The notes under the pieces are model-generated. The model worked only from the letters and a program-made list of their open reading frames with translations. It did no database searches and was not told the DNA's origin. DNA of 64,000 nucleotides, from contig NZ_CP007057.1 in assembly GCF_000517625.1 (NCBI RefSeq), positions 248,001 through 312,000 of the forward strand, written 5' to 3'. The position numbers were made by a program, and so were the translations under genes. This document shows, piece by piece, positions 1-64,000 of this stretch. How positions within the stretch are numbered: position 1 is the first letter of the stretch; every line of letters starts with the position of its first letter. Source of the stretch: Halostagnicola larsenii XH-48 (GTDB lineage Archaea > Halobacteriota > Halobacteria > Halobacteriales > Natrialbaceae).

Positions 1-2
1 TG

Positions 3-473
3 TGGAACTGGGCGGGATTCGGCGCCATGGCCGAAGCCGCGGATTCCGACGTGTTCGGTCACACGAACTACGGACTGATTCCGCGAGCGAAGACGGAGAA
101 CGGAGAACATACGTCGCTGACTGTTCTCTATGGGTTGACGGTACCCGCTGGAAGCGATCACCCCGAACTCGCCTACGACTTCATCAGACACGCGACGACG
201 CCCGAAAGCGACAAGATCACCACGCTCGAGGGCGCGTCCGGAACTCGATTCTCGACCTGGCGCGACCCCGAAATTCTGCGGACGAACTCGTTTTACTCCG
301 TCACGGAGGAGATGAACACGAACGCCGTCAACACGTTACCACAGATTCCCGAGTACGTCGAGCTAAACGAGATCCTGAACGAGATGGTTGAGTCAGTCGT
401 CGTCGACCAGCAACAGTCCCCGTCGGAAGCACTCTCGGATGCGAACCGTCGCGCCGAAGCGTTGCTCGAGTAG
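3..473 (+). CDS. Extracellular solute-binding protein, C-terminal part (CUT1-type ABC importer)
   Basis: The window opens inside this gene; the frame is open from base 3 and ends at TAG 471-473, leaving about 156 residues. The segment reading LAYDFIRHATTPE followed by a helical stretch and a final region rich in Glu is typical of the C-terminal lobe of family-1 sugar-binding proteins, where the last helices pack on the hinge. The N-terminal lipobox and Tat signal would lie outside the window. Its stop codon directly abuts the stop of the convergent MaoC-like gene (473/474), so no intergenic space exists for a terminator. The substrate is not visible; a sugar is likely from the neighbouring catabolic genes. 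Confidence 0.75.
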   Translation, partial: WNWAGFGAMAEAADSDVFGHTNYGLIPRAKTENGEHTSLTVLYGLTVPAGSDHPELAYDFIRHATTPESDKITTLEGASGTRFSTWRDPEILRTNSFYSVTEEMNTNAVNTLPQIPEYVELNEILNEMVESVVVDQQQSPSEALSDANRRAEALLE

Positions 474-926
474 CTACGACTCGCGCTCGACGAGCGTGAT
501 GTGTTTACAGACCAGTAGCGTCTCGCCGGCTTCGTCTTGGACCTCGTACTCGTAGACGACTCGACCGAGGTCGTCGTTGTACGGTTCTGTCTCGATGACT
601 TTCCGGGAGGCAGAAATCGTCGTATCGACGAGAACGGGATCGACAAATCGGAGGTCATCGTACCCATACGAAAACGATCGTGGATTCATGTCCGCGACCA
701 TCGCCTCGGCAATCGAGAAGACGAGGTTTCCGTGGGCGATTCGCCCATCGAAGTCGGATTCGGTAGCTGCCGTCTTGCTCATGTGAAGCGGGTGGAAGTC
801 CGAGGAGATCCCTGCGAAGTTCACGATATCGGCTTCCGTTATCGTCCGTTGGTGGTCCACGCTGTATCGCTCTCCTTCCTCGATTGCTTCGAAGTACCGT
901 TCGGTGTCTTTGGCTGGTGCGTCCAT
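474..926 (-). CDS. MaoC-like hot-dog dehydratase
   Basis: This 150-residue protein has the single hot-dog fold signature of MaoC-like hydratases: a short N-terminal part, then SSDFHPLH and IAHGNL, matching the hydratase motif of an Asp and a His flanking the active-site loop. Such enzymes hydrate or dehydrate acyl thioesters or related enoyl substrates; haloarchaeal copies often sit in sugar or lipid clusters with unclear substrate. I chose the ATG at 926 because homology-like sequence begins there; the frame is open much further upstream but that part is antisense to the oxidoreductase gene. It is divergent from the Gfo/Idh gene and shares a 102-bp promoter region with it. Confidence 0.8.
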   Translation of the reverse strand: MDAPAKDTERYFEAIEEGERYSVDHQRTITEADIVNFAGISSDFHPLHMSKTAATESDFDGRIAHGNLVFSIAEAMVADMNPRSFSYGYDDLRFVDPVLVDTTISASRKVIETEPYNDDLGRVVYEYEVQDEAGETLLVCKHITLVERES

Positions 927-1028
927 GCGAGTGGTAGACACTCTACTGGAAGAGACCTTAATAGTACGGTTGGGTGCACACACAGGAAGTGCACAAACAT
1001 ATATGGGGGCCGGTAGCAATCGGTCGGT
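927..1028. promoter_or_regulatory. Divergent promoter with two GTGCAC boxes
   Basis: This region separates the MaoC-like gene from the Gfo/Idh gene. A TATA-like AACATATATG (995-1004) lies about 29 nt before the ATG at 1029, and TACTATTAAGG (about 955-965, reversed) lies about 33 nt before the other start. Two identical GTGCAC hexamers (974-979, 989-994) sit 15 bp apart between the two boxes, a position suited to one regulator controlling both directions. The binding protein is unknown. Confidence 0.4.
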
Positions 1029-2108
1029 ATGGTCGATCCGAATTACGATTACGTCGAGGAGTACGGCAGGTACGATCACTACGACATCGGTATCGTCGGC
1101 TGCGGTGAGATCGTCCAGAGCGCCCATCTCCCGGCGTACGACGACGCCGGGTTTTCTGTCGTCGGGGTCACGGATGTAGACGAACAACGAGCACTCGAAG
1201 TCGCGGAAACGTTCGATCTCGAAGCCTATCCAAGCGTCGAGGTGATGGCCGAGCAGGTGGATGTCGTCGATATCGCGATTCCTCCCCAGTACCAACGTGA
1301 AATCGTCGAGACGGTCATTGGCGCCGGTTGTCACGTCCTGTGTCAGAAGCCGCTCGCGATGGCGTTCGACGACGCGAACGCGATCCGTGACACCATCGCC
1401 GAGGCGGACGTGATTGCGGCTGTCAACCAGCAAATGCGCTGGGAGAAGTCCATCCGAGCGGTATCGGAACTCCTCGAGAAGGGCGCGCTCGGAACGCCGC
1501 TCCGGGGGACAATCGATGTCAACATCGAAACCGACTGGGCGAACTGGGGATGGATGCTTGCCGCACCGCGACTCGAAGTGTTGTTCCACAGTGTCCACTA
1601 TCTGGACGCCTTGCGATACCTTTTCGGCGATCCAGACGGCGTCTACTCGCTGATGGCACGGGATCCGGCACAGGAGGCAAACGGCGAGACGCGGACGACA
1701 CACACGTTGACCTATCCCGACCAGCTCCGCGCGGTCGTCGACGTCAATCACAACAATTGGGCCGATCCATACGCTCGCTTCCGCTTCGAGGGGACCAAGG
1801 GGGTCGCTCGTGGAACGATCGGACTCTTCGATTACTATCCGGACAGTGGCCCGGACACGTTCGAGTTCCGGTCCCGATCGGCCGAAGCATGGGAAACCCA
1901 CGAGGTCCCCGACGCATGGTTCCCGGATGCGTTCATCGGGACGATGGGATCGTTGCTACGCGCGATCGACGAGGGAACAACGCCGCCGACCAACCCCGAC
2001 GACAATATCCGAACGCTTCAACTCGCGAACGCGACGTATCTGTCGTGGAACGAGGAGCGAGTGGTCGATCCGGCGACCGTCGAGAACGATCACGTTCCAA
2101 ACCTGTAA
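1029..2108 (+). CDS. Gfo/Idh/MocA family NAD(P)-dependent sugar oxidoreductase
   Basis: A 359-residue cytosolic dehydrogenase-type protein. The N-terminal Rossmann fold starts with GIVGCGEI (residues 21-28); the family EKP motif appears as CQKP (K107), keeping the lysine. HSVHYLD (187-193) supplies the histidine and aspartate of the usual catalytic site, and the rest forms the alpha/beta substrate domain. These enzymes oxidise a sugar or sugar alcohol at one carbon using NAD(P). Being next to a mutarotase, a lactonase and an alpha-L-fucosidase, it is a candidate aldose 1-dehydrogenase for L-fucose or a related sugar, but the SDR at 8789-9595 is a rival for that step. A TATA box 29 nt upstream suggests a leaderless transcript. 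Confidence 0.85.
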   Translation: MVDPNYDYVEEYGRYDHYDIGIVGCGEIVQSAHLPAYDDAGFSVVGVTDVDEQRALEVAETFDLEAYPSVEVMAEQVDVVDIAIPPQYQREIVETVIGAGCHVLCQKPLAMAFDDANAIRDTIAEADVIAAVNQQMRWEKSIRAVSELLEKGALGTPLRGTIDVNIETDWANWGWMLAAPRLEVLFHSVHYLDALRYLFGDPDGVYSLMARDPAQEANGETRTTHTLTYPDQLRAVVDVNHNNWADPYARFRFEGTKGVARGTIGLFDYYPDSGPDTFEFRSRSAEAWETHEVPDAWFPDAFIGTMGSLLRAIDEGTTPPTNPDDNIRTLQLANATYLSWNEERVVDPATVENDHVPNL

Positions 2109-2212
2109 CCGAACTCCTAACTCGAGCCGTCGCGATGATTACGGATTCGTCGGAGAGAAGCACGCTGCCATGCGGAGAAAAACTCTTGTCGATAGCCGTT
2201 CGTTCGGTACGT

Positions 2213-2557
2213 ATGTCCGATGAACTCGAGCGAACGGTCTATCTCCAGCGAATCGACCCCGACTACTCGGAGGAATATCTCCGAGCCCACGACGACGTTC
2301 CGGCGGAGGTTACGGACGCGATGGAACGGGCTGGCGTCGAGACATTTCAGCTATTTGTCCGCGATGATATCGCGGTCTGCATCCTCGAGGCTGCGGACCT
2401 CGAGGCCTATGACGAAGTGATGGCAGAAGATTCCGACGTCCAAGCGTGGGAACGCCGCGTGGCGCAGTTCAAACGCGAGGGCGTCGACATCGATGCTGAT
2501 GCCGGTGAACAGGTGCCGTACATGGAGGAAGTCTGGTCGTTCGAACCAGCGTCCTAA
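2213..2557 (+). CDS. L-rhamnose/L-fucose mutarotase family protein
   Basis: A 114-residue protein of the RhaM/YiiL type (a ferredoxin-like alpha+beta barrel dimer). The start region TVYLQRIDPDYSEEYLRAHD, the central ETFQLFVRDD and the end YMEEVWSF match the family pattern, in which a histidine and aromatic residues act at the anomeric carbon. Mutarotases interconvert alpha and beta anomers so that the next enzyme receives the right form. Position between an oxidoreductase and a lactonase fits a non-phosphorylating route for 6-deoxyhexoses. The ATG at 2213 is chosen because the family N-terminus begins right after it; the longer open frame upstream is a shadow of the previous gene. Whether L-rhamnose or L-fucose is the substrate cannot be told from sequence. 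Confidence 0.82.
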   Translation: MSDELERTVYLQRIDPDYSEEYLRAHDDVPAEVTDAMERAGVETFQLFVRDDIAVCILEAADLEAYDEVMAEDSDVQAWERRVAQFKREGVDIDADAGEQVPYMEEVWSFEPAS

Positions 2558-2607
2558 CTTTCGAACACGGGCGAATCGACCGTACAATCAGCTATCGTCG
2601 GTAAAAC

Positions 2608-3477
2608 TCAACCGTGGAGGCTGCGAAACGTCCGATGGGAGAGGTATGCTCTGTCGCGTCGAGAGAGCGAGTCGACGGTTTCGAGCCACGAGAGGCAGTC
2701 GCCGTAGCTTGCCCATTTGTCCATCCACGGGTAATCCGAGCCGAGCAACAGCCGTTCGGGACCGAACCACTCGAGGAGGTTCTCGACGTAGCCGTGCATA
2801 TCCTCGTACGGCCACGATTCAGTCGACGAGCGCGGAACGGAACTCACCTTGACGTAGGCGTTCTCGTGGCGTGCGAGCGCGGAAAAATCGGTCCACGGCT
2901 CGTCGTTGGGTGCGGTTGTCTCGTCCGGCCAGGCCATGTGATCTACGACGACGGTCGTCTCGGGATAGCGACCGGCAAGTTCGATCAGGTGCTCGAGTTG
3001 TTGTGCCTTCGGAAACACGAAAATACACGTCTCGAGGTCAGCCGCTGTTCGCCACACCGGATCGAGGCGCTCGTCGAGTATCCAGTTACCGTGGCGATCC
3101 ATAGTCGTCGGGATCCGCTCGTACTCGAGTGCCGCGTGCATGCGGACGCCGAGCATTCGCGGATGGCCCGTGACGCGTTTGAGCGCTGCAAGAACGTCCT
3201 CAGTATCCTGCTGGAAAAAATCCAGCAGTCCGACGCCGTAGAGCCGATCCGGGTGCGCCTCGATGCTTCGCATGGTGTATTCGTTCGCTCGGACGCCGCG
3301 GCCGTACAACGGCGTGGTGACGATGACCGATTCGGAGACGCCCGCTGCGTCCATGTCCGCCACGAGGTCTTGATGCGTATACGGGTCCGACCACTCGGGT
3401 GGGAGGACCGGTGCTTGCCAAGGAAGTTCGTCTGTGGAGACGCCCCACGCATGGGTGTGCGTATCGATTACGTCCAT
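2608..3477 (-). CDS. Amidohydrolase-2 family sugar lactonase (COG3618 type)
   Basis: A 289-residue TIM-barrel metal hydrolase. DTHTHAWG near the N-terminus gives the HxH metal ligands, VVVDHMAWP a further His and LLLGSDYPW the late-strand Asp. Members of this family include L-fuconolactone and L-rhamnono-lactone hydrolases, which open the lactone produced by the sugar dehydrogenase. The ATG at 3477 places HTH ligands six residues from the start as in relatives; an ATG 42 nt further upstream is possible. It is convergent with the mutarotase and co-directional with the fucosidase, 79 nt downstream of it. The specific lactone is inferred from context only. Confidence 0.8.
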   Translation of the reverse strand: MDVIDTHTHAWGVSTDELPWQAPVLPPEWSDPYTHQDLVADMDAAGVSESVIVTTPLYGRGVRANEYTMRSIEAHPDRLYGVGLLDFFQQDTEDVLAALKRVTGHPRMLGVRMHAALEYERIPTTMDRHGNWILDERLDPVWRTAADLETCIFVFPKAQQLEHLIELAGRYPETTVVVDHMAWPDETTAPNDEPWTDFSALARHENAYVKVSSVPRSSTESWPYEDMHGYVENLLEWFGPERLLLGSDYPWMDKWASYGDCLSWLETVDSLSRRDRAYLSHRTFRSLHG

Positions 3478-3556
3478 ATGATTCGGTCGCACGAATCCCA
3501 CATAAAGGTAGGTTCCCACTCGGATCTCGAAAAAACGTCTCGACGCCAGCGTCGGA

Positions 3557-5422
3557 TCACTCGTGAGCCGCTTCGGTTGGCTGTAGATCGATATCCTCGA
3601 GCGCGACCACTATCGCGATATCACTCGGTCGGTCTGACTCGGGCACGTCGGGAACGACGACTGTGGGATGGTTGTCGTCGGAAACGTAGTACGGAACCGG
3701 TCCGTGGCCGAGCAATCGAACAGCGTAGGGGGAGTTACTGGGGGGCGTCGCGCCGCGCTTCGGCGGGATATCGTCGGGTGTATCTGCCGTTTCAGCATCG
3801 GTGCGGAACGCATCACCGTGTTCAGTCGGCTTTCGGCTCTGTTCGGATGGTCCGGCGCAGTGTTCAGGTGACGGTACTCCGTGTCCGGGTGGCGTTCCAC
3901 CGTGTCCGGGAGGGGTGAAAGGTGCGTTTGTGGGGTTACAGACCTCCATCCCCTCGAACGCGAACTCACCGGGGCCTGGCCACCCCATCACGATAGCGTA
4001 CACGGTGTCACCGTCTTTCGAACGCGTATATCGGACGTCTTCGGGTCCGTACTCGACATCGCCGATGAATTCCCCACCGGCTTCAACTCTGGTCGGCCCC
4101 TCACCGAACGCATCCCACGGGCGCGTTTCGTAGATCGCGTCACCGTTCGTCTCGAGCCACTCGCCGATCGCTATCAGCCGGTCACGTTCTGTCTGTTCGA
4201 TCGTTCCGTCGACTCTGGGGCCAATACTCAACAACAACTGTCCGTTTTTGCTGACGATATCGATCAACACGTGGACGAGGTGCGTCGCGGAGTGGAAGGT
4301 GCGGTCTTCGACGTATCCCCAACCGCCTTCGTCCGCGACTTTGAACTCCGCGTTCCACGCCTGCTCTTGCATCTCTCGAGGCCGCCCGAGTTCGAAGTCA
4401 GCCACGCTGACGTCCATCGGCAGTACATCGTGCTTGTTCGTAGTGACGACGTCCCGATCCCACTCTGTCGCTTGGTTGTGGTAATACGCGAGAAAGCGCT
4501 GCTGGTACTCCTCGGGGATATCAGGGAGTCCCCAATCGAACCAGACGAAATCGGGCTGGTATCCCGAAATCACTTCTGCGAGTTTGGCGAGCCACGTATC
4601 GTACTGCAATGCCTCGGGGAGGTTCCCGTACATCACTCGATCCGGGTAACCCTCCGTAACCGATTCGTAGTTCTCGTACGCGAACGAGAAGTAGCCGTCC
4701 TCGCCGATCAGATTGTACGAGTGATGGAACGTCGTGACGAACCGCATGCCCCGGTCTCGGATCGCGGACTCGAGTTCGCCCGTGAGATTTCGTTCCGGTC
4801 CAGTGTCGACGGCGTTCCAGGGGGAAACGTCTGAGTCCCACAGCGACCAGCCGTCGTGGTGTTCGACGACCGGGCCTGCGTATTTCGCTCCCGCTCGATC
4901 GAAGAGATCGGCCCACTCTGCGGCGTCGAACGCCTCCGCGGTAAACTCTGGAATGAACTCCTGGTATGGGTGTGAATCGGGTTCACCGTACGTTTCGATG
5001 TGGTAGTCGTTGATGCTGTTGTCGAGATTGTACATCTGGCGTGGATACCACTCGTGCGCGTACGCCGGGGCCGAGTACGGCCCCCAGTGACAGAAGATGC
5101 CGAATTTCCCGTCTCGGAACCACTCCGGGACGTGAGTTACGTTGGCGAGGGAGTCCCAGTCCGGTTCGAATGGGCCATCGTCGACGACCGATCGGACGTT
5201 CGAAACCGTTTCGTCGACTCGCTTTTCGAACGCCTCGAAATCGTCGGGAGCAGACCGTGGCGGTCCGGCTGTCGCCGGCATCACCCCAACTGTCGATCCC
5301 GCCACCATCGCTGCGCTGGCCGCGAGAAATCGTCGCCTCGGTGCTTTGCGCTCCGTCGACCGCCTATCTATCTCCGTGTCGATGCTTCGATCTGTGGACG
5401 AGTCTTTGTCAGTCATTCTCAT
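3557..5422 (-). CDS. Tat-exported alpha-L-fucosidase (GH29)
   Basis: A 621-residue secreted glycoside hydrolase. A Tat signal (RRRFLAASAAM, residues 30-40) precedes the barrel. GH29 landmarks are CHWGPYSAP (111-119), EHHDGWSLWDS (187-197) and DFVWFDWG (291-298), where D296 is the expected nucleophile; the acid/base is not fixed by a motif in this family. It removes terminal L-fucose from glycans outside the cell. The C-terminal beta-sandwich region carries a Gly/Pro/His-rich insert (about 480-555) containing TPPGHGGTPPGHG, absent from ordinary GH29. ATG 5422 gives a TATA spacing of 33 nt; ATG 5416 is an alternative. The adjacent importer and lactonase make this the entry point of the locus. 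Confidence 0.92.
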   Translation of the reverse strand: MRMTDKDSSTDRSIDTEIDRRSTERKAPRRRFLAASAAMVAGSTVGVMPATAGPPRSAPDDFEAFEKRVDETVSNVRSVVDDGPFEPDWDSLANVTHVPEWFRDGKFGIFCHWGPYSAPAYAHEWYPRQMYNLDNSINDYHIETYGEPDSHPYQEFIPEFTAEAFDAAEWADLFDRAGAKYAGPVVEHHDGWSLWDSDVSPWNAVDTGPERNLTGELESAIRDRGMRFVTTFHHSYNLIGEDGYFSFAYENYESVTEGYPDRVMYGNLPEALQYDTWLAKLAEVISGYQPDFVWFDWGLPDIPEEYQQRFLAYYHNQATEWDRDVVTTNKHDVLPMDVSVADFELGRPREMQEQAWNAEFKVADEGGWGYVEDRTFHSATHLVHVLIDIVSKNGQLLLSIGPRVDGTIEQTERDRLIAIGEWLETNGDAIYETRPWDAFGEGPTRVEAGGEFIGDVEYGPEDVRYTRSKDGDTVYAIVMGWPGPGEFAFEGMEVCNPTNAPFTPPGHGGTPPGHGVPSPEHCAGPSEQSRKPTEHGDAFRTDAETADTPDDIPPKRGATPPSNSPYAVRLLGHGPVPYYVSDDNHPTVVVPDVPESDRPSDIAIVVALEDIDLQPTEAAHE

Positions 5423-5450
5423 CGATTCATGAACTCACACACTGTTTGGA

Positions 5451-5460
5451 TTTATAAATC
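5451..5460 (-). promoter_or_regulatory. TATA box of the fucosidase gene
   Basis: The sequence TTTATAAATC on the minus strand is centred 33 nt before the ATG at 5422, as expected for a haloarchaeal promoter with a very short or no leader. Confidence 0.55.
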
Positions 5461-5674
5461 TTCTCACCAATTGAAACTCATGGTCTCGTTAGTGGCCGAT
5501 AGCCATCGATGTGTTAGCATACCTTCCTCGAGCCTTTTGCATGGTGATTCGGCTCATGTAGACGGCTGTTGAACAGTTATTCGTTCCAACGATTGGCTGA
5601 GCAGTATCTGAGTGACACGGTCTGAACGCCACTTCTACGGAGCCAGTCGGAACGAATTGTATGGTACCCTCCAC

Positions 5675-5685
5675 AATATTTATTA
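5675..5685 (+). promoter_or_regulatory. TATA box of the importer operon
   Basis: AATATTTATTA is centred about 32 nt before ATG 5712 of the binding-protein gene, supporting that start and a leaderless transcript for the three-gene importer operon. Confidence 0.5.
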
Positions 5686-5711
5686 CGGTAGCTGGCCGTT
5701 GTTCCACTCGT

Positions 5712-6821
5712 ATGCACATGACTAGCAGACGCGGCTACCTAGCAGCCATAGGTACCGCAAGTGCGATAGGGGTAGCTGGTTGTATGGGAGACGATAACGG
5801 TGATTCACTTCGGGTCGGTGTCTCACAACATCTCGTCGGCGGGGACTGGGTTACCGCATTTTACGAGGCGGGGGAACTGTACGCTGAAGAAGAAGGAATC
5901 AGCTACAATGTCGTCAGCCACGACGAAGATTCCGCCGAACAGGTGACCGATATAAAACAGTTCGTGGCGGAGGGATACGATGGGATTATCGTTGCACCGT
6001 TCGATGAATCGGTCGACCAGGCGATCGATGAAGCTGCGAATTCGGACATTCCTGTCTTCACTGTTAACGATCCCGGGTCAACCGATTCCATCAAAACGTT
6101 CACCGCCTTCGGAAACGCCGAGGCAGGACAAACTTGTGCAGAACTGATGATCGAAAACCTGGAGGATCAGTACTCGAGCCAGGACGAGTATAGCGTTCTC
6201 CATGTTCGTGGCGATTTCAATCAGGCTTCGAACGCCCGGACGGACGGCTTTGATGAGTATATCGAAGAACAGGATCAGATCGAAGTCATCGATACGATAC
6301 AGACAGACTGGAGTATAGAAGACTCACAGTCGACAACCGAGGAATATCTGAGCGCGAACGATGCGCCAGACGGAATCTACGCAACGAACATGACGTGCGG
6401 TATCGGGGTCCAGAACGCACTCGAGCAGTTAGATCTCGATTCTCCAGCGGGGGAAGACGACCACATCGTTCACACGCAACCGGACGCTGGACCAGACGTT
6501 AACCCACTTATCAAAGATGGATACATCGATGCTGCTGTCGACCAGCCCGCACATTTCTACATTCCGTTAGCGATCAAACAAATGCTTGATTACTTTGAAG
6601 ACGGTGACGATGCGTTGCCGCAACCCGGGGACACTGTTGACGAGGAGGATTACTCGTTTGATCCGATCGAATACGAAGGATCACAGCTCTGGGAAGATCC
6701 GATCTGGGCTCCCGCCGAAGTCGAGGAGCAAGACGGCCACACGCATGTCTTGACCGCTGGGATTACCGTTACTGACGAAAACGTTGATAACCCAGGTCTT
6801 TGGGGGAATATTTGGGGCTAA
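5712..6821 (+). CDS. CUT2-type sugar-binding lipoprotein
   Basis: A 369-residue substrate-binding protein of the periplasmic-binding-protein/LacI type (ribose, xylose, rhamnose group). The start SRRGYLAAIG carries a Tat motif and GVAGCMG a lipobox, so the protein is exported folded and anchored on the outer face of the membrane. The body shows VGVSQHLVGGDW at the first strand, DGIIVAPFDESVDQAIDEA and TDGFDEYI, all usual for this fold. It feeds the permease and ATPase that follow. ATG 5712 is preferred on TATA spacing; ATG 5718 also fits, while the frame upstream lacks a signal. Given the fucosidase next door, L-fucose or a similar monosaccharide is the likely ligand (inference). Confidence 0.9.
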   Translation: MHMTSRRGYLAAIGTASAIGVAGCMGDDNGDSLRVGVSQHLVGGDWVTAFYEAGELYAEEEGISYNVVSHDEDSAEQVTDIKQFVAEGYDGIIVAPFDESVDQAIDEAANSDIPVFTVNDPGSTDSIKTFTAFGNAEAGQTCAELMIENLEDQYSSQDEYSVLHVRGDFNQASNARTDGFDEYIEEQDQIEVIDTIQTDWSIEDSQSTTEEYLSANDAPDGIYATNMTCGIGVQNALEQLDLDSPAGEDDHIVHTQPDAGPDVNPLIKDGYIDAAVDQPAHFYIPLAIKQMLDYFEDGDDALPQPGDTVDEEDYSFDPIEYEGSQLWEDPIWAPAEVEEQDGHTHVLTAGITVTDENVDNPGLWGNIWG

Positions 6822-6840
6822 TAGTATCTTCCCTGCACCA

Positions 6841-7845
6841 ATGAGTTCATCAAATATCGTAACGCGTCAGTTTGATCGGCTTCCCGAGCAATCGGTATTG
6901 ATTCTGATCGAGAACATGATTTGGCCGATATTGGCCATTATCTCCTTTTTTATTCTACTTTTCGTTCCACGAGTCTTTACGAATACAGCCACGCTCGAGT
7001 TGATGTTGTTCGCAGCGGTACCACTCGGTCTCATTGTCTTAGCGGAGAGTATCTGCCTACTATCGGGGCACTTTGATCTCTCAGTCGGTGCAATTGCCGG
7101 GTTCTCAGCTGTATTCACCGCAATGGCACTTGCTGAGTGGAACCTCATCGCTAACCCGTTTCTCGGGATCTTGCTTATCATCGCTGTCGGATGTGCAATT
7201 GGCGCGATGAACGGTATTATGATCGCCAAATTCGGCATGAACCCATTTCTACAGACGTTAGCGTTCTTCATCATTTTCGGTGGTGGCAAACTCGCGTTGA
7301 CGACACAGCCCATTTCAGGGCTTCCAGAGGGATACACTGCGGCAGGAAACAGCGCTCCTGTCGCAATTGGTATCCTGCTCGCATCCTTTGCAGTCATGGC
7401 AGGAATATTCAAATATACGGAGTTTGGGCAGGCCGTATATGCTGTTGGTAGTGACAAAGAAGCGGCACGCGCTGTTGGAATTAACACTGAACGAACAATT
7501 ATCTTGGTCTACACACTAAGTGGATTCTTTTGTGCAATCGCTGGACTGATGCTGTCCGGGTACACTGGACTCGTCTCACCAAACGTTGCCGACGATATGG
7601 TGTTCTCAGCCTTTGCGGCCGCGATAATCGGTGGAATCAGTCTCTTTGGAGGCCGCGGAAAACTACTCGGGGCCCTCGGTGGTGTATTGCTGCTTAGCAT
7701 CATCGAAACGGCACTGACTGTTAGTGGATTCGATCCAACGCTCATCGAAGTAATGAACGGTATCGTCCTCATGATCGCGATCCTGCTATACAACATGAAA
7801 GAGAACATCCGTGGACAGGTTCTGTCAGCGGGGGCAAACACATGA
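6841..7845 (+). CDS. CUT2-type sugar ABC transporter permease
   Basis: A 334-residue integral membrane protein with about ten hydrophobic segments. LLSGHFDLSVGAIAGFS is the family signature of RbsC/XylH-type permeases, and FAAAIIGGISLFGGRGKLLG near the C-terminus is the ATPase-facing loop. Only one permease gene is present, so it should act as a homodimer. The ATG at 6841 follows the binding-protein stop by 19 nt; the ATPase gene overlaps its end by 4 nt (ATGA), indicating translational coupling. Confidence 0.9.
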   Translation: MSSSNIVTRQFDRLPEQSVLILIENMIWPILAIISFFILLFVPRVFTNTATLELMLFAAVPLGLIVLAESICLLSGHFDLSVGAIAGFSAVFTAMALAEWNLIANPFLGILLIIAVGCAIGAMNGIMIAKFGMNPFLQTLAFFIIFGGGKLALTTQPISGLPEGYTAAGNSAPVAIGILLASFAVMAGIFKYTEFGQAVYAVGSDKEAARAVGINTERTIILVYTLSGFFCAIAGLMLSGYTGLVSPNVADDMVFSAFAAAIIGGISLFGGRGKLLGALGGVLLLSIIETALTVSGFDPTLIEVMNGIVLMIAILLYNMKENIRGQVLSAGANT

Positions 7846-8636
7846 GTAGCGAACGAACGAATATCACTGACACTAACGACCAGTTGCCCGAAACGAACAG
7901 CATAATCTCTATCGAACACGTCGAGAAGCTCTTCGGCCGCATCGTTGCACTCGAGGATGTCAATTTGACGGTCCGTGAGAACGAAATTCTCGCGCTCATT
8001 GGAGATAACGGTGCAGGGAAATCTACCCTGATGAATATCCTCTGTGGTGTTCACAAACCGACGGCGGGGACGATCAATCTCCGCGGCGAATCAGTCGAAT
8101 TTGAAAGCCCAGAAGAGGCTCGTAACCGTGGAATCGAAACGGTGTATCAGGATCTAGCACTGATGGACGATCTCGATGTGGCGACGAATATCTTCATGGG
8201 AAACTTCCCGTCCAGAAAGTTTGGGCCTGTTAACTCTATCAACTGGGACAAAACGTACAGTCGAGCCAAAAACATCATCGAGACTCACCTCAAACGCGAT
8301 ATTAACCCCCGTGCCGAGGTCGAGTTCCACTCGGGCGGGGAACGACAACTCGTCGCAATCGCTCGAGCGCTCGCGTTCGATCCGGATATTGTCATTCTGG
8401 ACGAACCGACGAGCGCCCTCTCGGTTGACGCAACCGAGCTGGTTCAGGATACAGTTCGGAATCTCCAGGAGAACGGGAAGACGATTATTATCGTCAGCCA
8501 CAGTCTCGATGAAATCTTCGAACTTGCAGACCGGGTCGGTGTCCTCTATCAGGGACGAATAGCAGAGGTTGCAGATACTGACTCGGTGACGAAAGACGAA
8601 CTCAGCTCGTTGATGGTGACCGGTCAGCGATCGTAA
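7842..8636 (+). CDS. CUT2-type sugar ABC transporter ATPase (single domain)
   Basis: A 264-residue ATPase with Walker A GDNGAGKST (54-62), a signature loop reading HSGGERQLVAIARAL, Walker B VILDEPTSAL and switch His in IIIVSHSLDE. Classical RbsA/XylG proteins have two fused ATPase domains (about 500 residues); this one has a single domain and must dimerise, as in FrcA-like systems. The signature serine is kept but the preceding leucine is His. It completes the three-gene importer operon. Confidence 0.9.
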   Translation: MSSERTNITDTNDQLPETNSIISIEHVEKLFGRIVALEDVNLTVRENEILALIGDNGAGKSTLMNILCGVHKPTAGTINLRGESVEFESPEEARNRGIETVYQDLALMDDLDVATNIFMGNFPSRKFGPVNSINWDKTYSRAKNIIETHLKRDINPRAEVEFHSGGERQLVAIARALAFDPDIVILDEPTSALSVDATELVQDTVRNLQENGKTIIIVSHSLDEIFELADRVGVLYQGRIAEVADTDSVTKDELSSLMVTGQRS

Positions 8637-8750
8637 CCGAAGCACTGTTCGTACTGAACTGCCTCGAGGCACTCGCCTTGTTTATTTGTAGAATTCTGCT
8701 TCGATGCACCTCCCCCTTACTCGAGCCAGTCCTTTACGGCGGACCGAGAC

Positions 8751-8761
8751 ATAATTATTTA
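8751..8761 (+). promoter_or_regulatory. TATA box of the SDR gene
   Basis: ATAATTATTTA is centred about 33 nt before ATG 8789, so the SDR gene has its own promoter rather than relying only on the importer operon 152 nt upstream. Confidence 0.5.
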
Positions 8762-8788
8762 GGCTCGCTGTTCGTACTTTCGAACGAA

Positions 8789-9595
8789 ATGGCTGGACAG
8801 ACGACATTCGACTATAGCGGTGAGTCCGCTATCGTTACCGGATCGACCAGTGGTATCGGTCGTGGAATCGCCGAGGCACTTGCACGAGCTGATGCAGACG
8901 TCGTTATCAACTCGCGAACTGAATCCGATGTCGACTCGACGGTCTCGGACCTCGAAACGTATGGTGACGGAACAGTAGTCGGCGTGGCAGCCGATCTCTC
9001 CGAACCTACAGAAATAGAGACACTGGTCGAACAAGCAATTTCGTCGGTCGGAGACGTCTCCATTCTCGTCAACAACGCTGCTATTTGGCCGGATGAAAGG
9101 TCGATGATCGACGCGTCACTCGAGGACTGGGAGCTAACCATGGACGTTAATGTTCGATCGCAGTACTACGCATCGAAACTCGTTGCACAACACATGATCG
9201 ACAACGATACTGATGGATCGATTGTCAATATCGGGAGTCAGACCGGCGATCGCCGAGCAGGAAGACGGGGGCTATACGGGACATCAAAAACGGCCGTTAA
9301 CGGGCTCACATGGCGAATGGCCCACGAATTAGCCGAAGAAGGGATTCGAATGAACGCGGTTTCTACTGATGTTACTATGTCGAGACAGCTTCGATACGAA
9401 GCAAACCAAATCTCAAACGAAGATCCGAACCGGAGTACTGACGACGTGCTCGAGGAATGGGGAAACGAGCGACCGCTTGGTCGGCTTGGTGATGCTGAAG
9501 ACCTCGCTAATGCCGTGTTGTATCTCTGTAGTGACGCTGCCTCCTACGTCGTCGGAACGATCGTCCGAGTTAGCGGTGGTGGCAATCTTCAATAA
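8789..9595 (+). CDS. Short-chain dehydrogenase/reductase (SDR)
   Basis: A 268-residue cytosolic oxidoreductase. TGSTSGIGRG is the NAD(P)-binding loop, VNNAA the structural motif, and the catalytic Ser, Tyr and Lys lie in NIGSQTG and LYGTSK. Length and the end YVVGTIVRVSGGG are typical of classical SDRs. Closest roles in sugar loci are aldose 1-dehydrogenase or 2-keto-3-deoxy-aldonate dehydrogenase; either would fit an L-fucose route with the lactonase and mutarotase. I begin at ATG 8789 because the Rossmann fold starts shortly after and a TATA box is correctly spaced; the open frame upstream has no SDR features. Confidence 0.88.
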   Translation: MAGQTTFDYSGESAIVTGSTSGIGRGIAEALARADADVVINSRTESDVDSTVSDLETYGDGTVVGVAADLSEPTEIETLVEQAISSVGDVSILVNNAAIWPDERSMIDASLEDWELTMDVNVRSQYYASKLVAQHMIDNDTDGSIVNIGSQTGDRRAGRRGLYGTSKTAVNGLTWRMAHELAEEGIRMNAVSTDVTMSRQLRYEANQISNEDPNRSTDDVLEEWGNERPLGRLGDAEDLANAVLYLCSDAASYVVGTIVRVSGGGNLQ

Positions 9596-10256
9596 TTGCT
9601 CTCCCTCTTCTTCGACCCATCCTTGTTACATTATACTATAGAATATCTGGTATTATTCATGTATATATTCTGTCTAGTTAGTAGTTTGAGAAGCGAACAG
9701 TTCGATGGCTTAGATTTTTATGATCAATCAAAACCTTCTCAGAGAGACGTGGGCACGACAAATCTTGAATGTTGGGAGCGTGAACGGACGGTGAACGCTC
9801 ATTGGGCCGTTCACCTCCATGTGACCGGCTTTCACTTTGGAAGACAAAGAAATTCTTCGACTATTCGGCGTGGAGATGCAAACAGATAATAAAAATACGA
9901 TGTAGAATATTAGAAGGTTATAGTGAATTGGTCTGAATAGAACTTGATATAGATGGCAATATTATATCATGTGGCAGTTAAATAATCTGATAATAAAAAT
10001 GCATATAATAATATATGTCTAATTATCAGTGAATGATGAATCACCTGAACTATTTCCAATACGATTGTCATGAACGCCAATATGAATTTTAATATTGACA
10101 GTATAGAATAATGTGATTGGTAGATGAATTAGCATAAGTAATAAGTATGTGATTGCGAATGACGATAGCGGGCCGAGCACAGTTACGCGACTATGCAATC
10201 GTGGGATCAGCTAATACCCATCGTGGACTGGCTCACCGCTCGAGCGTATTACCACC
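9596..10256. other. AT-rich intergenic region
   Basis: Strongly AT-rich DNA (long stretches of A/T between about 9880 and 10150) separates the deoxysugar locus from the large GH2 gene. Apart from the transposase debris listed separately, I see no gene. An 8-bp stem, GTGAACGG paired with CCGTTCAC, lies near 9779-9813 inside that debris. The composition suggests an old insertion site. Confidence 0.5.
9752..9884 (+). pseudogene. Degraded transposase N-terminus, IS6-like
   Basis: Translation gives LECWERERT and then AVHLHVTGF, followed after a +1 shift by LEDKEILRLFGVE. The order WERERT, then xxLHxxG, then a helix ending in FGVE corresponds to the N-terminal helix-turn-helix part of haloarchaeal IS6-type transposases, which commonly read VERERT, IRLHLAGLSL and a segment ending LGVER. 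There is a frameshift in the middle and stops on both sides, and no catalytic DDE part follows. Assignment rests on pattern memory only. Confidence 0.35.
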
Positions 10257-13200
10257 ATGAGCGACACACAGCGACGGAAGACGGAAACCGAACAATCGCC
10301 TCGAGATCAACTTTCGCCGACCCGACGGAAGTTTTTGCAAGTGACCGGGATGACCGCGTTGGCGACGGGAGTCAGCGCCCAATCCAGCGGTGCAGTGCCG
10401 TCGACTGGGGCAAACGGGCCCGGTCGAATCTCGAATCTCGCAGCGTATCTGGAGGACCCCCAGATGGTTGCAGAGAACGCCGAACCCACTCACGTCACTA
10501 CCGCAGTTCCCTACGAGTCGGTACGGGCGGCCCGGCACGCTGACGAACCGTTCACCGAATTCGAATCGCGGTTTGCTGAGTCCGAGTACGTTCGACTGCT
10601 AAACGGGGAATGGCAGTTCGCGTTCCACGAGGATCCGTCCGAACTCCCCGACTCCTACGACGACCTCACGGCCGACGAGTGGGAATCGATCGACGTCCCC
10701 GGCGTCTGGCAGACCCAGGGGTACGGTCAGCGTATCTACACGAACAGCTCGATCACCTGGGACATCTACGAGCCGGAACAAAACGGTGAGTTAGATCCGA
10801 ACGACGACGGTCTCGTCGACGTCCCTGGCGTCGACGATGACGGCCTCAACCCTGTTGGCACGTACCGACGGTCGTTTTCGGTGCCCGACAGCTGGGATGG
10901 TCGACAGACGTTCCTGCACTTCGAGGGTGTCAAGCAGGCCTTCTTCGTGTGGGTCGACGGCGAGTACGTCGGCTTCCGGACCGGGTCAATGACGCCCGCC
11001 GAGTTTGATATCAGCGACCACGTCGAGGCCGGCGACGACCACCAGATCACAGTGCAGGTGTACCGCTGGTCCGACAGCGAGGCGCTGGAAACCATCGACA
11101 TGTTCCGCTACGCCGGTATCTTCCGTAGCGTCTACCTGTTCGCGACCCCGACGGTTCACCTCCGGGACTTCCACGTGCGGACCGACCTCGACGATGACTA
11201 CGAGGATGGTCGACTCCGAATCGATGCCGAAATCGCGAACTACGGGGACACTCCAGCCGGCACGTACACCGTTCGCGCACATCTCTACGAGACCGATCGA
11301 ACGCGACCCGGTCGTGGGCCGCCGCGGGGGAAGGGCCCGGACAACGCGTCGAGACGAGGGAAAGGCCCGGACAATGCGGCGAAGCGAGGACACGGTAAGA
11401 AGAAAGGCCACGAGAAAAGAAACGGGAATCGACCGGGGCGCGGTCCCGGGAACAACCCGCCGCGCGGGCGCAAAGAAACGACCGTCGAAGCGACTGCGAC
11501 CGTTGACGAGGACGGTGCAGTCGTCACGCTCGAAACCGACGTTTCCGACCCCGAAAAGTGGTCCGCCGAACACCCGAACCTCTATCAGCTCGCGCTGGAG
11601 CTCGCACCCGTGGGCGGCGAGCCCACCGAGGCGATGCTCGAGAAGGTCGGCTTTCGAACCTACGAGACGACCCGCGGCCAGCACGGCGCGGAAATTCTGG
11701 TTAACGGCGAGCCGGTCGATATTCAGGGCGTAAACCGCCACGAGACCGATCCCGACTTCGGTCGGACGGTACCGATAGATCGACTCCGGGAGGACCTCGA
11801 GACGATGCAGCGGTTCAACGTCAATTCGATCCGGACGTCGCACTATCCGAACGATCCGTCGCTGTATCGGCTCGCCGACGAGTACGGCGTCTACGTGCAG
11901 GACGAAGTCTGCGTCGAGACCCACTGGTGGGAAGGTCTACTCGCGAACACCGACGCCTACCACGAGCAGGCCGTCGAGCAGTTCCGCCGAATGGTGCTTC
12001 GGGACCGCAACCACGCGTCGATATTCAGCTGGTCGACTGGTAACGAGGCCGGCACCGGCGCCGAGCACCTGGAGATGGCGTCGCTGGCGGCCGACTCCGA
12101 CGAGTACATTCCCAACGACACATCGGAAGTCACCGGCGTCGACACCGTCGAATCCTACGACGGAGCGGCCGAAGGATTCGCACCGGATCGGCTACTCTAT
12201 CACCAGCCCAACGGCGGCGGCTGGAACATTGAGTACAGCGACATGCTCGGGCCGCGGTATCCCGATGTTGGCACGCTTCTGTCGGTCGGTGACGGCTCCT
12301 ATATCGGCGACGGACTCCGTTCGGTCGTCATGGGCGAGTACAACCACGCGATGGGCAACAGTTTGGGACTCGTCCACGAGATGTGGAACGAACACATCAA
12401 GCCACCCGTCCGGGAGGCGGCCGATCGAAGCGGCGCCGACAATCCGGGTGTGCTCGTCGGTTCGCCTGCGGTCGTCTCCGGTCCGGACGCCGCACCGGGC
12501 GGAAATACGGACGGTGCGGTCGCTCTGGGTGCGGGCGACGCAATCGAGATCCGTCGCGAAACGAGTCTCGAGATCGACCTCGGGTTTTCGGTCGGGGCAA
12601 CGATTCAGGACGTCGATCCCGACGCTACAGTTCCGATCGTCACCGACGACGATCGCTATAGGCTGGCAGTCGCCGGCGGCGAGATCGAGTTCTCGGTCGC
12701 GGGGGGCGAAGGAGCGGTTTCAGCGCCGATCGCTACCGATGCGTTCGACGACTGGACGACCGTCGTCGGGGTCGCGGACGAGAGCGAACTCGCGATCTAT
12801 ATCGACGGCGAGCGGGTCGCCGCGATGGACCACGACGTCTCCGATCTGCCGTCCGGTGACGGTCCTATCAAGATCGGCACCGACGCCGTTCGATACGGCG
12901 GCCGTGACGTCTCCCTCACTGTTGACGGCGTTGGGATCTACGACCGGGCCGTAAGCGCCGACGAGACAGCCGACGCCGATGGCGAGATCGAAAACGGCGC
13001 CGTCGCGGCCTACGATTTCGCAGCCCTGCTGCGAGACAAGAGTCTCGTCGGAGGGTTCGTCTGGGACTGGGTTAACCAAGACCTCAACGACGTCACCGAG
13101 GACGGCGAGCCGTTCCAGTTCTACCACAGTGACGGCCCCGACGGGGCGTTCTGTCTCAACGGGCTGGTCTGGTCCGATCGTGATCCACAGCCCGAAATGT

Positions 13201-15146
13201 GGCAGCTCAAGCATGCCCACCAGCCGGTTGGCATTGCCGATGCAGACGTCGAGGCGGGTGAGATCTACGTCTCGAACCGATTCAACTTTACCGACCTCGA
13301 TGTCCTCGAGGGGTCGTGGGAGCTGACCGCCGACGACGAGACGATCGCGACCGGCGACCTGCACCTCGATCTCGAGCCGGGAGAAACCAAGCGCGTTGCT
13401 CTCGACGCGGAGGCACCCGCCGACCCTGAGCCAGGTGTCGAGTACCAGCTGACGGTTACGTTCGCGCTTGCTGAGGACACCGACTACGCCGACGCCGGCC
13501 ATCAGGTTGCCTTCGAGCAGCTGGAGGTTCCCGTCGATGTGCCCGAGCCTGCGTCGGAGTCGCTCGACGCGATGGCGCCGCTATCGGTCGACGAGGACCG
13601 TGATGTCGTCGTCTCCGGCGATGGCTTCGAGTACGTCTTCGACGCCGACGTGGGAACGTTGTCCTCGATGGGGTACGACGGCAACGAGCTGCTCGAGCGG
13701 GGTCCACTGTTCAACTCGTGGCGTGCACCGATCATGAACGAGATCCAGGCGTGGGGATCGAACCCGGCGACGAGCTGGTACGAGGCGGGGCTCGACGATC
13801 TGACCCACTCCGTCGAGTCGGTCAACGTCGAGCGCCCCGACGAATCGTTGGTCGAAGTCGCGGTCGAGGGATTCGCTGAAGGCGCCGAACCGACGCGCCG
13901 CCGCACCACGCCCGACCGCTCAGAGTACGGGAACGATGGCGTCCTCACCGGCGATGCGTCGGTCGTCGAGGGCGCTTCGGGACAGGCTGTCGAGTTCACT
14001 GACGAGAGCACGCTCTCGTTGGGCCAGTCCGAGAGTCTCGACATTACCGAACCGGGACTCACCATCGAGTGCTGGGTCCGTCCCGGGGAGCCCCAAGCGG
14101 GCGGCGACGCGCAGGTCTATGTCTCGAAGGGCGGTCGCCAGTACCTGCTCAAGCGCCGCGAGAGTAGCCGCGACGGGTGGCTGGAGTTCGTGTTCAACGC
14201 CGACGGCTGGCACGTCGCCGACGGACCGGTCCCCGACGACTGGACCGAGGGATGGCATCACGTCGCCGGCGTCTGGGACGGGTCCCAGATGGCGCTGTAC
14301 GTCGACGGTGAGCAGCTCGGAACTAGCTCGTTCGAGGGACCGCTCCAACACGTTGACGCGCCGGTACAGGCCGGTCCAAGCGTCGCTTCCGGCACCGCTC
14401 TCGATGAGGTGCGAATCTACAATCGTGCGCTGTCGGACGAGGAACTCGGCGATCTCGCCGCTGACGGACCGATAGACGGTGCTGTCGCCTGGCTCCCGCT
14501 CGACGAGCTCGAGGAGGCTGAGGATGCGCACGGCCCCGGTTTCGTGACGAGCTACTCCTACCGCGTCTATGGCAGCGGTGACGTCGCCGTCGACGTCGAA
14601 GCCGAGCCCAATGACGGGCTTCGCGACACCGTTGAGGGCTGGCTTCCGAAGGTCGGCGTCCAGCTCGAACTGCCCGATCGGTTCGACGCGTTCGAGTGGT
14701 ATGGTCGCGGCAAGCTGGAAACGTACCCTGACCGCAAGTGGGGCGTCCCGATCGGACGCTACGCGGGGTCGGTCGACGAGCAGTACGTTCCGTACCTACC
14801 GCCGACCGACAACGGAAACAAGGCCCAGACGCGCTGGGCAACACTCTCTGACGGCGAGGTCTCGTTGCTCGGGACGGTCGACGACGGAGACGCCAATGTC
14901 AGCCTTGAACAGTGGGCAAACCTCGACGAAGCGGAGCACCAGTACGAACTAGAAGAGCGCGGCTCAGTCGGATTCAACCTCGACCATCGCGTGACCGGCC
15001 TCGGTGGGACGCCGACCGATCCGATCGACCGCTACCAGGTCGAGGTCGAGCCGACCACGTTCAGCGTCGTGCTCCGGCCGTTCGACCCCGACGAGAACGA
15101 TCCGATGGCGCTGGCAAACCGTCGGTTGCCCAGCGCTTCCGAGTAG
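10257..15146 (+). CDS. Very large Tat-exported GH2 beta-galactosidase-like enzyme with nested LamG domains
   Basis: A 1629-residue secreted enzyme. Tat motif TRRKFLQVTG (22-31) is followed by the GH2 sugar-binding domain (about 90-300), an Ig-like domain split by a basic insert (350-406), and the catalytic barrel (from about 480). The LacZ-type acid/base is E597 in STGNEAGTG and the nucleophile E694 in MGEYNHAMGNS. A LamG-like sandwich (about 728-918) interrupts the barrel just before GGFVWDWVNQ, the usual last strand. The small-subunit-like LacZ domain 5 (from about 1130) is itself interrupted by a second LamG-like domain (about 1217-1418, with TIECWVRPGE and WHHVAGVWDG). It hydrolyses a beta-galactoside or related beta-glycoside outside the cell; LamG domains likely bind the polymer. 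No gene partner is co-transcribed. Substrate is uncertain. Confidence 0.92.
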   Translation: MSDTQRRKTETEQSPRDQLSPTRRKFLQVTGMTALATGVSAQSSGAVPSTGANGPGRISNLAAYLEDPQMVAENAEPTHVTTAVPYESVRAARHADEPFTEFESRFAESEYVRLLNGEWQFAFHEDPSELPDSYDDLTADEWESIDVPGVWQTQGYGQRIYTNSSITWDIYEPEQNGELDPNDDGLVDVPGVDDDGLNPVGTYRRSFSVPDSWDGRQTFLHFEGVKQAFFVWVDGEYVGFRTGSMTPAEFDISDHVEAGDDHQITVQVYRWSDSEALETIDMFRYAGIFRSVYLFATPTVHLRDFHVRTDLDDDYEDGRLRIDAEIANYGDTPAGTYTVRAHLYETDRTRPGRGPPRGKGPDNASRRGKGPDNAAKRGHGKKKGHEKRNGNRPGRGPGNNPPRGRKETTVEATATVDEDGAVVTLETDVSDPEKWSAEHPNLYQLALELAPVGGEPTEAMLEKVGFRTYETTRGQHGAEILVNGEPVDIQGVNRHETDPDFGRTVPIDRLREDLETMQRFNVNSIRTSHYPNDPSLYRLADEYGVYVQDEVCVETHWWEGLLANTDAYHEQAVEQFRRMVLRDRNHASIFSWSTGNEAGTGAEHLEMASLAADSDEYIPNDTSEVTGVDTVESYDGAAEGFAPDRLLYHQPNGGGWNIEYSDMLGPRYPDVGTLLSVGDGSYIGDGLRSVVMGEYNHAMGNSLGLVHEMWNEHIKPPVREAADRSGADNPGVLVGSPAVVSGPDAAPGGNTDGAVALGAGDAIEIRRETSLEIDLGFSVGATIQDVDPDATVPIVTDDDRYRLAVAGGEIEFSVAGGEGAVSAPIATDAFDDWTTVVGVADESELAIYIDGERVAAMDHDVSDLPSGDGPIKIGTDAVRYGGRDVSLTVDGVGIYDRAVSADETADADGEIENGAVAAYDFAALLRDKSLVGGFVWDWVNQDLNDVTEDGEPFQFYHSDGPDGAFCLNGLVWSDRDPQPEMWQLKHAHQPVGIADADVEAGEIYVSNRFNFTDLDVLEGSWELTADDETIATGDLHLDLEPGETKRVALDAEAPADPEPGVEYQLTVTFALAEDTDYADAGHQVAFEQLEVPVDVPEPASESLDAMAPLSVDEDRDVVVSGDGFEYVFDADVGTLSSMGYDGNELLERGPLFNSWRAPIMNEIQAWGSNPATSWYEAGLDDLTHSVESVNVERPDESLVEVAVEGFAEGAEPTRRRTTPDRSEYGNDGVLTGDASVVEGASGQAVEFTDESTLSLGQSESLDITEPGLTIECWVRPGEPQAGGDAQVYVSKGGRQYLLKRRESSRDGWLEFVFNADGWHVADGPVPDDWTEGWHHVAGVWDGSQMALYVDGEQLGTSSFEGPLQHVDAPVQAGPSVASGTALDEVRIYNRALSDEELGDLAADGPIDGAVAWLPLDELEEAEDAHGPGFVTSYSYRVYGSGDVAVDVEAEPNDGLRDTVEGWLPKVGVQLELPDRFDAFEWYGRGKLETYPDRKWGVPIGRYAGSVDEQYVPYLPPTDNGNKAQTRWATLSDGEVSLLGTVDDGDANVSLEQWANLDEAEHQYELEERGSVGFNLDHRVTGLGGTPTDPIDRYQVEVEPTTFSVVLRPFDPDENDPMALANRRLPSASE

Positions 15147-15344
15147 GTTGCTGCCCCGGTGTGTTTTCTTTTGACAAGCGTGTCATAGAAAGATCCGCAG
15201 ACAGTTTATCTTATCTCGTTTCCGGTGGATCGGCCGATAAGTGGATGTACGACTGTATTACCGTTCATTGGAAGGGTGAGAATAGATCTGCGAGAGGGGT
15301 GGTAAATACAGATTTGGGTTTCTTAACAACTAACGACTCACTGA

Positions 15345-15512
15345 CCCACCGAGTGGGCCAGCGGGGAGAACGCCAATGAACAATTGAGCGATCGTCTCGA
15401 GATTGGCAGTGATCGACCACGGAAGGATGGCGAAAGCATCACTTCACACACTGGAATTGCATTAACCGAGACTGGTGTCCGTCTCCTTGAAGAGGTAGAT
15501 CAATCAGAATAG
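15345..15512 (+). pseudogene. C-terminal stub of a winged-helix regulator
   Basis: An open stretch of 55 codons with no start codon and a stop directly before it. The end reads GIALTETGVRLLEEVD, which resembles the beta-wing end of haloarchaeal winged-helix proteins, where a LTxxGxxLLEEV segment closes the domain. The upstream part, probably the recognition helix, is lost or out of frame. It sits just before the repeat cluster. Confidence 0.35.
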
Positions 15513-15544
15513 TGTTTGGTGAGTATGCGGTTCCAGACTGGGTC

Positions 15545-15709
15545 CTGTCCAGGGTATTTCCAAACCAGTGTATGCCCATAAACTCGATCTTGAGGCGCTC
15601 TCCTTGGCATTTGGGTTTTGGTGTCCAGGGTAAATCACTGTCCGGAGTAAGTGCTCGTCTCGCTGTCCAGGGTAAAAATCGCAAGACTACAGTACTGTCC
15701 AGGGTAAAA
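15545..15709 (+). repeat. Four direct repeats of TGTCCAGGGTA (iteron-like)
   Basis: Identical TGTCCAGGGTA cores occur at 15546, 15622, 15664 and 15696, three of them followed by AAA, and a degenerate TGTCCGGAGTAA lies at 15640. Start spacings are 76, 42 and 32 bp, all on the same strand. They precede a plasmid/virus-type primase stub by about 150 bp. Either replication iterons or multiple operator half-sites would explain them. Confidence 0.6.
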
Positions 15710-15852
15710 CAGGCTCAAAAACCAACTAGTATAGAGAGGGTTGCCGCCGCAAAAGAGTGCAGGTGTGGAGGAGAGCGCTATTGGATTTTTATCGTGTCGC
15801 TGATACGGTGCTGGCAGCACAGTAGCAGGGCATCACAGCCGAGTGAAGATAC

Positions 15853-16068
15853 ATGATAGGTACCCAGAGAAACACCATCAATACGAGCGGCATTCCTGAG
15901 ATGTTGGAGGAGTACGACCAGTGGATCTGTTGGCGTGTCAAGGACCGAGACGGAAAACCAACGAAGATGCCGGTGATACTGGGGAGTGGTGAGTTTGCAT
16001 CCTCGACGGATCCGACCACATGGGCGTCGATCGAGACGGCGCTCGAGTATGCCGACTCGAGAGGGTAA
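15853..16068 (+). pseudogene. N-terminal stub of a plasmid/virus primase-like protein
   Basis: The 71-residue frame reads EEYDQWICWRVKDRDGKPTK and later STDPTTWASIETALEYAD, the start of haloarchaeal plasmid and virus primase/polymerase-helicase proteins, which normally run to several hundred residues and continue into the catalytic core. Here TAA at 16066-16068 ends it, and no continuation is visible in other frames. It marks a former replicon or provirus. Confidence 0.6.
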
Positions 16069-16134
16069 GGCGGTCACCGGTGACGCATCTTATGGGTAGG
16101 TAGATTGGGGGCGGGTTAATATGTGAACAATCAG

Positions 16135-16554
16135 CTATGCGGATCCGTCGCGGAACCGATCAATTGGGATATTGGAGACTTCCTCATAGTCGTCGTCGCC
16201 GCCAACCAATAGCGTGCCCCCGATATGTTCAGCGGTTGCCAGCGCGAATGAGTCGCCGAGCGCTGGATTATACCTGAGGACGTACTCAGAGGCTTCCATC
16301 CAGGCATCACCAACATCCACGGTTTCGACGCCGAGCTCCTCAAGCCAGTCGAGATACTCGTCAGCGGTGGCACGGTCGTACTTTCGGGCGATCGTATACC
16401 GGACTTCGGCGAGGTTCACATAGTTCGCGTAGCCGGTCGTGTCCTCCACGGCGACCGCATCGAGATACGCTTCAACCACAGTACTGCCAGGTTCATCATC
16501 TGCGTGTGCGATCAACGGTTCGGCGTCAAATATGACGTGGTCAGGGATCGCCAT
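16135..16554 (-). CDS. vapC: VapC-type PIN-domain toxin
   Basis: A 139-residue PIN-domain ribonuclease. The acidic metal-binding residues are visible in VIFDAEPLIAH (first Asp), LAEVRY (Glu), LGDSFALATAE (Asp) and GGDDDYEE (last Asp). VapC toxins cleave tRNA or rRNA and stop translation when not bound by antitoxin. Its ATG overlaps the antitoxin stop by one base (TAATG), so the pair is translationally coupled with antitoxin first, the usual order. Target RNA is unknown. Confidence 0.88.
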   Translation of the reverse strand: MAIPDHVIFDAEPLIAHADDEPGSTVVEAYLDAVAVEDTTGYANYVNLAEVRYTIARKYDRATADEYLDWLEELGVETVDVGDAWMEASEYVLRYNPALGDSFALATAEHIGGTLLVGGDDDYEEVSNIPIDRFRDGSA

Positions 16555-16856
16555 TACTTCTCTGTCGGGAACTGTGCGTTGCGCTCGTTTCGATCCTGTT
16601 CGCGCTTCTCGCGGAGGATGTCGGTCGCAGGTTGATCGGTCGATGCCTCCCTCCGGGCGGCGAATCCCCGCATCTCGCTCGGGGACCGAACCTGTTCGAC
16701 AATCACGTCACCATCTTCAGTCTCTCGAAACAGCACCTTCCCGGGCGCTTCAATTCCCAGCTTCTCACGGAATCGCTTCGGGATGGTCGCCTGACCGTGC
16801 TTGGTAACAGCGACAACCTCTTTATCAGAACCGTTTGATTGTTCTGTCTTACTCAT
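16554..16856 (-). CDS. vapB: VapB-type AbrB-fold antitoxin
   Basis: A 100-residue protein with the swapped-hairpin AbrB motif VTKHGQATIPKRFREKLGI, which binds promoter DNA as a dimer, and a charged C-terminal tail (about 60-100) that should wrap the VapC active site. I start at ATG 16856: a Shine-Dalgarno-like AGGAG lies just upstream and a TATA-like AATTATTATG about 29 nt away. The plus-strand upstream region contains CTAGTAGTGG (16862-16871), a 10-mer also present in the fic promoter. Autorepression by the VapBC complex is expected from the family. Confidence 0.85.
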   Translation of the reverse strand: MSKTEQSNGSDKEVVAVTKHGQATIPKRFREKLGIEAPGKVLFRETEDGDVIVEQVRSPSEMRGFAARREASTDQPATDILREKREQDRNERNAQFPTEK

Positions 16857-17682
16857 GACTCCTAGTAGTGGTGTGTTCATAATAATTCTTTTCTCTCGCC
16901 CCATCCGTCTCGAACACTATATCTCGGATATCGGCCAGTAGCTAGTTCATTCCCGCCATTTATCGTCGAACCCGAGCGTCGTGACCAATCTTCGGATCTC
17001 GAGTCGGGTCAAGATAGACCGATTCGGCGGGCTGCGTACGGATCGTTCGATGAGGCTATGGAGGCAGAACCATTCATGGCACACGTCGCCGAGCTCAGAC
17101 AGATACAGCCAGCGGAGATCCCTGAGATTCGTGAACAGGTTGGCGACAAGGTCCTACAAACACAAGTCGAACACGAACACCGCTCATCTGATACGGGGAA
17201 CACGAAGCCGTCGATTGTCCACAGAGCGGATACGCCCCCGTGTGGATACGAACGCGAAACTTCTCCGCTGTGGAATGACAAAGACAGTGAACTCCGGGAG
17301 TTACTTCGCCAGCAGAGATTCGCTAGACCGACTCCCTGCCAGAATTCGGTAACTATTGGGGTTTCAACAAACCCGTCTTCGCAGCAATCAGGACCCAACG
17401 AGTTGCACGCCGTGGTTTAAGAACCGAGGCGTCCCAAGAACGAACAGCGGCGACCGTTATCCGACAGAGGATCGGTCCCCCAGCCAATGTCGCCTCGCTC
17501 GAGTTCCTTGAACGCGGTGACCGCACTTTCTCTATTTCGTCGGTCCGTAGCTCTTTGAGTCGCTCCGCGCCGTACTGTTCGTCTTCAGTCGCTGCGGTGG
17601 CGTCGGGAGGCAACTCGAAGCCGATCCTCGCCGCCGTGGTCGCCCAGTACGGACGCTTGTGCCGAACGGGGTCTCGTCTCTT
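16857..17682. other. Region without a recognised gene
   Basis: Apart from one doubtful open frame (17058-17420) I recognise nothing here. An imperfect inverted repeat pairs CCACAGAGCGGA (from about 17218) with TCCGCTGTGG (to about 17272). The minus strand around 17440-17600 carries an open stretch without a start that could be gene debris. The region joins the VapBC pair to a lipoprotein gene and looks like island filler. Confidence 0.4.
17058..17420 (+). CDS. Doubtful uncharacterised open frame
   Basis: The frame is open well upstream of the ATG at 17058 (through about 16960). The first half, with MEAEPFMAHVAELRQIQPAE and a run reading IPEIREQVGDKVLQ, has the acidic helical character of a real haloarchaeal protein. 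The second half is basic and Ser/Pro-rich, as expected for out-of-frame DNA. It may be the N-terminal part of a broken gene. I recognise no family. Confidence 0.25.
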   Translation: MEAEPFMAHVAELRQIQPAEIPEIREQVGDKVLQTQVEHEHRSSDTGNTKPSIVHRADTPPCGYERETSPLWNDKDSELRELLRQQRFARPTPCQNSVTIGVSTNPSSQQSGPNELHAVV

Positions 17683-18627
17683 TCAGTCGGGAGAGGATGG
17701 GATTGACGGCGACGGTAGGTCGTGTTGAAGACTCTCATACTGGATTAGATCGAGCGTCACAACGTACGTCGTTCCCTCGTAGGCGACGATCCAGTGACCT
17801 TCGCTATCGGTGCTCGCGACCGGCTCGTACTCGAAGAGCGTGTGGGCCACGCCTTCGAACGCCCCATCGTCGGTCGAGGACGCGTAGTACCCGCCCTCGG
17901 CGACCGCCTTGTCGACGACCTCCCGTTCGTCATCGGCGAGTCCCGTGACGGAAAACCGATACTGTGACTCGAGGGTTTCGGCATATTGTTCGCCACTCCC
18001 GAGTCGTTCGGCCAAGGTATACTCGTACGTCGTCACCCTCGTTTTGATCGGTTCGACCTCGACGCCCATCCGTTCGCCATCGACCAGGAGAGCATCGAAT
18101 TCCGGTTCGGGGACGAGGATAGAGGTCGCCTGTTCGTCTTCAGTGTAGGTTCGCTCGCCGCTGACGGCATCGACGCCGGACCGGCGATTCGACAGAGCCG
18201 ACTCGATCCACTCGACGTCGGCGGGCGGCAGGTCGTCGACCGACCGTCCAGTCCCCTCGGACGCAACGTTGAAATCGAGCAGGAGATGATAGTTGTTGCG
18301 CGTTTCGGTAGCCAGTTCAGTTCGCTCGAGTGCGACCACCTTGTCTTCGAAGCGAACCGGGTATGTGACCTGGAGCGGCGGGTGCTCACCCGATGCAGTC
18401 GCCGATCCGGTTTCGAGGACCTCGTCGACGAGTTCGCGCATTTCGTCGATTCCATCATCATTCCCTCCATCGTTCGAGCGGACATTGAACGTCACTGGTT
18501 TGAGGATTTTATCTGTCGTGGCCTCAGATATCGATAGAACGCCGGCTGGATCCATACTACACCCGGCGAACGCGGCGCAGAGGCCAGTTGCAAGAGACAT
18601 GAGGACGCGACGTCTGGAGGGCATCAC
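17683..18627 (-). CDS. Tat lipoprotein of unknown function
   Basis: A 314-residue exported protein. The N-terminus SRRRVLMSLATGL has a Tat motif and AFAGCS a lipobox with Cys at residue 23, so it is a surface-anchored lipoprotein. The mature part is acidic, without further membrane segments, and mixes beta-rich and helical stretches; the end has a HWIVAYEGTTYVVTLDLIQYE segment typical of a small beta-sheet domain. I recognise no family. It stands alone between gene-poor stretches, with no operon partner. Start codons at 18627 or 18624 are equally good. Confidence 0.75.
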   Translation of the reverse strand: MMPSRRRVLMSLATGLCAAFAGCSMDPAGVLSISEATTDKILKPVTFNVRSNDGGNDDGIDEMRELVDEVLETGSATASGEHPPLQVTYPVRFEDKVVALERTELATETRNNYHLLLDFNVASEGTGRSVDDLPPADVEWIESALSNRRSGVDAVSGERTYTEDEQATSILVPEPEFDALLVDGERMGVEVEPIKTRVTTYEYTLAERLGSGEQYAETLESQYRFSVTGLADDEREVVDKAVAEGGYYASSTDDGAFEGVAHTLFEYEPVASTDSEGHWIVAYEGTTYVVTLDLIQYESLQHDLPSPSIPSSPD

Positions 18628-18976
18628 TTGGGTAACGACGTATCATTGGTAAATACTTTCTTCTCACATCATCGCTTCGCACGCCCAGTAGTAGCGTGGC
18701 TGGTGATCTCATCGTAACCGTTTCGGCGTAGTGGGTATCCCCCGTGGGTTAAAATTCGATGCGGTTCTTGGATATTCCATCGAACAGCGGCGATAGGACG
18801 GCGCTCTTCGCGACGAATCGAGTCATACAGTCAGCAGACCCAGAGGTGTTTTATGATTGGTGTGACAACTTCTGCGGTGATTGGCAACTTATTCGGTCAC
18901 CTATAATCGCAGTTACCGTGATTGATTCTCTTTCAATCTCCGTCGAAATTGAACATAGTCCCTTGGAGATGCGGAG
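18628..18976. other. Intergenic region, nothing recognised
   Basis: The stretch between the lipoprotein gene and the fic operator shows no gene-like frame with haloarchaeal composition and no clear repeat. It must contain the lipoprotein promoter close to 18650. Confidence 0.4.
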
Positions 18977-19014
18977 CTAGTTAAATCGGTCCACTAATAT
19001 TTAACTAGTAGTGG
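18977..19014 (+). promoter_or_regulatory. Inverted-repeat operator overlapping the fic TATA box
   Basis: CTAGTTAAAT (18977-18986) and ATTTAACTAG (18999-19008) form a perfect 10-bp inverted repeat with a 12-nt spacer. A second, overlapping pair is CCACTA (18991-18996) with TAGTGG (19009-19014). The right arm lies on the A/T-rich TATA region about 29 nt before ATG 19032, so a bound dimer would block TBP. The C-terminal winged helix of the Fic protein is the obvious candidate binder. Confidence 0.55.
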
Positions 19015-19031
19015 CTCTATGTGCCAAGTAG

Positions 19032-20213
19032 TTGCAAATGGTGTTGCAAGAGTTATCTGATAACGCCCCTGGACGGCTCGTCCCATACGATCAGCGTCCA
19101 TATTATAGTCCAGATCCGCTTCCGCCCGAGACTGAACTCCAGTTCGAAGGGGACTTCTACGAACTGCTTTCGGAGGCAACGTTCTGGCTCGGGAAGCTCA
19201 GTGGGTTTAGCCGAACAACGGAGTTCGCTCCTGTCTTGTACACGTCGTTGCTTCGAAAGGAAGCGATGGAATCGGCTGAAATCGAGGGGGCAGATATCGA
19301 TTACAACGCCCTCTATAGCTTCGAGACTAGATCGCTGGACAATCCAAAGTCCGATGGAGATCCAGTCACAGCTGTCGACGAAACGAAAGACGTCCAAGAG
19401 GTCCTCAATTACGAGCGAGCACTCGAGAACGGTATTAACGCGCTCGATCGTGGAGACGAAATCTCGACTGATCTCTTGCATATCCTTCACGAGACGCTCC
19501 TCACCGACGTTCCAGACGATCGGCGTGAAACGGACACCATCGGAGCGTTCAAAACGGTCCCGAACCACCTCGGCGAGTTTGTGCCCCCTGTCCCGAGCGT
19601 TGTCGACGGCTTGATGGATGCATTGTTGACGTACATCCGGACCGGCGGGAGCTACCACCCGCTCATCGATATTGCGCTCACACACTATCAATTCGAGACG
19701 ATCCATCCGTACGGAGACGGCAACGGTCGACTCGGACGACTGCTCATCACACTCCAGTTGCACAATCAGGAATACCTCGAACAGCCGACGCTGTATCTAA
19801 GCGAATATTTCAATCGCTACAAGGAGACGTACGTCGATCGCATGACTGCTGTGAGAAAATACGGTGAGTGGGAAGCCTGGATCGAGTTCTTCGTGACGGG
19901 TATTCGCCATCAAGCGGAAGAATCACTGCTGCGCTCACAGGAGTTGTACACGTTGCAGCAGGAGTACGAATTGGAATACGGTGACAACGCTGCTGCGTAC
20001 GCACAGCTTGCGTGTACACTCTTTGAACAGCCGTATCTCACTGCGGCTGTCGTGCAAAACCTGCTTGATGTGACTGGGCCGACTGCCTATCGTGCGCTCG
20101 ATCGCCTCGAGGAAGAAGGCGTGCTCGAGGAAACGACCGGGAAAGAGCGTAATCGAGAGTATCGGGCACGGGAAATCTTTGAGATTCTCGAGCGACCGCC
20201 GCGAACATACTGA
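19032..20213 (+). CDS. Fic-domain protein (AMPylator-type) with C-terminal winged helix
   Basis: A 393-residue cytosolic protein. The Fic core motif HPYGDGNGRLGR (225-236) has the catalytic His, the phosphate-binding GNGR and the last Arg, so the active site looks intact. An inhibitory helix with S81, E85 and G86 (SAEIEG) precedes the core, the class II arrangement in which the Glu blocks ATP. The last 65 residues form a winged-helix domain (TAYRALDRLEEEGVLEE). Fic enzymes transfer AMP to target proteins; many of this architecture act as self-controlled toxins. ATG 19038 is an alternative start. The inverted repeat on its TATA box suggests autoregulation. Confidence 0.9.
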   Translation: MQMVLQELSDNAPGRLVPYDQRPYYSPDPLPPETELQFEGDFYELLSEATFWLGKLSGFSRTTEFAPVLYTSLLRKEAMESAEIEGADIDYNALYSFETRSLDNPKSDGDPVTAVDETKDVQEVLNYERALENGINALDRGDEISTDLLHILHETLLTDVPDDRRETDTIGAFKTVPNHLGEFVPPVPSVVDGLMDALLTYIRTGGSYHPLIDIALTHYQFETIHPYGDGNGRLGRLLITLQLHNQEYLEQPTLYLSEYFNRYKETYVDRMTAVRKYGEWEAWIEFFVTGIRHQAEESLLRSQELYTLQQEYELEYGDNAAAYAQLACTLFEQPYLTAAVVQNLLDVTGPTAYRALDRLEEEGVLEETTGKERNREYRAREIFEILERPPRTY

Positions 20214-20216
20214 ACT

Positions 20217-20479
20217 TCTACAGGGAAAGCAGGCTAAGTATCATGAGTACGCTCACGCACTCTTGCACGGTGACATCGACGAGACCGAGCGCTCGAAACG
20301 CGACTCAAAGCAGAAGCCGTAGGCGGTACTTTGGCCTTGACATAAGTAGTTCGGAGTTCTATCTCGCTATGGGGAAAGGCGACAATCCAGAAGCGATTCT
20401 CGACCGCCTCGAGCGAATCAGTTCGACAGCGGCAGAAATCATTGACGTCGCTCAAAGGGAGATGGCCAAAACAAGCTGA
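20217..20479 (+). pseudogene. Broken HExxH metallopeptidase (ImmA/IrrE-like)
   Basis: The first frame reads YHEYAHALLHGDIDETERSK, containing the zinc motif HEYAH, and then hits a stop near 20322. After a shift, RYFGLDISSSEFYLAM and a run ending LERISSTAAEIIDVAQRE continue the same protein to 20479. The order matches the C-terminal half of the haloarchaeal HExxH peptidases found beside antirestriction or phage-derived genes. The N-terminal half is missing, and at least one frameshift plus a small deletion separate the two pieces, so it is dead. It follows the fic stop immediately. Confidence 0.65.
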
Positions 20480-20502
20480 AGAGAACTCGGATATTGAAAT
20501 TG

Positions 20503-20528
20503 TATATCTGTCCTCCAGGACAGATATA
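20503..20528 (+). promoter_or_regulatory. Perfect 26-bp palindromic operator
   Basis: TATATCTGTCCT (20503-20514) and AGGACAGATATA (20517-20528) are exact reverse complements separated by CC. The right arm supplies the TATA element about 29 nt before ATG 20555 of the winged-helix gene, so occupancy should shut transcription of the pair off. Autorepression by the protein encoded at 20555 is the simplest reading. Confidence 0.65.
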
Positions 20529-20554
20529 TGTGCTTTGTCCTCGAAGAAGGTTAT

Positions 20555-21088
20555 ATGACAAAACGGTCAACCTCCTCAGACGATCCGTCAAAACAGTGGG
20601 ATACGGATCGGACGATGTTCCAGCGTGTCTACGACATTCTCGTTGGCACTACGGATCCCGTTTCTGCACAACGATTCGCAGAGTGGGCTCGCTGTTCTGA
20701 GACCGGTGCTCGTCAGGCACTTGAGCAACTTGTCGAGATGGGGATTGCAGAACGAACAGGAACCCGACCAGCTCAGTATCAGCGGAATCCATCGTACTTT
20801 CAGTGGAAGCGTGTTGAAACGCTTGCGCGCGAACACAGCTCAGGTGAGCTTCGTTCGCGCTTGGCAGAACTCATTGAAACAGATCAGGACCTGCAGGAAA
20901 CGTATGGGGTCCCAGATCCGGATGCTGTCGTCGTCTCTGATGATCCTGTCGAAGACCATGAAGCGCTTCACGACCGGTGGGACGACCTTACAGAATGGCG
21001 GACAATCCGTCGAGACATTACAATCTTGAAACGGGCTGTTCAACGGGCCGAGTCATCAAACGATGGTCAGATCCAGTCAAAGACGTGA
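20555..21088 (+). CDS. Winged-helix regulator, probable antitoxin of a TumE-like pair
   Basis: A 177-residue protein. A winged-helix domain (about 20-85) is visible in VSAQRFAEWARCSETGARQA and the following LVEMGIAERTG; the C-terminal part is helical and ends with a long alpha-helix (TIRRDITILKRAVQRAE). I start at ATG 20555 because TATA spacing then fits a leaderless transcript; an ATG at 20528 would lie inside the operator. The next gene begins with GTG overlapping this stop by 4 nt, strict coupling as in toxin-antitoxin modules. The regulator-first order with a palindromic operator resembles TumA/TumE modules, where the HTH protein is the antitoxin (inference). Confidence 0.75.
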   Translation: MTKRSTSSDDPSKQWDTDRTMFQRVYDILVGTTDPVSAQRFAEWARCSETGARQALEQLVEMGIAERTGTRPAQYQRNPSYFQWKRVETLAREHSSGELRSRLAELIETDQDLQETYGVPDPDAVVVSDDPVEDHEALHDRWDDLTEWRTIRRDITILKRAVQRAESSNDGQIQSKT

Positions 21089-21516
21089 CGGGGCGAGACG
21101 AAACGCCAAGCGGTCCCCTTGATGTTCCGACGCTCGAAGTACTTGCACAGCGTGCAGCAACCCATCCACTTGTTTCCACCTGGGAGTTTCGGCCTGATGC
21201 AATTTCTCCGCGTGTGCTCGAACTCCAGTTAGACAGCACACAGTATCCCTCCGCAGTACGCGAAGCTCGAGTGGATATTCGATGGTTTGTCGGAGACGAC
21301 TACACAGTCCACTATATCGAGATTCGTGAGGAGAAGACCTGGCAATGTCGATGGGATCGCCACCCGAAACCAGAGGCGCCTCGGAACCACTATCATCCGC
21401 CACCAGATGCGTCCGCAGATGTAGAGCCGTCCTCACTCGAGTGTGACCATCATTTGGATGTCCTCCTTGCCGTGTTGGAGTGGATCGAAGATCGAGTCCA
21501 GTCGTTACATTGCTAG
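21085..21516 (+). CDS. TumE-like (DUF6516-type) putative toxin
   Basis: A 143-residue protein starting at GTG 21085 inside the previous stop (GTGA overlap). Central segments VDIRWFVGDDYTVHYIEIRE and WQCRWDRHPKPEAPRNHYHP resemble the TumE fold, in which a short beta-sheet is followed by a W-D-x-x-P-H-H-type motif. I recognise the pattern, not an exact match, so the call is moderate. TumE proteins are poorly known toxins of type II modules. No other function is suggested by the sequence. The tight coupling with a palindrome-controlled winged-helix gene supports a toxin-antitoxin reading. Confidence 0.5.
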   Translation: MTGRDETPSGPLDVPTLEVLAQRAATHPLVSTWEFRPDAISPRVLELQLDSTQYPSAVREARVDIRWFVGDDYTVHYIEIREEKTWQCRWDRHPKPEAPRNHYHPPPDASADVEPSSLECDHHLDVLLAVLEWIEDRVQSLHC

Positions 21517-21693
21517 CTAAGTCACTATGTTTAAGCAGCGAGAGATTCCCCGCCCTTTTCAGTAGTTGCCGATTCAGATTTCAGGGAGATCGTTGGAGTG
21601 GGAGGAGATCAATAAACAATGTGCGTTATCCAACTGTAGACCTACATGAGGAGGAATTCTTTTGGGGGTTGCACATAATTGTGTAACCATAGG

Positions 21694-22359
21694 ATGTACG
21701 AAGTATGTGGCGAGAAAGAACTCAAGGTCATCCTCGCGATTGACTCGGGAGATTCTATCTCGGGCGTCGCACGAAAGATCGATGAGAACCGGGAGACAAT
21801 TCGTCGCGTCGTGAACCGTATCGAAGCGGCGGGCTACGTCGCGTACGATGATGGCCTCCAGCTCATCGATCAGACAGTCCGGGATGTGGGACTCGAGTTT
21901 CTGGCCACAGCAGCAATGACTTCACCGCCGTCAATCTCAGAAACGTACGTCCTCCCGCAGTTTGCAGGGATGGATTACGCGTTCACCGCCATCGATGCGG
22001 TTTATGTGTGGACTCACGGTGGGTACCAAGTCGCCCGCGATCCAGAGGACTACCCACTATTCATTGCCGTTCAGGAATCTGAATTCGACGCTTGGACGGA
22101 GTTCTTCGACCGGTTCGGAATCCCGACTGCAGAGAAGCGCCAGCCTGCTGAAGGTCTCGATGGTGCCATACAGGTCATTCTAGAGCCGCGGCCACAAATC
22201 GAGGCAGAGATGGTTGACGGACGTCCCGTCGTTCCACTCCAGGAAACCGTGGCGTTCGCAAACGAGCACTACGCAACGTTCGAGTCGGCACTCGACATGC
22301 TCGGACGAATGTACGATGACGTCGATACCGACGCAACATACCGCATGGAGCCCGCCTGA
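21694..22359 (+). CDS. Winged-helix protein paired with a nucleotidyltransferase (AbiEi-like role)
   Basis: A 221-residue protein with an N-terminal winged helix (SISGVARKIDENRETIRRVV, about 20-60) and a C-terminal domain of about 150 residues with mixed alpha/beta character. An upstream GAGGAGG could serve as a Shine-Dalgarno for ATG 21694 but is 35 nt away, so leaderless translation is as likely; a near-palindrome CACATAATTGTGTA sits at 21671-21684. Two bases separate its stop from the nucleotidyltransferase start. In AbiE-type type IV modules the HTH gene comes first and represses the operon; the same layout is seen here. I recognise no specific family for the C-terminal part. Confidence 0.7.
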   Translation: MYEVCGEKELKVILAIDSGDSISGVARKIDENRETIRRVVNRIEAAGYVAYDDGLQLIDQTVRDVGLEFLATAAMTSPPSISETYVLPQFAGMDYAFTAIDAVYVWTHGGYQVARDPEDYPLFIAVQESEFDAWTEFFDRFGIPTAEKRQPAEGLDGAIQVILEPRPQIEAEMVDGRPVVPLQETVAFANEHYATFESALDMLGRMYDDVDTDATYRMEPA

Positions 22360-22361
22360 AC

Positions 22362-23057
22362 ATGAGCCAAGAAGACCGAAGCGAGGCACTCATCGAAGTG
22401 CTCGACGAACTGGAACAATCAGACATAGGATTTGTCCTCGTGGGAGGGTATGCAATCAGTCAATTCGAACCGCGATTCTCGACTGATTTAGATCTCGTCA
22501 TTACACCCGATAACTACGACGAAGTCGTAGCGTTCCTCGAATCACGCGGCTTTGAACGACAGGCAGATTTTGAAGTCCCACCAGAAGAGACCATCTACAA
22601 TCGGGAAATCGAACTTTTTGAACGAACTGAGGGATTACCTCACCCGGTCGGTGTGGACATCCTTGTGAATGGTCTGGGTTGTCGGCAGACCGAAGCAGAA
22701 TGGTCGTTCGACTATCTGCGCAAGCATAGTTCTCCGACGACGATCTCAGGCGGGACTCGCTCTACAACTGCACGAGCAGCTGATGGAGAAGTACTCGTTG
22801 CTGCAAAACTCCATAGTGGCCGGAAAACAGACCTCGCTGATGTTCTCGCCGCAATTCCATCAATCGACCTGGACATGGTCGAGTCACATCTACATCGTGG
22901 AGATGCAGATGCTCTCCAAGAACAGCTCAGCGATGCACAGACATTCATTGATGATGGCGGGCTGGATCACCGGTTTAAGAGTATGTTTGGTCAATCGGCG
23001 GCATCGGCCGAGGACATTGAGACATTCCTTGAGTTCCTCAAGCAACAACAGCAGTGA
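22362..23057 (+). CDS. Nucleotidyltransferase-fold protein (AbiEii/MenT-like putative toxin)
   Basis: A 231-residue protein of the DNA polymerase beta-like nucleotidyltransferase superfamily. VLVGGYAISQFEPRFSTDLD shows the GG nucleotide loop and, ten residues on, the D-x-D metal site; a third acidic residue follows in VGVDILV. MNT-like proteins of this size modify tRNA 3' ends (MenT, AbiEii) or act as minimal NTases. Coupled to a winged-helix gene two bases upstream, it makes a plausible AbiE-type module. The active-site residues seem intact, so it is probably active. Confidence 0.75.
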   Translation: MSQEDRSEALIEVLDELEQSDIGFVLVGGYAISQFEPRFSTDLDLVITPDNYDEVVAFLESRGFERQADFEVPPEETIYNREIELFERTEGLPHPVGVDILVNGLGCRQTEAEWSFDYLRKHSSPTTISGGTRSTTARAADGEVLVAAKLHSGRKTDLADVLAAIPSIDLDMVESHLHRGDADALQEQLSDAQTFIDDGGLDHRFKSMFGQSAASAEDIETFLEFLKQQQQ

Positions 23058-23094
23058 GATATCGCTCATTGACTCAGCGGAAGTCACCTGCTCG

Positions 23095-23358
23095 TTAGTT
23101 TTCAGGCTCCGTTATACGGAGTTCGCCGCTGACTTCGTAGAGATACCCGCGATCGATCAACCGGGACAGTCCATAGGTTGCATCCCCCGCTTCGAGATCC
23201 ACCTGTTCAGAGCAACGAAGGACCTCGAGTGCGTGTTCTCGCGGAATTGACTGCCCGCTTTGCTCCGCTGCTGCGTTGGAACTGTGGGTAGACAAAATTT
23301 CATACACGTCCGTAATCCACTCTGGAAGCGGTGGGCGTGGATCAGTGAGGTCGGTCAT
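23095..23358 (-). CDS. Small conserved-looking haloarchaeal protein
   Basis: An 87-residue acidic protein, convergent with the nucleotidyltransferase gene. The C-terminal part LSRLIDRGYLYEVSGELRIT looks like the helix and wing of a small winged-helix domain, preceded by a linker with HALEVL. No catalytic motif is seen. It could be a DNA-binding regulator left from the accessory island. Codon use and composition are ordinary, so I think it is real. Confidence 0.55.
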   Translation of the reverse strand: MTDLTDPRPPLPEWITDVYEILSTHSSNAAAEQSGQSIPREHALEVLRCSEQVDLEAGDATYGLSRLIDRGYLYEVSGELRITEPEN

Positions 23359-23519
23359 CTCAACGCTGTACTAGCAACTGCACGATCAACCCGCATAAGA
23401 ATATTCCCCGATAGAGACTCAAATTGACGTGGGGAGATCCATTTTGAAGAGATTCTCTGAACACCCAGAGGCCTGAATTCTGAGTGAGAAACTCTCCTCC
23501 ACCTGGTTATCTCGTTTAT

Positions 23520-24974
23520 TTAGGAGACAGCGATTGTCACTTCATGCGTCGTCGTTTGCCCTTCGTTATCGGTTGCAGTCAGCGCCACCGTATAGCTGCC
23601 GACGGCGTCGTACGCGTGCTGTGTCCACCAAGAACTATCCGTCGTCCCGTCACCGAACGCCCACTCGAGGGTGTCAATCCACTGGTCGTCGTCAGTTGTG
23701 TCTCGCACTTCGAAGGTGATGGTCTCGCCGACCGATGCCTCGGTCGTGCTCAGCGACTGTTCGGCGACCAGAGTCCCGGTATCGCCATCGCCATCATCGC
23801 TTCCACCGCCGTCACTACCATCTCCGTTTCCGCTACCAGTCTCGGAGAGCCAACTCTTGATGAAGCCGCCGTGTTGTTCAGGTCCGTCTTTTAACTCCCA
23901 GGGTTCGTTCCCGCCAGCGTTCGGCGAGTCGAACATAGCCGGCCCCCACGAGTCGTCGAAGCACCAGGCGGTCCAACCCATGTTTTCGTAGGATTCGATC
24001 CACTCGCGGACGGGTTCGCCCCAGTTAGAGTTGGTCCCAGCGTAGTGGTCGTCGGTGTCGGGGTCCCAACCGAATTCGGTACAGACGACCGGTACCTCCT
24101 CGGCGGGCGTGCCGTACTCGGCGTCGAACTCATCCGGTTGGCCATTGTCCGGGTAGATGTGGGATGCGTAGATCAGTGACTCCCCGTCGAAGGGATGGGT
24201 CGGCGCGAACTGCGTTTCGGAGGTCCACGACGGCGAACCGATGATCAGCGCCGTTTCCGGCGCGTGATCCCGAATCAGATCGACCCACGGCTGGGCAACG
24301 TCGCGCCATAGCAGCCAGGTATCCTCGCGCGTGTCGACGCTCTCGCCGTACTCACCCCACGTTGTCGGGTACGTCGGCTCGTTGAACACCTCGTAGATGA
24401 CGTGTTCGTCCGCCGCGAACTCGGGGGCGACGACCGACCAGAAGTTCGTCATCACATCGTCGATTGGCTCGAGTTCGTTCGCCGATTCGACGTCGGCGTT
24501 GTAATCGTCCGTCGCAGCCTGGGTGTAGGGCCTGACAAGGTGAAAGTCCACCATCGCATAGACGCCGCATTCCTCGAGAAGATCGACAGCCGGCCGCAAC
24601 ACGTCGTCGACGAACGCCGCCGGACCGCCGAACTCATCGACCGAGTCCTTGGTGACCGGAAGCCGGACGACGTTGGGATACCACCCACGATCAGGATCGG
24701 TCGCCCACTCGAGGACCTCCGTCGAACTCTTCGGATGATACAGTTCGTAGAATCCCGGATCCGCGATCGCGAGGCCGCGGAGTTTGATAGTATTGCCATC
24801 GGTATCTTCGATCCAACGTCCGTTCGTCTGTAATCGTGAACGGGAACCGTTGTTCGCCGCAGCGGACGGAACGCCGAGTGCGATTGCACTCGTGCCCGCG
24901 CCTGTCGCCTTGAGGAACGTTCGTCGATCGAATCGATTCAAAACCATTCCGTGTGAGTTGCCATCATTGGACAT
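23520..24974 (-). CDS. Tat-exported GH5 cellulase with C-terminal PKD domain
   Basis: A 484-residue secreted endoglucanase-type enzyme. Tat motif DRRTFLKATG (about 15-24) precedes a GH5 barrel with YEVFNEPTY (acid/base Glu) and VVCTEFGWD (nucleophile Glu). A Gly/Asp/Ser-rich linker (about 375-400, GSDGGGSDDGDGD) leads to a PKD-like Ig domain (FEVRD, WAFGDGT, GSYTVALTATDNEG) that may bind polysaccharide or act as a spacer. GH5 enzymes cleave beta-1,4-glucans or mannans. A TATA box 30 nt before ATG 24974 supports that start. It has no operon partner. Confidence 0.92.
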   Translation of the reverse strand: MSNDGNSHGMVLNRFDRRTFLKATGAGTSAIALGVPSAAANNGSRSRLQTNGRWIEDTDGNTIKLRGLAIADPGFYELYHPKSSTEVLEWATDPDRGWYPNVVRLPVTKDSVDEFGGPAAFVDDVLRPAVDLLEECGVYAMVDFHLVRPYTQAATDDYNADVESANELEPIDDVMTNFWSVVAPEFAADEHVIYEVFNEPTYPTTWGEYGESVDTREDTWLLWRDVAQPWVDLIRDHAPETALIIGSPSWTSETQFAPTHPFDGESLIYASHIYPDNGQPDEFDAEYGTPAEEVPVVCTEFGWDPDTDDHYAGTNSNWGEPVREWIESYENMGWTAWCFDDSWGPAMFDSPNAGGNEPWELKDGPEQHGGFIKSWLSETGSGNGDGSDGGGSDDGDGDTGTLVAEQSLSTTEASVGETITFEVRDTTDDDQWIDTLEWAFGDGTTDSSWWTQHAYDAVGSYTVALTATDNEGQTTTHEVTIAVS

Positions 24975-24999
24975 ACAATCATACGTAACCCGTTATCAA

Positions 25000-25008
25000 A
25001 TATATAAT
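25000..25008 (-). promoter_or_regulatory. TATA box of the GH5 gene
   Basis: The A/T-rich ATATATAAT core reads as a TATA element on the minus strand, centred 30 nt before ATG 24974. Confidence 0.45.
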
Positions 25009-25025
25009 TTTTCACGATAGTATTA

Positions 25026-25640
25026 CTAGAGCACGTCCATGAACACAGTACTGTGTCCGCAGAAGACACCGGGCTTGGATCCGGCACAGTGGGATTCACC
25101 CTTACGATTGCCGACCATCCCAACACCGGCGGTGACGTAGAGGATCTGGACGCCGGCGTGGTGGCCCGTCCCCATCACATCCGTCAGTGGGAGCAGCGCT
25201 TCAAGGACATCCTCGTTGTCAGCGTACCGGTCGGGGACGCGGACGAGCGTTCCGTTCGCTTGCGGGACGCGAAGTTTCTCGGCCTGTGCCCCTCCGTGCT
25301 GGCCTTCCGGTGACCAGAAGCCGCCGTTCGGACAGGCGGTGTGGAGTCCCTTGCGGCAGAACTCACACTCGCCACAGCTGATAGCGAACGGGGCGAACAC
25401 ACGGTCGCCCGGTTCGACGTTCCGTACGTCCTCGCCGACTTCCTCGACTATTTCCATCGGTTCGTGGCCGACCTGCGAGCCGGCCTCCGGTTCGTCTTCG
25501 CCGCGGTAGAACCAGAGATCCGAGCCACAGATAGCGGTGTGTGTGACGCGGATGACTGCGTCCGACGAGTCTTCGATTTCCGGCTTGGGTCGGTCTTCAA
25601 CGCTAATTTCTCCCGGGCCTTGATAGACTGCTGCCTTCAT
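25026..25640 (-). pseudogene. Truncated zinc alcohol dehydrogenase (MDR family)
   Basis: The first 170 residues are a good MDR N-terminal domain: AICGSDLWFYRG has the catalytic-zinc Cys, VGHEPMEIVEEVG the next ligand region, and CGECEFCRKGLHTAC the four structural-zinc cysteines. After LTDVMGTGHHAGVQ the sequence stops resembling the family; the NAD-binding Rossmann domain with its GxGxxG loop is missing and a tail of about 30 unrelated residues runs to the stop. Normal length is about 340-380 residues. A deletion has probably removed the second half. It lies just upstream of the GH5 gene on the same strand. Confidence 0.8.
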
Positions 25641-25910
25641 AAGTTGTGTACAGTCTATTGTGGGAGCCTGTACGGCACGTGACTGGTGCTATCCAGAAAA
25701 CCCGTGCACCGGCGAAGACGGAGCCGCCGACGAACCTGCTCGTCGTGCTGAAAGCGGCGCGCTGGTATTACATTCACAGTAAGGGTGGATCCGATCCCGC
25801 GTTCCAGTGGGCGATCAAGTGGGCCCGCCATCTTGCGACCGACATACCCAGTGATGTTGACCGATTCGATGAGTTTTTCGAGTATCTCGTCAATAGCGGT
25901 CGGTCCCGCG

Positions 25911-26669
25911 TTATAGACTGAACCGCTCGCCGTCCTCAGGAACGTGCACATCCGCTGTCTCTGCCCGCAGTTCCTCGCGCGACAGCAAGCAATGGTTGAT
26001 TGCCTCCATATGAACGACCACTATCTCGGCGTCAATGGCCTCGCGGACAGCGTTGACGTCCTCGATGCCCATCGTGATGGGTTCGCCCTGATCGAACTGC
26101 GCTTCGCCACCGTTGAGAACGACCAGATCGGGTTCGTACTGGTCGAGTGTCTCTTCGACCGGCTCGTACCAGATCGTGTCCCCGGCGACATACACTATCT
26201 CGTTGGCCTCGAAGACGAAGCCCGAGACCGGGCCCATTCCCTCGGCGAGTTCGCCGTGCCCGTGCTGACTCGGCGTCCGGTGGATAGTGATGCCCTCGAA
26301 GGAGGTTTCGTCATCGACGGGGCGAACGTCAGTGAAGCCCTCGTCAGTGAAGGCGTCGGCCTCCTCAGGCTGACAGAACAGCGGCACGTCGACATCGAAT
26401 TCCTCTCTGGCCGCCTCGTCCCAGTGGTCGGGGTGGCGGTGAGTGACAACCACAGCGTCGTAGGTGAGATCAACGTCAGGCAGCGGAACAAGCGGATTCC
26501 GATCCTGATTCGCCGTGGTGAGGAACTCCGGAAGTGCCGGGTTGTCTGTCACCGTTGGCATCTCGCCCTGCGGCGTGAACATCGGATCCACGAGAAACGT
26601 CGTGTCACCGACATCCAGGAGGATAGTCGCGTTGCGAATCAGCTGAACACTAGCACCAGTCGTTGCCAT
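25911..26669 (-). CDS. MBL-fold metal-dependent hydrolase (UlaG-like)
   Basis: A 252-residue metallo-beta-lactamase-fold protein. VVVTHRHPDHWD gives the HxHxDH metal site; later ligands are His in SQHGHG, Asp in VYVAGDTIWYE and His in VVVHMEAINH. The N-terminus lacks a signal, so it is cytosolic. This subgroup includes lactonases and general hydrolases; the substrate is not predictable. The ATG at 26669 starts the first strand; the 17 codons upstream add nothing. A truncated HTH_10 gene lies 75 nt upstream on the same strand and may once have controlled it. Confidence 0.85.
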   Translation of the reverse strand: MATTGASVQLIRNATILLDVGDTTFLVDPMFTPQGEMPTVTDNPALPEFLTTANQDRNPLVPLPDVDLTYDAVVVTHRHPDHWDEAAREEFDVDVPLFCQPEEADAFTDEGFTDVRPVDDETSFEGITIHRTPSQHGHGELAEGMGPVSGFVFEANEIVYVAGDTIWYEPVEETLDQYEPDLVVLNGGEAQFDQGEPITMGIEDVNAVREAIDAEIVVVHMEAINHCLLSREELRAETADVHVPEDGERFSL

Positions 26670-26744
26670 ACCCGGGCCTACGAGAGACGTCGGGGTGGGA
26701 TTTACTTCGACATATTCCAACCGTCGAGGAGTTCGACGTGTCGT

Positions 26745-27149
26745 TTACTGGATGAACTCGATGTCCTCGGAATCGAGATCCACGTCCAGGTCAACCTCGA
26801 GCGAATCGGCCGCGAACTGTTGTGCCAGCCACGCCTCTGCTCGGTTGAGACGGTACTGGAACGTCGACCGTGACACACCGACGTCTTCGGCGATTTCCGT
26901 GACCGATTGCTGCCGTGGCTCTTCGTAGTACCCACGTTCGATTGCAGCCTCGAGTGCTGCCTTCTGTTCGGGCGTGAGCGTTTGCTGGACGCGATCGTCT
27001 TCGAGCAAGCACGGCGGCGTGCCGAGTCGTTCAACAGTAAGCGACAGCCCCTCTCGCAGATTCGCTCGGACGTCCTCGTGAATCTCTGAGACTGTCCCGT
27101 CGATAAGCATCCGCCACCGGTACTGGTCGCCACGCCGCTCCGTGCGCAT
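26745..27149 (-). pseudogene. HTH_10 (Bat-like) regulator, N-terminus cut off by a TnpB element
   Basis: The 134 residues kept end in the HTH_10 domain: LTPEQKAALEAAIERGYYEE, then SVTEIAEDVGVSRSTFQYRL, which is the signature of haloarchaeal bacterio-opsin-activator-type regulators. The family is usually 200 or more residues long with an N-terminal sensory part. Here the sequence upstream of ATG 27149 becomes the right end of the IS1341-type element, so about 80-100 residues are missing. The ATG may allow a truncated DNA-binding protein to be made, but its promoter is the IS end. Confidence 0.65.
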
Positions 27150-27160
27150 TTTGACCTCCT

Positions 27161-27197
27161 CCTCCGCGTTCACGCGGAGGAATCCCACCACGGGATT
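27161..27197 (-). repeat. Two stem-loops at the element right end
   Basis: CCTCCGCG-TTCA-CGCGGAGG (27161-27180) is a perfect 8-bp hairpin with a 4-nt loop, followed directly by AATCCC-ACCAC-GGGATT (27181-27197). Subterminal hairpins of this kind mark IS200/IS605 ends and are part of the omegaRNA 3' region. Confidence 0.65.
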
Positions 27198-27225
27198 TCA
27201 GGCCTACCGTTGCGGCCTGTTGGTT

Positions 27226-28482
27226 TCAAGACGCATACGTTCCGAGCGTCACCTGCTGGGTTTCAGCATCGGCCTGGCTGTCTTGTGGCCCGGTCAAAGA
27301 GGCCCCATCCGTAGCCGAGTCATCGTCACCGGCCTTCTGCCGGGAAGTCCGGTCGCTTTGGCGGTGACTCTCTCCACCACGGTAGCGGTCTGCAATGTTT
27401 ATCGCCCCGTTCACGTCGGCCTGATACTCACCGACCCAACAGCCGTCGTTCGAGCATTGGAACGTCGCCTGTCGTGGTCGGTAGCCGTGTTCACCGCAGG
27501 CGTGGCATGCCTTCGACGTGTTCCGGGGATTCACCGTTTCGACGGGAATCCCTTTCTCGGCGGCTTTGTAGCGAATCTGTGCATGGAGTTTCGCAAAGCC
27601 CCATCCGTGCAACCGCCGGTTCATGTATTCGCCGTAGTCCATATTCTCACGGATGTATGTCAGGTCTTCTAGCACCAGTACTGGATTCTCGACGGACTCG
27701 GCGTACTCAACGACCTCGCTGGTCACATGGTGGAACACGTCGTCAATCCGGTCCCACAGTGCGTCACCGTAGGACTCTGCGATTCGTTCACTGCCACGCT
27801 TCTGAAGACGTCTTATGGCGGTGAAGTAGGTTTTGCGGAGCCGACGAACGGCCTTGCCGTCGTCGGCCCACAGGCGGGGGCGAACCGGAGAACCGCTCTC
27901 GTCGCAGTGACACACCGTGACAAGACTCGCTTCCCCGATGTCAACACCGATGGGCGTCCGCTGACGAGCGGACGCCCCTGATTGATCCTCCACGTCGCGA
28001 GCAGCGGTGACGTGGAGATACCACGTCCCGTCGCGCTCGAACAGCCGACTTTCACCCATCTCAGCATCGTCTGCGTACACCGCTTCGAGCAACTCCCGCT
28101 GGTCGGGATTGGCGTGTGCCGGTATCCAGAGGTGATAATCCTCGTGGTGTGGGATTTTGACGTACCACTCGATAGCGTTCTGTGGCTGGTGGTCAAGTTG
28201 GAGTCCCTCGTTGGTGAACCGGACAGGGTGGTCGTCATGAAGCTCGTCGGCGTCGTAGCTGTTGTGGAGTTGTGGGACGTACATCTTGAGGGCATTTTTG
28301 GCGTAGCCACTCAGGTCGTACTCGACAACCACGTCGTTGGCCGCTGACTGTGTGTCACAGCCAGCAGCGAACGCGGCCTGAAGCGCCTGCTGGTAAGCAT
28401 CCCGCGTCTCACGAAGCTTCTCTCGCTTGTGGACGTTCGGGTCCACAAGCTTCAGTTCGAGTGTTTTCGTAACCTCGCCCAT
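27226..28482 (-). CDS. tnpB: TnpB RNA-guided nuclease, IS1341-type
   Basis: A 418-residue TnpB with all parts present: an N-terminal wedge/REC-like region, RuvC motif I with D181 (GVDIGEAS), motif II with E272 (VLVLEDLTY), a four-Cys zinc finger (C326, C329, C343, C348) and RuvC motif III with D356 (YQADVNGA). The catalytic acids are intact. A Ser/Asp/Gln-rich tail of about 50 residues follows. TnpB cuts DNA at sites matching the guide RNA made from the element's right end, which helps the element persist. The downstream hairpins fit this. Confidence 0.93.
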   Translation of the reverse strand: MGEVTKTLELKLVDPNVHKREKLRETRDAYQQALQAAFAAGCDTQSAANDVVVEYDLSGYAKNALKMYVPQLHNSYDADELHDDHPVRFTNEGLQLDHQPQNAIEWYVKIPHHEDYHLWIPAHANPDQRELLEAVYADDAEMGESRLFERDGTWYLHVTAARDVEDQSGASARQRTPIGVDIGEASLVTVCHCDESGSPVRPRLWADDGKAVRRLRKTYFTAIRRLQKRGSERIAESYGDALWDRIDDVFHHVTSEVVEYAESVENPVLVLEDLTYIRENMDYGEYMNRRLHGWGFAKLHAQIRYKAAEKGIPVETVNPRNTSKACHACGEHGYRPRQATFQCSNDGCWVGEYQADVNGAINIADRYRGGESHRQSDRTSRQKAGDDDSATDGASLTGPQDSQADAETQQVTLGTYAS

Positions 28483-28714
28483 CGTCGCCGTACTTCATCT
28501 CTTGGTTGTGAGAAATATATATTTCAGCCATCCAGAGTGGAAGTGAAGCGGTGAGAAATCCGGCACTGCAAAGAACAGTGGACAGTCACATTCTGCTGTC
28601 CGCTCGGCCCTCGCCTGTTCGCTCCTCACTTCCGACTGGCGTCGGAACACTCCTCACTCAAGGGAAGGTGGGAGTATGCGCTCGTACCTCTATCACCAAC
28701 TCAATCGAGTGGGG

Positions 28715-28745
28715 TTTACTCCAGAGTAATTTACCTCAGGGTAAA
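28715..28745 (+). promoter_or_regulatory. Two tandem palindromic operators
   Basis: TTTACTCCAGAGTAAT (28715-28730) and TTTACCTCAGGGTAAA (28730-28745) are two 16-bp palindromes sharing one base, with centres 15 bp apart. The inner arms are TTACTC/GAGTAA and TTTACC/GGTAAA. The second ends 31 bp before ATG 28777, where the TATA/BRE should lie, so a bound regulator would block initiation. The encoded winged-helix protein is the likely binder. Confidence 0.65.
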
Positions 28746-28776
28746 CTACTTGCCGTCATGACGTGTATCGTGTCGT

Positions 28777-29190
28777 ATGAGCACTGACCTGGGGACTGTT
28801 GAGGGAATGGAGCCTCGCGAACTCGTCCACTTCGTCACCCAGCAAACGCGGTTTGCCCTCATCAACAACATCCTCCAGCATCCTGATCAGCTCCCGTCGA
28901 TGTACGAACTCGAGGAGCTCAATCCCAGTGTCAGCGACGCCACCGTCTACAAACACGTCCAGAAGCTGATCGACGCTGGTATCGTCAAAGAGGTCGCCCT
29001 CGACGATGACGAACGTCGACAGGGGTACCCGTGGAAGTTCTACGGGCTCACCGAGGAGGGACGTGAATTCCTCGACGACCACAACCTCCTCGCAGCCGAG
29101 GAGACGCTCCAACAGATCTACGACACAATCTCAGACAAGCTCGAGAAGATGGTCAAGTACGAGAACGCTCCCCGTCCGGAAGAAGCGTAA
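28777..29190 (+). CDS. Winged-helix transcriptional regulator (PadR/phiH-repressor-like)
   Basis: A 137-residue DNA-binding protein. The winged helix covers about residues 20-105: LPSMYELEELNPSVSDATVY (second and recognition helices), IVKEVALDDDERRQGYPWKF (wing) and YGLTEEGREFLDDHNLL. The end is a helix suited to dimerisation. Phage phiH-type repressors and plasmid copy regulators of haloarchaea have this make-up. Two overlapping palindromes sit on its own promoter, giving autoregulation. No partner gene follows on this strand; the next gene is convergent. Confidence 0.8.
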   Translation: MSTDLGTVEGMEPRELVHFVTQQTRFALINNILQHPDQLPSMYELEELNPSVSDATVYKHVQKLIDAGIVKEVALDDDERRQGYPWKFYGLTEEGREFLDDHNLLAAEETLQQIYDTISDKLEKMVKYENAPRPEEA

Positions 29191-29222
29191 CTCCCGAAAG
29201 TTCGGCCCGAATTAGCACTCGA

Positions 29223-30144
29223 TCAGGATTCGATTTTGTAGTCAGTCGCCAGCTCCTGGAACTCGTCGCACTCCGGAAGACGGTCGTCGTCGACCTCGCC
29301 GTGGGTCTCGAGGTAGTGGAGCAAGGCGTCGATTTTGTCTTCGAGGCCATACTTCACCGCCTGCTCTCGGAGGTCTTCTTCGTCGACATCGACGTGGCTG
29401 AGCAGGAGGAGACAGTACGAGTGGTGGCGGCTGCCGTCGTCGATGAGCAGCGTGTGACAGCAGAGTTCCGCCGGCGAGACTGCGTCGAGTTCCTCGGAGT
29501 AGACGTAGTAGCGGTGGGCGGTGAGCAGGAACTGGAGGCCAAAGGCCGCGAATCGAGCGAGACCGGTTTCGTGGAACCCCTCCGCGTCGGTCTCCGTCTC
29601 GGCCTGGGCGAGGAATTCGTCGTAGTTCTCCCAGAGGATCGTTCCCTTCGGGGCAACGGCTTCGAGGCGTTGGCGATGCAGATGGTGTGCGAGTTCACGT
29701 GCGAATTCGTGGAGGCGGTCGAAGTCGGCGTTGAAGTCATAGCGGCCGTCGTCCGTCCCGACGAGACCCCGGTCGCGAAACCGCTTGAGGACTCGGTTGA
29801 CCGTGTTGCGGTAGTTGTCGCTCCGGTCGGCGATCTCGGAGACGGTTCGCGGCTGGTCGATGTAGTACAGCACTTCGAGTGCCTTGCCGGTCAACAGCTC
29901 GGGGAAGTCGATGTGGGAGTGCTGGCGAACGAGGTCCTGATAGAGTTCGACGGCGCGAGCATCCGACGGGACGACTCGTTTTCGGCGGCCGTCGCGTTCC
30001 GTGTAGACGAGCCCCTTCTCGACGAGGTCGCCGATGGCGCGAGAGAGATAACTCTCGCTGTGGTCGAGCTTCGTCGCGAGCTCTGAGATCGTGTCACCGT
30101 GTTCGACCGTGGCGAGGAACCTCGAGTTCGATGCGCCGGAGCAC
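29223..30144 (-). pseudogene. Frameshifted two-domain winged-helix regulator
   Basis: From GTG 30144 the start reads MLRRIELE (GTG as Met), then goes out of frame; one base later FLATVEHGDTISELATKLDH continues without interruption to the stop at 29223. The long second frame has no usual start codon before TTG 29894, and a TATA box TTTATAAACC (30167-30176) is correctly placed (about 27 nt) for GTG 30144. So one extra G around 30120 breaks the gene. The protein has an N-terminal winged helix (SESYLSRAIGDLVEKGLVYT) and a second one (TVSEIADRSDNYRNTVNRVL), then a helical C-terminal domain. Intact length would be about 306 residues. Confidence 0.7.
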
Positions 30145-30235
30145 GGTGTAACTTAGTAGGAAACTGGTTTATAAAGAAGTTTCGAGTAGTGTTACAGTCA
30201 GCAGGTGCGGGAGCCGGCCCTATTGTCTTAACCAA

Positions 30236-30390
30236 CTAAACACCTCTCTCGCGAAATCGAACGAGATCAACATCGATGGGAAGCGTCTCGAAGTCGTCAT
30301 CGGCACCGGCGATGAGTGTCGCATCCGTCTCGTGGGTGAGTGCAACGCCTATCCCTGTCTCCCGTGGTGCTTGTTTGTCATGTGAACTCC
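30236..30390 (-). pseudogene. C-terminal stub of a PIN-domain (VapC-like) toxin
   Basis: The open stretch ends HETDATLIAGADDDFETLPI and then VDLVRFRERGV before a stop at 30236-30238. The pattern ALT-HETDATLIAGADDDF is the last third of a PIN domain, where the conserved Asp of the final acidic motif sits. No start codon or upstream two-thirds are present. It shows that another toxin gene once stood here. Confidence 0.5.
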
Positions 30391-30910
30391 GCTGCGTTCA
30401 AAATCTTAGCACCGGTCGAAACGATTGTACAAAAGGAGCCATAGTAGTATTCCTCATCTGTTGGATCGTAGTTCCACGCCGTCGGCATTATGGCAAATTA
30501 TTTGATGTGTTTTGAATTGATAGAGTATGTCGAAGACATCATTTATAGCATGTTCGAGTTCAGTGAGGAAGCGATTAATTGTGTCTCTGGATAGTGGTTT
30601 GTCAAGTGTGTAGTAGTAACCAGACGAGTGAGCTGGAATCTTTGTGTAACTGGACTGCGCCAGGGATCTTCTTGTAGTAGCATTGTAGAAAGCCGTGAAA
30701 GAGATTTAGTAGCCATTTACCTTGTGTTTCCTCGTTCGAATCGCAGTCGTGACACCTACTCACCACACCTAACTGCCTCACACATGATGTTTTTCTATGA
30801 CTCAGTTATATGCTACCGTTAGATATATCTTACCGCGGGAACCATGTACCAACATAGTAAAATAGTGAAGCAGGGAAGAACTTATCCGGATCTCTTAATT
30901 AAAATTTTGT
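30391..30910. other. AT-rich region with an open remnant
   Basis: GC falls sharply here. On the minus strand 30454-30705 is open for 83 codons without a start and reads SSGYYYTLDKPLSRDTINRF followed by a helix (LTELEHAINDVFDILYQF). The composition is protein-like, but I recognise no family; it may be a gene remnant. The rest holds nothing visible apart from the promoter of the next gene, with an A/T-rich TTAATTAAAATTTTG near 30895-30909. Confidence 0.35.
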
Positions 30911-32080
30911 ATGGCTCTCCAACGTCGTAATCTCCTCACTGCAATTGGTGCGGGAGTGATAACTACTTTCTCTGGGTGTATTAATAGCTTTCGTGAAACA
31001 AACCAACCAAAGGAAGGGGATTGGACACAAATTAGCAAAAATTCCCAACATACGGGATCAGATACATCAGTTCCGGGGATTTCTGAAGGCGATATTCATT
31101 GGGAGGTAGAATTTGATTCCAATGTTGATTTGATCGGTATTTCTGTCACAGATGACCAAATAATTCTGGCTGATAATCAAGGTGTAAAAAGTGGTTCTTT
31201 GCATAAAATATCCCTATCTGATGGAGATATCAAAGATACGTATGACCTGTCAACAAAAATCACAAGCCCGCCAGTAATTAGTAATAATTCGATTCTTACT
31301 ATTACTAACGCTAGAGATGAGATCAGCATTCTCAACGCATTTGACTACAACGGAACTGAACAATGGGGACATCAAATTTATGGTCGACTTCCTTCAGCGC
31401 CAACGATATATCAATCGACAGTCTACAGCGGTGACCAAAATGGAGTTGTCTACTCACTTGAGGAAGCGACGGGTGTAATTCACTGGGAGCGGCAATTTGG
31501 TGATGACAATGATACTGGATCTATTCCCGCACCACCAACAGTAGATGGAACTGGCGTATATATATCAGTAGATGGGTCCTCAGCACAGGGTATCTATTCC
31601 CTATCTCCGAAAGATGGAGAGATACAATGGAGCGTTGAGGGCCCACAAGTTCCATCTGTAATGACGCGAACAGGAGACTTGCTTCTCGCTAGTTATTCAT
31701 CGTACGAGCTTGTAGCGTTTGATATTCATACAGGAAAGCGTCGCTGGTCGACGAGCCTTTCTAAAAAGGATACCTCATCACCAGCAGTAGCTGAGGAGAT
31801 TATTGTGATTGCTGACGAGGAACAGTTATATGGACTTGATTTGGAGACTGGTGAAAAACAGTGGTCACTTCAATGTAACCCACAGACTACTAGCCAACCG
31901 ATTATCGCGGGTAACACCGCTATCACCAACACTGAGGATGGACTTGTTAGCTGTTCAGTATCTTCCGGTGAACGGTTGTGGTCCCTTGATAATAATTCGA
32001 CAATCCCCCTTGTTGCTGTCGAAAATGGGATTCTAATTAGCCCTGAAAGTAATGTACTTTCAGTGTATACGAGTTACTAA
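30911..32080 (+). CDS. Tat lipoprotein with PQQ-like beta-propeller
   Basis: A 389-residue surface lipoprotein. LQRRNLLTAIGAGV has the Tat motif and FSGCI the lipobox. The body is built from repeated blades, recognisable by the recurrent pattern of a Gly-rich turn, an Asp/Glu-Thr-Gly-xx-xW motif and a beta-strand: EATGVIHWERQF, DIHTGKRRWSTSL, DLETGEKQWSLQC, SVSSGERLWSLD. This is the PQQ/BamB-type eight-blade fold. Such propellers bind proteins or act as scaffolds; no PQQ cofactor need be assumed. It is clearly AT-richer than its neighbours beyond 35 kb, suggesting transfer. Confidence 0.85.
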   Translation: MALQRRNLLTAIGAGVITTFSGCINSFRETNQPKEGDWTQISKNSQHTGSDTSVPGISEGDIHWEVEFDSNVDLIGISVTDDQIILADNQGVKSGSLHKISLSDGDIKDTYDLSTKITSPPVISNNSILTITNARDEISILNAFDYNGTEQWGHQIYGRLPSAPTIYQSTVYSGDQNGVVYSLEEATGVIHWERQFGDDNDTGSIPAPPTVDGTGVYISVDGSSAQGIYSLSPKDGEIQWSVEGPQVPSVMTRTGDLLLASYSSYELVAFDIHTGKRRWSTSLSKKDTSSPAVAEEIIVIADEEQLYGLDLETGEKQWSLQCNPQTTSQPIIAGNTAITNTEDGLVSCSVSSGERLWSLDNNSTIPLVAVENGILISPESNVLSVYTSY

Positions 32081-32473
32081 ATACAAATATTGGGTATTAC
32101 ACGATCGGTTAAACTCGTCAAGGATGATAAAGCCATCCTATGACTAGTGGGATTCATCATGTTTCCGGAGTTCTTCAAGACGTTCAGGGTGAATTGCTGT
32201 TCTGCCAATCATACCCGATATGAAAATTGTTGAGGGGCACGTTTACCATTGCCTAGGAAGGATTTCGAGTGCGTGCTCATAGCGTCTTGTTTCTGGCCGT
32301 ACCAAGCCCTGTAGCGTGGATTTTGGCGTGATGACACTGTGCTGGTGAGGCAACTCAATCGAGCACGCTCGTGTGCAATAAAGATCAGTTTTCATCAACA
32401 TTATCTGCTCTTGCCAGCACCCATGTCACGCTCCTACTTCAGCGTGGAAAAAAGATAACCAGGAATAATGTAG
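32081..32473. other. Intergenic region, nothing recognised
   Basis: Convergent gap between the propeller lipoprotein and the secreted coiled-coil gene. On the minus strand a short open stretch near 32150-32220 reads MIGRTAIHPERLEELRKHDE, but it is isolated and without context. No repeat or RNA gene is seen. Confidence 0.35.
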
Positions 32474-33670
32474 CTAGATTGTACTTTCTAAAATATCGCC
32501 AAGATTATTTGACAGGCTCTCTGCAATCTTATAGTTAGCTAGTGCAATGACTAATGATTGTGTATCTTCTGGATTCTTCTTTGATTTTGAAGTTTCAAGC
32601 ATAGAGTTTGCATATCGCTCTCGACTATCTATCATATCCAATAACTCTAATGTGAGAGGATCTTCTTCAATTTCCTGTTTCGTTTGTTGAATACTTGTTC
32701 GTGCTGTTCTTGCTCTTTCATTTGTTGCCTCAATGGTTACACGCTTTTTGCTAACCCACGGGTTGGGGATAGAAGTCAAGTCACCTGCAACTAATCGCAT
32801 AGCATCGGATTTAATGCTATTTATAAATGCGACTTCTGTCAGCCCACGTTCCATCATAGTTTGAGTCTGACTTCGATACCCGTCCGCAGATTCTGCTACA
32901 ATTGATGCGTAATTATTAGAATTGTAAGACTTAGTCAGATTGGCACTAGTAGTTGAGACTGCCTTCTCATATCCCTCGATCGCAGATGAGTTATCGGTAT
33001 TCTCTGGATTTGAATTGTTTATGTGTTTCGAATCGCTCACATTCATAGATGCAGCCTTTATAGAGCTATAGGCCTGCGCTAAACATATTTCTTTTGGCTC
33101 ATCACCTGATTCAAAAAGTTCTGGAACTTGTTCTAGGTGATCTAGTGCAGAATTCAAACTATGTTGGATTTCTCCCTGTACAATAAGATCTTTCTTATTT
33201 GATGGCTGACGTTCTATGTCTTTCTTCGTCGTTTTAAGTTTGGAACGGATACTTTCTACTTCATTTATAATGGATTCTTCCGAAATATCTTCTGATTCAC
33301 CTTTCTGATATCCTTCAGCAGTGAATCCATTCATAGCTGCCTCTCTCGCCGTGATAAATGCCTCCCAATTATCAGATGTTTCCTTACTTTGCTTTAGTAA
33401 TGACTTCTGCCGGTTAGAATGTCTAGCAACAAAGGCATTGGTCTCTCTATTATCTACCGATTGTATTCCTACGCTATTATTTGCTTGTATTCCTGCGCTA
33501 GATTCAGCAAGTGACTGTGCTTGCCCAATTGCCTCATCAGATATTTTAACTGAAGGAGATCCCCTCCGTGAATTTGGGGCCGAAACAGAATTGGCAGCAG
33601 CTGCCGTGCCAATGCCGGAAATTCCTACTATTGCTCCTGCGATCGTACTGAGAGTGGTTCTACGTTTCAT
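32474..33670 (-). CDS. Secreted helical protein of unknown function
   Basis: A 398-residue exported protein. The start MKRRTTLSTIAGAIVGISGI resembles a Tat signal ending in AAAA, with cleavage near residue 26. The mature part is almost wholly helical, with repeated Ser/Lys/Glu-rich heptad-like stretches (ESIRSKLKTTKKDIER, TRTSIQQTKQEIEEDPLTLE), consistent with a helical bundle or coiled coil. No catalytic motif. It follows the 246-residue secreted gene by two bases, so the two are one operon. Base composition is AT-rich and codon use departs from the 40-64 kb genes. Confidence 0.7.
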   Translation of the reverse strand: MKRRTTLSTIAGAIVGISGIGTAAAANSVSAPNSRRGSPSVKISDEAIGQAQSLAESSAGIQANNSVGIQSVDNRETNAFVARHSNRQKSLLKQSKETSDNWEAFITAREAAMNGFTAEGYQKGESEDISEESIINEVESIRSKLKTTKKDIERQPSNKKDLIVQGEIQHSLNSALDHLEQVPELFESGDEPKEICLAQAYSSIKAASMNVSDSKHINNSNPENTDNSSAIEGYEKAVSTTSANLTKSYNSNNYASIVAESADGYRSQTQTMMERGLTEVAFINSIKSDAMRLVAGDLTSIPNPWVSKKRVTIEATNERARTARTSIQQTKQEIEEDPLTLELLDMIDSRERYANSMLETSKSKKNPEDTQSLVIALANYKIAESLSNNLGDILESTI

Positions 33671-33672
33671 GA

Positions 33673-34413
33673 TTATCGGTAAACCTGGAAGTTTGGGTAG
33701 TGATAGTTAGTGTTTGAATCATCGGTGCTGACCGGGCTTCCGTCAATTCTAAACCCTGCATCTGTACTTGTTCTTGCATTCATTCTGTACCAACCAGTTA
33801 CTACAGGTGTGTTCACATGTGTGAGCCAATTTATCCCTTGTACTGGAGGAGAATCATTGAATTTTAGGTGAACGTATGTCGTAGAATCCACCTCTCTTTC
33901 GACTGATTTGGAATCGTTCTGAAGTGCAAACGGATCTGGAAGAGGAAGATTTGAGGCACTACTAACAACGCTCACTAAATAAGATAGCGCTGCTTCAGCT
34001 ACAGGGTCGATCTCGCCACTACCACTATTACCCTGTTGGCTTTCTTGTAGATCTGTTATTCTTATACTTGTTCCTGGATTGCTAAATTCTTCGACTTCTA
34101 TTTCATGGTTTTTCGTACCTGGTATCCAGATTTGTGGGAAAATAATTGATCCCATATTTTTTGAATCATCATAAGATAAACTCATTGTGATTGACTGGGT
34201 GGCAGCTACTGGTTCATTTGTACTTGAGCTTGTTATTCTATCATCACCATAGGCAGCGGAATAGTGATCAACATAATTCCACTCATCATTGTATTCGAAT
34301 TGGTGTTCATCACTACCATACTCTACTTGATCAGCTGATGCAGTACCTGACGCAAGGGCTATAGCTCCCGCGACAGATGCTGTGGCCTTTTTTAGCCTAT
34401 TATCTTCAGGCAT
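33673..34413 (-). CDS. Secreted beta-rich protein of unknown function
   Basis: A 246-residue exported protein. KKATASVAGAIALASGTASA looks like a Sec-type signal with a cleavage site after ASA, unlike the twin-arginine signals of the other exported proteins in the window. The mature part is rich in beta-forming residues and Ser/Thr/Asn, with TSIRITDLQESQQGNSGSGE, STTYVHLKFNDSPP and an aromatic end. There is one pair of Trp-rich segments but no Cys. Its stop lies two bases before the start of the helical secreted gene. A TATA-like CTTAATAATG lies about 27 nt before ATG 34413. Function unknown. Confidence 0.7.
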   Translation of the reverse strand: MPEDNRLKKATASVAGAIALASGTASADQVEYGSDEHQFEYNDEWNYVDHYSAAYGDDRITSSSTNEPVAATQSITMSLSYDDSKNMGSIIFPQIWIPGTKNHEIEVEEFSNPGTSIRITDLQESQQGNSGSGEIDPVAEAALSYLVSVVSSASNLPLPDPFALQNDSKSVEREVDSTTYVHLKFNDSPPVQGINWLTHVNTPVVTGWYRMNARTSTDAGFRIDGSPVSTDDSNTNYHYPNFQVYR

Positions 34414-34740
34414 GCAATAATGTATGCTTAGACAACATTATTAAGACTATTGTAACTATCCATATGCAATAACCGATAGAAATAGTATGGGGAACCTTAC
34501 CATCCCCAGACAAAATCAGGAAGCCCCATCTGCTCACGGGCGCGAAGCGCTCGTTCGCATGGTCCGTGAGACCTCCGGTCTCATGTTACCTTCAAGGAGC
34601 GAACCGCGCAAGCGGTGAGCGAGTAGGGTAGGGAGGAAGTCACTGGGTATAGATGGGTTCGACCGCATACATAGTCCTCATGGGTATAGATACACCTATT
34701 ATAAACCCTGAAATAACGTTATGAGCGATCCTCATTCGTC
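34414..34740. other. Intergenic region with palindromes and a direct repeat
   Basis: GAGACC-TCC-GGTCTC (34568-34582) is a perfect 6-bp hairpin; GCGCGAAGCGC lies just before it. TGGGTATAGAT occurs twice (34644-34654, 34681-34691), 37 bp apart. Such hairpin-rich stretches occur in haloarchaeal intergenic DNA and may be ends of worn elements. No gene is seen. Confidence 0.45.
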
Positions 34741-36345
34741 GTGTCTCTACACCTTACCCGACGACAGATGCTATCGACGGTAGGAATTGCTGGAACAACG
34801 GTTGCGACCCTCGACAATGCGACACCCGGGCGTGCAACTGACAAGTCGGTCGGAGAGCGGGACACGCACTCGGAGGTTGAGGATCTCGACCCCGTCCTTG
34901 CCCAACTCGGCGATCTCGATGGGGACCGGGCGATCATTTGGGGGCGGGCGAACTGTCCTTCCCGACTGTACGTCGAGATCGCTACCGACGAGACGTTCAG
35001 TGATGTCCGAACGGTACGCGGTCCGGCCGCGCTCTCTGTTACGGACTATACGGCACGAGTCGACCTCAAGGGGCTTCCCCGAGGCGAGCAGGTGTTCTAT
35101 CGTGTGGTATTCGATCGCCTTAATAAACCGGGATCGTACACTGACGCCGTCAGTGGGTCGTTTCGCACGCCACCGGCGCAATCGGAGCAGGCTGGTGATC
35201 TCCGATTCCTCTGGGGCGGGGACGTCGCCGGGCAGGGATGGGGGATCGACCCCGAACACGGAGGAATGAAAATTTTCGAGACGATGGCCGATCTTGACCC
35301 CGACTTCTTCATCCATTCGGGCGATGCCGTCTACGCCGACGGACCACTCCAGAAGACGGTCGAATTCGACAACGGCGAGAACTGGACCAACATTGTCACG
35401 GAAGCCAAAAGGGATGTCGCCGATACACTCGCCGAGTTCCGGGGCAACTACCTGTATAATTTCCTCGATGAACACTACAGGGAATTTGTCGCCGAAGTGC
35501 CGGTGATCGCTCAGTGGGACGACCACGAGGTTACGAACAACTGGTATCCTGGCGAGATCCTTTCTGAGGAACCCCATGACGTCAAAAGCGTCGATCTGCT
35601 CGCGGCTCGTGGTCAGCGAGCGTTCCTGGAGTACATGCCGGTTCGCTCGGACTCGCACCATGCCACACGGGATGAGCACTACGATACGTTCGATTATGGG
35701 CCATTAGTCGATGTATTCCGACTCGATCTCCGCAGTTACCGCGGACCGAACATTGCAACGCTGGACGAGGAGCGGAGTTCGGAGACAGCGATCCTCGGCG
35801 AGAAACAACTCGCATGGCTGAAAGAGTCGATAGCCGACTCGGATGCGACTTGGAAGGTTATCGCCTCAGATATGCCGATCGGGCTTCTCATCCCCGACGG
35901 TGACGTCTTCGAGGGGATCGGAAACGCAGACGGCGCGCCACGCGGGCGCGAGTTCGAAATCGCCGAACTCCTCTCGTTTCTCCATGACGAAGGTATCTAT
36001 AACGTTGTCTGGTTCACCGCCGATGTCCACTACACGGCAGCACACCACTACCACCCCGACCGAGCGCAGTTCTCCGAGTTCAACCCCTTCTGGGAGTTCG
36101 TCTCGGGACCACTGCACGCGGGGACGTTCGGGCCAAACAAACTCGACAATACCTTCGGCCCGAAAGTGATATACGAAAAATCACCGCCTGAGGGCGAGGC
36201 GAACCTCCCCCCCAGTGCGGGATTACAATTTTTCGGCCAGGTCGACATCGACGCCGATACCGAGGCACTGACCGTCACATTGAAGAACCGTGACGGAGAG
36301 TCACTGTATTCAACAGGGTTCGAACAGGATCAGTACGGACGATGA
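34741..36345 (+). CDS. phoD: Tat-exported PhoD-type alkaline phosphatase/phosphodiesterase
   Basis: A 534-residue secreted metallo-phosphoesterase. A GTG start gives a signal with TRRQMLSTVGIAG (Tat). The N-terminal Fn3-like domain (about 50-140) is followed by the catalytic part: FLWGGDVAGQG, DFFIHSGDAVYADG, QWDDHEVTNNW and WFTADVHYTAAHHY, which carry the Fe/Ca-binding Asp, Cys-free metal site and His residues typical of PhoD. It releases phosphate from phosphomono- and diesters (including teichoic-acid-like polymers and nucleic acid) outside the cell, probably on phosphate starvation. Alone, not in an operon. Confidence 0.9.
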   Translation: MSLHLTRRQMLSTVGIAGTTVATLDNATPGRATDKSVGERDTHSEVEDLDPVLAQLGDLDGDRAIIWGRANCPSRLYVEIATDETFSDVRTVRGPAALSVTDYTARVDLKGLPRGEQVFYRVVFDRLNKPGSYTDAVSGSFRTPPAQSEQAGDLRFLWGGDVAGQGWGIDPEHGGMKIFETMADLDPDFFIHSGDAVYADGPLQKTVEFDNGENWTNIVTEAKRDVADTLAEFRGNYLYNFLDEHYREFVAEVPVIAQWDDHEVTNNWYPGEILSEEPHDVKSVDLLAARGQRAFLEYMPVRSDSHHATRDEHYDTFDYGPLVDVFRLDLRSYRGPNIATLDEERSSETAILGEKQLAWLKESIADSDATWKVIASDMPIGLLIPDGDVFEGIGNADGAPRGREFEIAELLSFLHDEGIYNVVWFTADVHYTAAHHYHPDRAQFSEFNPFWEFVSGPLHAGTFGPNKLDNTFGPKVIYEKSPPEGEANLPPSAGLQFFGQVDIDADTEALTVTLKNRDGESLYSTGFEQDQYGR

Positions 36346-36659
36346 CATCCTCAGCGCTGTGAACGGCACGGCTTCCTTGCACAGGAATACCGACTACCGA
36401 CCGGTAATGAGTCCCACCCTAACCTCGTTAAGCGATACGCTCCCAATTACTCTGAATTGGGGGGTATAGTTGCACGAGACCTTCAAATAACCAAAGGTTA
36501 TTCAACTCTGCTCTGGTAACGTACGATTCTCGTTCTTCTACAAATTTATATAATTTATATTAATAGTATAGTCAAGATAGACTTGTACGACCACTTTTTC
36601 TCGCTATCAACCTCAATCTGTTTCTTATCGACCGCTGTCAAGACCAACGACAACCGATC
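36346..36659. other. Intergenic region with a hairpin
   Basis: AATAACC-AAA-GGTTATT (36486-36502) is a perfect 7-bp stem-loop about 140 bp after phoD. The next stretch (about 36536-36575) is very A/T-rich. I see no gene; the IS6 remnant begins at its end. Confidence 0.4.
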
Positions 36660-36965
36660 TTGTGTATTTAATGCAATTAACCTATACTCACGGCTCTTTC
36701 TCGATGTCGGAGTCTCGGCCTGCGAGGTACCGATCTAGCTGCTGCGTTCTTGCACCGACTCACCGAGAAACACGATGTCGACGACATCGTGTTTCTCGTC
36801 GATGGCTACGACTATCTGCTGCCTTCTTTCGGTTAGGGTTGAGCGGTCAACTCGACTACGTCGAACGAAACTTCATCGAAAAGTGGTTTCACACGCTGAA
36901 GATTCGAGTCGACCGCTTCTACAACTCGTGGGGAGCAATCGAGCGAGCGTCGGAGAATAGATTGA
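36660..36965 (+). pseudogene. IS6-family transposase, middle part, several frameshifts
   Basis: Successive frames give CVFNAINLYSRLFLDVGVSA, then RGTDLAAAFLHRLTEKHDVD followed by IVFLVDGYDYLL, then LSGQLDYVERNFIEKWFHTL with KIRVDRFYNSW, and finally VGSNRASVGE before a TAG. Together they follow the catalytic core of haloarchaeal IS6-type transposases: strand with the second DDE Asp (FLVDG) and the helix with the Glu (NFIEKWFHTLKxRVDRF). At least three frame changes and one stop make it dead. The remaining C-terminus is found 2.1 kb downstream at 39048. Confidence 0.8.
36958..36965 (+). repeat. 8-bp direct repeat TAGATTGA, left copy
   Basis: The last 8 bases of the left transposase half; the same TAGATTGA (39048-39055) starts the right half. 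The two flank a 2082-bp segment. Confidence 0.6.
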
Positions 36966-37084
36966 ATAGTATATACATAACTACAATACACAAGGACCGA
37001 ACTAATCACTCAATATAGATGTTCTAGCGGAGATATTAAACTAGATAGTGCCGCTGCCATTGAGCTGTGAGAAAAAATCGAGGG

Positions 37085-37282
37085 TCCTGCGAATCGAACG
37101 CTACCTGTGGTGGAAGTGATGAGTACGATAGGCATTTTGCTCGTCATCTTTCCCGCTTCGTTCGGGCCGAGCAGCCAGATAACTGTCCCCGATTCGACAT
37201 CGAAGGATACGCCATCAACTGCTGTGATTCGATTCTCACTGGCTTCGAACGCTTTTGAGAGATTCCGAACGGAGTAGTGAAT
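37085..37282 (-). pseudogene. Fragment of an ABC transporter ATPase
   Basis: The stretch reads VRNLSKAF, TAVDGVSFDVESG and WLLGPNEAGKMTS, corresponding to the first strand, the A-loop area and a mutated Walker A (normally GPNGAGKTT) of a NatA/daunorubicin-type exporter ATPase. The signature and Walker B parts are missing, and the Walker Gly is Glu. A worn N-terminal fragment within the 2.08-kb insert. Confidence 0.65.
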
Positions 37283-37502
37283 CCGCCTGAGAACGCAATT
37301 CACTCCTGTTCAGACCAGTTGCTATAGCAGTGGAGTTACGCTCGAACCCTCCACTCTCGATGGATTCAACAGTGTCTTTCGTCCCACACTTACGCCTTCA
37401 ATTCAATACCCTATAAAAAAACGATCACTGTGTGAGAGTCTCGAGAGAGCAAGGAAAACCACTATCCTGTCGTCGCTGGTAGTACATCGGACCCCAATCC
37501 AG

Positions 37503-38885
37503 ATGGCCACCGAGTACGTCTTCATCAGCGACCTTCACATCGGCGGCGACCAGCAGTTGACGACGCTCGACTTCAAAGACGAACTGCTCTCGTTTCTCGA
37601 GGGTCTCGAGGAACGGGACAGCGACGTCGAGTTAATCATCAACGGCGACGCCTTCGGCCTCTGGGAGTACGCCGAGGTGACGGGGACGGACAAACTCGAA
37701 CGGGTAATCGAAGACCACCCGCAGGTGTTCGAACAGTTTCGAAAAACCGGCGAGGAGATCGACATCACGCTCATCCCGGGGAACCACGACTACGACCTCG
37801 CGTGTTACTCCTCCTACGTGGACCGACTCGCGGAGTACAACGTCACCTTAGAGCCCGAGATCGTTATCACCCGCGAAGTCGCCGGCGGCACGATCTGGAT
37901 TGAACACGGCCAGCAACACGACGCGAACAACCGGATGCCCGACTGGGGGAACCCGGCCGCGCTGCCGGTCGGCTACTTCGTCGTCCAACGGATCGTCGCC
38001 GCCGCCGGGCAGTACTCCGAACACGCCAGGGGGAACTGGCTCCGGGACATCCAGTCGGTCGCCCCGATGGAGGAAATTCCCCGCTGGTTGCTCTCGAACT
38101 ACTTCTACCGGGAGATGAGTCCGCTCCTGCGGACGATCGTCATCCCGCTATTGCTCTTTTTCAACATTACGCTGCTCTACCTGTTCGGCACCGTCCTCGA
38201 GGCGATCGGGCTCCTTCCAGCGGACTTTTTCACCGACAATCCGCTGGTCCAAGCGCTCGGAGTCGCCGACATCGTCCTCGAGCTCATCATCGCTACGAAC
38301 ATCGTCATCATCGCCGTGTTGCTCCTGCTCGCGATTCCGTTCTGGCTGTTCAGGCGGGACCTTAGGCACACGCTCGAGCGCTTCGGTGTCATGCTGTCGG
38401 GAGTGCGCGTCGGCCAAGGCGACCGGCCGTTCCTGAACGCGGCTAGGGACACTTTTGAGTCACATTCTAGGGTCGCGGTCTTCGTCTACGGTCACACCCA
38501 CCGGGCGTCGCTCACGAAGTGGGGCGATCGAGCTGTCGTCAACACCGGAACCTGGCTGAAGAAGCTCCAGCACGTCAAAACGCGCTTCTCGCGGCTGCCG
38601 GGGATCTACTATCCCTCATTCCGACTGAACTACTTCCGGATCTTCTCCGAGGGCGACCGGATCGTCGTCGAGTACGAGGTGATCGAGACGGATCAGCCGC
38701 GTGACCTCACATGGTTTCAGCGGCTGGTCGCGCGCCGACCCCCGGCACCGCCGGCGATTCCCGAGCGGACCGTGCTCGATCCCGACGGCGAACTCGAGCT
38801 ACCGGCATCTGACGAAACACCCGGAAGCGAATCCGATCCCGATCCCGATCTACTGCGCACCAACGATCCCGAGATCGATGACTAA
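37503..38885 (+). CDS. Membrane-associated calcineurin-type metallophosphoesterase
   Basis: A 460-residue protein with the metallophosphoesterase fold: ISDLHIGGD (first Asp/His), IINGDAFG, IPGNHDYD, WIEHGQQHD and VFVYGHTHRAS supply the two-metal ligands. Unusually the domain is interrupted by two or three hydrophobic segments (about 207-290, with LLLFFNITLLYLFG and IVIIAVLLLLAIPFWLF) before the last motif, so it is membrane-bound with the active site on the cytosolic side if no signal is used. An acidic tail ends the protein. Substrate unknown; UDP-2,3-diacylglucosamine-type or cyclic phosphodiesters are possible. It is the only intact gene in the segment flanked by TAGATTGA. Confidence 0.85.
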   Translation: MATEYVFISDLHIGGDQQLTTLDFKDELLSFLEGLEERDSDVELIINGDAFGLWEYAEVTGTDKLERVIEDHPQVFEQFRKTGEEIDITLIPGNHDYDLACYSSYVDRLAEYNVTLEPEIVITREVAGGTIWIEHGQQHDANNRMPDWGNPAALPVGYFVVQRIVAAAGQYSEHARGNWLRDIQSVAPMEEIPRWLLSNYFYREMSPLLRTIVIPLLLFFNITLLYLFGTVLEAIGLLPADFFTDNPLVQALGVADIVLELIIATNIVIIAVLLLLAIPFWLFRRDLRHTLERFGVMLSGVRVGQGDRPFLNAARDTFESHSRVAVFVYGHTHRASLTKWGDRAVVNTGTWLKKLQHVKTRFSRLPGIYYPSFRLNYFRIFSEGDRIVVEYEVIETDQPRDLTWFQRLVARRPPAPPAIPERTVLDPDGELELPASDETPGSESDPDPDLLRTNDPEIDD

Positions 38886-38990
38886 TCAAGTAGTCGTGAT
38901 GACTTCGATCACGTTCGGCGGCTCGATCGAGTAGGCCTTCCCGAATCGGTGGTTACTTTGACAGTTGATCAGTTTGGTCACGAAGGCGAA
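38886..38990 (-). pseudogene. C-terminal gene remnant, unknown
   Basis: An open minus-strand stretch begins directly after the phosphoesterase stop and reads FAFVTKLINCQSNHRFGKAY, then SIEPPNVIEVITTT before TGA. The composition is protein-like and ends sharply, suggesting the tail of a lost gene. I do not recognise the family. Confidence 0.3.
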
Positions 38991-39047
38991 ACCCGAAAAC
39001 TATGATCGCCCCCGTACCACATTTTCAATAACGCACGAGCAAGCCGG

Positions 39048-39055
39048 TAGATTGA
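39048..39055 (+). repeat. 8-bp direct repeat TAGATTGA, right copy
   Basis: Matches 36958-36965 exactly; see the finding on the 2.08-kb insert. Confidence 0.6.
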
Positions 39056-39140
39056 GCAACTTGAACACTACCAGAACCATCAGAGATCACATCAGTCGGT
39101 TGATGGAAGAACGACATCGAGGGATGCTAAACTAGACGTA
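39048..39140 (+). pseudogene. IS6-family transposase, C-terminal part
   Basis: Reading from TAGATTGA gives IEQLEHYQNHQRSHQSVDGR and T, the usual C-terminal end of IS6-type transposases (HYYNxQRPHQSLDGRTP); after a shift EER and then MLN precede a TAG near 39135. It continues exactly where the left piece at 36965 stops. Downstream ACTGTTGACG (about 39140) may belong to the terminal inverted repeat. Confidence 0.7.
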
Positions 39141-39260
39141 CTGTTGACGCAGATTTCGCGACACAACTGAAGCCATCGTGGCGAACTCAAGCCTCATAGG
39201 AATGTCAATATTCATATTGATACTGAATTGATTGATTAGTTGAAGATATTGATGATAGGG

Positions 39261-39269
39261 CTATATACC
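39261..39269 (+). promoter_or_regulatory. TATA box of the alpha/beta hydrolase gene
   Basis: CTATATACC is centred 32 nt before ATG 39297, supporting that start over the ATG 57 nt upstream. Confidence 0.5.
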
Positions 39270-39296
39270 CAGACGTTGAGATTGGCTTTGGTCATT

Positions 39297-40109
39297 ATGG
39301 CTCGAGTAGAAGTTGAAGAAAATGTGGAACTGTTCGTTCAGGATTGGGGATCAGGTACTCCCTTCGTGTTTATCCATGGTTGGCCATTGAGTCACAGGAT
39401 GTTCGAGTACCAATACATCCAACTCCCAAGAGAGGATATTCGGTGTATCGGCATCGACCTCCGCGGATATGGACAATCGAGTAAGCCATGGAGCGAATAC
39501 GATATCGATATGTTCGCTGACGATATTAAGTCGGTTCTCGATGAATTGAACGTCGATGATGTAACACTTGTGGGTTTTTCAATGGGGGGCGGCATCGTCA
39601 CGCGGTATATGAGTCGACATAACGAAGAACACGTGGGGCGATTGGCGCTACTTGGTGCTGCGAGCCCTGTTCTGACCGAAAGACCGGACTTCCCGGAAGG
39701 CATCGATAAAGCTGTATTCACGGACCTTGCTAAGGGATGCTACCAAGACCGAGCGAAGGTAAGCAGTGAGTTCACCAATTCGATATTTCATTCCGAACCG
39801 AGTACTGAACTGAAAGATTGGTTCCAGAATATGAGCATGGAATCATCGCCGCAGGCGATGGCCGATTCGATCGAATCGGTCGGTGACATGGATCTTCGTT
39901 CTGACCTCAATGATATCACTGTTCCGACGCTTATCTGTCACGGCGTCCACGATCAGGCCTGTCCATTCGAGCTGACAGCGGAAAAACTCCACGAGGGAAT
40001 TGAGAACGCAGAACTTGTTCGCTTTGAAGAGAGCAGTCACGCACTCTTCTACGAGGAGAAGGAGAAACTGAACCAACAGTTGGTAGAATTCAGCGAATAC
40101 ACCCAGTGA
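39297..40109 (+). CDS. Alpha/beta hydrolase (chloroperoxidase-like)
   Basis: A 270-residue cytosolic alpha/beta hydrolase. FIHGWPLSHRMFEYQ provides the oxyanion region, LVGFSMGGG the nucleophile Ser, HGVHDQACPFE the Asp region and SSHALFYEE the catalytic His. The make-up is that of the cofactor-free chloroperoxidase/esterase group. Function may be ester hydrolysis; substrate not evident. I start at 39297 because the preceding 19 residues are not family-like and a TATA box is properly spaced. Its neighbours give no hint. Confidence 0.85.
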   Translation: MARVEVEENVELFVQDWGSGTPFVFIHGWPLSHRMFEYQYIQLPREDIRCIGIDLRGYGQSSKPWSEYDIDMFADDIKSVLDELNVDDVTLVGFSMGGGIVTRYMSRHNEEHVGRLALLGAASPVLTERPDFPEGIDKAVFTDLAKGCYQDRAKVSSEFTNSIFHSEPSTELKDWFQNMSMESSPQAMADSIESVGDMDLRSDLNDITVPTLICHGVHDQACPFELTAEKLHEGIENAELVRFEESSHALFYEEKEKLNQQLVEFSEYTQ

Positions 40110-40304
40110 ATCAACTGAAACAGCACACAGAACAATCAGTCAGGCCGATGGCACGACCCAAATTCCGTCCACTGTGGCGGGAACCTTGTCTCTGGAGAAT
40201 CATAGGCCGACTGAGACTCCCAGGGCGGAAACCGCGCCGGCGTCGGACTACGGCCGACTGACTGAGGGATCTTCGATTCCTCTCCGTTCACGGCGCAGAG
40301 GATG

Positions 40305-41468
<1,164 letters not shown>

Positions 41469-41741
41469 ACGTTGACCTAGACGAATAGCACAATAGGTAT
41501 TGCGATACCAAGTGTCACGCGACGGGTATCGTGACGGCGGCGAGGGCGCTTCTCGAGCGCGATCGTCGCTGCGCCGCGACAGGTGCCCTCGCGGCCGTGC
41601 CAGGGCAGGGACCGCTGGCGACAGCGGGCCGGGGAGGATCGTTTCCAGCGCCGGCCGTGACGATCGAATTCGGGCCGACCGCGTGTATCGTGCTGACAAG
41701 TAACAATCCTTTTGTGACGTTCAGCCGTCGATACACAGCGT

Positions 41742-43409
41742 ATGACAAATCTCGTGACAGACGTTGCCGAGACCGTGGCGACGTACCCGGATTCGACCGC
41801 GATCGCGTATCAGAGATCCGAACTGACCTACGAGGAGTTCTGGGAGCGCGCCGGGCGGTTCGCACAGGCTCTGGACGACCGCGGCATCGACGAGGGCGAC
41901 CGCGTCGGGATCTACCTGCCGAACCTGCCGCAGTTCGTCACGGCCTTCTACGGCACGCTGCGCGCCGGCGGGATCATCGTCCCGATGAACCCCCAGTACA
42001 AGGCTCGAGAGATCAGCCACATGCTCGGCGACAGCGGGGCCAAAGCGGTCGTCGCGCTGTCCGATCTCGTTCCGAACGTTCTCGAGGTACGGGACGACAC
42101 CGACGTCGAACGGATCGTCAGCGTGGGCGGAAACGCCGACGGCGCCACCGAGTTCGGCGACTTCCTCGCGGACGACACCAAGGAGGTCGTCGATCGGGCG
42201 GACGACGATGTCGCGGTCCAGCCCTACACGTCCGGGACGACCGGCACTCCAAAGGGCGTCCTGTTGACCCACTACAACCTGGCGTTCACGACGCGGGCCA
42301 ACGCAGACGTCCCGCCGGGCGGCTTCGAGGCCTCCGACCGGCTCATCGGCACGCTCCCGTTGTTCCACATCTACGGCATGTCCGTCGTCATGAACGGCGC
42401 GATGTACAGCGGCGGGACGTACTACCCCGTCCCGGAGTGGGACACACCGGCGGTCATGGACCAACTGGAAGAGGACGGGATCACGATCATGTTCGCTGTC
42501 CCCGCGATGTTCAACGACATGATCAACCAGCCCGACGCCGCCGAGTACGAGTTCGAGGCGCTTCGGTTCGCCAACTCCGGCGGCTCGAGCCTCCCGATGG
42601 AGGTGCTCGACCGGTTCGAGGAGCTGTGGGGCGTCCAGCTCAACGAGGGCTACGGCCTAACCGAGACGAGCCCGGTCACGCACGCGAACACGAACCGGAA
42701 CCGCCGGAAGGGAAGCATCGGCCAGCCCCTCGAGGGCGTCGAGGCGAAGATCGTCGATAGCGCGGAACGGAGTTCCGTTGATCGTTCGGACGCCGATGGG
42801 CCGCCCCAAGACGAGGATTTCGAGGAAGTGCCGCGCGTCGAGGAGGGACCGATCGACGAGGAGGAGGCGGATCTCGACGCGATCACGGGCGAGCTGGTCG
42901 TCCACGGCCCGAACGTGATGAAGGAGTACTACGGCCTGCCGGAGGCCAACGAGGAGTCGTTCACCTACGAGGACGGCAAGCGCTGGTTCCACACCGGCGA
43001 CATCGGCTACTGGGACGAGGATTCCTTCTTCTACGTCGTCGACCGCGAGAAGCACATGATCGTCACCGGCGGCTACAACGTCTACCCGCGGGAAGTCGAG
43101 GAGCTCCTCTTCGAACACGAGGACGTCGCCGACGCCGCCGTCGTCGGGATCCCGGACGAGCGCCGCGGCGAGACGGTCAAAGCGTTCGTCGTTCCCGCGA
43201 GCATCGCGAGCGGGAGCTCGTCGAACGAGCAAAGCGAGTCCGACGGTGTCCCCACGCCGGACGCCGGAGCGACGCCCGAGGACATCAAACAGTACTGTCT
43301 GGCGAACCTCGCCGAGTACAAGCATCCCCGCGAGGTCGAGTTCATCGAGGAACTGCCGCGGACGACGACCGGCAAGGTTCAGAAGTTCGAACTCCGCGAC
43401 GAAGGCTGA
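41742..43409 (+). CDS. Acyl-CoA synthetase (AMP-forming)
   Basis: A 555-residue adenylate-forming ligase. YTSGTTGTPKGVLLTH is the P-loop, GYGLTETSPVTH the A5 motif, WFHTGDIGYWDEDSFFYVVD the A7 region with hinge, and RTTTGKVQKFELRD the catalytic lysine motif near the end. A Ser/Asp/Gln insert (about 345-375) lies between A5 and A7, and a second Ser-rich insert (about 490-510) after A8. It activates a medium- or long-chain fatty acid to acyl-CoA with ATP. It is followed by an enoyl-CoA hydratase 125 nt downstream. Confidence 0.92.
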   Translation: MTNLVTDVAETVATYPDSTAIAYQRSELTYEEFWERAGRFAQALDDRGIDEGDRVGIYLPNLPQFVTAFYGTLRAGGIIVPMNPQYKAREISHMLGDSGAKAVVALSDLVPNVLEVRDDTDVERIVSVGGNADGATEFGDFLADDTKEVVDRADDDVAVQPYTSGTTGTPKGVLLTHYNLAFTTRANADVPPGGFEASDRLIGTLPLFHIYGMSVVMNGAMYSGGTYYPVPEWDTPAVMDQLEEDGITIMFAVPAMFNDMINQPDAAEYEFEALRFANSGGSSLPMEVLDRFEELWGVQLNEGYGLTETSPVTHANTNRNRRKGSIGQPLEGVEAKIVDSAERSSVDRSDADGPPQDEDFEEVPRVEEGPIDEEEADLDAITGELVVHGPNVMKEYYGLPEANEESFTYEDGKRWFHTGDIGYWDEDSFFYVVDREKHMIVTGGYNVYPREVEELLFEHEDVADAAVVGIPDERRGETVKAFVVPASIASGSSSNEQSESDGVPTPDAGATPEDIKQYCLANLAEYKHPREVEFIEELPRTTTGKVQKFELRDEG

Positions 43410-43534
43410 GCGCCGTCGATGTCCTCGGTCGAGAGGCCCGTTCGCTCGAGCATCTCGTTTACGAGCGGGACCGACAGCCCCCGCGAATTCGCCGCCGAAC
43501 GTACCTTTTTGATCGTTGCCCGTGACCGCCCTCC

Positions 43535-44332
43535 ATGGTCGAATCACTGGAGACCGTCCTGGTAGAGTACGACGAAGACCGCGGCGTCGGCACGCTCACG
43601 ATGAATCGACCGGACGCGCTGAACGCGCTGAGCGCGCAACTGCGAGACGACATCGTCGCCGGACTCGAGCGCCTCGAGGAGCGAAACGACGGAGCCGACG
43701 GCGTCGAATTGCGGGCCGTCGTGCTCGAGGGGGCCGGTGGGAAGGCCTTCTGCGCCGGCGCGGACATCGGCGGCTTCTGCGGGGAGTCGTCCGGCGGCTC
43801 CTCGGCCCGATCGCACTACGATTTCATCCGCGACTTCCCCGCGCCCGTCGTCGCCAAGGTCGATGGCTACTGTCTGGGCGGCGGGTTCGAGACCGCGTTG
43901 GCCTGTGATTTCCGGCTGGCCAGCGAGAGCAGCACGTTCGGCTTCCCCGAGGTGACCCTCGGGATCCTGCCCGGCGCCGGCGGCGTTCAGGACGTCACGA
44001 AGATCGCCGGCCCCGCCGTCGCGAAGGAACTCGCAATGACCGGCGAGCACATCTCCGCGGCACGCGCCGATGAAGAAGGGCTCGTCAACCGCGTGTACGC
44101 CGACGACGAGTTCGACGCGGAGGTCGACGACTTCGTCACCGACCTGGCCGGGCAGGCACCGCTCGCCGTCCAGGCGATCAAGCGGTCCGCCGACATGGCC
44201 GTCAACAGCGGACTCGAGGAGGGGATCGCGTACGACCGCTCCCTCTTCCAGGAGTTGCTCCGGACCGAGGACCACGCGGAGGGTGCGGCGGCGTTTTCCG
44301 AGGACCGCGAGCCCGAATTCGAAGGGAAGTAA
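43535..44332 (+). CDS. Enoyl-CoA hydratase/isomerase
   Basis: A 265-residue crotonase-fold protein. GAGGKAFCAGADIGGF and FGFPEVTLGILPGAGGVQD build the oxyanion hole and carry the Glu of the second segment (FPEV), while ERLEERNDGA and the first strands are normal. The first catalytic Glu position in the GADIGGF segment is not a clear Glu, so hydratase versus isomerase is open. It hydrates 2-enoyl-CoA in beta-oxidation. Convergent with the 3-hydroxyacyl-CoA dehydrogenase gene. Confidence 0.88.
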   Translation: MVESLETVLVEYDEDRGVGTLTMNRPDALNALSAQLRDDIVAGLERLEERNDGADGVELRAVVLEGAGGKAFCAGADIGGFCGESSGGSSARSHYDFIRDFPAPVVAKVDGYCLGGGFETALACDFRLASESSTFGFPEVTLGILPGAGGVQDVTKIAGPAVAKELAMTGEHISAARADEEGLVNRVYADDEFDAEVDDFVTDLAGQAPLAVQAIKRSADMAVNSGLEEGIAYDRSLFQELLRTEDHAEGAAAFSEDREPEFEGK

Positions 44333-44472
44333 CGGCTGAGACGGCGGCGGTCGTTTTACTTCCGACCGATTTTCGTCTTGCAGTGGCGCGCCGCGTCGTG
44401 TGAGCGGCCACCGAACTGCGATTCAGCGCGCAGCCGTGCGGGTGTGTCGGCGCCCGGTGACAGTAGCCCGTC

Positions 44473-45210
44473 TCAGTCCCATTCCTCGCCGATACCCGCC
44501 AACGAAAACGGGCCGACTGGGAGGTTGTACCCGTCCTCGAGCGCCTTGTCGACCTGCTCCTCCGTGGCGATGCCTTCGTCGACGATCTTCTGGGCCTCCT
44601 CGCGCATGGCCGCGTGACAGCGGTTGGCGATGAAGCCGTAGGAGCCGGGGTCGTCGTCAATGGTGACCCGCGTCTTGTCGAGTTCGTCGACGAGTTTCTC
44701 GGCGCGCTCGACGACGGCCTCGTCGGTCTCGGGCGCTCTGACGATCTCGACCATGTCCATGACCGCGACCGGGTTGAAAAAGTGCGTCACCGCGACCCGC
44801 GAGGGGTCGGAGACGGCGTTGGCGATCGAGGTCACCGCGAACCCGCTCGTGTTCGAGTACAGCGGCTGGTCGTCCGTGACCTCGTCCAGATCGCGAAAGA
44901 CCTGGCCCTTGATCGCCAGATCCTCCGTGACCGCTTCGATGACGAACTCGGTTCCCGCTGTCGCCGCCTCGAGGTCCGTCGTGAACGTCATCCGCTCTAT
45001 GACCGCGTCCTTCTCCGCTTCCGAGAGATACCCGCCCTCGACGGCGTCCTCGAGGCCGTAGTTGCCCGAAATCACCCGTTCGCGTGCTTCCGCTGCCAAC
45101 TCCTCGTTGATCTCGCGAACGGCCACCTCGTAGCCGCTGCGTGCGAGTACCTGTGCGATACCGGCGCCCATGATGCCGCCACCGACGACGGCAGCACTCG
45201 TTTGTGCCAT
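44473..45210 (-). CDS. 3-hydroxyacyl-CoA dehydrogenase, short form
   Basis: A 245-residue NAD-dependent dehydrogenase. VVGGGIMGAGIAQVLAR is the Rossmann start, YSNTSGFAVTSIANAV and VTHFFNPVAVMDMVEIVRAP hold the catalytic His and substrate site, and GFIANRCHAAMREEAQKIVD starts the C-terminal domain. It ends GYNLPVGPFSLAGIGEEWD; typical HBDH proteins continue for another 40 residues (to about 285). The acidic end is not out-of-frame sequence, so it may be a natural short version. It oxidises 3-hydroxyacyl-CoA to 3-ketoacyl-CoA. ATG 45210 is chosen on the Rossmann start. Confidence 0.85.
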   Translation of the reverse strand: MAQTSAAVVGGGIMGAGIAQVLARSGYEVAVREINEELAAEARERVISGNYGLEDAVEGGYLSEAEKDAVIERMTFTTDLEAATAGTEFVIEAVTEDLAIKGQVFRDLDEVTDDQPLYSNTSGFAVTSIANAVSDPSRVAVTHFFNPVAVMDMVEIVRAPETDEAVVERAEKLVDELDKTRVTIDDDPGSYGFIANRCHAAMREEAQKIVDEGIATEEQVDKALEDGYNLPVGPFSLAGIGEEWD

Positions 45211-45425
45211 GCCACCATCCTTCACGAGAACCGTCTTAGTTCTTGTCAAGCCGGAACGACGCCGGGCCGAAGCGCCGCTCTCGGCCGCGATCGACCGCTC
45301 GGAATCGGAATGTTCCACACCTCGAGGATGGTTTTGGATTGTCCGAACTCCTCGAGGGCAGGTTTCGGACCGGCTCGATCCTTCAACGACCGCACATTTA
45401 ATACTCGGCTCGGGTACCACAATGT

Positions 45426-46358
45426 ATGGCAACGGAGTACACGCCGTCCGAGATGATGGACCGAGAATCCAGATCGAATCGCTACTACCGCAACGCGGTC
45501 GAGCGCCACTGGGACCCCGGCGAGATTGACCTCGAGCAGGACGTCGAGAACCTCCTCGCGTTCATCGAGATCTCGGAGTCATACGATCGGGAGTCGTGGT
45601 ACGGCACGCTCACCGGCATCGCGAAGTTCGGCGCGGGAGAGGACGCCGTCACCGAGGACCTTGCCCCCCTGGGGACCGTCCTCGAGGACGTCGACGATCA
45701 GCTGTTCCTGACGACCCAGCTCTACGAGGAGGCCAAACACGCCGACTTCTTCGATCGCTACTGGCGCGAGGTCGTCTGGACGGTCGAGGACGAACTCGGG
45801 TGGGAGCGATCCGATCCTCGCCACGAGCGGTGGTTCAACGACCCCTACATCGAGCTGTTCGACCGCAACCGCAAGGCCCAGTACCGACTGCTCGAGAACG
45901 ACACGCCCGAAAACCGGGCGAAGGCGTACTGTCACTACCACCTTACCGTCGAAGGAATTCTGGCCCAGACGGGCTACTACGGCATGCAGACCTCCTACGG
46001 CGGCGAGTTCGAGGGGCTACCCCACTTGCCGGGGCTTGTACAGGGGTTCACCAAGATCCGCAGCGACGAGGGTCGCCACGTCGGCTTCGGAATGAACCAG
46101 CTCAAGAAGCTCATCGCCGAGGGGGTCGATCCGCACCTCGTCGAGAAGACCGTGGAGGACCTGCTCCCGCTGGTACAGGGGATCACGGAGGACGACCGAT
46201 ATCAGGTCGACGACCCCGAAAACCGCCCGGGCCTCGAGCCGGGGAAGCTGGCCGAGTACGCCGTCGAGAAACACGCCGACCGGATGCGACAGATCACCGA
46301 CGCCGCGGCCGACATTCCCGACGTCGACGACCTCGTGGCACTCGAAGAAGACGACTGA
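45426..46358 (+). CDS. R2-like ligand-binding oxidase (R2lox-type diiron or Mn/Fe protein)
   Basis: A 310-residue ferritin-like helical protein. The four-helix metal site can be traced as E72 (GEDAVT), E102 and H105 (YEEAKHADFF), E176 (LTVEGILAQTGYY) and E215 and H218 (RSDEGRHVGFG). The ribonucleotide-reductase R2 C-terminal tail is absent. R2lox proteins carry a Mn/Fe cofactor and bind a long-chain fatty acid; their reaction is not settled. Placement next to beta-oxidation genes fits a lipid substrate. The start ATG 45426 overlaps nothing; a TATA-like TTTAATACT (about 45398-45406) lies 24 nt upstream. Confidence 0.85.
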   Translation: MATEYTPSEMMDRESRSNRYYRNAVERHWDPGEIDLEQDVENLLAFIEISESYDRESWYGTLTGIAKFGAGEDAVTEDLAPLGTVLEDVDDQLFLTTQLYEEAKHADFFDRYWREVVWTVEDELGWERSDPRHERWFNDPYIELFDRNRKAQYRLLENDTPENRAKAYCHYHLTVEGILAQTGYYGMQTSYGGEFEGLPHLPGLVQGFTKIRSDEGRHVGFGMNQLKKLIAEGVDPHLVEKTVEDLLPLVQGITEDDRYQVDDPENRPGLEPGKLAEYAVEKHADRMRQITDAAADIPDVDDLVALEEDD

Positions 46359-46435
46359 GGGTATCGAGACGAGAAGATGTCGTCGCGGGGAATCATCTGC
46401 AGTAGGTTTTTGCGAGGCGCTCGAGACGTACTACC

Positions 46436-46708
46436 ATGCAACTCGATTCGGTTCGGATCCTCGGTCTGACGCGACTATTGTCCAGCCCCAAAGCGACCCA
46501 ACTGCTTGTCACCGCGGGTGCGGACGTGATCAACGCCGAGGACACGGACACCGTCTTCGAACAGTTTCGCTCGGGCGTCGCCGAACGGCTCGAGATCGAC
46601 GAGGGAGGGCAAACGGGTGACGGGCGACGAGTAGGCGCTCTAGCAGTAAGCGGTGCCGACGGGATCCAGTTCAACACGACCGCGAAATCCATGGGGGTCA
46701 CGGACTGA
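46436..46708 (+). pseudogene. CaiB/BaiF CoA-transferase with large in-frame deletions
   Basis: The 90-residue frame begins MQLDSVRILGLTRLLSSPKA and TQLLVTAGADVINAEDTDT, a good N-terminus for a family-III CoA transferase (MxLxGxRVLDLTRLLPGP and the following ADVIKVE). Then VFEQFRSGVAERLEID, which belongs about 60 residues further on in the family, follows directly, and another fragment after that (VGALAVSGADGIQF). The catalytic Asp region is absent. Normal length is about 380-400. So at least two deletions kept the frame. Its stop overlaps the amidase start (TGATG). Confidence 0.6.
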
Positions 46709-48144
46709 TGGTCGCACCACCCACACGCGCGACCGCTGCGGGGCTCGCGCGGGCGATCCGGGACGGCGAGTACTCGCCGACCGAAGTCGTCGACGCTACG
46801 CTCGAGCGGATCCGCCAGCGAAACGAGCGGACGAACGCCTTCGTGACCGTCACCGACGACCTCGCTCGCGAGGCGGCCGAAGACGCGGCGCGCGCGATCG
46901 ACGAGGGTGAGCCGCTCGGGCCGTTACACGGCGTCCCCGTCGCGATCAAGGACCTCGACGACGTTGCGGGCGTCCGAACGACCTCGGGCTCCCTGCTCTA
47001 CGAAGACCGCGTCGCCGAGTCGGACTCGCCGTTCGTTGCCCGGCTGAAGGACGCGGGCGCGATCGTCGTCGGGAAGACCAACACGCCCGAGTTCGGGCTC
47101 GGCACGACGACCGACAACCGCGTCGCCGGGCCGACGGGGACGCCGTTCGATCCCGACCGCGTCTCGGGGGGTTCCTCCGGCGGGGCCGGCGCGGCGCTGG
47201 CCGACCGGCTCGTTCCGATGGCGCCCGGCTCCGACGCCGGCGGCTCGGTCCGGATTCCGGCGAGTTTCTGCGGCGTGTACGGCCTCAAACCCACGCAGGG
47301 CGTCGTTCCGAACGTCACCCGTCCGAACGGCTTCGCGAGCCACACACCCTTCTCCACGAAGGGGCCGCTAGCCCGGACGGTCGAAGACGCCGCGCTGTCG
47401 CTGGACGTGATGGCGGGGACTCACCCGCGGGATCCCTTCTCAGTTCCGAAGCGGGGCGAGTACCGCGACGCGGTCGACCGTCCGGTGGACGAGTTGGACA
47501 TCGCGTACAGCCCCGACATGGGCGTCTATCCCGTTGATCCCGACGTTCGAGACGTGCTCGAGGACGCCGTCTCGGCGTTCGAACGCGCCGGCGCGACCGT
47601 CGACGCAATCGATCCAGACCTCGGACACGACAACGAGGAGATTCTGGACGCCTACTACACGATGGCGACCGTGCGATGGCGGTCGTTGCTCGAGAACCTC
47701 AGCGAGGAGGGGTTCGATCCACTCGGCGAGGACCGCGACCGGTTGCGGCCGTACCTCGTCGATCTCGTCCTGGACGCCGAGGAGCCTGCCACGCGGGTGT
47801 ACAAGCGCGCGGACGTGGTTCGGACGGACGTGCTCGACGGGCTGGCGGACCTGTTCGCGGAGTACGACCTTCTCGTGACGGCGACCTGCGGGACGACGCC
47901 GTTCCCCCACGGCGAGGAGCCCGCGGAGATCGACGGCACCGAGATCGAACCGTACCGGGGGTGGGTGCTCACCCAGCCGTTCAACCTCACCGGCCAGCCG
48001 GCGGCCTCGGCCCCGTCCGGGTTCGTCGGCGGGCTCCCCGTCGGGATGCAGATCGCGGGCCCGCGACACGCCGACGACGACGTGATCGCCGCCAGCGCCG
48101 CCCTCGAGCGCCGGCGGCCGTGGCGCGACGCGTACCCCGAGTGA
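46708..48144 (+). CDS. Amidase-signature family amidase
   Basis: A 478-residue cytosolic amidase. The Ser-cis-Ser-Lys triad is K81 (VAIKDLDDVAG), Ser 156/157 in GGSSGGAGAAL and S180 in GSDAGGSVRIP. After PASFCGVYGLKPTQG the typical linker and late helices follow. It is more like general amidases than GatA because GatA context (gatB, gatC) is missing and the C-terminal half diverges. Likely hydrolyses a small or fatty amide. The ATG overlaps the stop of the CaiB remnant, so the two were co-translated. Confidence 0.9.
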   Translation: MVAPPTRATAAGLARAIRDGEYSPTEVVDATLERIRQRNERTNAFVTVTDDLAREAAEDAARAIDEGEPLGPLHGVPVAIKDLDDVAGVRTTSGSLLYEDRVAESDSPFVARLKDAGAIVVGKTNTPEFGLGTTTDNRVAGPTGTPFDPDRVSGGSSGGAGAALADRLVPMAPGSDAGGSVRIPASFCGVYGLKPTQGVVPNVTRPNGFASHTPFSTKGPLARTVEDAALSLDVMAGTHPRDPFSVPKRGEYRDAVDRPVDELDIAYSPDMGVYPVDPDVRDVLEDAVSAFERAGATVDAIDPDLGHDNEEILDAYYTMATVRWRSLLENLSEEGFDPLGEDRDRLRPYLVDLVLDAEEPATRVYKRADVVRTDVLDGLADLFAEYDLLVTATCGTTPFPHGEEPAEIDGTEIEPYRGWVLTQPFNLTGQPAASAPSGFVGGLPVGMQIAGPRHADDDVIAASAALERRRPWRDAYPE

Positions 48145-48274
48145 CGAAACGCGCGGCGGGCCGGTGACTCGCCGCCGGTTCGAGGGAATGTTCGACAGTA
48201 CAGCCTCCAAAGCGCTCGATAACGAATTTATGCACAACATCTATGAACGATGGCGGAATACTCGTGCGTACGTC

Positions 48275-49444
48275 ATGAACTCCGCAGTCATCGTCGACGC
48301 CGTCCGAACGCCGTTCGGCAAACGGGACGGCTCGTTCAGGGACACGCACCCGCAGGACCTGGCCGCCGAACCGCTCGAGGCGTTGCGCGAGCGCAACGGT
48401 TTCGAACCGGAGACGATCGAGGACGTGATATACGGCTGTGTCACGCCCGTCGACGAGCAGGGGCTGAACATCGCCAGGCTCGCGCCGATGGTCGCGGGCT
48501 GGGGCGATATCGTCCCCGGCGTCCAGCTGAACCGGATGTGTGGCTCCGGCCAGCAGGCGGCGAACTTCGCCGCGGCGAACGTCATGGCCGGCCAGCACGA
48601 CGTGCTCATCGCGGGCGGCGTCGAGCACATGACTCGCGTTCCGATGGGCTCGGACGGCGCCGACGGGGCCGACGGAGCCGACAGCCTCACCGACACCTAC
48701 TTCGAGCACTTCGACGAGGTGACCCATCAGGGCGAGGGAGCCGAGCGGATCGCCGAGGAGTACGACTTCTCGCGCGAGGAACTCGACGAGATCGCCGCCG
48801 ATTCCCAACGGCGCTGGAAAGAAGCCTGGGACGACGGTCGCTACAACGACCAGATCACGCCGGTCACGACGGAGCTCGACGGCGAGAAAGTCGTGGTCGA
48901 ACAGGACGAACATCCGCGTCCCGGGACCGACGTGGAGACCCTGTCCGAACTTCCACTGTCGTTCCGAGAGGAGGGCGAGGGATTCCACCACCCCGGCAAT
49001 TCGTCGGGTATCGTCGACGGCTCGGCTGCGCTGCTCATCGCGAGCGAGGAAGCCGCCGCGGAACACGGCTGGGAGCCGATGGCCCGCATTCGCCAGACAG
49101 AGGTCGTCGGCGTCGACCCGATCACGATGCTGAAGGGGCCGATCCCGGCGACCGAGAACGTCCTCGAGAAGGCCGACATGACGGTCGGCGACGTCGACCT
49201 CTTCGAAGTCAACGAGGCGTTCGCCGCGGTCGTCGCCGCTTGGCTCGAGGAGACCGACGCGTCGTGGGAGAACGTCAACGTTAACGGCGGCGCGATCGCC
49301 CACGGCCACCCGCTGGGCGCGACCGGCGCAATGTTGCTGACCAAACTGGTCCACGAACTCGAGCGGACGGGACAGGACACCGCCCTCTCGACGATGTGTA
49401 TCGGCTTCGGACAGGGTGTCGCGACGATCCTCGAGCGGATCTGA
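48275..49444 (+). CDS. Acetyl-CoA C-acyltransferase (thiolase)
   Basis: A 389-residue thiolase. The acyl-accepting C89 is in NRMCGSGQQA, H345 in AHGHPLGATGA and C375 in STMCIGFGQG, so the catalytic set is complete. VRTPFGKRDGSF marks the start and supports ATG 48275; the longer frame upstream is not family-like. It cleaves 3-ketoacyl-CoA in beta-oxidation or condenses acetyl-CoA. Two-base and longer spacing to neighbours suggests its own promoter, with AATTTATGC near 48223. Confidence 0.9.
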   Translation: MNSAVIVDAVRTPFGKRDGSFRDTHPQDLAAEPLEALRERNGFEPETIEDVIYGCVTPVDEQGLNIARLAPMVAGWGDIVPGVQLNRMCGSGQQAANFAAANVMAGQHDVLIAGGVEHMTRVPMGSDGADGADGADSLTDTYFEHFDEVTHQGEGAERIAEEYDFSREELDEIAADSQRRWKEAWDDGRYNDQITPVTTELDGEKVVVEQDEHPRPGTDVETLSELPLSFREEGEGFHHPGNSSGIVDGSAALLIASEEAAAEHGWEPMARIRQTEVVGVDPITMLKGPIPATENVLEKADMTVGDVDLFEVNEAFAAVVAAWLEETDASWENVNVNGGAIAHGHPLGATGAMLLTKLVHELERTGQDTALSTMCIGFGQGVATILERI

Positions 49445-49592
49445 GCGGTGGGTTTCTGGCGGGTTTCGACTCGGTGCGGACGGGAACGTAGACGAGCTCT
49501 CGGGTCACGTAGCCGACCGTCTCCCCACTGGTTGCCAATGTATGCGATAGATTACCTATAGCTTTACAATTCTGTGTGAAATCATTCGTAAT

Positions 49593-50843
49593 ATGGAGTA
49601 CCACGATTCCGAGAAAGCGAAGGAGGTTGCGGGCCGCGTAGCGAACTTCATGAACGAGGTCGTCATCCCGCGCGAGCGAGAGGCGCTCGCGACGGGCGAG
49701 GACATCACCATGGACGAGATCCACGAGATGTGGGAGATGGCCAAAGAAAGGAATCTGTTCGCGCCGCAGGTCCCCGAGGAGTACGGCGGCCAGGGACTCG
49801 ACTTCAGCGACATGCTTCCCTCCTTCGAGCAGGTCGGGCGCTCGCTCATCGGCGCGCTCGCGATCCGTGCCAACGCGCCCCAGGAAGGAAATATGCACAC
49901 CCTCGAGATGGTCGGCACGGAAGCGCAGAAAGAGGAGTGGCTCCGACCGCTCGTGCAGGGGGAGATCCAGACGGCGTTCGCGATGACCGAGCCCAAGGTC
50001 GGAGCCGGCTCCGACCCGAAGATGCTCCAGAGTACCGCCGTCAAGGACGGCGACGAGTGGGTCATCAACGCCCACAAGTGGTGGACCTCCGACGGGCTCG
50101 GCGCTGACTACTACCTGGCGATGGTTCGAACCGACCTCGACGCCCATCCGTACGAGGGAACATCTATCATTATGGTGCCGCGCGACGCCGACGGCGTCGA
50201 AGTCCAGCGGAACATCCCACACCTCGGCGGACACGGCATCACCGAACGCGAAGGTGGCCACGCCGAGGTAAAGTTCGAAAACGTCCGCGTCCCCGTCGAG
50301 AACACGCTCGGCGAGGAAGGCGAGGGGTTCCGGATCGCCCAGATGCGACTGGGCGGCGGGCGGCTCACCCACTGCATGCGCTATTCCGGGATGGCCGAAC
50401 GCTCGCTCGACATCGCGAAGGCCTACCTCCAGGAGCGCGAGGCCTTCGGCTCGAAACTCGAGGAGAAACAGGCGCTGCGCCACCGCATCGCCGACGCCGA
50501 GACGCGACTGCACGCCGCCCGCTGTATGGTCCGTCACGCCGCGCGCGAACTCGACCGCAGCGACGCCCGCATCGAGGTCGCGATGTCGAAGATGTTCACC
50601 GCGAACGTCACCAACGAGACCATCGACCTCGCGCTGCAGTGTCTGGGCGGCAACGGGATCGGCAAGGACCTGCCTATCGCCCACTTCTACGAGAACGTCC
50701 GCGCGTTCCGCATCGTCGACGGGGCCGACGAGGTCCACCGCCGCTCGATCGCCCGCTGGGCGTTCGAGGATGTCGACGAAACCGAGATCGAGAACACCCT
50801 GCAGTTCGACGAGGACCTGCGGATCGACGCGCTCGAGGAGTGA
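49593..50843 (+). CDS. Acyl-CoA dehydrogenase
   Basis: A 416-residue FAD-dependent dehydrogenase. FAMTEPKVGAGSDPKM and WTSDGLGADYYLA belong to the flavin domain; REAFGSKLEEKQALRHRIAD and QCLGGNGIGKDLPIAHFYEN to the C-terminal helices, with RAFRIVDGADEVHRRSIAR at the end. Length and the GADEVH end resemble the ACAD10/11-like subgroup more than short-chain acyl-CoA dehydrogenases. The catalytic Glu is not obvious from a single motif. A TATA-like TTTACAATT (49563-49571) lies about 26 nt before ATG 49593. Confidence 0.88.
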   Translation: MEYHDSEKAKEVAGRVANFMNEVVIPREREALATGEDITMDEIHEMWEMAKERNLFAPQVPEEYGGQGLDFSDMLPSFEQVGRSLIGALAIRANAPQEGNMHTLEMVGTEAQKEEWLRPLVQGEIQTAFAMTEPKVGAGSDPKMLQSTAVKDGDEWVINAHKWWTSDGLGADYYLAMVRTDLDAHPYEGTSIIMVPRDADGVEVQRNIPHLGGHGITEREGGHAEVKFENVRVPVENTLGEEGEGFRIAQMRLGGGRLTHCMRYSGMAERSLDIAKAYLQEREAFGSKLEEKQALRHRIADAETRLHAARCMVRHAARELDRSDARIEVAMSKMFTANVTNETIDLALQCLGGNGIGKDLPIAHFYENVRAFRIVDGADEVHRRSIARWAFEDVDETEIENTLQFDEDLRIDALEE

Positions 50844-50985
50844 CGCGCTCGAGCGCACCGCTTTCGACGGCATTTGTCGTGATTTGTCGCCTCCGGCGAC
50901 TCGAGGAGCGGGAATCGAACATCGACACGGTGCGTGTCACCAACACCCATAGATATTTACCCTTCGATGGGAAAAACGGCAGTAT

Positions 50986-51267
50986 ATGAGCGGCGAGAGC
51001 ACGTCACGGAAATCCGAGAGTGCGGGACTGGAGAACATCCGCGAGGCGTCGGACGCGGTCGAGAAATCCACGACGGGAATCGTCCTCGAGAAGGTTGTAG
51101 AACGCTGGCGAACGGCCAGCGCCATCGTCATGCTGGCGGTCACCAGCGTCCTGCTGTATCAGGTAGACGGCTACCTGTCGATCGATTCGCAGGTCTTCGG
51201 CGGAATCACGCTCTTCCTGTTGGGCTACTTCCTCGTAACGTTGCGGACGGACGTCCGCATGGAGTGA
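50986..51267 (+). CDS. Small membrane protein, two transmembrane segments
   Basis: A 93-residue protein with a polar N-terminus rich in Ser/Glu (about 1-40), then IVMLAVTSVLLYQVDGYLSI and FGGITLFLLGYFLVTLRT as two membrane-spanning helices. No family is recognised. It precedes the RDD-family gene by 75 nt in the same direction and may be co-transcribed. Composition is regular, so I accept it as real. Confidence 0.6.
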   Translation: MSGESTSRKSESAGLENIREASDAVEKSTTGIVLEKVVERWRTASAIVMLAVTSVLLYQVDGYLSIDSQVFGGITLFLLGYFLVTLRTDVRME

Positions 51268-51342
51268 CCGCTGGCGGACGATGGCAGGTATCTTCCGCTC
51301 GCTGACGAATACCCCAGCCATGAACGGTGAGGCGGTCGACCC

Positions 51343-51918
51343 GTGATCGACTGGAAACTAGACGGGTTCTTGCCGACCCAACGACAGCCGGCACCGAAAG
51401 TCGAGACCGCGGGCGACCGGGACGTGGTGCTCGCCCGCACCGGGGCGGCGGCGATCGACTTGTTCGTCTGTTACGTTCTGCTCGAGTTTCCGCTGATCTA
51501 CGTCGCGAGCGTGCTCTTCAGCGGGCCCTACGAGGCGCTCGGCGGGGCCGTCGTCCCCCTGTCGTTGCTCGTTCTCCTGCCGCTCTACGTCACGTACTCG
51601 TTTACCTTTGAGTGGCGCTACGGCCGGACCCCAGGAAAGGTCAACCGCGGCCTGCTGGTAGTGATGGCGGACGGGAGCCAGTGTACGCTCCGGGCCAGCG
51701 CCGTGCGAAACCTGTGTCGGTACGTCGACCTGCTCGGCGTCCCGCCGCTGGTGGTCGGTCTCGGCGTTGCGCTTGCGACCGACGGTCGCCGCGTCGGCGA
51801 CCGCGCGGCGGGCACGATCGTTGTTCGTTCGACGGCGCCGGCCGATCTCGAGACGGCGGTCACCGCCGACGCGGACACGAGCGCGGCCGCTCGAGCGAGC
51901 GGCGACGAAAAGAACTGA
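51343..51918 (+). CDS. RDD-family membrane protein
   Basis: A 191-residue membrane protein starting at GTG 51343. DRDVVLARTGAAAIDLFVCY carries the Arg and two-Asp region of the RDD domain, and three hydrophobic segments follow (FPLIYVASVLFS, VVPLSLLVLLPLYVTYS and LLGVPPLVVGLGVALA). WRYGRTPGKVNRGLLVV and GRRVGDRAAGTIVVRS are the conserved loops. RDD proteins are small transporters or accessory proteins; the role here is unknown. Convergent with the ABC ATPase gene. Confidence 0.8.
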   Translation: MIDWKLDGFLPTQRQPAPKVETAGDRDVVLARTGAAAIDLFVCYVLLEFPLIYVASVLFSGPYEALGGAVVPLSLLVLLPLYVTYSFTFEWRYGRTPGKVNRGLLVVMADGSQCTLRASAVRNLCRYVDLLGVPPLVVGLGVALATDGRRVGDRAAGTIVVRSTAPADLETAVTADADTSAAARASGDEKN

Positions 51919-51923
51919 ACCGA

Positions 51924-53009
51924 CTAAGCGATCCGGACGCCGGAATCAGTATCGAACAGCTGGATGTGCTCGTCGTCGAAGACGAGGCCGTACTCTTCCC
52001 CGTCGCCCTCGAAGTCGGGGCCGGTGACGACGACGATCTCGCCGAATTCGGTGTCGAAGAAGCTGTGGGTCGCGTCGCCCAACGGCTCGTCGAGCAGGTG
52101 CGTCGCCGGGATGCCGGTCCCGGTGTCGTTGCTGACCCGGATGTACTGGGGCCGGAGCCCGACCTGGACGTGCTCGCCGGCCCAGCCCTCGAGGCCGTCG
52201 CGGGCGAGGCCGTACTCGTAGCCGCCGACGTCGAGTTCGACGGTGCCGTTGACCGACCGGACGTTGCCGCCGAAGAACTGGGTGGAGGGCTGGCCGATGA
52301 ACTGGCTGACGAACTGCGAGACTGGTTCGTCGTAGACTTCCTTCGGCGGAGCGACCTGGGCCAGTTCGCCGTCGTTGATGACCGCGACCCGATCGGACAT
52401 GGTCATCGCCTCCTCCTGGTCGTGGGTCACGTACAGCGTCGGACAGCCGATCTCGTCGGTCACCTTCTCGATGACCGGGCGCAGTTCGGCCTTGAGCTTC
52501 GCGTCTAGGTCCGACATCGGCTCATCGAACAGGAAGATATCCGGGTCGCGGACGAGCGACCGGCCCAGCGCGACGCGTTGTTGCTGGCCGCCCGAGAGAT
52601 CCGCCGGCATCTTCTCGAGTTGGTTGGTGATCTGGAGCAACTCGGCGGCCTCCTCGACGCGTGCGATGCGTTCCTCCCGGGAGAATCCGGCGATCTTGAG
52701 GCCGTAAGCCATGTTCTCCTGGACGCTCATGTGAGGATACAGCGCGATATCCTGGAAGAGCAACGCGATGTTTCGCTCCTGAACCGGCTTGTCCGTTACG
52801 TCGCGGTCGCCGAAGGTTATCGTACCGCTGGTCGGCTTGTTCAGCCCCGCGACGCAGCGAAGCGTCGTAGTCTTCCCGCAGCCGGAGGGGCCGACCAGCG
52901 TCACGAATTCGCCGTCCTCGATGGTGAGGTCGACGTCGTCGACGGCGACAATTTCGTTGCCCGATTCCTCGTACACTTTCGTCAGATTTCGGATTTCGAT
53001 GTCTGGCAT
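51924..53009 (-). CDS. CUT1-type sugar ABC transporter ATPase (MalK/UgpC-like)
   Basis: A 361-residue ATPase. Walker A GPSGCGKTT, signature DLSGGQQQRVALGRSLV, Walker B FLFDEPMSDLDAKLK and switch YVTHDQEEAMTMSDR are intact, followed by a C-terminal TOBE/OB-like domain (about 240-361, GWAGEHVQVGLRPQYIRVS) typical of MalK-type ATPases that receive regulatory inputs. It is the last gene of the binding-protein/permease/permease/ATPase operon, 44 nt after the second permease. Confidence 0.93.
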   Translation of the reverse strand: MPDIEIRNLTKVYEESGNEIVAVDDVDLTIEDGEFVTLVGPSGCGKTTTLRCVAGLNKPTSGTITFGDRDVTDKPVQERNIALLFQDIALYPHMSVQENMAYGLKIAGFSREERIARVEEAAELLQITNQLEKMPADLSGGQQQRVALGRSLVRDPDIFLFDEPMSDLDAKLKAELRPVIEKVTDEIGCPTLYVTHDQEEAMTMSDRVAVINDGELAQVAPPKEVYDEPVSQFVSQFIGQPSTQFFGGNVRSVNGTVELDVGGYEYGLARDGLEGWAGEHVQVGLRPQYIRVSNDTGTGIPATHLLDEPLGDATHSFFDTEFGEIVVVTGPDFEGDGEEYGLVFDDEHIQLFDTDSGVRIA

Positions 53010-53053
53010 ATGTTGGTATGTCTCGTGGTGTTAGTTGTAAAGGTAATACGCGG

Positions 53054-53926
53054 TTAGAGCGCTCTGACCTGGAACCCCTTCAGCAGGTAGCTCTGCATGA
53101 AGTAGGCGAACAGGAGCGGTGGCAACGTCATGGCCAGCGAGATTGCCATCAGGTAGGCGTCCGGCAGGAACTGCGCCTGTCCCATCGCCCGGAGGATCCC
53201 GGGTGCGAACGTCGTCGTGTCGGTCTCGGGCAGGAGGATCTCCGCGAACGTGAAGTCGTTCCAGGCGAGCGCGAAGGCGAACAGCGCCGCGGCGATGATC
53301 GCCGGCCGACACTGGGGCACGACGACGTCCCGAAAGCCGCGCCACCGTGACGCGCCGTCGACCCACGCCGCTTCCTCGTGGGCCTCCGGAATCGTCATGA
53401 TGTACTTCCACATCAGCCAGACCGCGAAGGGCATCGAGATCGCCGACAGGGCGATGATGAGCCCAACTCGAGTTCCGAGCAGCCCGATGTTCTGCCAGAT
53501 CTGGTAGAGCGGAATCCCGATGACGATCGGGCTGAAGAGGTAGCCGATCAGGAGGACTCGAGCGAAGTTCTCCTTCTGGGGGAAGTCCAAGCGCGCGAGG
53601 CCGTAGCCGGCGATCAGCGAGACGAGGACGACCGTCACGATGGTCCCGATGGCCACCACGACAGTGTTGAACATGTAGGTGTACATCTCCGGCTGCGTCA
53701 ACACCGTGAAGTTATCGAGCGTGAAGACGTCCGGCGCGGGAAAGACGGTAACGACGTTCTCGACCGTCTCGTAATCGGTGAAAGCCAGCTGGGCCATCCA
53801 GTAGATCGGCCAGGCACCGACGAGTACGATGATCGCGGTGCTGACGAGTTTCAGTGCCTCGAAGGCGCGGGTTTCGTCGTCGTACGAGAGGCCGAAGATG
53901 CCTCCCGGTGGTTCGCTTTGGCTCAT
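53054..53926 (-). CDS. CUT1-type sugar ABC permease (MalG/UgpE-like)
   Basis: A 290-residue membrane protein with six hydrophobic segments. EEAAWVDGASRWRGFRDVVV is the EAA loop that contacts the ATPase; the N-terminus IVLVGAWPIYWMAQLAF and end PPLLFAYFMQSYLLKGF match MalG. Its ATG lies inside the stop of the upstream permease (4-nt overlap), so the two are coupled. Confidence 0.92.
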   Translation of the reverse strand: MSQSEPPGGIFGLSYDDETRAFEALKLVSTAIIVLVGAWPIYWMAQLAFTDYETVENVVTVFPAPDVFTLDNFTVLTQPEMYTYMFNTVVVAIGTIVTVVLVSLIAGYGLARLDFPQKENFARVLLIGYLFSPIVIGIPLYQIWQNIGLLGTRVGLIIALSAISMPFAVWLMWKYIMTIPEAHEEAAWVDGASRWRGFRDVVVPQCRPAIIAAALFAFALAWNDFTFAEILLPETDTTTFAPGILRAMGQAQFLPDAYLMAISLAMTLPPLLFAYFMQSYLLKGFQVRAL

Positions 53927-54876
53927 GTTGTTGTCTCGACCTCCTCGCTGGGGTTGAACAGTTTGAAGTAGATGATCGCCGACGCAAGCAGGAACAGGAA
54001 CATGACGACGGAGATCGCGTTGGCGAGTCCGTAGGCCTGTTCCGTGTAGACGGTCTTGTAGGCCAGTACTGGCAGGGTGGTCGTGGCGTTACCGGGTCCA
54101 CCCTCCGTGAGCTGCCAGATGATGTCGAACTTGTTGAACATGAAGACCGAACGGAGCAAGACGACCACCGTCACGATGCCCATGAGACGCGGCAGCGTGA
54201 TGTCGCGAAACATCTGCCAGCGGTTCGCGCCACAGATCTTCGCCGCCTCGTAGAACCGGTCCGGAATCGCGCGCAACTGCGCGAGCGTGAAGATGGTGAC
54301 GAAGACGGCGAACTTCCAGGTTCCGATGAGGATCAGCAGCTGCATGGCCCAGCCTCGAGAGCCCAATGGAGCTTCCTGAGCGCCCCACAGGCCGAACCAC
54401 TCGGTCCCCATCATCTGGAAGACGCCGCCGGCCGGATCGAACACCCGCATCGCCACCAGCGAGACGATGATCGTCGGGATCAAGTAGGCGGTAAAGACCA
54501 CCGCGGTGAGCAGTTTCTGCCCGCGGGTGATACGGTTGAGTACCAGCGCCATCCAGAGCCCGACGGCGAGCTGGAGAAGCGTACTGCCGACCATGTAGAC
54601 GATCCCTCGCCACAGCGAGCCCCAGAACGTGGAGATGTTCAGGACCTCGCGGTAGTTCGAGAAGCCGGCCCACTGCCACTCGGGGTTGAGCGTGTGGATG
54701 TTGTGTAACGATGCCCAGAACGCGAAGGCGATCGGAAGCACCGCGATGAGTAAGTACAGAACGACGACGGGGAGAACGGTCGCGACCCCGGCGACCGTCT
54801 CCCGCTGTACCGGCAGGTCGTCCCACGGAATGTACGCCCTGCCGGGGCGTATCGATTTTCCGGTTTCACTGGCCAT
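53923..54876 (-). CDS. CUT1-type sugar ABC permease (MalF/UgpA-like)
   Basis: A 317-residue membrane protein with about six hydrophobic segments; the EAA loop is in RFYEAAKICGANRWQMFRDI. Large loop (about 50-75, WASLHNIHTLNPEWQWAGFS) resembles the MalF type. ATG 54876 is preferred because the preceding 21 codons are Cys/His-rich and not permease-like. It overlaps the second permease by 4 nt and follows the binding-protein gene by 199 nt. Confidence 0.9.
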   Translation of the reverse strand: MASETGKSIRPGRAYIPWDDLPVQRETVAGVATVLPVVVLYLLIAVLPIAFAFWASLHNIHTLNPEWQWAGFSNYREVLNISTFWGSLWRGIVYMVGSTLLQLAVGLWMALVLNRITRGQKLLTAVVFTAYLIPTIIVSLVAMRVFDPAGGVFQMMGTEWFGLWGAQEAPLGSRGWAMQLLILIGTWKFAVFVTIFTLAQLRAIPDRFYEAAKICGANRWQMFRDITLPRLMGIVTVVVLLRSVFMFNKFDIIWQLTEGGPGNATTTLPVLAYKTVYTEQAYGLANAISVVMFLFLLASAIIYFKLFNPSEEVETTT

Positions 54877-55075
54877 ATCTAGGTCTCCTCTGCATGTATG
54901 TTTGTTAATCTCACGGTTGCACATAAACGATTCGCTCACCCACTAGTACCGTCCCAAACGTTGGCTGGGGGATGAAACTGACCGACTGAAAGTAATTCCC
55001 CCGTCAGTTCAGGCTTGGAACGCCGCTAGCGCGGCCGAACGCGATCGGTCGCGTGTCTCAGTTGCGTCTCATCGA

Positions 55076-56488
55076 TTATCCGAACGTGTCTTGGGCCTCC
55101 GAGAAGGCCTCTTCGAGTTGGTCATAGCCCCACTCGTAGGCCTCCTGAACGGAGTTGGAATCAGTGACAACGCGGTTGACCATCTCGCCGTAGAACCACT
55201 GGCGTTGCATGTACAGCGACTCCGGCGAAGAGGTGTTCGCCTCGTCGACACTTCCGTAGTGGCTGCCCCAGATCTCGTCTTGAACGTACTCGAGCTTCTC
55301 GAGTAGGTGAGGGTGTGCCTCGAAGATGCCCTGATTCTGGAATTCGTCCGAGCCGATCACGTCGGAGTAGGTCGGCAGGAACCGACCCGGATCCGTCTCG
55401 TAGAAGCTGACGGTCCGCTCCATGCTGTCGGCGTAGAGCCACTCGAACCACTCCTTGGCGTCGCCCGGCCGCTCCCCGCCGGCGAAGATGTGGTAGCCGT
55501 CGGGGGCCGGCGAGGACAGCCAGTTCTCGTCCGGGTCGACCCCGTCCAGCATCGGGTACGGGATGACCTCGGTGTTCTCGGCCACCGCGCGCAGGCCGTC
55601 GTTGTCGTCCGCCTCGGCCTGCTGTGCGGTGACGCCGATCGGCCAGCAGTTGAGGTGATAACACTGGCCGTAGCTCCCCTGCACCCAACTGCTGAGCGAA
55701 CTGGACCAGCCGATATCCGTCGGATCGGGCGAGTACTCGGAGAGGTCCTTGGCGTACTCCAGTACCTCGGTCACCGTGTCCTCGGGCCACCAGACCTCGA
55801 GTTCCTCGCGGGCGTCCGGATCGCTCCAGCGAAGGCCGATCCCCGAGATGCCCGCGCTGGCCAGTAGGACGAGGAGTTCGTCCTGACTCTTGCCGGTCGG
55901 TGCGCCGGCGAGTCCGTACCCGCGCATGTCGGGGAACTCCTCTGATTCGTCGATGGCCTGTGCGTTCTCGAGGACGTCGCTGAACGTCTCGGGTTCCTCG
56001 AGTCCGAGTGCGTCGTAGACGTCCGCCCGGTATTGGAAGTTCGAAACGTACAACCCGTGTGGGATCTGGTAGAGGTCGTCACCCTCCCCAAGGAACGCAT
56101 CGGTGTTTATCTCCCCGTTGACCTCCTCGATCGATCCGACCACGTCGTTGACTGTCTCGAGCTGGTCCGTCTCCCAGATATCGGCCACCTGATCGAACGT
56201 CGAGGTGTTCGCGTCCGGCGGAGTGCCCGCCTGAATCAACTGCGAAAGCCGCCCCTCCTGAGTTCCGGACATCCCGCCTTCCTCGATGTTCATGGGGATG
56301 TCCGTCTCGTCGGTAAACTCCGACTCGAGTTCCTCCCAGAGGCTCTCCCAGGGACCGGTGTAGTAATCCGTGATGAAGTGGACGTCGTCGCTGCCGCCAC
56401 CACCACCTAGACAGCCCGCCATCGCCGAAGCGATTCCGACACCTGCTCCCGTAAGTACTCGACGCCTGTCGATAGTATCCCGTGTCAT
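55076..56488 (-). CDS. CUT1-type sugar-binding lipoprotein
   Basis: A 470-residue family-1 solute-binding protein. DRRRVLTGAGVGIASA holds a Tat motif and SAMAGCLGGGG the lipobox, so the protein is anchored outside. The mature part has HFITDYYTGPWESLWEELE near the start, GYGLAGAPTGKSQDE mid-way and ending helices (LEEAFSEAQDTF), typical of MalE-like binding proteins of about 430 residues. Substrate is unknown; a disaccharide or glycerol phosphate derivative is common for this group. First gene of the four-gene importer operon. Confidence 0.92.
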   Translation of the reverse strand: MTRDTIDRRRVLTGAGVGIASAMAGCLGGGGGSDDVHFITDYYTGPWESLWEELESEFTDETDIPMNIEEGGMSGTQEGRLSQLIQAGTPPDANTSTFDQVADIWETDQLETVNDVVGSIEEVNGEINTDAFLGEGDDLYQIPHGLYVSNFQYRADVYDALGLEEPETFSDVLENAQAIDESEEFPDMRGYGLAGAPTGKSQDELLVLLASAGISGIGLRWSDPDAREELEVWWPEDTVTEVLEYAKDLSEYSPDPTDIGWSSSLSSWVQGSYGQCYHLNCWPIGVTAQQAEADDNDGLRAVAENTEVIPYPMLDGVDPDENWLSSPAPDGYHIFAGGERPGDAKEWFEWLYADSMERTVSFYETDPGRFLPTYSDVIGSDEFQNQGIFEAHPHLLEKLEYVQDEIWGSHYGSVDEANTSSPESLYMQRQWFYGEMVNRVVTDSNSVQEAYEWGYDQLEEAFSEAQDTFG

Positions 56489-56526
56489 TCGTTCTCAAGC
56501 CATCTTGGCTATTGATAGCATCCCTC

Positions 56527-56538
56527 TATATGCATATA
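56527..56538 (-). promoter_or_regulatory. Palindromic TATA-like element of the importer operon
   Basis: TATATGCATATA is a perfect 12-bp palindrome about 39-50 nt before ATG 56488 of the binding-protein gene; with a leader of about 15-20 nt it could serve as the TATA element. Confidence 0.4.
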
Positions 56539-56599
56539 AACTTCATGTTTTTCTCATATAGATCCGAACCTTGTTTTCACTGCTCGTTCCGGCTCTCTC

Positions 56600-56885
56600 G
56601 CCCTCACAGATCGTATCCGACGGGAGCGGCCGCCCGTTCATCCGGTAGGCCAGTAGTCCCAGCCACAGCGCCTCGAGCGGTAACTCGTTGTAGCAGCCGT
56701 CGGCGCCGTGCAAAATGACGCGATCGCCCTCCGGCTCCGCCGCCTCGAGGAGCCGCCGGACGGGCACGCCGCTCCAGAGCGCGGTGTCCATCTGCCAGCC
56801 GTTGAGCTAGTCGCCGACGCACCGCAGCGTCGCGAACCGGTCCGCAAGCGCCATGGCGTCGGCGGCCGCGAGCGCGTCAGTCCGT
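56600..56885 (-). pseudogene. Remnant of a sulfite-oxidase-type molybdopterin protein
   Basis: From ATG 56791 the frame reads TALWSGVPVRRLLEAAEPEG, ILHGADGCYNELPLEA and AYRMNGRPLP, a middle piece of the oxidoreductase molybdopterin-binding domain, where WTGVPL, HGADGY and YEMNGEPLP recur. Upstream, same-frame sequence (ALADRFATLRCVGD) ends at an in-frame stop near 56806. After RPLPSD the frame runs into unrelated sequence. The Cys ligand of the molybdenum is in the RCVGD piece. The gene is broken at both ends. Confidence 0.65.
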
Positions 56886-56961
56886 ACGCGATGACGAGTC
56901 CGTGGTCAGGTATCGGCTTCGGAACGCGGAACGGCGGTCGGTCGCCGCGGTGTTGGCGTTC

Positions 56962-58254
56962 CTAGTCCGCGTTCACACCCGCCCTCGAGACGTCCGGATC
57001 CCGCAACAGCGGAAGCGAGACGACCGTCAGACAGCTCAACACGAGCGCGGCACAGAGCACGTAGGTCGTCCGGTAGCCGAACCAGAGATCGACGGCCGGA
57101 ATCGCCACGAGGGGCCCGAGGCTGAGGCCGACATCGCCCATCACCTGGTAGACTCCGCCCATTCGACCGAGTTCGTCGCCCGGCGTCAGGTCCCCCACGA
57201 TCGCCAACATCGCGGGCGCAGCCGCACCCATGCCGGCACCGACGAGGACGATTGCCCCCAGCAGCGCCTCGATCGTCGGGACGTAGGCGATGACCAGGAA
57301 GCCCGCGCCCATCGAGAGGAACGCGGGCACCGTCAACAGCGTCCTATCGCTGACCATGTCCGACGCCCAGCCGGTAACGACCGTCATCGACCCCGAGGTG
57401 ATCACGCCCAGCCCCATCACGATCCCGCTGATGCCCGCCGCGCCGAGCGTGGAGAGTTCGAGGCTGTAGTCGCTGGCGTAGCGGGCCAGCGTCGAGAGGA
57501 CGATCCCGCCCCAGAGAAAGCGGACGGCGAAGTTGCCGTAGCCGATCAGGACGACGGTCGGGTTGGCGGCGAGCAGCGCGGGTACCTCGCGGAGCTTCGC
57601 GGCCCGCCCGTCCGCGCCGGCGTGGACGTCGGGCAGGACGAGCGTCGCGACGGTGCCGGCGAGCAACGCGAGGATACCGGCGGTGAGAAACGCCGTTTGC
57701 ATGCTCGCGAGATCCGTCAGGAGGCCGCCGAGGACGAGCCCGGTCGGGAATCCGAGCGACTGGCCCCCGCGCATGTAGCCGACCCACCGGCCGCGGTTGT
57801 CGGCCGACGTGACGTACGTGATCGTCGCGAACGCGCCGATGAAGACGAACGCGCTGCCGACGCCCCAGAACAGCCGCGATACGACGAAGACGACGCCCGG
57901 AAGCGACACGTCCCCAAGTATCGGCACCGTTCCCAGATCGGTCGGCGGCGCGTGGAGGCCGACGACGTAGCCGAAGGGAGCCAGCGCCTGCGTGAACAGG
58001 CCGAAAATCATCGGTGTACGCGCGCCGACCCGGTCGATGATCGTTCCGGCGGGCGTGTTCATGAACAAACGAGCGATCCGGTTGGCCGAAAGGATCACGC
58101 TCAGGATGACCGCGGAGATGACCAGCCGCTCGTCGAGCAACGGCAGCGTCGGGAACGCGACGCCGGTCGCGACGCCGCCGAAGAACACGCCGGCGATGAC
58201 CGCGAGCGCGATGGTCCTGATCTCCGCCGTCGAGTAGATGAGCTCTTCAGACAT
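56962..58254 (-). CDS. MFS transporter
   Basis: A 430-residue integral membrane protein with about twelve hydrophobic segments. The Gly-rich loop GTIIDRVGARTPMIFG between helices 2 and 3 matches the MFS motif A (GxLxDRxGRRxxL), and a second one GWASDMVSDRTLLTVP lies in the C-terminal half. A cytosolic loop (about 215-230, HAGADGRAAKLREVPALL) separates the halves. Substrate unknown; drug or small-acid export is usual for this subgroup. I start at ATG 58254, directly before YSTAEIRTIAL; the ATG 15 nt upstream is also possible. Confidence 0.88.
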   Translation of the reverse strand: MSEELIYSTAEIRTIALAVIAGVFFGGVATGVAFPTLPLLDERLVISAVILSVILSANRIARLFMNTPAGTIIDRVGARTPMIFGLFTQALAPFGYVVGLHAPPTDLGTVPILGDVSLPGVVFVVSRLFWGVGSAFVFIGAFATITYVTSADNRGRWVGYMRGGQSLGFPTGLVLGGLLTDLASMQTAFLTAGILALLAGTVATLVLPDVHAGADGRAAKLREVPALLAANPTVVLIGYGNFAVRFLWGGIVLSTLARYASDYSLELSTLGAAGISGIVMGLGVITSGSMTVVTGWASDMVSDRTLLTVPAFLSMGAGFLVIAYVPTIEALLGAIVLVGAGMGAAAPAMLAIVGDLTPGDELGRMGGVYQVMGDVGLSLGPLVAIPAVDLWFGYRTTYVLCAALVLSCLTVVSLPLLRDPDVSRAGVNAD

Positions 58255-58296
58255 CGTCGTGATACACACCGAGTCGCGTCTCCGGGTACGGATAGC

Positions 58297-58392
58297 TCAC
58301 GGTTCGATTCCACGCTCCTCGAGGCGGCGCGCCACGGTGCCGTCGTACGGCGGCTCCGTGAGCGTCTCCGCGGAGACGATATCGAACTCCAT
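58297..58392 (-). CDS. 31-residue open frame with a proper promoter, perhaps a truncated gene
   Basis: MEFDIVSAETLTEPPYDGTV and a further 11 residues end in TGA. A TATA-like ATATATTTTT lies about 33 nt upstream of ATG 58392, as for real leaderless genes. The MFS start is 42 nt downstream in the same direction. It may be the start of a lost gene (the first residues resemble cytosolic enzymes) or a small leader. I do not recognise it. Confidence 0.3.
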   Translation of the reverse strand: MEFDIVSAETLTEPPYDGTVARRLEERGIEP

Positions 58393-58514
58393 GTTGCCCG
58401 TGGTTTGTCGTTCGGGCTGAAAAATATATGGGTACTGGTAACACGGGTCTCGTTCCGGGGTCCTCCCGCGCGAGCGTCGCCTCGAGCCGGTCGCGCTCGT
58501 GGCGCGGGTCCGCG

Positions 58515-58640
58515 TTACTTCCCGAGGCGGGGAAGGCCCGTGATCTCGACCGTTTTGCCGACCATGTAGGAGGAGTCCGGGCTGGCGAGGAACCGCGCGA
58601 GGTTGGCGATCTCGAGCCCGGCGACGGCCGACCTCAAGTA
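58515..58640 (-). pseudogene. C-terminal stub of an SDR
   Basis: The open stretch reads GLEIANLARFLASPDSSYMV and GKTVEITGLPRLG before TAA 58515-58517. FLASPDSSYMVGxxVxVxGG is the usual SDR end (the segment after the active-site half). No upstream part remains. Confidence 0.55.
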
Positions 58641-58679
58641 GGGAAGCGAAACGATGCGCCCGATTTTTCGTCGGCTCGA

Positions 58680-59105
58680 CTACTTCGGTACGAACACCGG
58701 AATCGCCGCCTTGTCGGAGACTCGCCAGAACGTGACCCCGACGGCTGCGCCGATCTCGAGGGCGTCGGGCTCGGCGTCGAGCAGCGCGAGCAGACGCGGT
58801 CCCTCGGCGAGGTCGATCGCGCCGACGACGTACGGTGTCCGATCGGCGAACCCGGGTTCGCCGGGGACGTGACAGACGGTGTAGGTGTAGATCGTGCCGA
58901 CGCCATCGCTTTCCGCGAACGGCGGGTCCTCGGCCCCGCAGGCGGTACAAACCGCCCGCGGGTAGAGTTGGCGGTGACCGCACTCGCAGGCCTGGTAGCG
59001 CAGTTCGCCCTCGAGAGTGCCCGCCCAGAAGGGGACCGTCGCGCCGGTCGGGACCGGCACCGGCCCGTCCCACTCCTCGCGGCGGTCCTCGATGCGGCCC
59101 GTCAC
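58680..59105 (-). CDS. DUF35-type Zn-ribbon/OB-fold protein, partner of the thiolase-like protein
   Basis: A 141-residue protein with a rubredoxin-like zinc site, CECGHRQLYPRAVCTACG, and an OB-fold half (TIYTYTVCHVPGEPGFADRT then YVVGAIDLAEG). Such proteins bind acyl-CoA-linked partners and form complexes with thiolase-like enzymes, for example in HMG-CoA synthesis in archaea. Its ATG lies in the stop of the thiolase-like gene (4-nt overlap), indicating a fixed stoichiometry. Confidence 0.85.
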   Translation of the reverse strand: MTGRIEDRREEWDGPVPVPTGATVPFWAGTLEGELRYQACECGHRQLYPRAVCTACGAEDPPFAESDGVGTIYTYTVCHVPGEPGFADRTPYVVGAIDLAEGPRLLALLDAEPDALEIGAAVGVTFWRVSDKAAIPVFVPK

Positions 59106-60250
59106 GCTTCCCTCCGAAGGACGACGGTGCTGCTCGAGGAGAGCAAGCCGCCGGTACCGTGGGCGACGGCCACCTCGGCGTCGTCGACCTGTCGATCGCC
59201 CTCGTAGTCGCCCCGGAGCTGACGGGCGGCCTCGATGAGGAGGAAGATCCCGAAGTGGCCGGGGTGGCAGTACGAGAGGCCGCCGCCCTGCGTGTTCATC
59301 GGCAGCTCGCCGCCGGGGGCGGTCGCGCCGCCGGAGACGAACTCGCCGCCGTCGCCCTTCTCGCAGAAGCCCAGGTCCTCGAGGGTGACCAGCGCGGTGT
59401 AGGTAAACGAGTCGTATATTTCGGCGACGTCGACATCGTCGTGGGTGATCCCCGCTTGCGCGAACGCCTTCGGTCCCGTCACCGCCGCACCGGTGGTCGT
59501 CATGTCCGGCATTTCGCTGATGTCCTGTCGGTGGGTGCTCGTCGAGGCGACGCCCGCGACGGCGATCTCCGGTATCCCGAGTTCCCGCGCTTTCTCCTCG
59601 CTCACGAGGACGACCGCGCCGCCGCCGTCCGAGACGAGACAGCAGTCCAGCAGATTGAACGGCTCCGCGATCGGACGCGACTCGAGCACGTCATCGACCG
59701 AAATCGGCTCCCGCTGGGCCGCTTTCGGATTCATCGCGGCCCATTCGCGGGTCGCGACGGCGATTTCCGCGAGTTGCTCCTCGGTCGTGCCGTACTCGTG
59801 CATGTGTCGACGCGCGGCCATCGCGTAGGCCCCGGGCGGCCGGAAGAGCCCCGTCGGCCGGACGAAGCCGTCGACAGGATGGGTCTCCTCGAGCGATCGG
59901 TCCCGGTCCGAGCCGGTCTTGCTCGACGAGCCGTAGGCGACGACTACCACGTCGGCCTCCTCGCGGGCCATCGCGTCACGGACGTGCCCGCAGAAGTGCT
60001 CGAACGACGAGCCCCCGATCTCGGTCCCCTCGAGGAACGAAGGGGTATCGAGATCGAGGTACTCGGACAGCAACAGTGCGGGCATGTAGTCCTCGCCGCC
60101 GGCGACCGCGACGCCGTCGACCTCGTCGAGGGTGCAGCCGGCGTCCTCCAAGGCGCGGACGGTCGCGATGGCGGCGTTGTCCAGCCAGTTCCGGTCGGGC
60201 GTCTCGCCGAGGTCGCTCTCGGCGACGCCCGCGAGGACCGGTTCAGCCAC
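59102..60250 (-). CDS. Thiolase-like protein (non-canonical, DUF35-linked)
   Basis: A 382-residue thiolase-fold protein. The N-terminal LAGVAESDLGETPDRNWLD and the C-terminal GLSYCHPGHFGIFLLIEAAR with AVAHGTGGLLSSSSTVVL are typical. The canonical Cys-x-Ser-Gly nucleophile is replaced (IGGSSFEHFCG), so it is not a standard acetyltransferase; such forms occur with DUF35 partners in lipid or steroid degradation. GTG 60250 is the start, with a Shine-Dalgarno-like GGAGG upstream on the minus strand. Divergent from the ligase gene. Confidence 0.85.
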   Translation of the reverse strand: MAEPVLAGVAESDLGETPDRNWLDNAAIATVRALEDAGCTLDEVDGVAVAGGEDYMPALLLSEYLDLDTPSFLEGTEIGGSSFEHFCGHVRDAMAREEADVVVVAYGSSSKTGSDRDRSLEETHPVDGFVRPTGLFRPPGAYAMAARRHMHEYGTTEEQLAEIAVATREWAAMNPKAAQREPISVDDVLESRPIAEPFNLLDCCLVSDGGGAVVLVSEEKARELGIPEIAVAGVASTSTHRQDISEMPDMTTTGAAVTGPKAFAQAGITHDDVDVAEIYDSFTYTALVTLEDLGFCEKGDGGEFVSGGATAPGGELPMNTQGGGLSYCHPGHFGIFLLIEAARQLRGDYEGDRQVDDAEVAVAHGTGGLLSSSSTVVLRREA

Positions 60251-60430
60251 GGGTGCCCCTCCGCGTGACGGATCGTGTCATGGTCACCCGATATCCGGAC
60301 CGAACACAAATAGCTTGTGGTAAGAGACACCGTATCACCCTCCGAATGGACACCACTGTTGTTGAATCTATCGCCATTCGCTACCAACGTAACGAGATCA
60401 TACACCGTCACCTGCCAACCATAGATACTA

Positions 60431-60438
60431 TTTTATAC
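60431..60438 (+). promoter_or_regulatory. TATA box of the second acyl-CoA ligase
   Basis: TTTTATAC is about 26 nt before ATG 60460, supporting a leaderless start there. Confidence 0.5.
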
Positions 60439-60459
60439 CATTCCGTGATATCATGGAAC

Positions 60460-62025
60460 ATGGATTTGGCAGACGTTACCGAGGATGCCAGAAAAGGGAA
60501 CGTGGCCCGACTCCACGACGAGACGGCCCGACTGCACGGCGACGCCCAGGCCATCGAGTACCACGGACGGACGCTGACCCACAACGATCTGCAGGCCGAA
60601 AGCGCTCGGTTCGCCGGCGGGCTGGCGAATCTGGGGATCGAACCCGGAGACGTCATGCTCCAGTACCTACCGAACTGTCCGCCGTACCTGATCGGCGCGC
60701 TCGGCGCGTTCAAGGCCGGCGTCGTCGTCTCGCCGGTCAACCCCCAGTACCGCAAACGGGAACTGACCTATCAGCTCGAGGATACCGACGCCTCGGTCGT
60801 CCTGACCCACGAGGCCGTAGAACCGCACCTCGAGGAGGCCCTCGAGGCGAGCGACCTGGATCCGGTGGTCATCTCGGTCGGCGGCGATAGTGAATACGTC
60901 CGCGCCTTCGACGACGTCCGCGGCGAGGAGACGTTCGTCGAGCGGGCCGACGACGACGTGGCCCTCCTGCCGTACACCTCGGGGACCACGGGCGAACCCA
61001 AGGGGGTCCAGCTGACTCACCGGAACTTCCGGGCCCAGACGTTCTCGGTCCTCTCACAGGAGCAGGCGCTCGCGGACGAGAACGTCAGAAGCCTCGTCTG
61101 GCTCCCGCTCTATCACATCACCGGCTTCACGCACACCGCCTGGCAGCCCCTCGTCCGGGGCGGCAGCGTCTACCTGCGCAGCGCCGCGAACTGGGACGGC
61201 GATGCCGCCATGGAACTGATCGAGCAGGAGGGGATCACCCACTACGTCGGCGTCACCGCGATGTACGTCGACATGATAAACAGCGAGAAGTTCGGGGAGT
61301 GCGACCTGACCAGCCTCGAGTCGGTCAGTGAGGGCGGTGCGAAGATGTCCGTCGCCGTCCAGGAGGAGTTCGAGGAGACCGCCGGCGTCGAGATGTCGGA
61401 GGGGTACGGGCTCACCGAAACCACCGGCGCGACTCACACCCAGAGCGGTTCGACCTTCGGCTTTCGCCACGGGACGATCGGCCAACCGACCCGGATGACC
61501 GAGGCCGTGATCGTCGACGGCAGCGGCGAGACGGTCGGCATCGGGGAGGAGGGCGAACTCCTGGTGCGCGGCCCATCGGTGATGAAAGGCTACCACGACA
61601 TGCCCGAGGCGACCGAGGAAGCGTTCACCGAGGACGGCTTCTTCCGGACCGGCGACATCGCCCGCCGGGACGCCGACAACTACTACGAGATCGTCGACCG
61701 GAAGAAACACATGATCAACTCCGCGGGCTACAACATCTACCCCAGCGAGCTCGAGGAGCTGCTGGCCGAACACGAGGCCGTCGCCGAGGGAGCGATCGTC
61801 GGAATTCCGGACGAGCGGCGCAACGAAGTGCCGAAGGCCTACGTCGTCACCGCGCCGGGCGTCGAAGCCGGCGAGGACGTCACGAGCGAGGATATCAGGG
61901 ACTACTTCCTCGACAACGTCGCCTCCTACAAACACCCTCGAGAGGTCGAGTTCATCGAGGAACTGCCCCGTACTACCTCCGGCAAGATCCAGAAGTACAA
62001 GCTCGAGGAGCGAGCGGAGGAGTAG
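60460..62025 (+). CDS. Acyl-CoA synthetase (AMP-forming), second copy
   Basis: A 521-residue adenylate-forming enzyme with P-loop YTSGTTGEPKGVQLTH, GYGLTETTGATH, FFRTGDIARRDADNYYEIVD and catalytic-lysine region TTSGKIQKYKLEE. It lacks the Ser-rich inserts of the copy at 41742-43409. I start at ATG 60460 because of the TATA box and because the sequence before it is out of family. It activates a carboxylic acid, probably a fatty or branched acid, for the nearby dehydrogenases. Confidence 0.9.
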   Translation: MDLADVTEDARKGNVARLHDETARLHGDAQAIEYHGRTLTHNDLQAESARFAGGLANLGIEPGDVMLQYLPNCPPYLIGALGAFKAGVVVSPVNPQYRKRELTYQLEDTDASVVLTHEAVEPHLEEALEASDLDPVVISVGGDSEYVRAFDDVRGEETFVERADDDVALLPYTSGTTGEPKGVQLTHRNFRAQTFSVLSQEQALADENVRSLVWLPLYHITGFTHTAWQPLVRGGSVYLRSAANWDGDAAMELIEQEGITHYVGVTAMYVDMINSEKFGECDLTSLESVSEGGAKMSVAVQEEFEETAGVEMSEGYGLTETTGATHTQSGSTFGFRHGTIGQPTRMTEAVIVDGSGETVGIGEEGELLVRGPSVMKGYHDMPEATEEAFTEDGFFRTGDIARRDADNYYEIVDRKKHMINSAGYNIYPSELEELLAEHEAVAEGAIVGIPDERRNEVPKAYVVTAPGVEAGEDVTSEDIRDYFLDNVASYKHPREVEFIEELPRTTSGKIQKYKLEERAEE

Positions 62026-62028
62026 CGC

Positions 62029-62118
62029 GTGACCGTTGTCGGCACCCCGTACGTCCTCGCGGGCGCGGCGCTGGGCGTCTTCGAGGAGAAACCGCTACCC
62101 GAGTCGTCGCCGCTGTAG
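62029..62118 (+). pseudogene. C-terminal stub of a 2-hydroxyacid dehydrogenase
   Basis: From GTG 62029 the frame reads AGAALGVFEEKPLPESSPL before TAG. AGAALDVFEEEPLPxxSPLW is the hallmark near the C-terminus of D-2-hydroxyacid dehydrogenases, here cut by a stop where the Trp should be. The stretch directly after the stop still resembles the family end. A dead fragment. Confidence 0.55.
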
Positions 62119-62165
62119 GCCCGCGAGGACGCGGCTCTCGAGAACCGCGTCGGCCTCCCCCTCGA

Positions 62166-63161
62166 TCACGGCGAGGCCTTCCTGAACGAGTAGTAGCGGA
62201 CGCCGTCCCGCTCTTCGTACTCGACCCTATCCCGACCCTCGAGTGTTCCCAGGGCCCCGAGCGTGTCCAGCAACTGGGCCGGATACCGGACTTCGCCGGC
62301 GCGGTTCCGAGTGATCTCCCGCGGCGTCGCCGGCCCGACGGCCGTCACCGCCTCGAGCGTCTCCCCCGTAAGCGATTCGAGTTTCGAGCGCGTGTTCTCT
62401 ACGGCGCTCGCGTAGTCGGTGAAGACCGGGCCGTGGCCGGGAAAGACCCGATCCACGGCCTGCCCTTCGAGGCGGTCCATCGCGCGGTGGAAGTCGTCGA
62501 CGGCGTCGTAGGCCCCGTAGTCGATACCGACGTTGATCGCGCCCGGACGGAACGGCTCGATGAGCGCGTCTCCCGAAAAGAGGACGCGCTCGCCGTTCAG
62601 GTCGGTCGCCAGGGCGGCGTGATGAACCTGATGGCCGGGCGTGTGAATCGGCTCGAACGTCCGACCCGCGACGGTAAACGGCTCGCCGAACGCGAAGGGG
62701 ACCGTCGCCCTGGAGGCGAGCAGGTCGCGGTTGCGCTCGAGCGACGACGTCGCGCGCTCGATCTCGCGCTCGATCGCCTCTCCGCGGTAGCCCGCCGAGC
62801 GACCGATATCGCGGACGCCAGCGGCGAGGTCGCTCGGATCGCGCTCGAGTTGCTCGAGGACGGGCCGAGGGGCGTAGACGGTGGCACCGGCCTCGTACAA
62901 CAGCGGGACCTGCCCGATGTGATCGCTGTGGGGGTGGGTGACGACGACCGCTTCGATGTCCGCGAAGGCGTATCCCCTCGTCGCCAGCCCCTCGCGGATC
63001 GTCGCTTCGGCGCGCTCCTCGGGGTCCCCGGCGTCGATCAGGATCGGCGCCGGCTCCTCGAGGAGGTAGGCCGCGGCGTGTTTCGGCGGCCACTCGATGT
63101 CGAAGTCGATGCGGGACACCTCACTCGCGGCGCTCGCGCCCCGCTCCGTCGATTCGCACAT
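62166..63161 (-). CDS. MBL-fold metallo-hydrolase
   Basis: A 331-residue metallo-beta-lactamase-fold protein. VVVTHPHSDHIGQ is the HxHxDH motif, HTPGHQVHH and VLFSGDALIEP supply the other metal ligands and FPGHGPVF the last His. A winged-helix-like C-terminal part (about 270-331) as in LACTB2-like hydrolases follows. It may hydrolyse a thioester or lactone. One base separates its start from the preceding acyl-CoA dehydrogenase stop, so they form an operon. Confidence 0.85.
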   Translation of the reverse strand: MCESTERGASAASEVSRIDFDIEWPPKHAAAYLLEEPAPILIDAGDPEERAEATIREGLATRGYAFADIEAVVVTHPHSDHIGQVPLLYEAGATVYAPRPVLEQLERDPSDLAAGVRDIGRSAGYRGEAIEREIERATSSLERNRDLLASRATVPFAFGEPFTVAGRTFEPIHTPGHQVHHAALATDLNGERVLFSGDALIEPFRPGAINVGIDYGAYDAVDDFHRAMDRLEGQAVDRVFPGHGPVFTDYASAVENTRSKLESLTGETLEAVTAVGPATPREITRNRAGEVRYPAQLLDTLGALGTLEGRDRVEYEERDGVRYYSFRKASP

Positions 63162-63162
63162 C

Positions 63163-64000
63163 TTAGATGAGTTCGCGGGCGATCGTTCGCTTCTGGATCT
63201 CGTCGGTTCCCTCGAAGATGCGGAAGACCCGCGCCGAGCGGTAGTTGCGTTCGATCGGCAAGTCCTTCATGAAGCCGGCCCCGCCATGGACCTGCATCGC
63301 GATATCGGCCGCGTCGTTGGCGAGTTTCGCACCGCGGAGCTTCGCCATCGACTCCTCCTTGCGGGCGCGCTCGCCGTTGTCCATCTTCCAGGCGGCGTAG
63401 CGGTAGAGTTGGCGGACCTGCTCGATGTCGGTCGCGAGCTCGGCAAGTTGGAACGATATTCCCTGTCGGTGGCCGATGGGCTTCCCGAACGTCTCCCGGT
63501 CGCGGGCGTACTCGACGGACAGATCGAGCAGGAACTCGGCCGTCCCGACGGCGCCGGCGGCGATGTTGATCCGGCCGCCGCCGATCCAGTCCATCGCGGA
63601 CTGGAACCCCTTGTCGACCTCGCCCAGCACCTGCTCCTCGCCGACGCGGCAGTCGTCGAGGTGGATTTCGGCGTGCGTGCCGGGGGTCATCCCCATCGCG
63701 CGATGGATCGTCCCGATCTCGTAGCCCGGCGTCTCCTCGTCGACGAGGAAACACGTGATCCCGCCGAGGTCGCCGTCCTCGCCGCTCGTGCGAGCGAAGA
63801 CCATTGCGAAGTCGGCGTAGGGCGCGTTCGTGATGAAGACCTTCTGGCCGTTGATGACCCACTCGTCGCCCTCTTTCTCCGCGTCGGTGTCCATGTGGTG
63901 GGCGTCGCTGCCGTGGCCCGGCTCGGTCAGCGCAAAGCAGGTCGTGATCTCGCCGTCCATCAGCGGCTCGAGATACTCCTCGCGCTGGCGCTCGTCGCAG
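63163..64000 (-). CDS. Acyl-CoA dehydrogenase, 3' part (start outside window)
   Basis: The frame is open to the window edge; about 278 residues are visible. CFALTEPGHGSDAHHM and WVINGQKVFITNAPYADFAM form the flavin domain, and RETFGKPIGHRQGISFQLAE with QVHGGAGFMKDLPIERNYRS the helical domain. ARVFRIFEGTDEIQKRTIAR at the end carries the family catalytic Glu (EGTDEIQ). It is a normal medium-chain-type dehydrogenase. The N-terminal part, about 100 residues, lies beyond 64000. Confidence 0.9.
   Translation of the reverse strand, partial: CDERQREEYLEPLMDGEITTCFALTEPGHGSDAHHMDTDAEKEGDEWVINGQKVFITNAPYADFAMVFARTSGEDGDLGGITCFLVDEETPGYEIGTIHRAMGMTPGTHAEIHLDDCRVGEEQVLGEVDKGFQSAMDWIGGGRINIAAGAVGTAEFLLDLSVEYARDRETFGKPIGHRQGISFQLAELATDIEQVRQLYRYAAWKMDNGERARKEESMAKLRGAKLANDAADIAMQVHGGAGFMKDLPIERNYRSARVFRIFEGTDEIQKRTIARELI

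Follow-up and report, generated by a model that had tools for sequence, protein, structure and literature searches.

A probable split form of an exported beta-alpha protein, with a lipoprotein neighbour, in an AT-rich islet of Halostagnicola larsenii

An AT-rich islet in Halostagnicola larsenii XH-48 probably encodes a split, two-chain version of an exported beta-alpha protein, whose chains would form an extracellular complex accompanied by a surface lipoprotein, the whole travelling as a mobile accessory cassette; we put the probability of this reading at about 0.6. The window (the whole stretch of DNA analysed, 64,000 nucleotides of a 464,581-base contig) contains the following features in and around the islet, with genomes used for comparison designated by G numbers and their loci by L numbers.

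30236..30349, no strand: multi-copy repeat flanking the islet on its left side (G001 has 93-94% copies on other contigs)
30911..32080, plus strand: PQQ-type beta-propeller Tat lipoprotein, 389 aa, lipobox FSGC (PQQ_2 match; RR and lipobox; 48% ortholog in G228)
32474..33670, minus strand: helical Tat-exported protein, 398 aa, gene 2 of the pair (open reading frame; 48% ortholog in G228; hhalign match to the C-domain of fused relatives)
33673..34413, minus strand: beta-rich exported protein, 246 aa, Sec-like signal, gene 1 of the pair (open reading frame; 65% ortholog in G228; hhalign match to the N-domain of fused relatives)
34436..34445, minus strand: putative promoter of the pair, a TATA-like box CTTAATAATG that precedes the ATG of the 246-aa gene by 23-32 nt (by eye)
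34514..34646, no strand: multi-copy repeat flanking the islet on its right side (G000, G002 and G003 have complete or incomplete copies of 82-92% on other contigs)

An earlier sequence-only reading had described three genes for exported proteins, lower in GC than their flanks, two of them forming an operon with 2-nt spacing, and this description holds throughout. All three open reading frames are intact and lie where they had been placed, with export signals readable on each. The PQQ gene is convergent to the two-gene unit, within which 2 nt separate the end of the 246-aa gene from the ATG of the 398-aa gene, both here and in the cassette of G228. The islet (30840-34430) has a GC content of 0.418 against a window mean of 0.590, and no stretch of this size in the window goes appreciably lower (minimum 0.417). 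In its genes, GC at third codon positions is 0.30-0.34, versus 0.67-0.82 in neighbouring genes. AT-rich boxes resembling CTTAATAATG were also seen by eye ahead of the G228 beta gene and of the fused genes described below, at a comparable distance. A scan for bacterial sigma-70 promoters at the islet was set aside as uninformative for an archaeon.

To the left of the islet, the flank (about 25896-30241) is made up of stretches found on many haloarchaeal plasmids. Given this plasmid-type flank, the low GC and GC3 and the repeats at the borders, the islet is most simply read as an acquired piece within a mobile region. The right-border repeat (34514-34646) and a second multi-copy stretch at about 36630-37052, of which many diverged copies (about 67-81% identity) occur in all genomes of the genus, are likely to be insertion-element debris. 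Also present in the surroundings are a TnpB-like RNA-guided nuclease gene (Cas12f1-like_TNB; 27226-28482) within the plasmid-borne left flank, an adjoining Cas-like HTH gene (26745-27191), and a truncated ABC-transporter ATPase fragment (37010-37303) with a weak ABC_tran match, apparently a pseudogene.

The earlier reading had proposed that the helical and beta-rich proteins form a pair, which would have lost its basis had the two genes not co-occurred elsewhere. They do co-occur in G228, a genome of another genus of the same family, which carries all three genes in identical order and orientation and with the same 2-nt gap.

L042: 7585-8766, plus strand: PQQ gene of the G228 cassette (48% protein identity to the window protein)
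L042: 8846-10033, minus strand: helical gene of the G228 cassette (48% protein identity)
L042: 10036-10773, minus strand: beta gene of the G228 cassette (65% protein identity)

The neighbours of this second cassette differ from those in the window, and its GC content (0.49-0.53) is below that of most of its flanks. Between the two cassettes, third-position identity is 0.38-0.43 and fourfold sites are about 30% identical. Silent sites are thus saturated while the proteins retain 48-65% identity, which indicates that the genes are real and that their protein identity is maintained by purifying selection, as judged from these comparisons. The two close pair genes occur together in only 2 of 125 genomes of the family (the window genome and G228), which suggests that the cassette is transferred as a unit, but rarely; the genomes searched were samples of 392 and 234 from a larger order, and close split pairs number two. 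A third genome, G197, retains a short decayed remnant of the helical gene (L043 7707-7890). About 300 nt from this remnant, a 233-aa protein (L043 8184-8885) resembles, by eye, small immunity-like proteins beside the G228 cassette. There, 1-3 kb from the cassette, a 396-aa protein (L042 5179-6369) has a C-terminus that by eye recalls PDDEXK-type nucleases (DIDVV...NEVKN), and its gene is followed by two genes for related-looking small proteins (4487-5170 and 3716-4429). This group, which gave no Pfam match, is possibly a polymorphic-toxin-like gene with its immunity genes.

The strongest link between the two proteins comes from other haloarchaea. Profile searches with the helical proteins also hit longer open frames, which were then read: one each in G029 and G361, and one in G129, a genome from outside the family.

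L050:6366-8339: fused beta-helical Tat protein of G029
L052:5835-7733: fused beta-helical Tat protein of G361
L079:5324-7369: fused beta-helical Tat protein of G129

These are single Tat-exported chains of 632-681 aa with a beta-like N-half and a helical C-half, so that the order beta, then helical, is common to the operon and the fused chain. When compared by hhalign, the beta proteins matched the fused N-domain (score 44.9, E 4.3e-6; 80 column shuffles gave at most 20.9) and the helical proteins matched the fused C-domain (score 82.8, E 5e-11; shuffles at most 21.5), whereas the cross-comparisons of beta with the fused C-domain and of helical with the fused N-domain gave no match. For the beta half, identity is 17-20% and hhalign probability 74-87%, the support coming from profile statistics, collinearity and gene order; overall, the fused and window proteins share 16-20% identity. 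Weak beta matches in G030 (L054) and G402 (L021) were rejected as low-complexity or spurious frames. The fused and split forms thus share both domains, their order, export and an adjoining lipoprotein gene. They differ in that the former have one chain and one Tat signal, whereas the window and G228 have two genes separated by 2 nt, their products bearing a Sec-like and a Tat signal, and are a split relative of the fused family. As Rosetta-stone evidence, this same-order domain fusion indicates that the 246-aa and 398-aa proteins very probably act together, in line with the pairing proposed earlier. A further fused gene in G041 (L051, about 7060-8690) is broken by a transposase-like insertion, a near-identical copy being intact in G361.

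The split and fused forms also differ in their export signals. The PQQ protein has an RR motif and the lipobox FSGC, and the 398-aa protein has a Tat-like signal with RR at residue 3, whereas the 246-aa protein is without RR and has a Sec-like signal ending ASA|DQ, as does its G228 ortholog. No lipobox or PGF sorting motif was found in the 246-aa or the 398-aa protein. The earlier remark that one of the signals is Sec-like was therefore correct, and the feature is specific to the split form, as RR is present in all fused and standalone beta relatives and absent from the split beta proteins. Since the Tat route has been reported for 39-55% of haloarchaeal secreted proteins (PMC2945643), one Sec partner would not be odd by itself; the notable point is the Sec/Tat contrast between split and fused forms. 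It is conceivable that the beta protein piggy-backs with the helical protein through Tat.

Neither the 246-aa nor the 398-aa protein had a match in Pfam, NCBIfam, PHROGs, PADLOC or PDB sequences, profile searches of the PDB included, and by these comparisons their families are undescribed in the libraries searched. Beta domains occur alone, with a Tat signal, in three genomes from another family of the order (G171, G128 and G199). Landmarks of the beta domain are collinear, comprising a PGTKN-like stretch, a central A..A(F/L)-type helix, a PxP turn and a GW/GT strand, but an alignment of nine sequences of the family contains hardly any invariant residue and none that looks catalytic. As the family has no invariant polar catalytic residue, the beta protein is unlikely to be an enzyme, at least as far as conservation can tell. 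The helical domain has distant relatives among the Tat-exported helical proteins of other haloarchaea, some of which are lipoproteins. AF2 models from single sequences gave an all-helix structure for the mature helical protein, at low confidence (pLDDT 46), which agrees with its earlier description as helical; for the mature beta protein pLDDT was 32, and the term beta-rich reflects sequence character.

The lipoprotein beside the pair is a clear member of the PQQ_2 / BamB-like lipoproteins by profile, the 389-aa protein matching PQQ_2 (PF13360) at E 9.5e-31 with 107.7 bits, above the gathering cut-off of 27.6; its score against BamB (TIGR03300), 154.8 bits, is below the curated cut-off of 285.2. 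By its signal it is a Tat lipoprotein, as is usual in haloarchaea. To our knowledge archaea have no outer membrane, so the function of BamB would not apply to the 389-aa protein. The PQQ gene adjoins the split pair in both copies, window and G228, and the fused genes have a different neighbour, a small Tat lipoprotein of 138-152 aa. Its gene follows the fused gene at a distance of 3 nt in G029 and of 67 nt in G361; in G129 it lies upstream of the fused gene, in the same orientation. In G190, a 134-aa relative of this small lipoprotein adjoins a C-terminal remnant. Two-domain forms thus regularly adjoin a lipoprotein gene, but the lipoprotein is of two different kinds.

It is a serious possibility, although we would not bet on it, that the PQQ lipoprotein is an unrelated passenger and that the functional module is the two-gene unit only. 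Its gene is convergent and separately transcribed, the fused genes adjoin a different lipoprotein, and relatives of the PQQ protein, equal or lower in identity, occur without the pair in G381 (48%), G299 (42%), G001 and G039, which led us to reject the view that the PQQ protein is found only with the pair. The tie between PQQ protein and pair comes from two loci. However, in both of these the PQQ neighbour, its orientation and the gene order have been kept despite different flanks and saturated silent sites.

As to function, the earlier reading had likened the pair to pore-forming, surface-appendage or antagonistic systems, but no family or motif points specifically to any of the three. One tentative possibility, which we hold at clearly below even odds, is a surface or extracellular scaffold or a capture system, in which the complex would coat the cell or matrix, or bind a phage receptor, a glycan or a nutrient, and the PQQ propeller would dock it at the membrane. 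The apparently non-catalytic beta module, the kinship of the helical module with Tat-exported helical proteins and lipoproteins common in haloarchaea, and the propeller, a domain typical for protein-protein docking, are all consistent with such a role. Less easily accommodated are the pair proteins themselves, which carry neither anchor nor sorting signal, and the occurrence of the PQQ lipoprotein without the pair.

Possible too, and in our view only slightly less likely than a scaffold, is a two-component secreted antagonist of the archaeocin type, whose complex would damage competitors, perhaps through the central helix of the beta protein, while a cell-surface lipoprotein, the PQQ propeller here and the small one beside the fused genes, would protect the producer. 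The predicted signals would leave both chains released and unanchored, as expected of archaeocins, the distribution is patchy and mobile, and a membrane lipoprotein adjoins both split and fused forms. A precedent for a two-gene secreted archaeal antagonist is given by the sulfolobicins SulA and SulB of Sulfolobus, two secreted proteins from one operon that are both needed and whose antagonistic activity has been shown (PMC10117752). The likeness is in organisation only, that is, a two-gene operon for secreted archaeal proteins: sulfolobicins are crenarchaeal, it is for them and not for the window pair that antagonism has been demonstrated, and we claim no relation in sequence. Outside the signal, the beta protein is most hydrophobic in its conserved central helix (mean hydropathy 1.22), but this helix is not a clear membrane segment and is less hydrophobic in relatives. 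In addition, Pfam, NCBIfam and PDB sequences gave no match to a known family of pore-forming toxins, and neither toxin nor bacteriocin families were matched; the lipoprotein neighbours are candidates only for an immunity function, and no obvious immunity gene lies beside the standalone beta genes. Mobility and patchiness, for their part, would suit many accessory functions. Mobile archaeal surface-protein modules with a proposed role in conflict or recognition are also known from Thermococcales (VARTIG; PMC8416519), but these are built on large hypervariable Ig proteins, none of which is found at the islet. Antagonism and surface scaffolding or capture are not separable from sequence data.

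That the pair encodes virion or provirus proteins is very improbable, since, despite the mobile AT-rich context and an integrase-like gene fragment adjoining the fused genes of G361 and G041, there was no match in IMG/VR scans, phage records or PHROGs and Tat signals would be unexpected on virion proteins. Both tblastn in plasmids and phages and related-locus searches of genome contigs and viral contigs came back empty.

The reading that we prefer, a split exported protein with its lipoprotein on a mobile accessory cassette, can be put as follows. The two-gene operon would encode as separate halves a beta-alpha protein that is a single chain in other haloarchaea. The halves would be exported separately, beta apparently by Sec and helical by Tat, and we infer that they meet outside the membrane and associate non-covalently, giving a complex that corresponds to the fused chain. 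As the beta domain also exists alone, the beta module would be the core and probably binds a ligand or surface, and the helical module probably scaffolds or oligomerises, although this division of labour is conjectural. The PQQ lipoprotein would most likely keep the complex at the membrane face or shield it there. Our guess at its role is surface interaction with other cells or a ligand, which we favour over enzymology given that the beta family has no invariant polar catalytic residue.

A wider and still less probable proposal is that these proteins constitute a binary haloarchaeal complex for antagonism or recognition, with a beta and a helical module on one chain or two, which would be released from the cell and, at the producer, neutralised or anchored by an exchangeable surface lipoprotein; if true, it would be a new kind of haloarchaeal system. 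Little is known about how archaea affect their surroundings and neighbours through secreted proteins. Two proteins without a database family are now tied to each other by gene order, joint inheritance and domain fusion, which makes cheap tests possible, and the split pair offers a natural case in which one exported chain has been replaced by two, seemingly on different routes (Sec and Tat).
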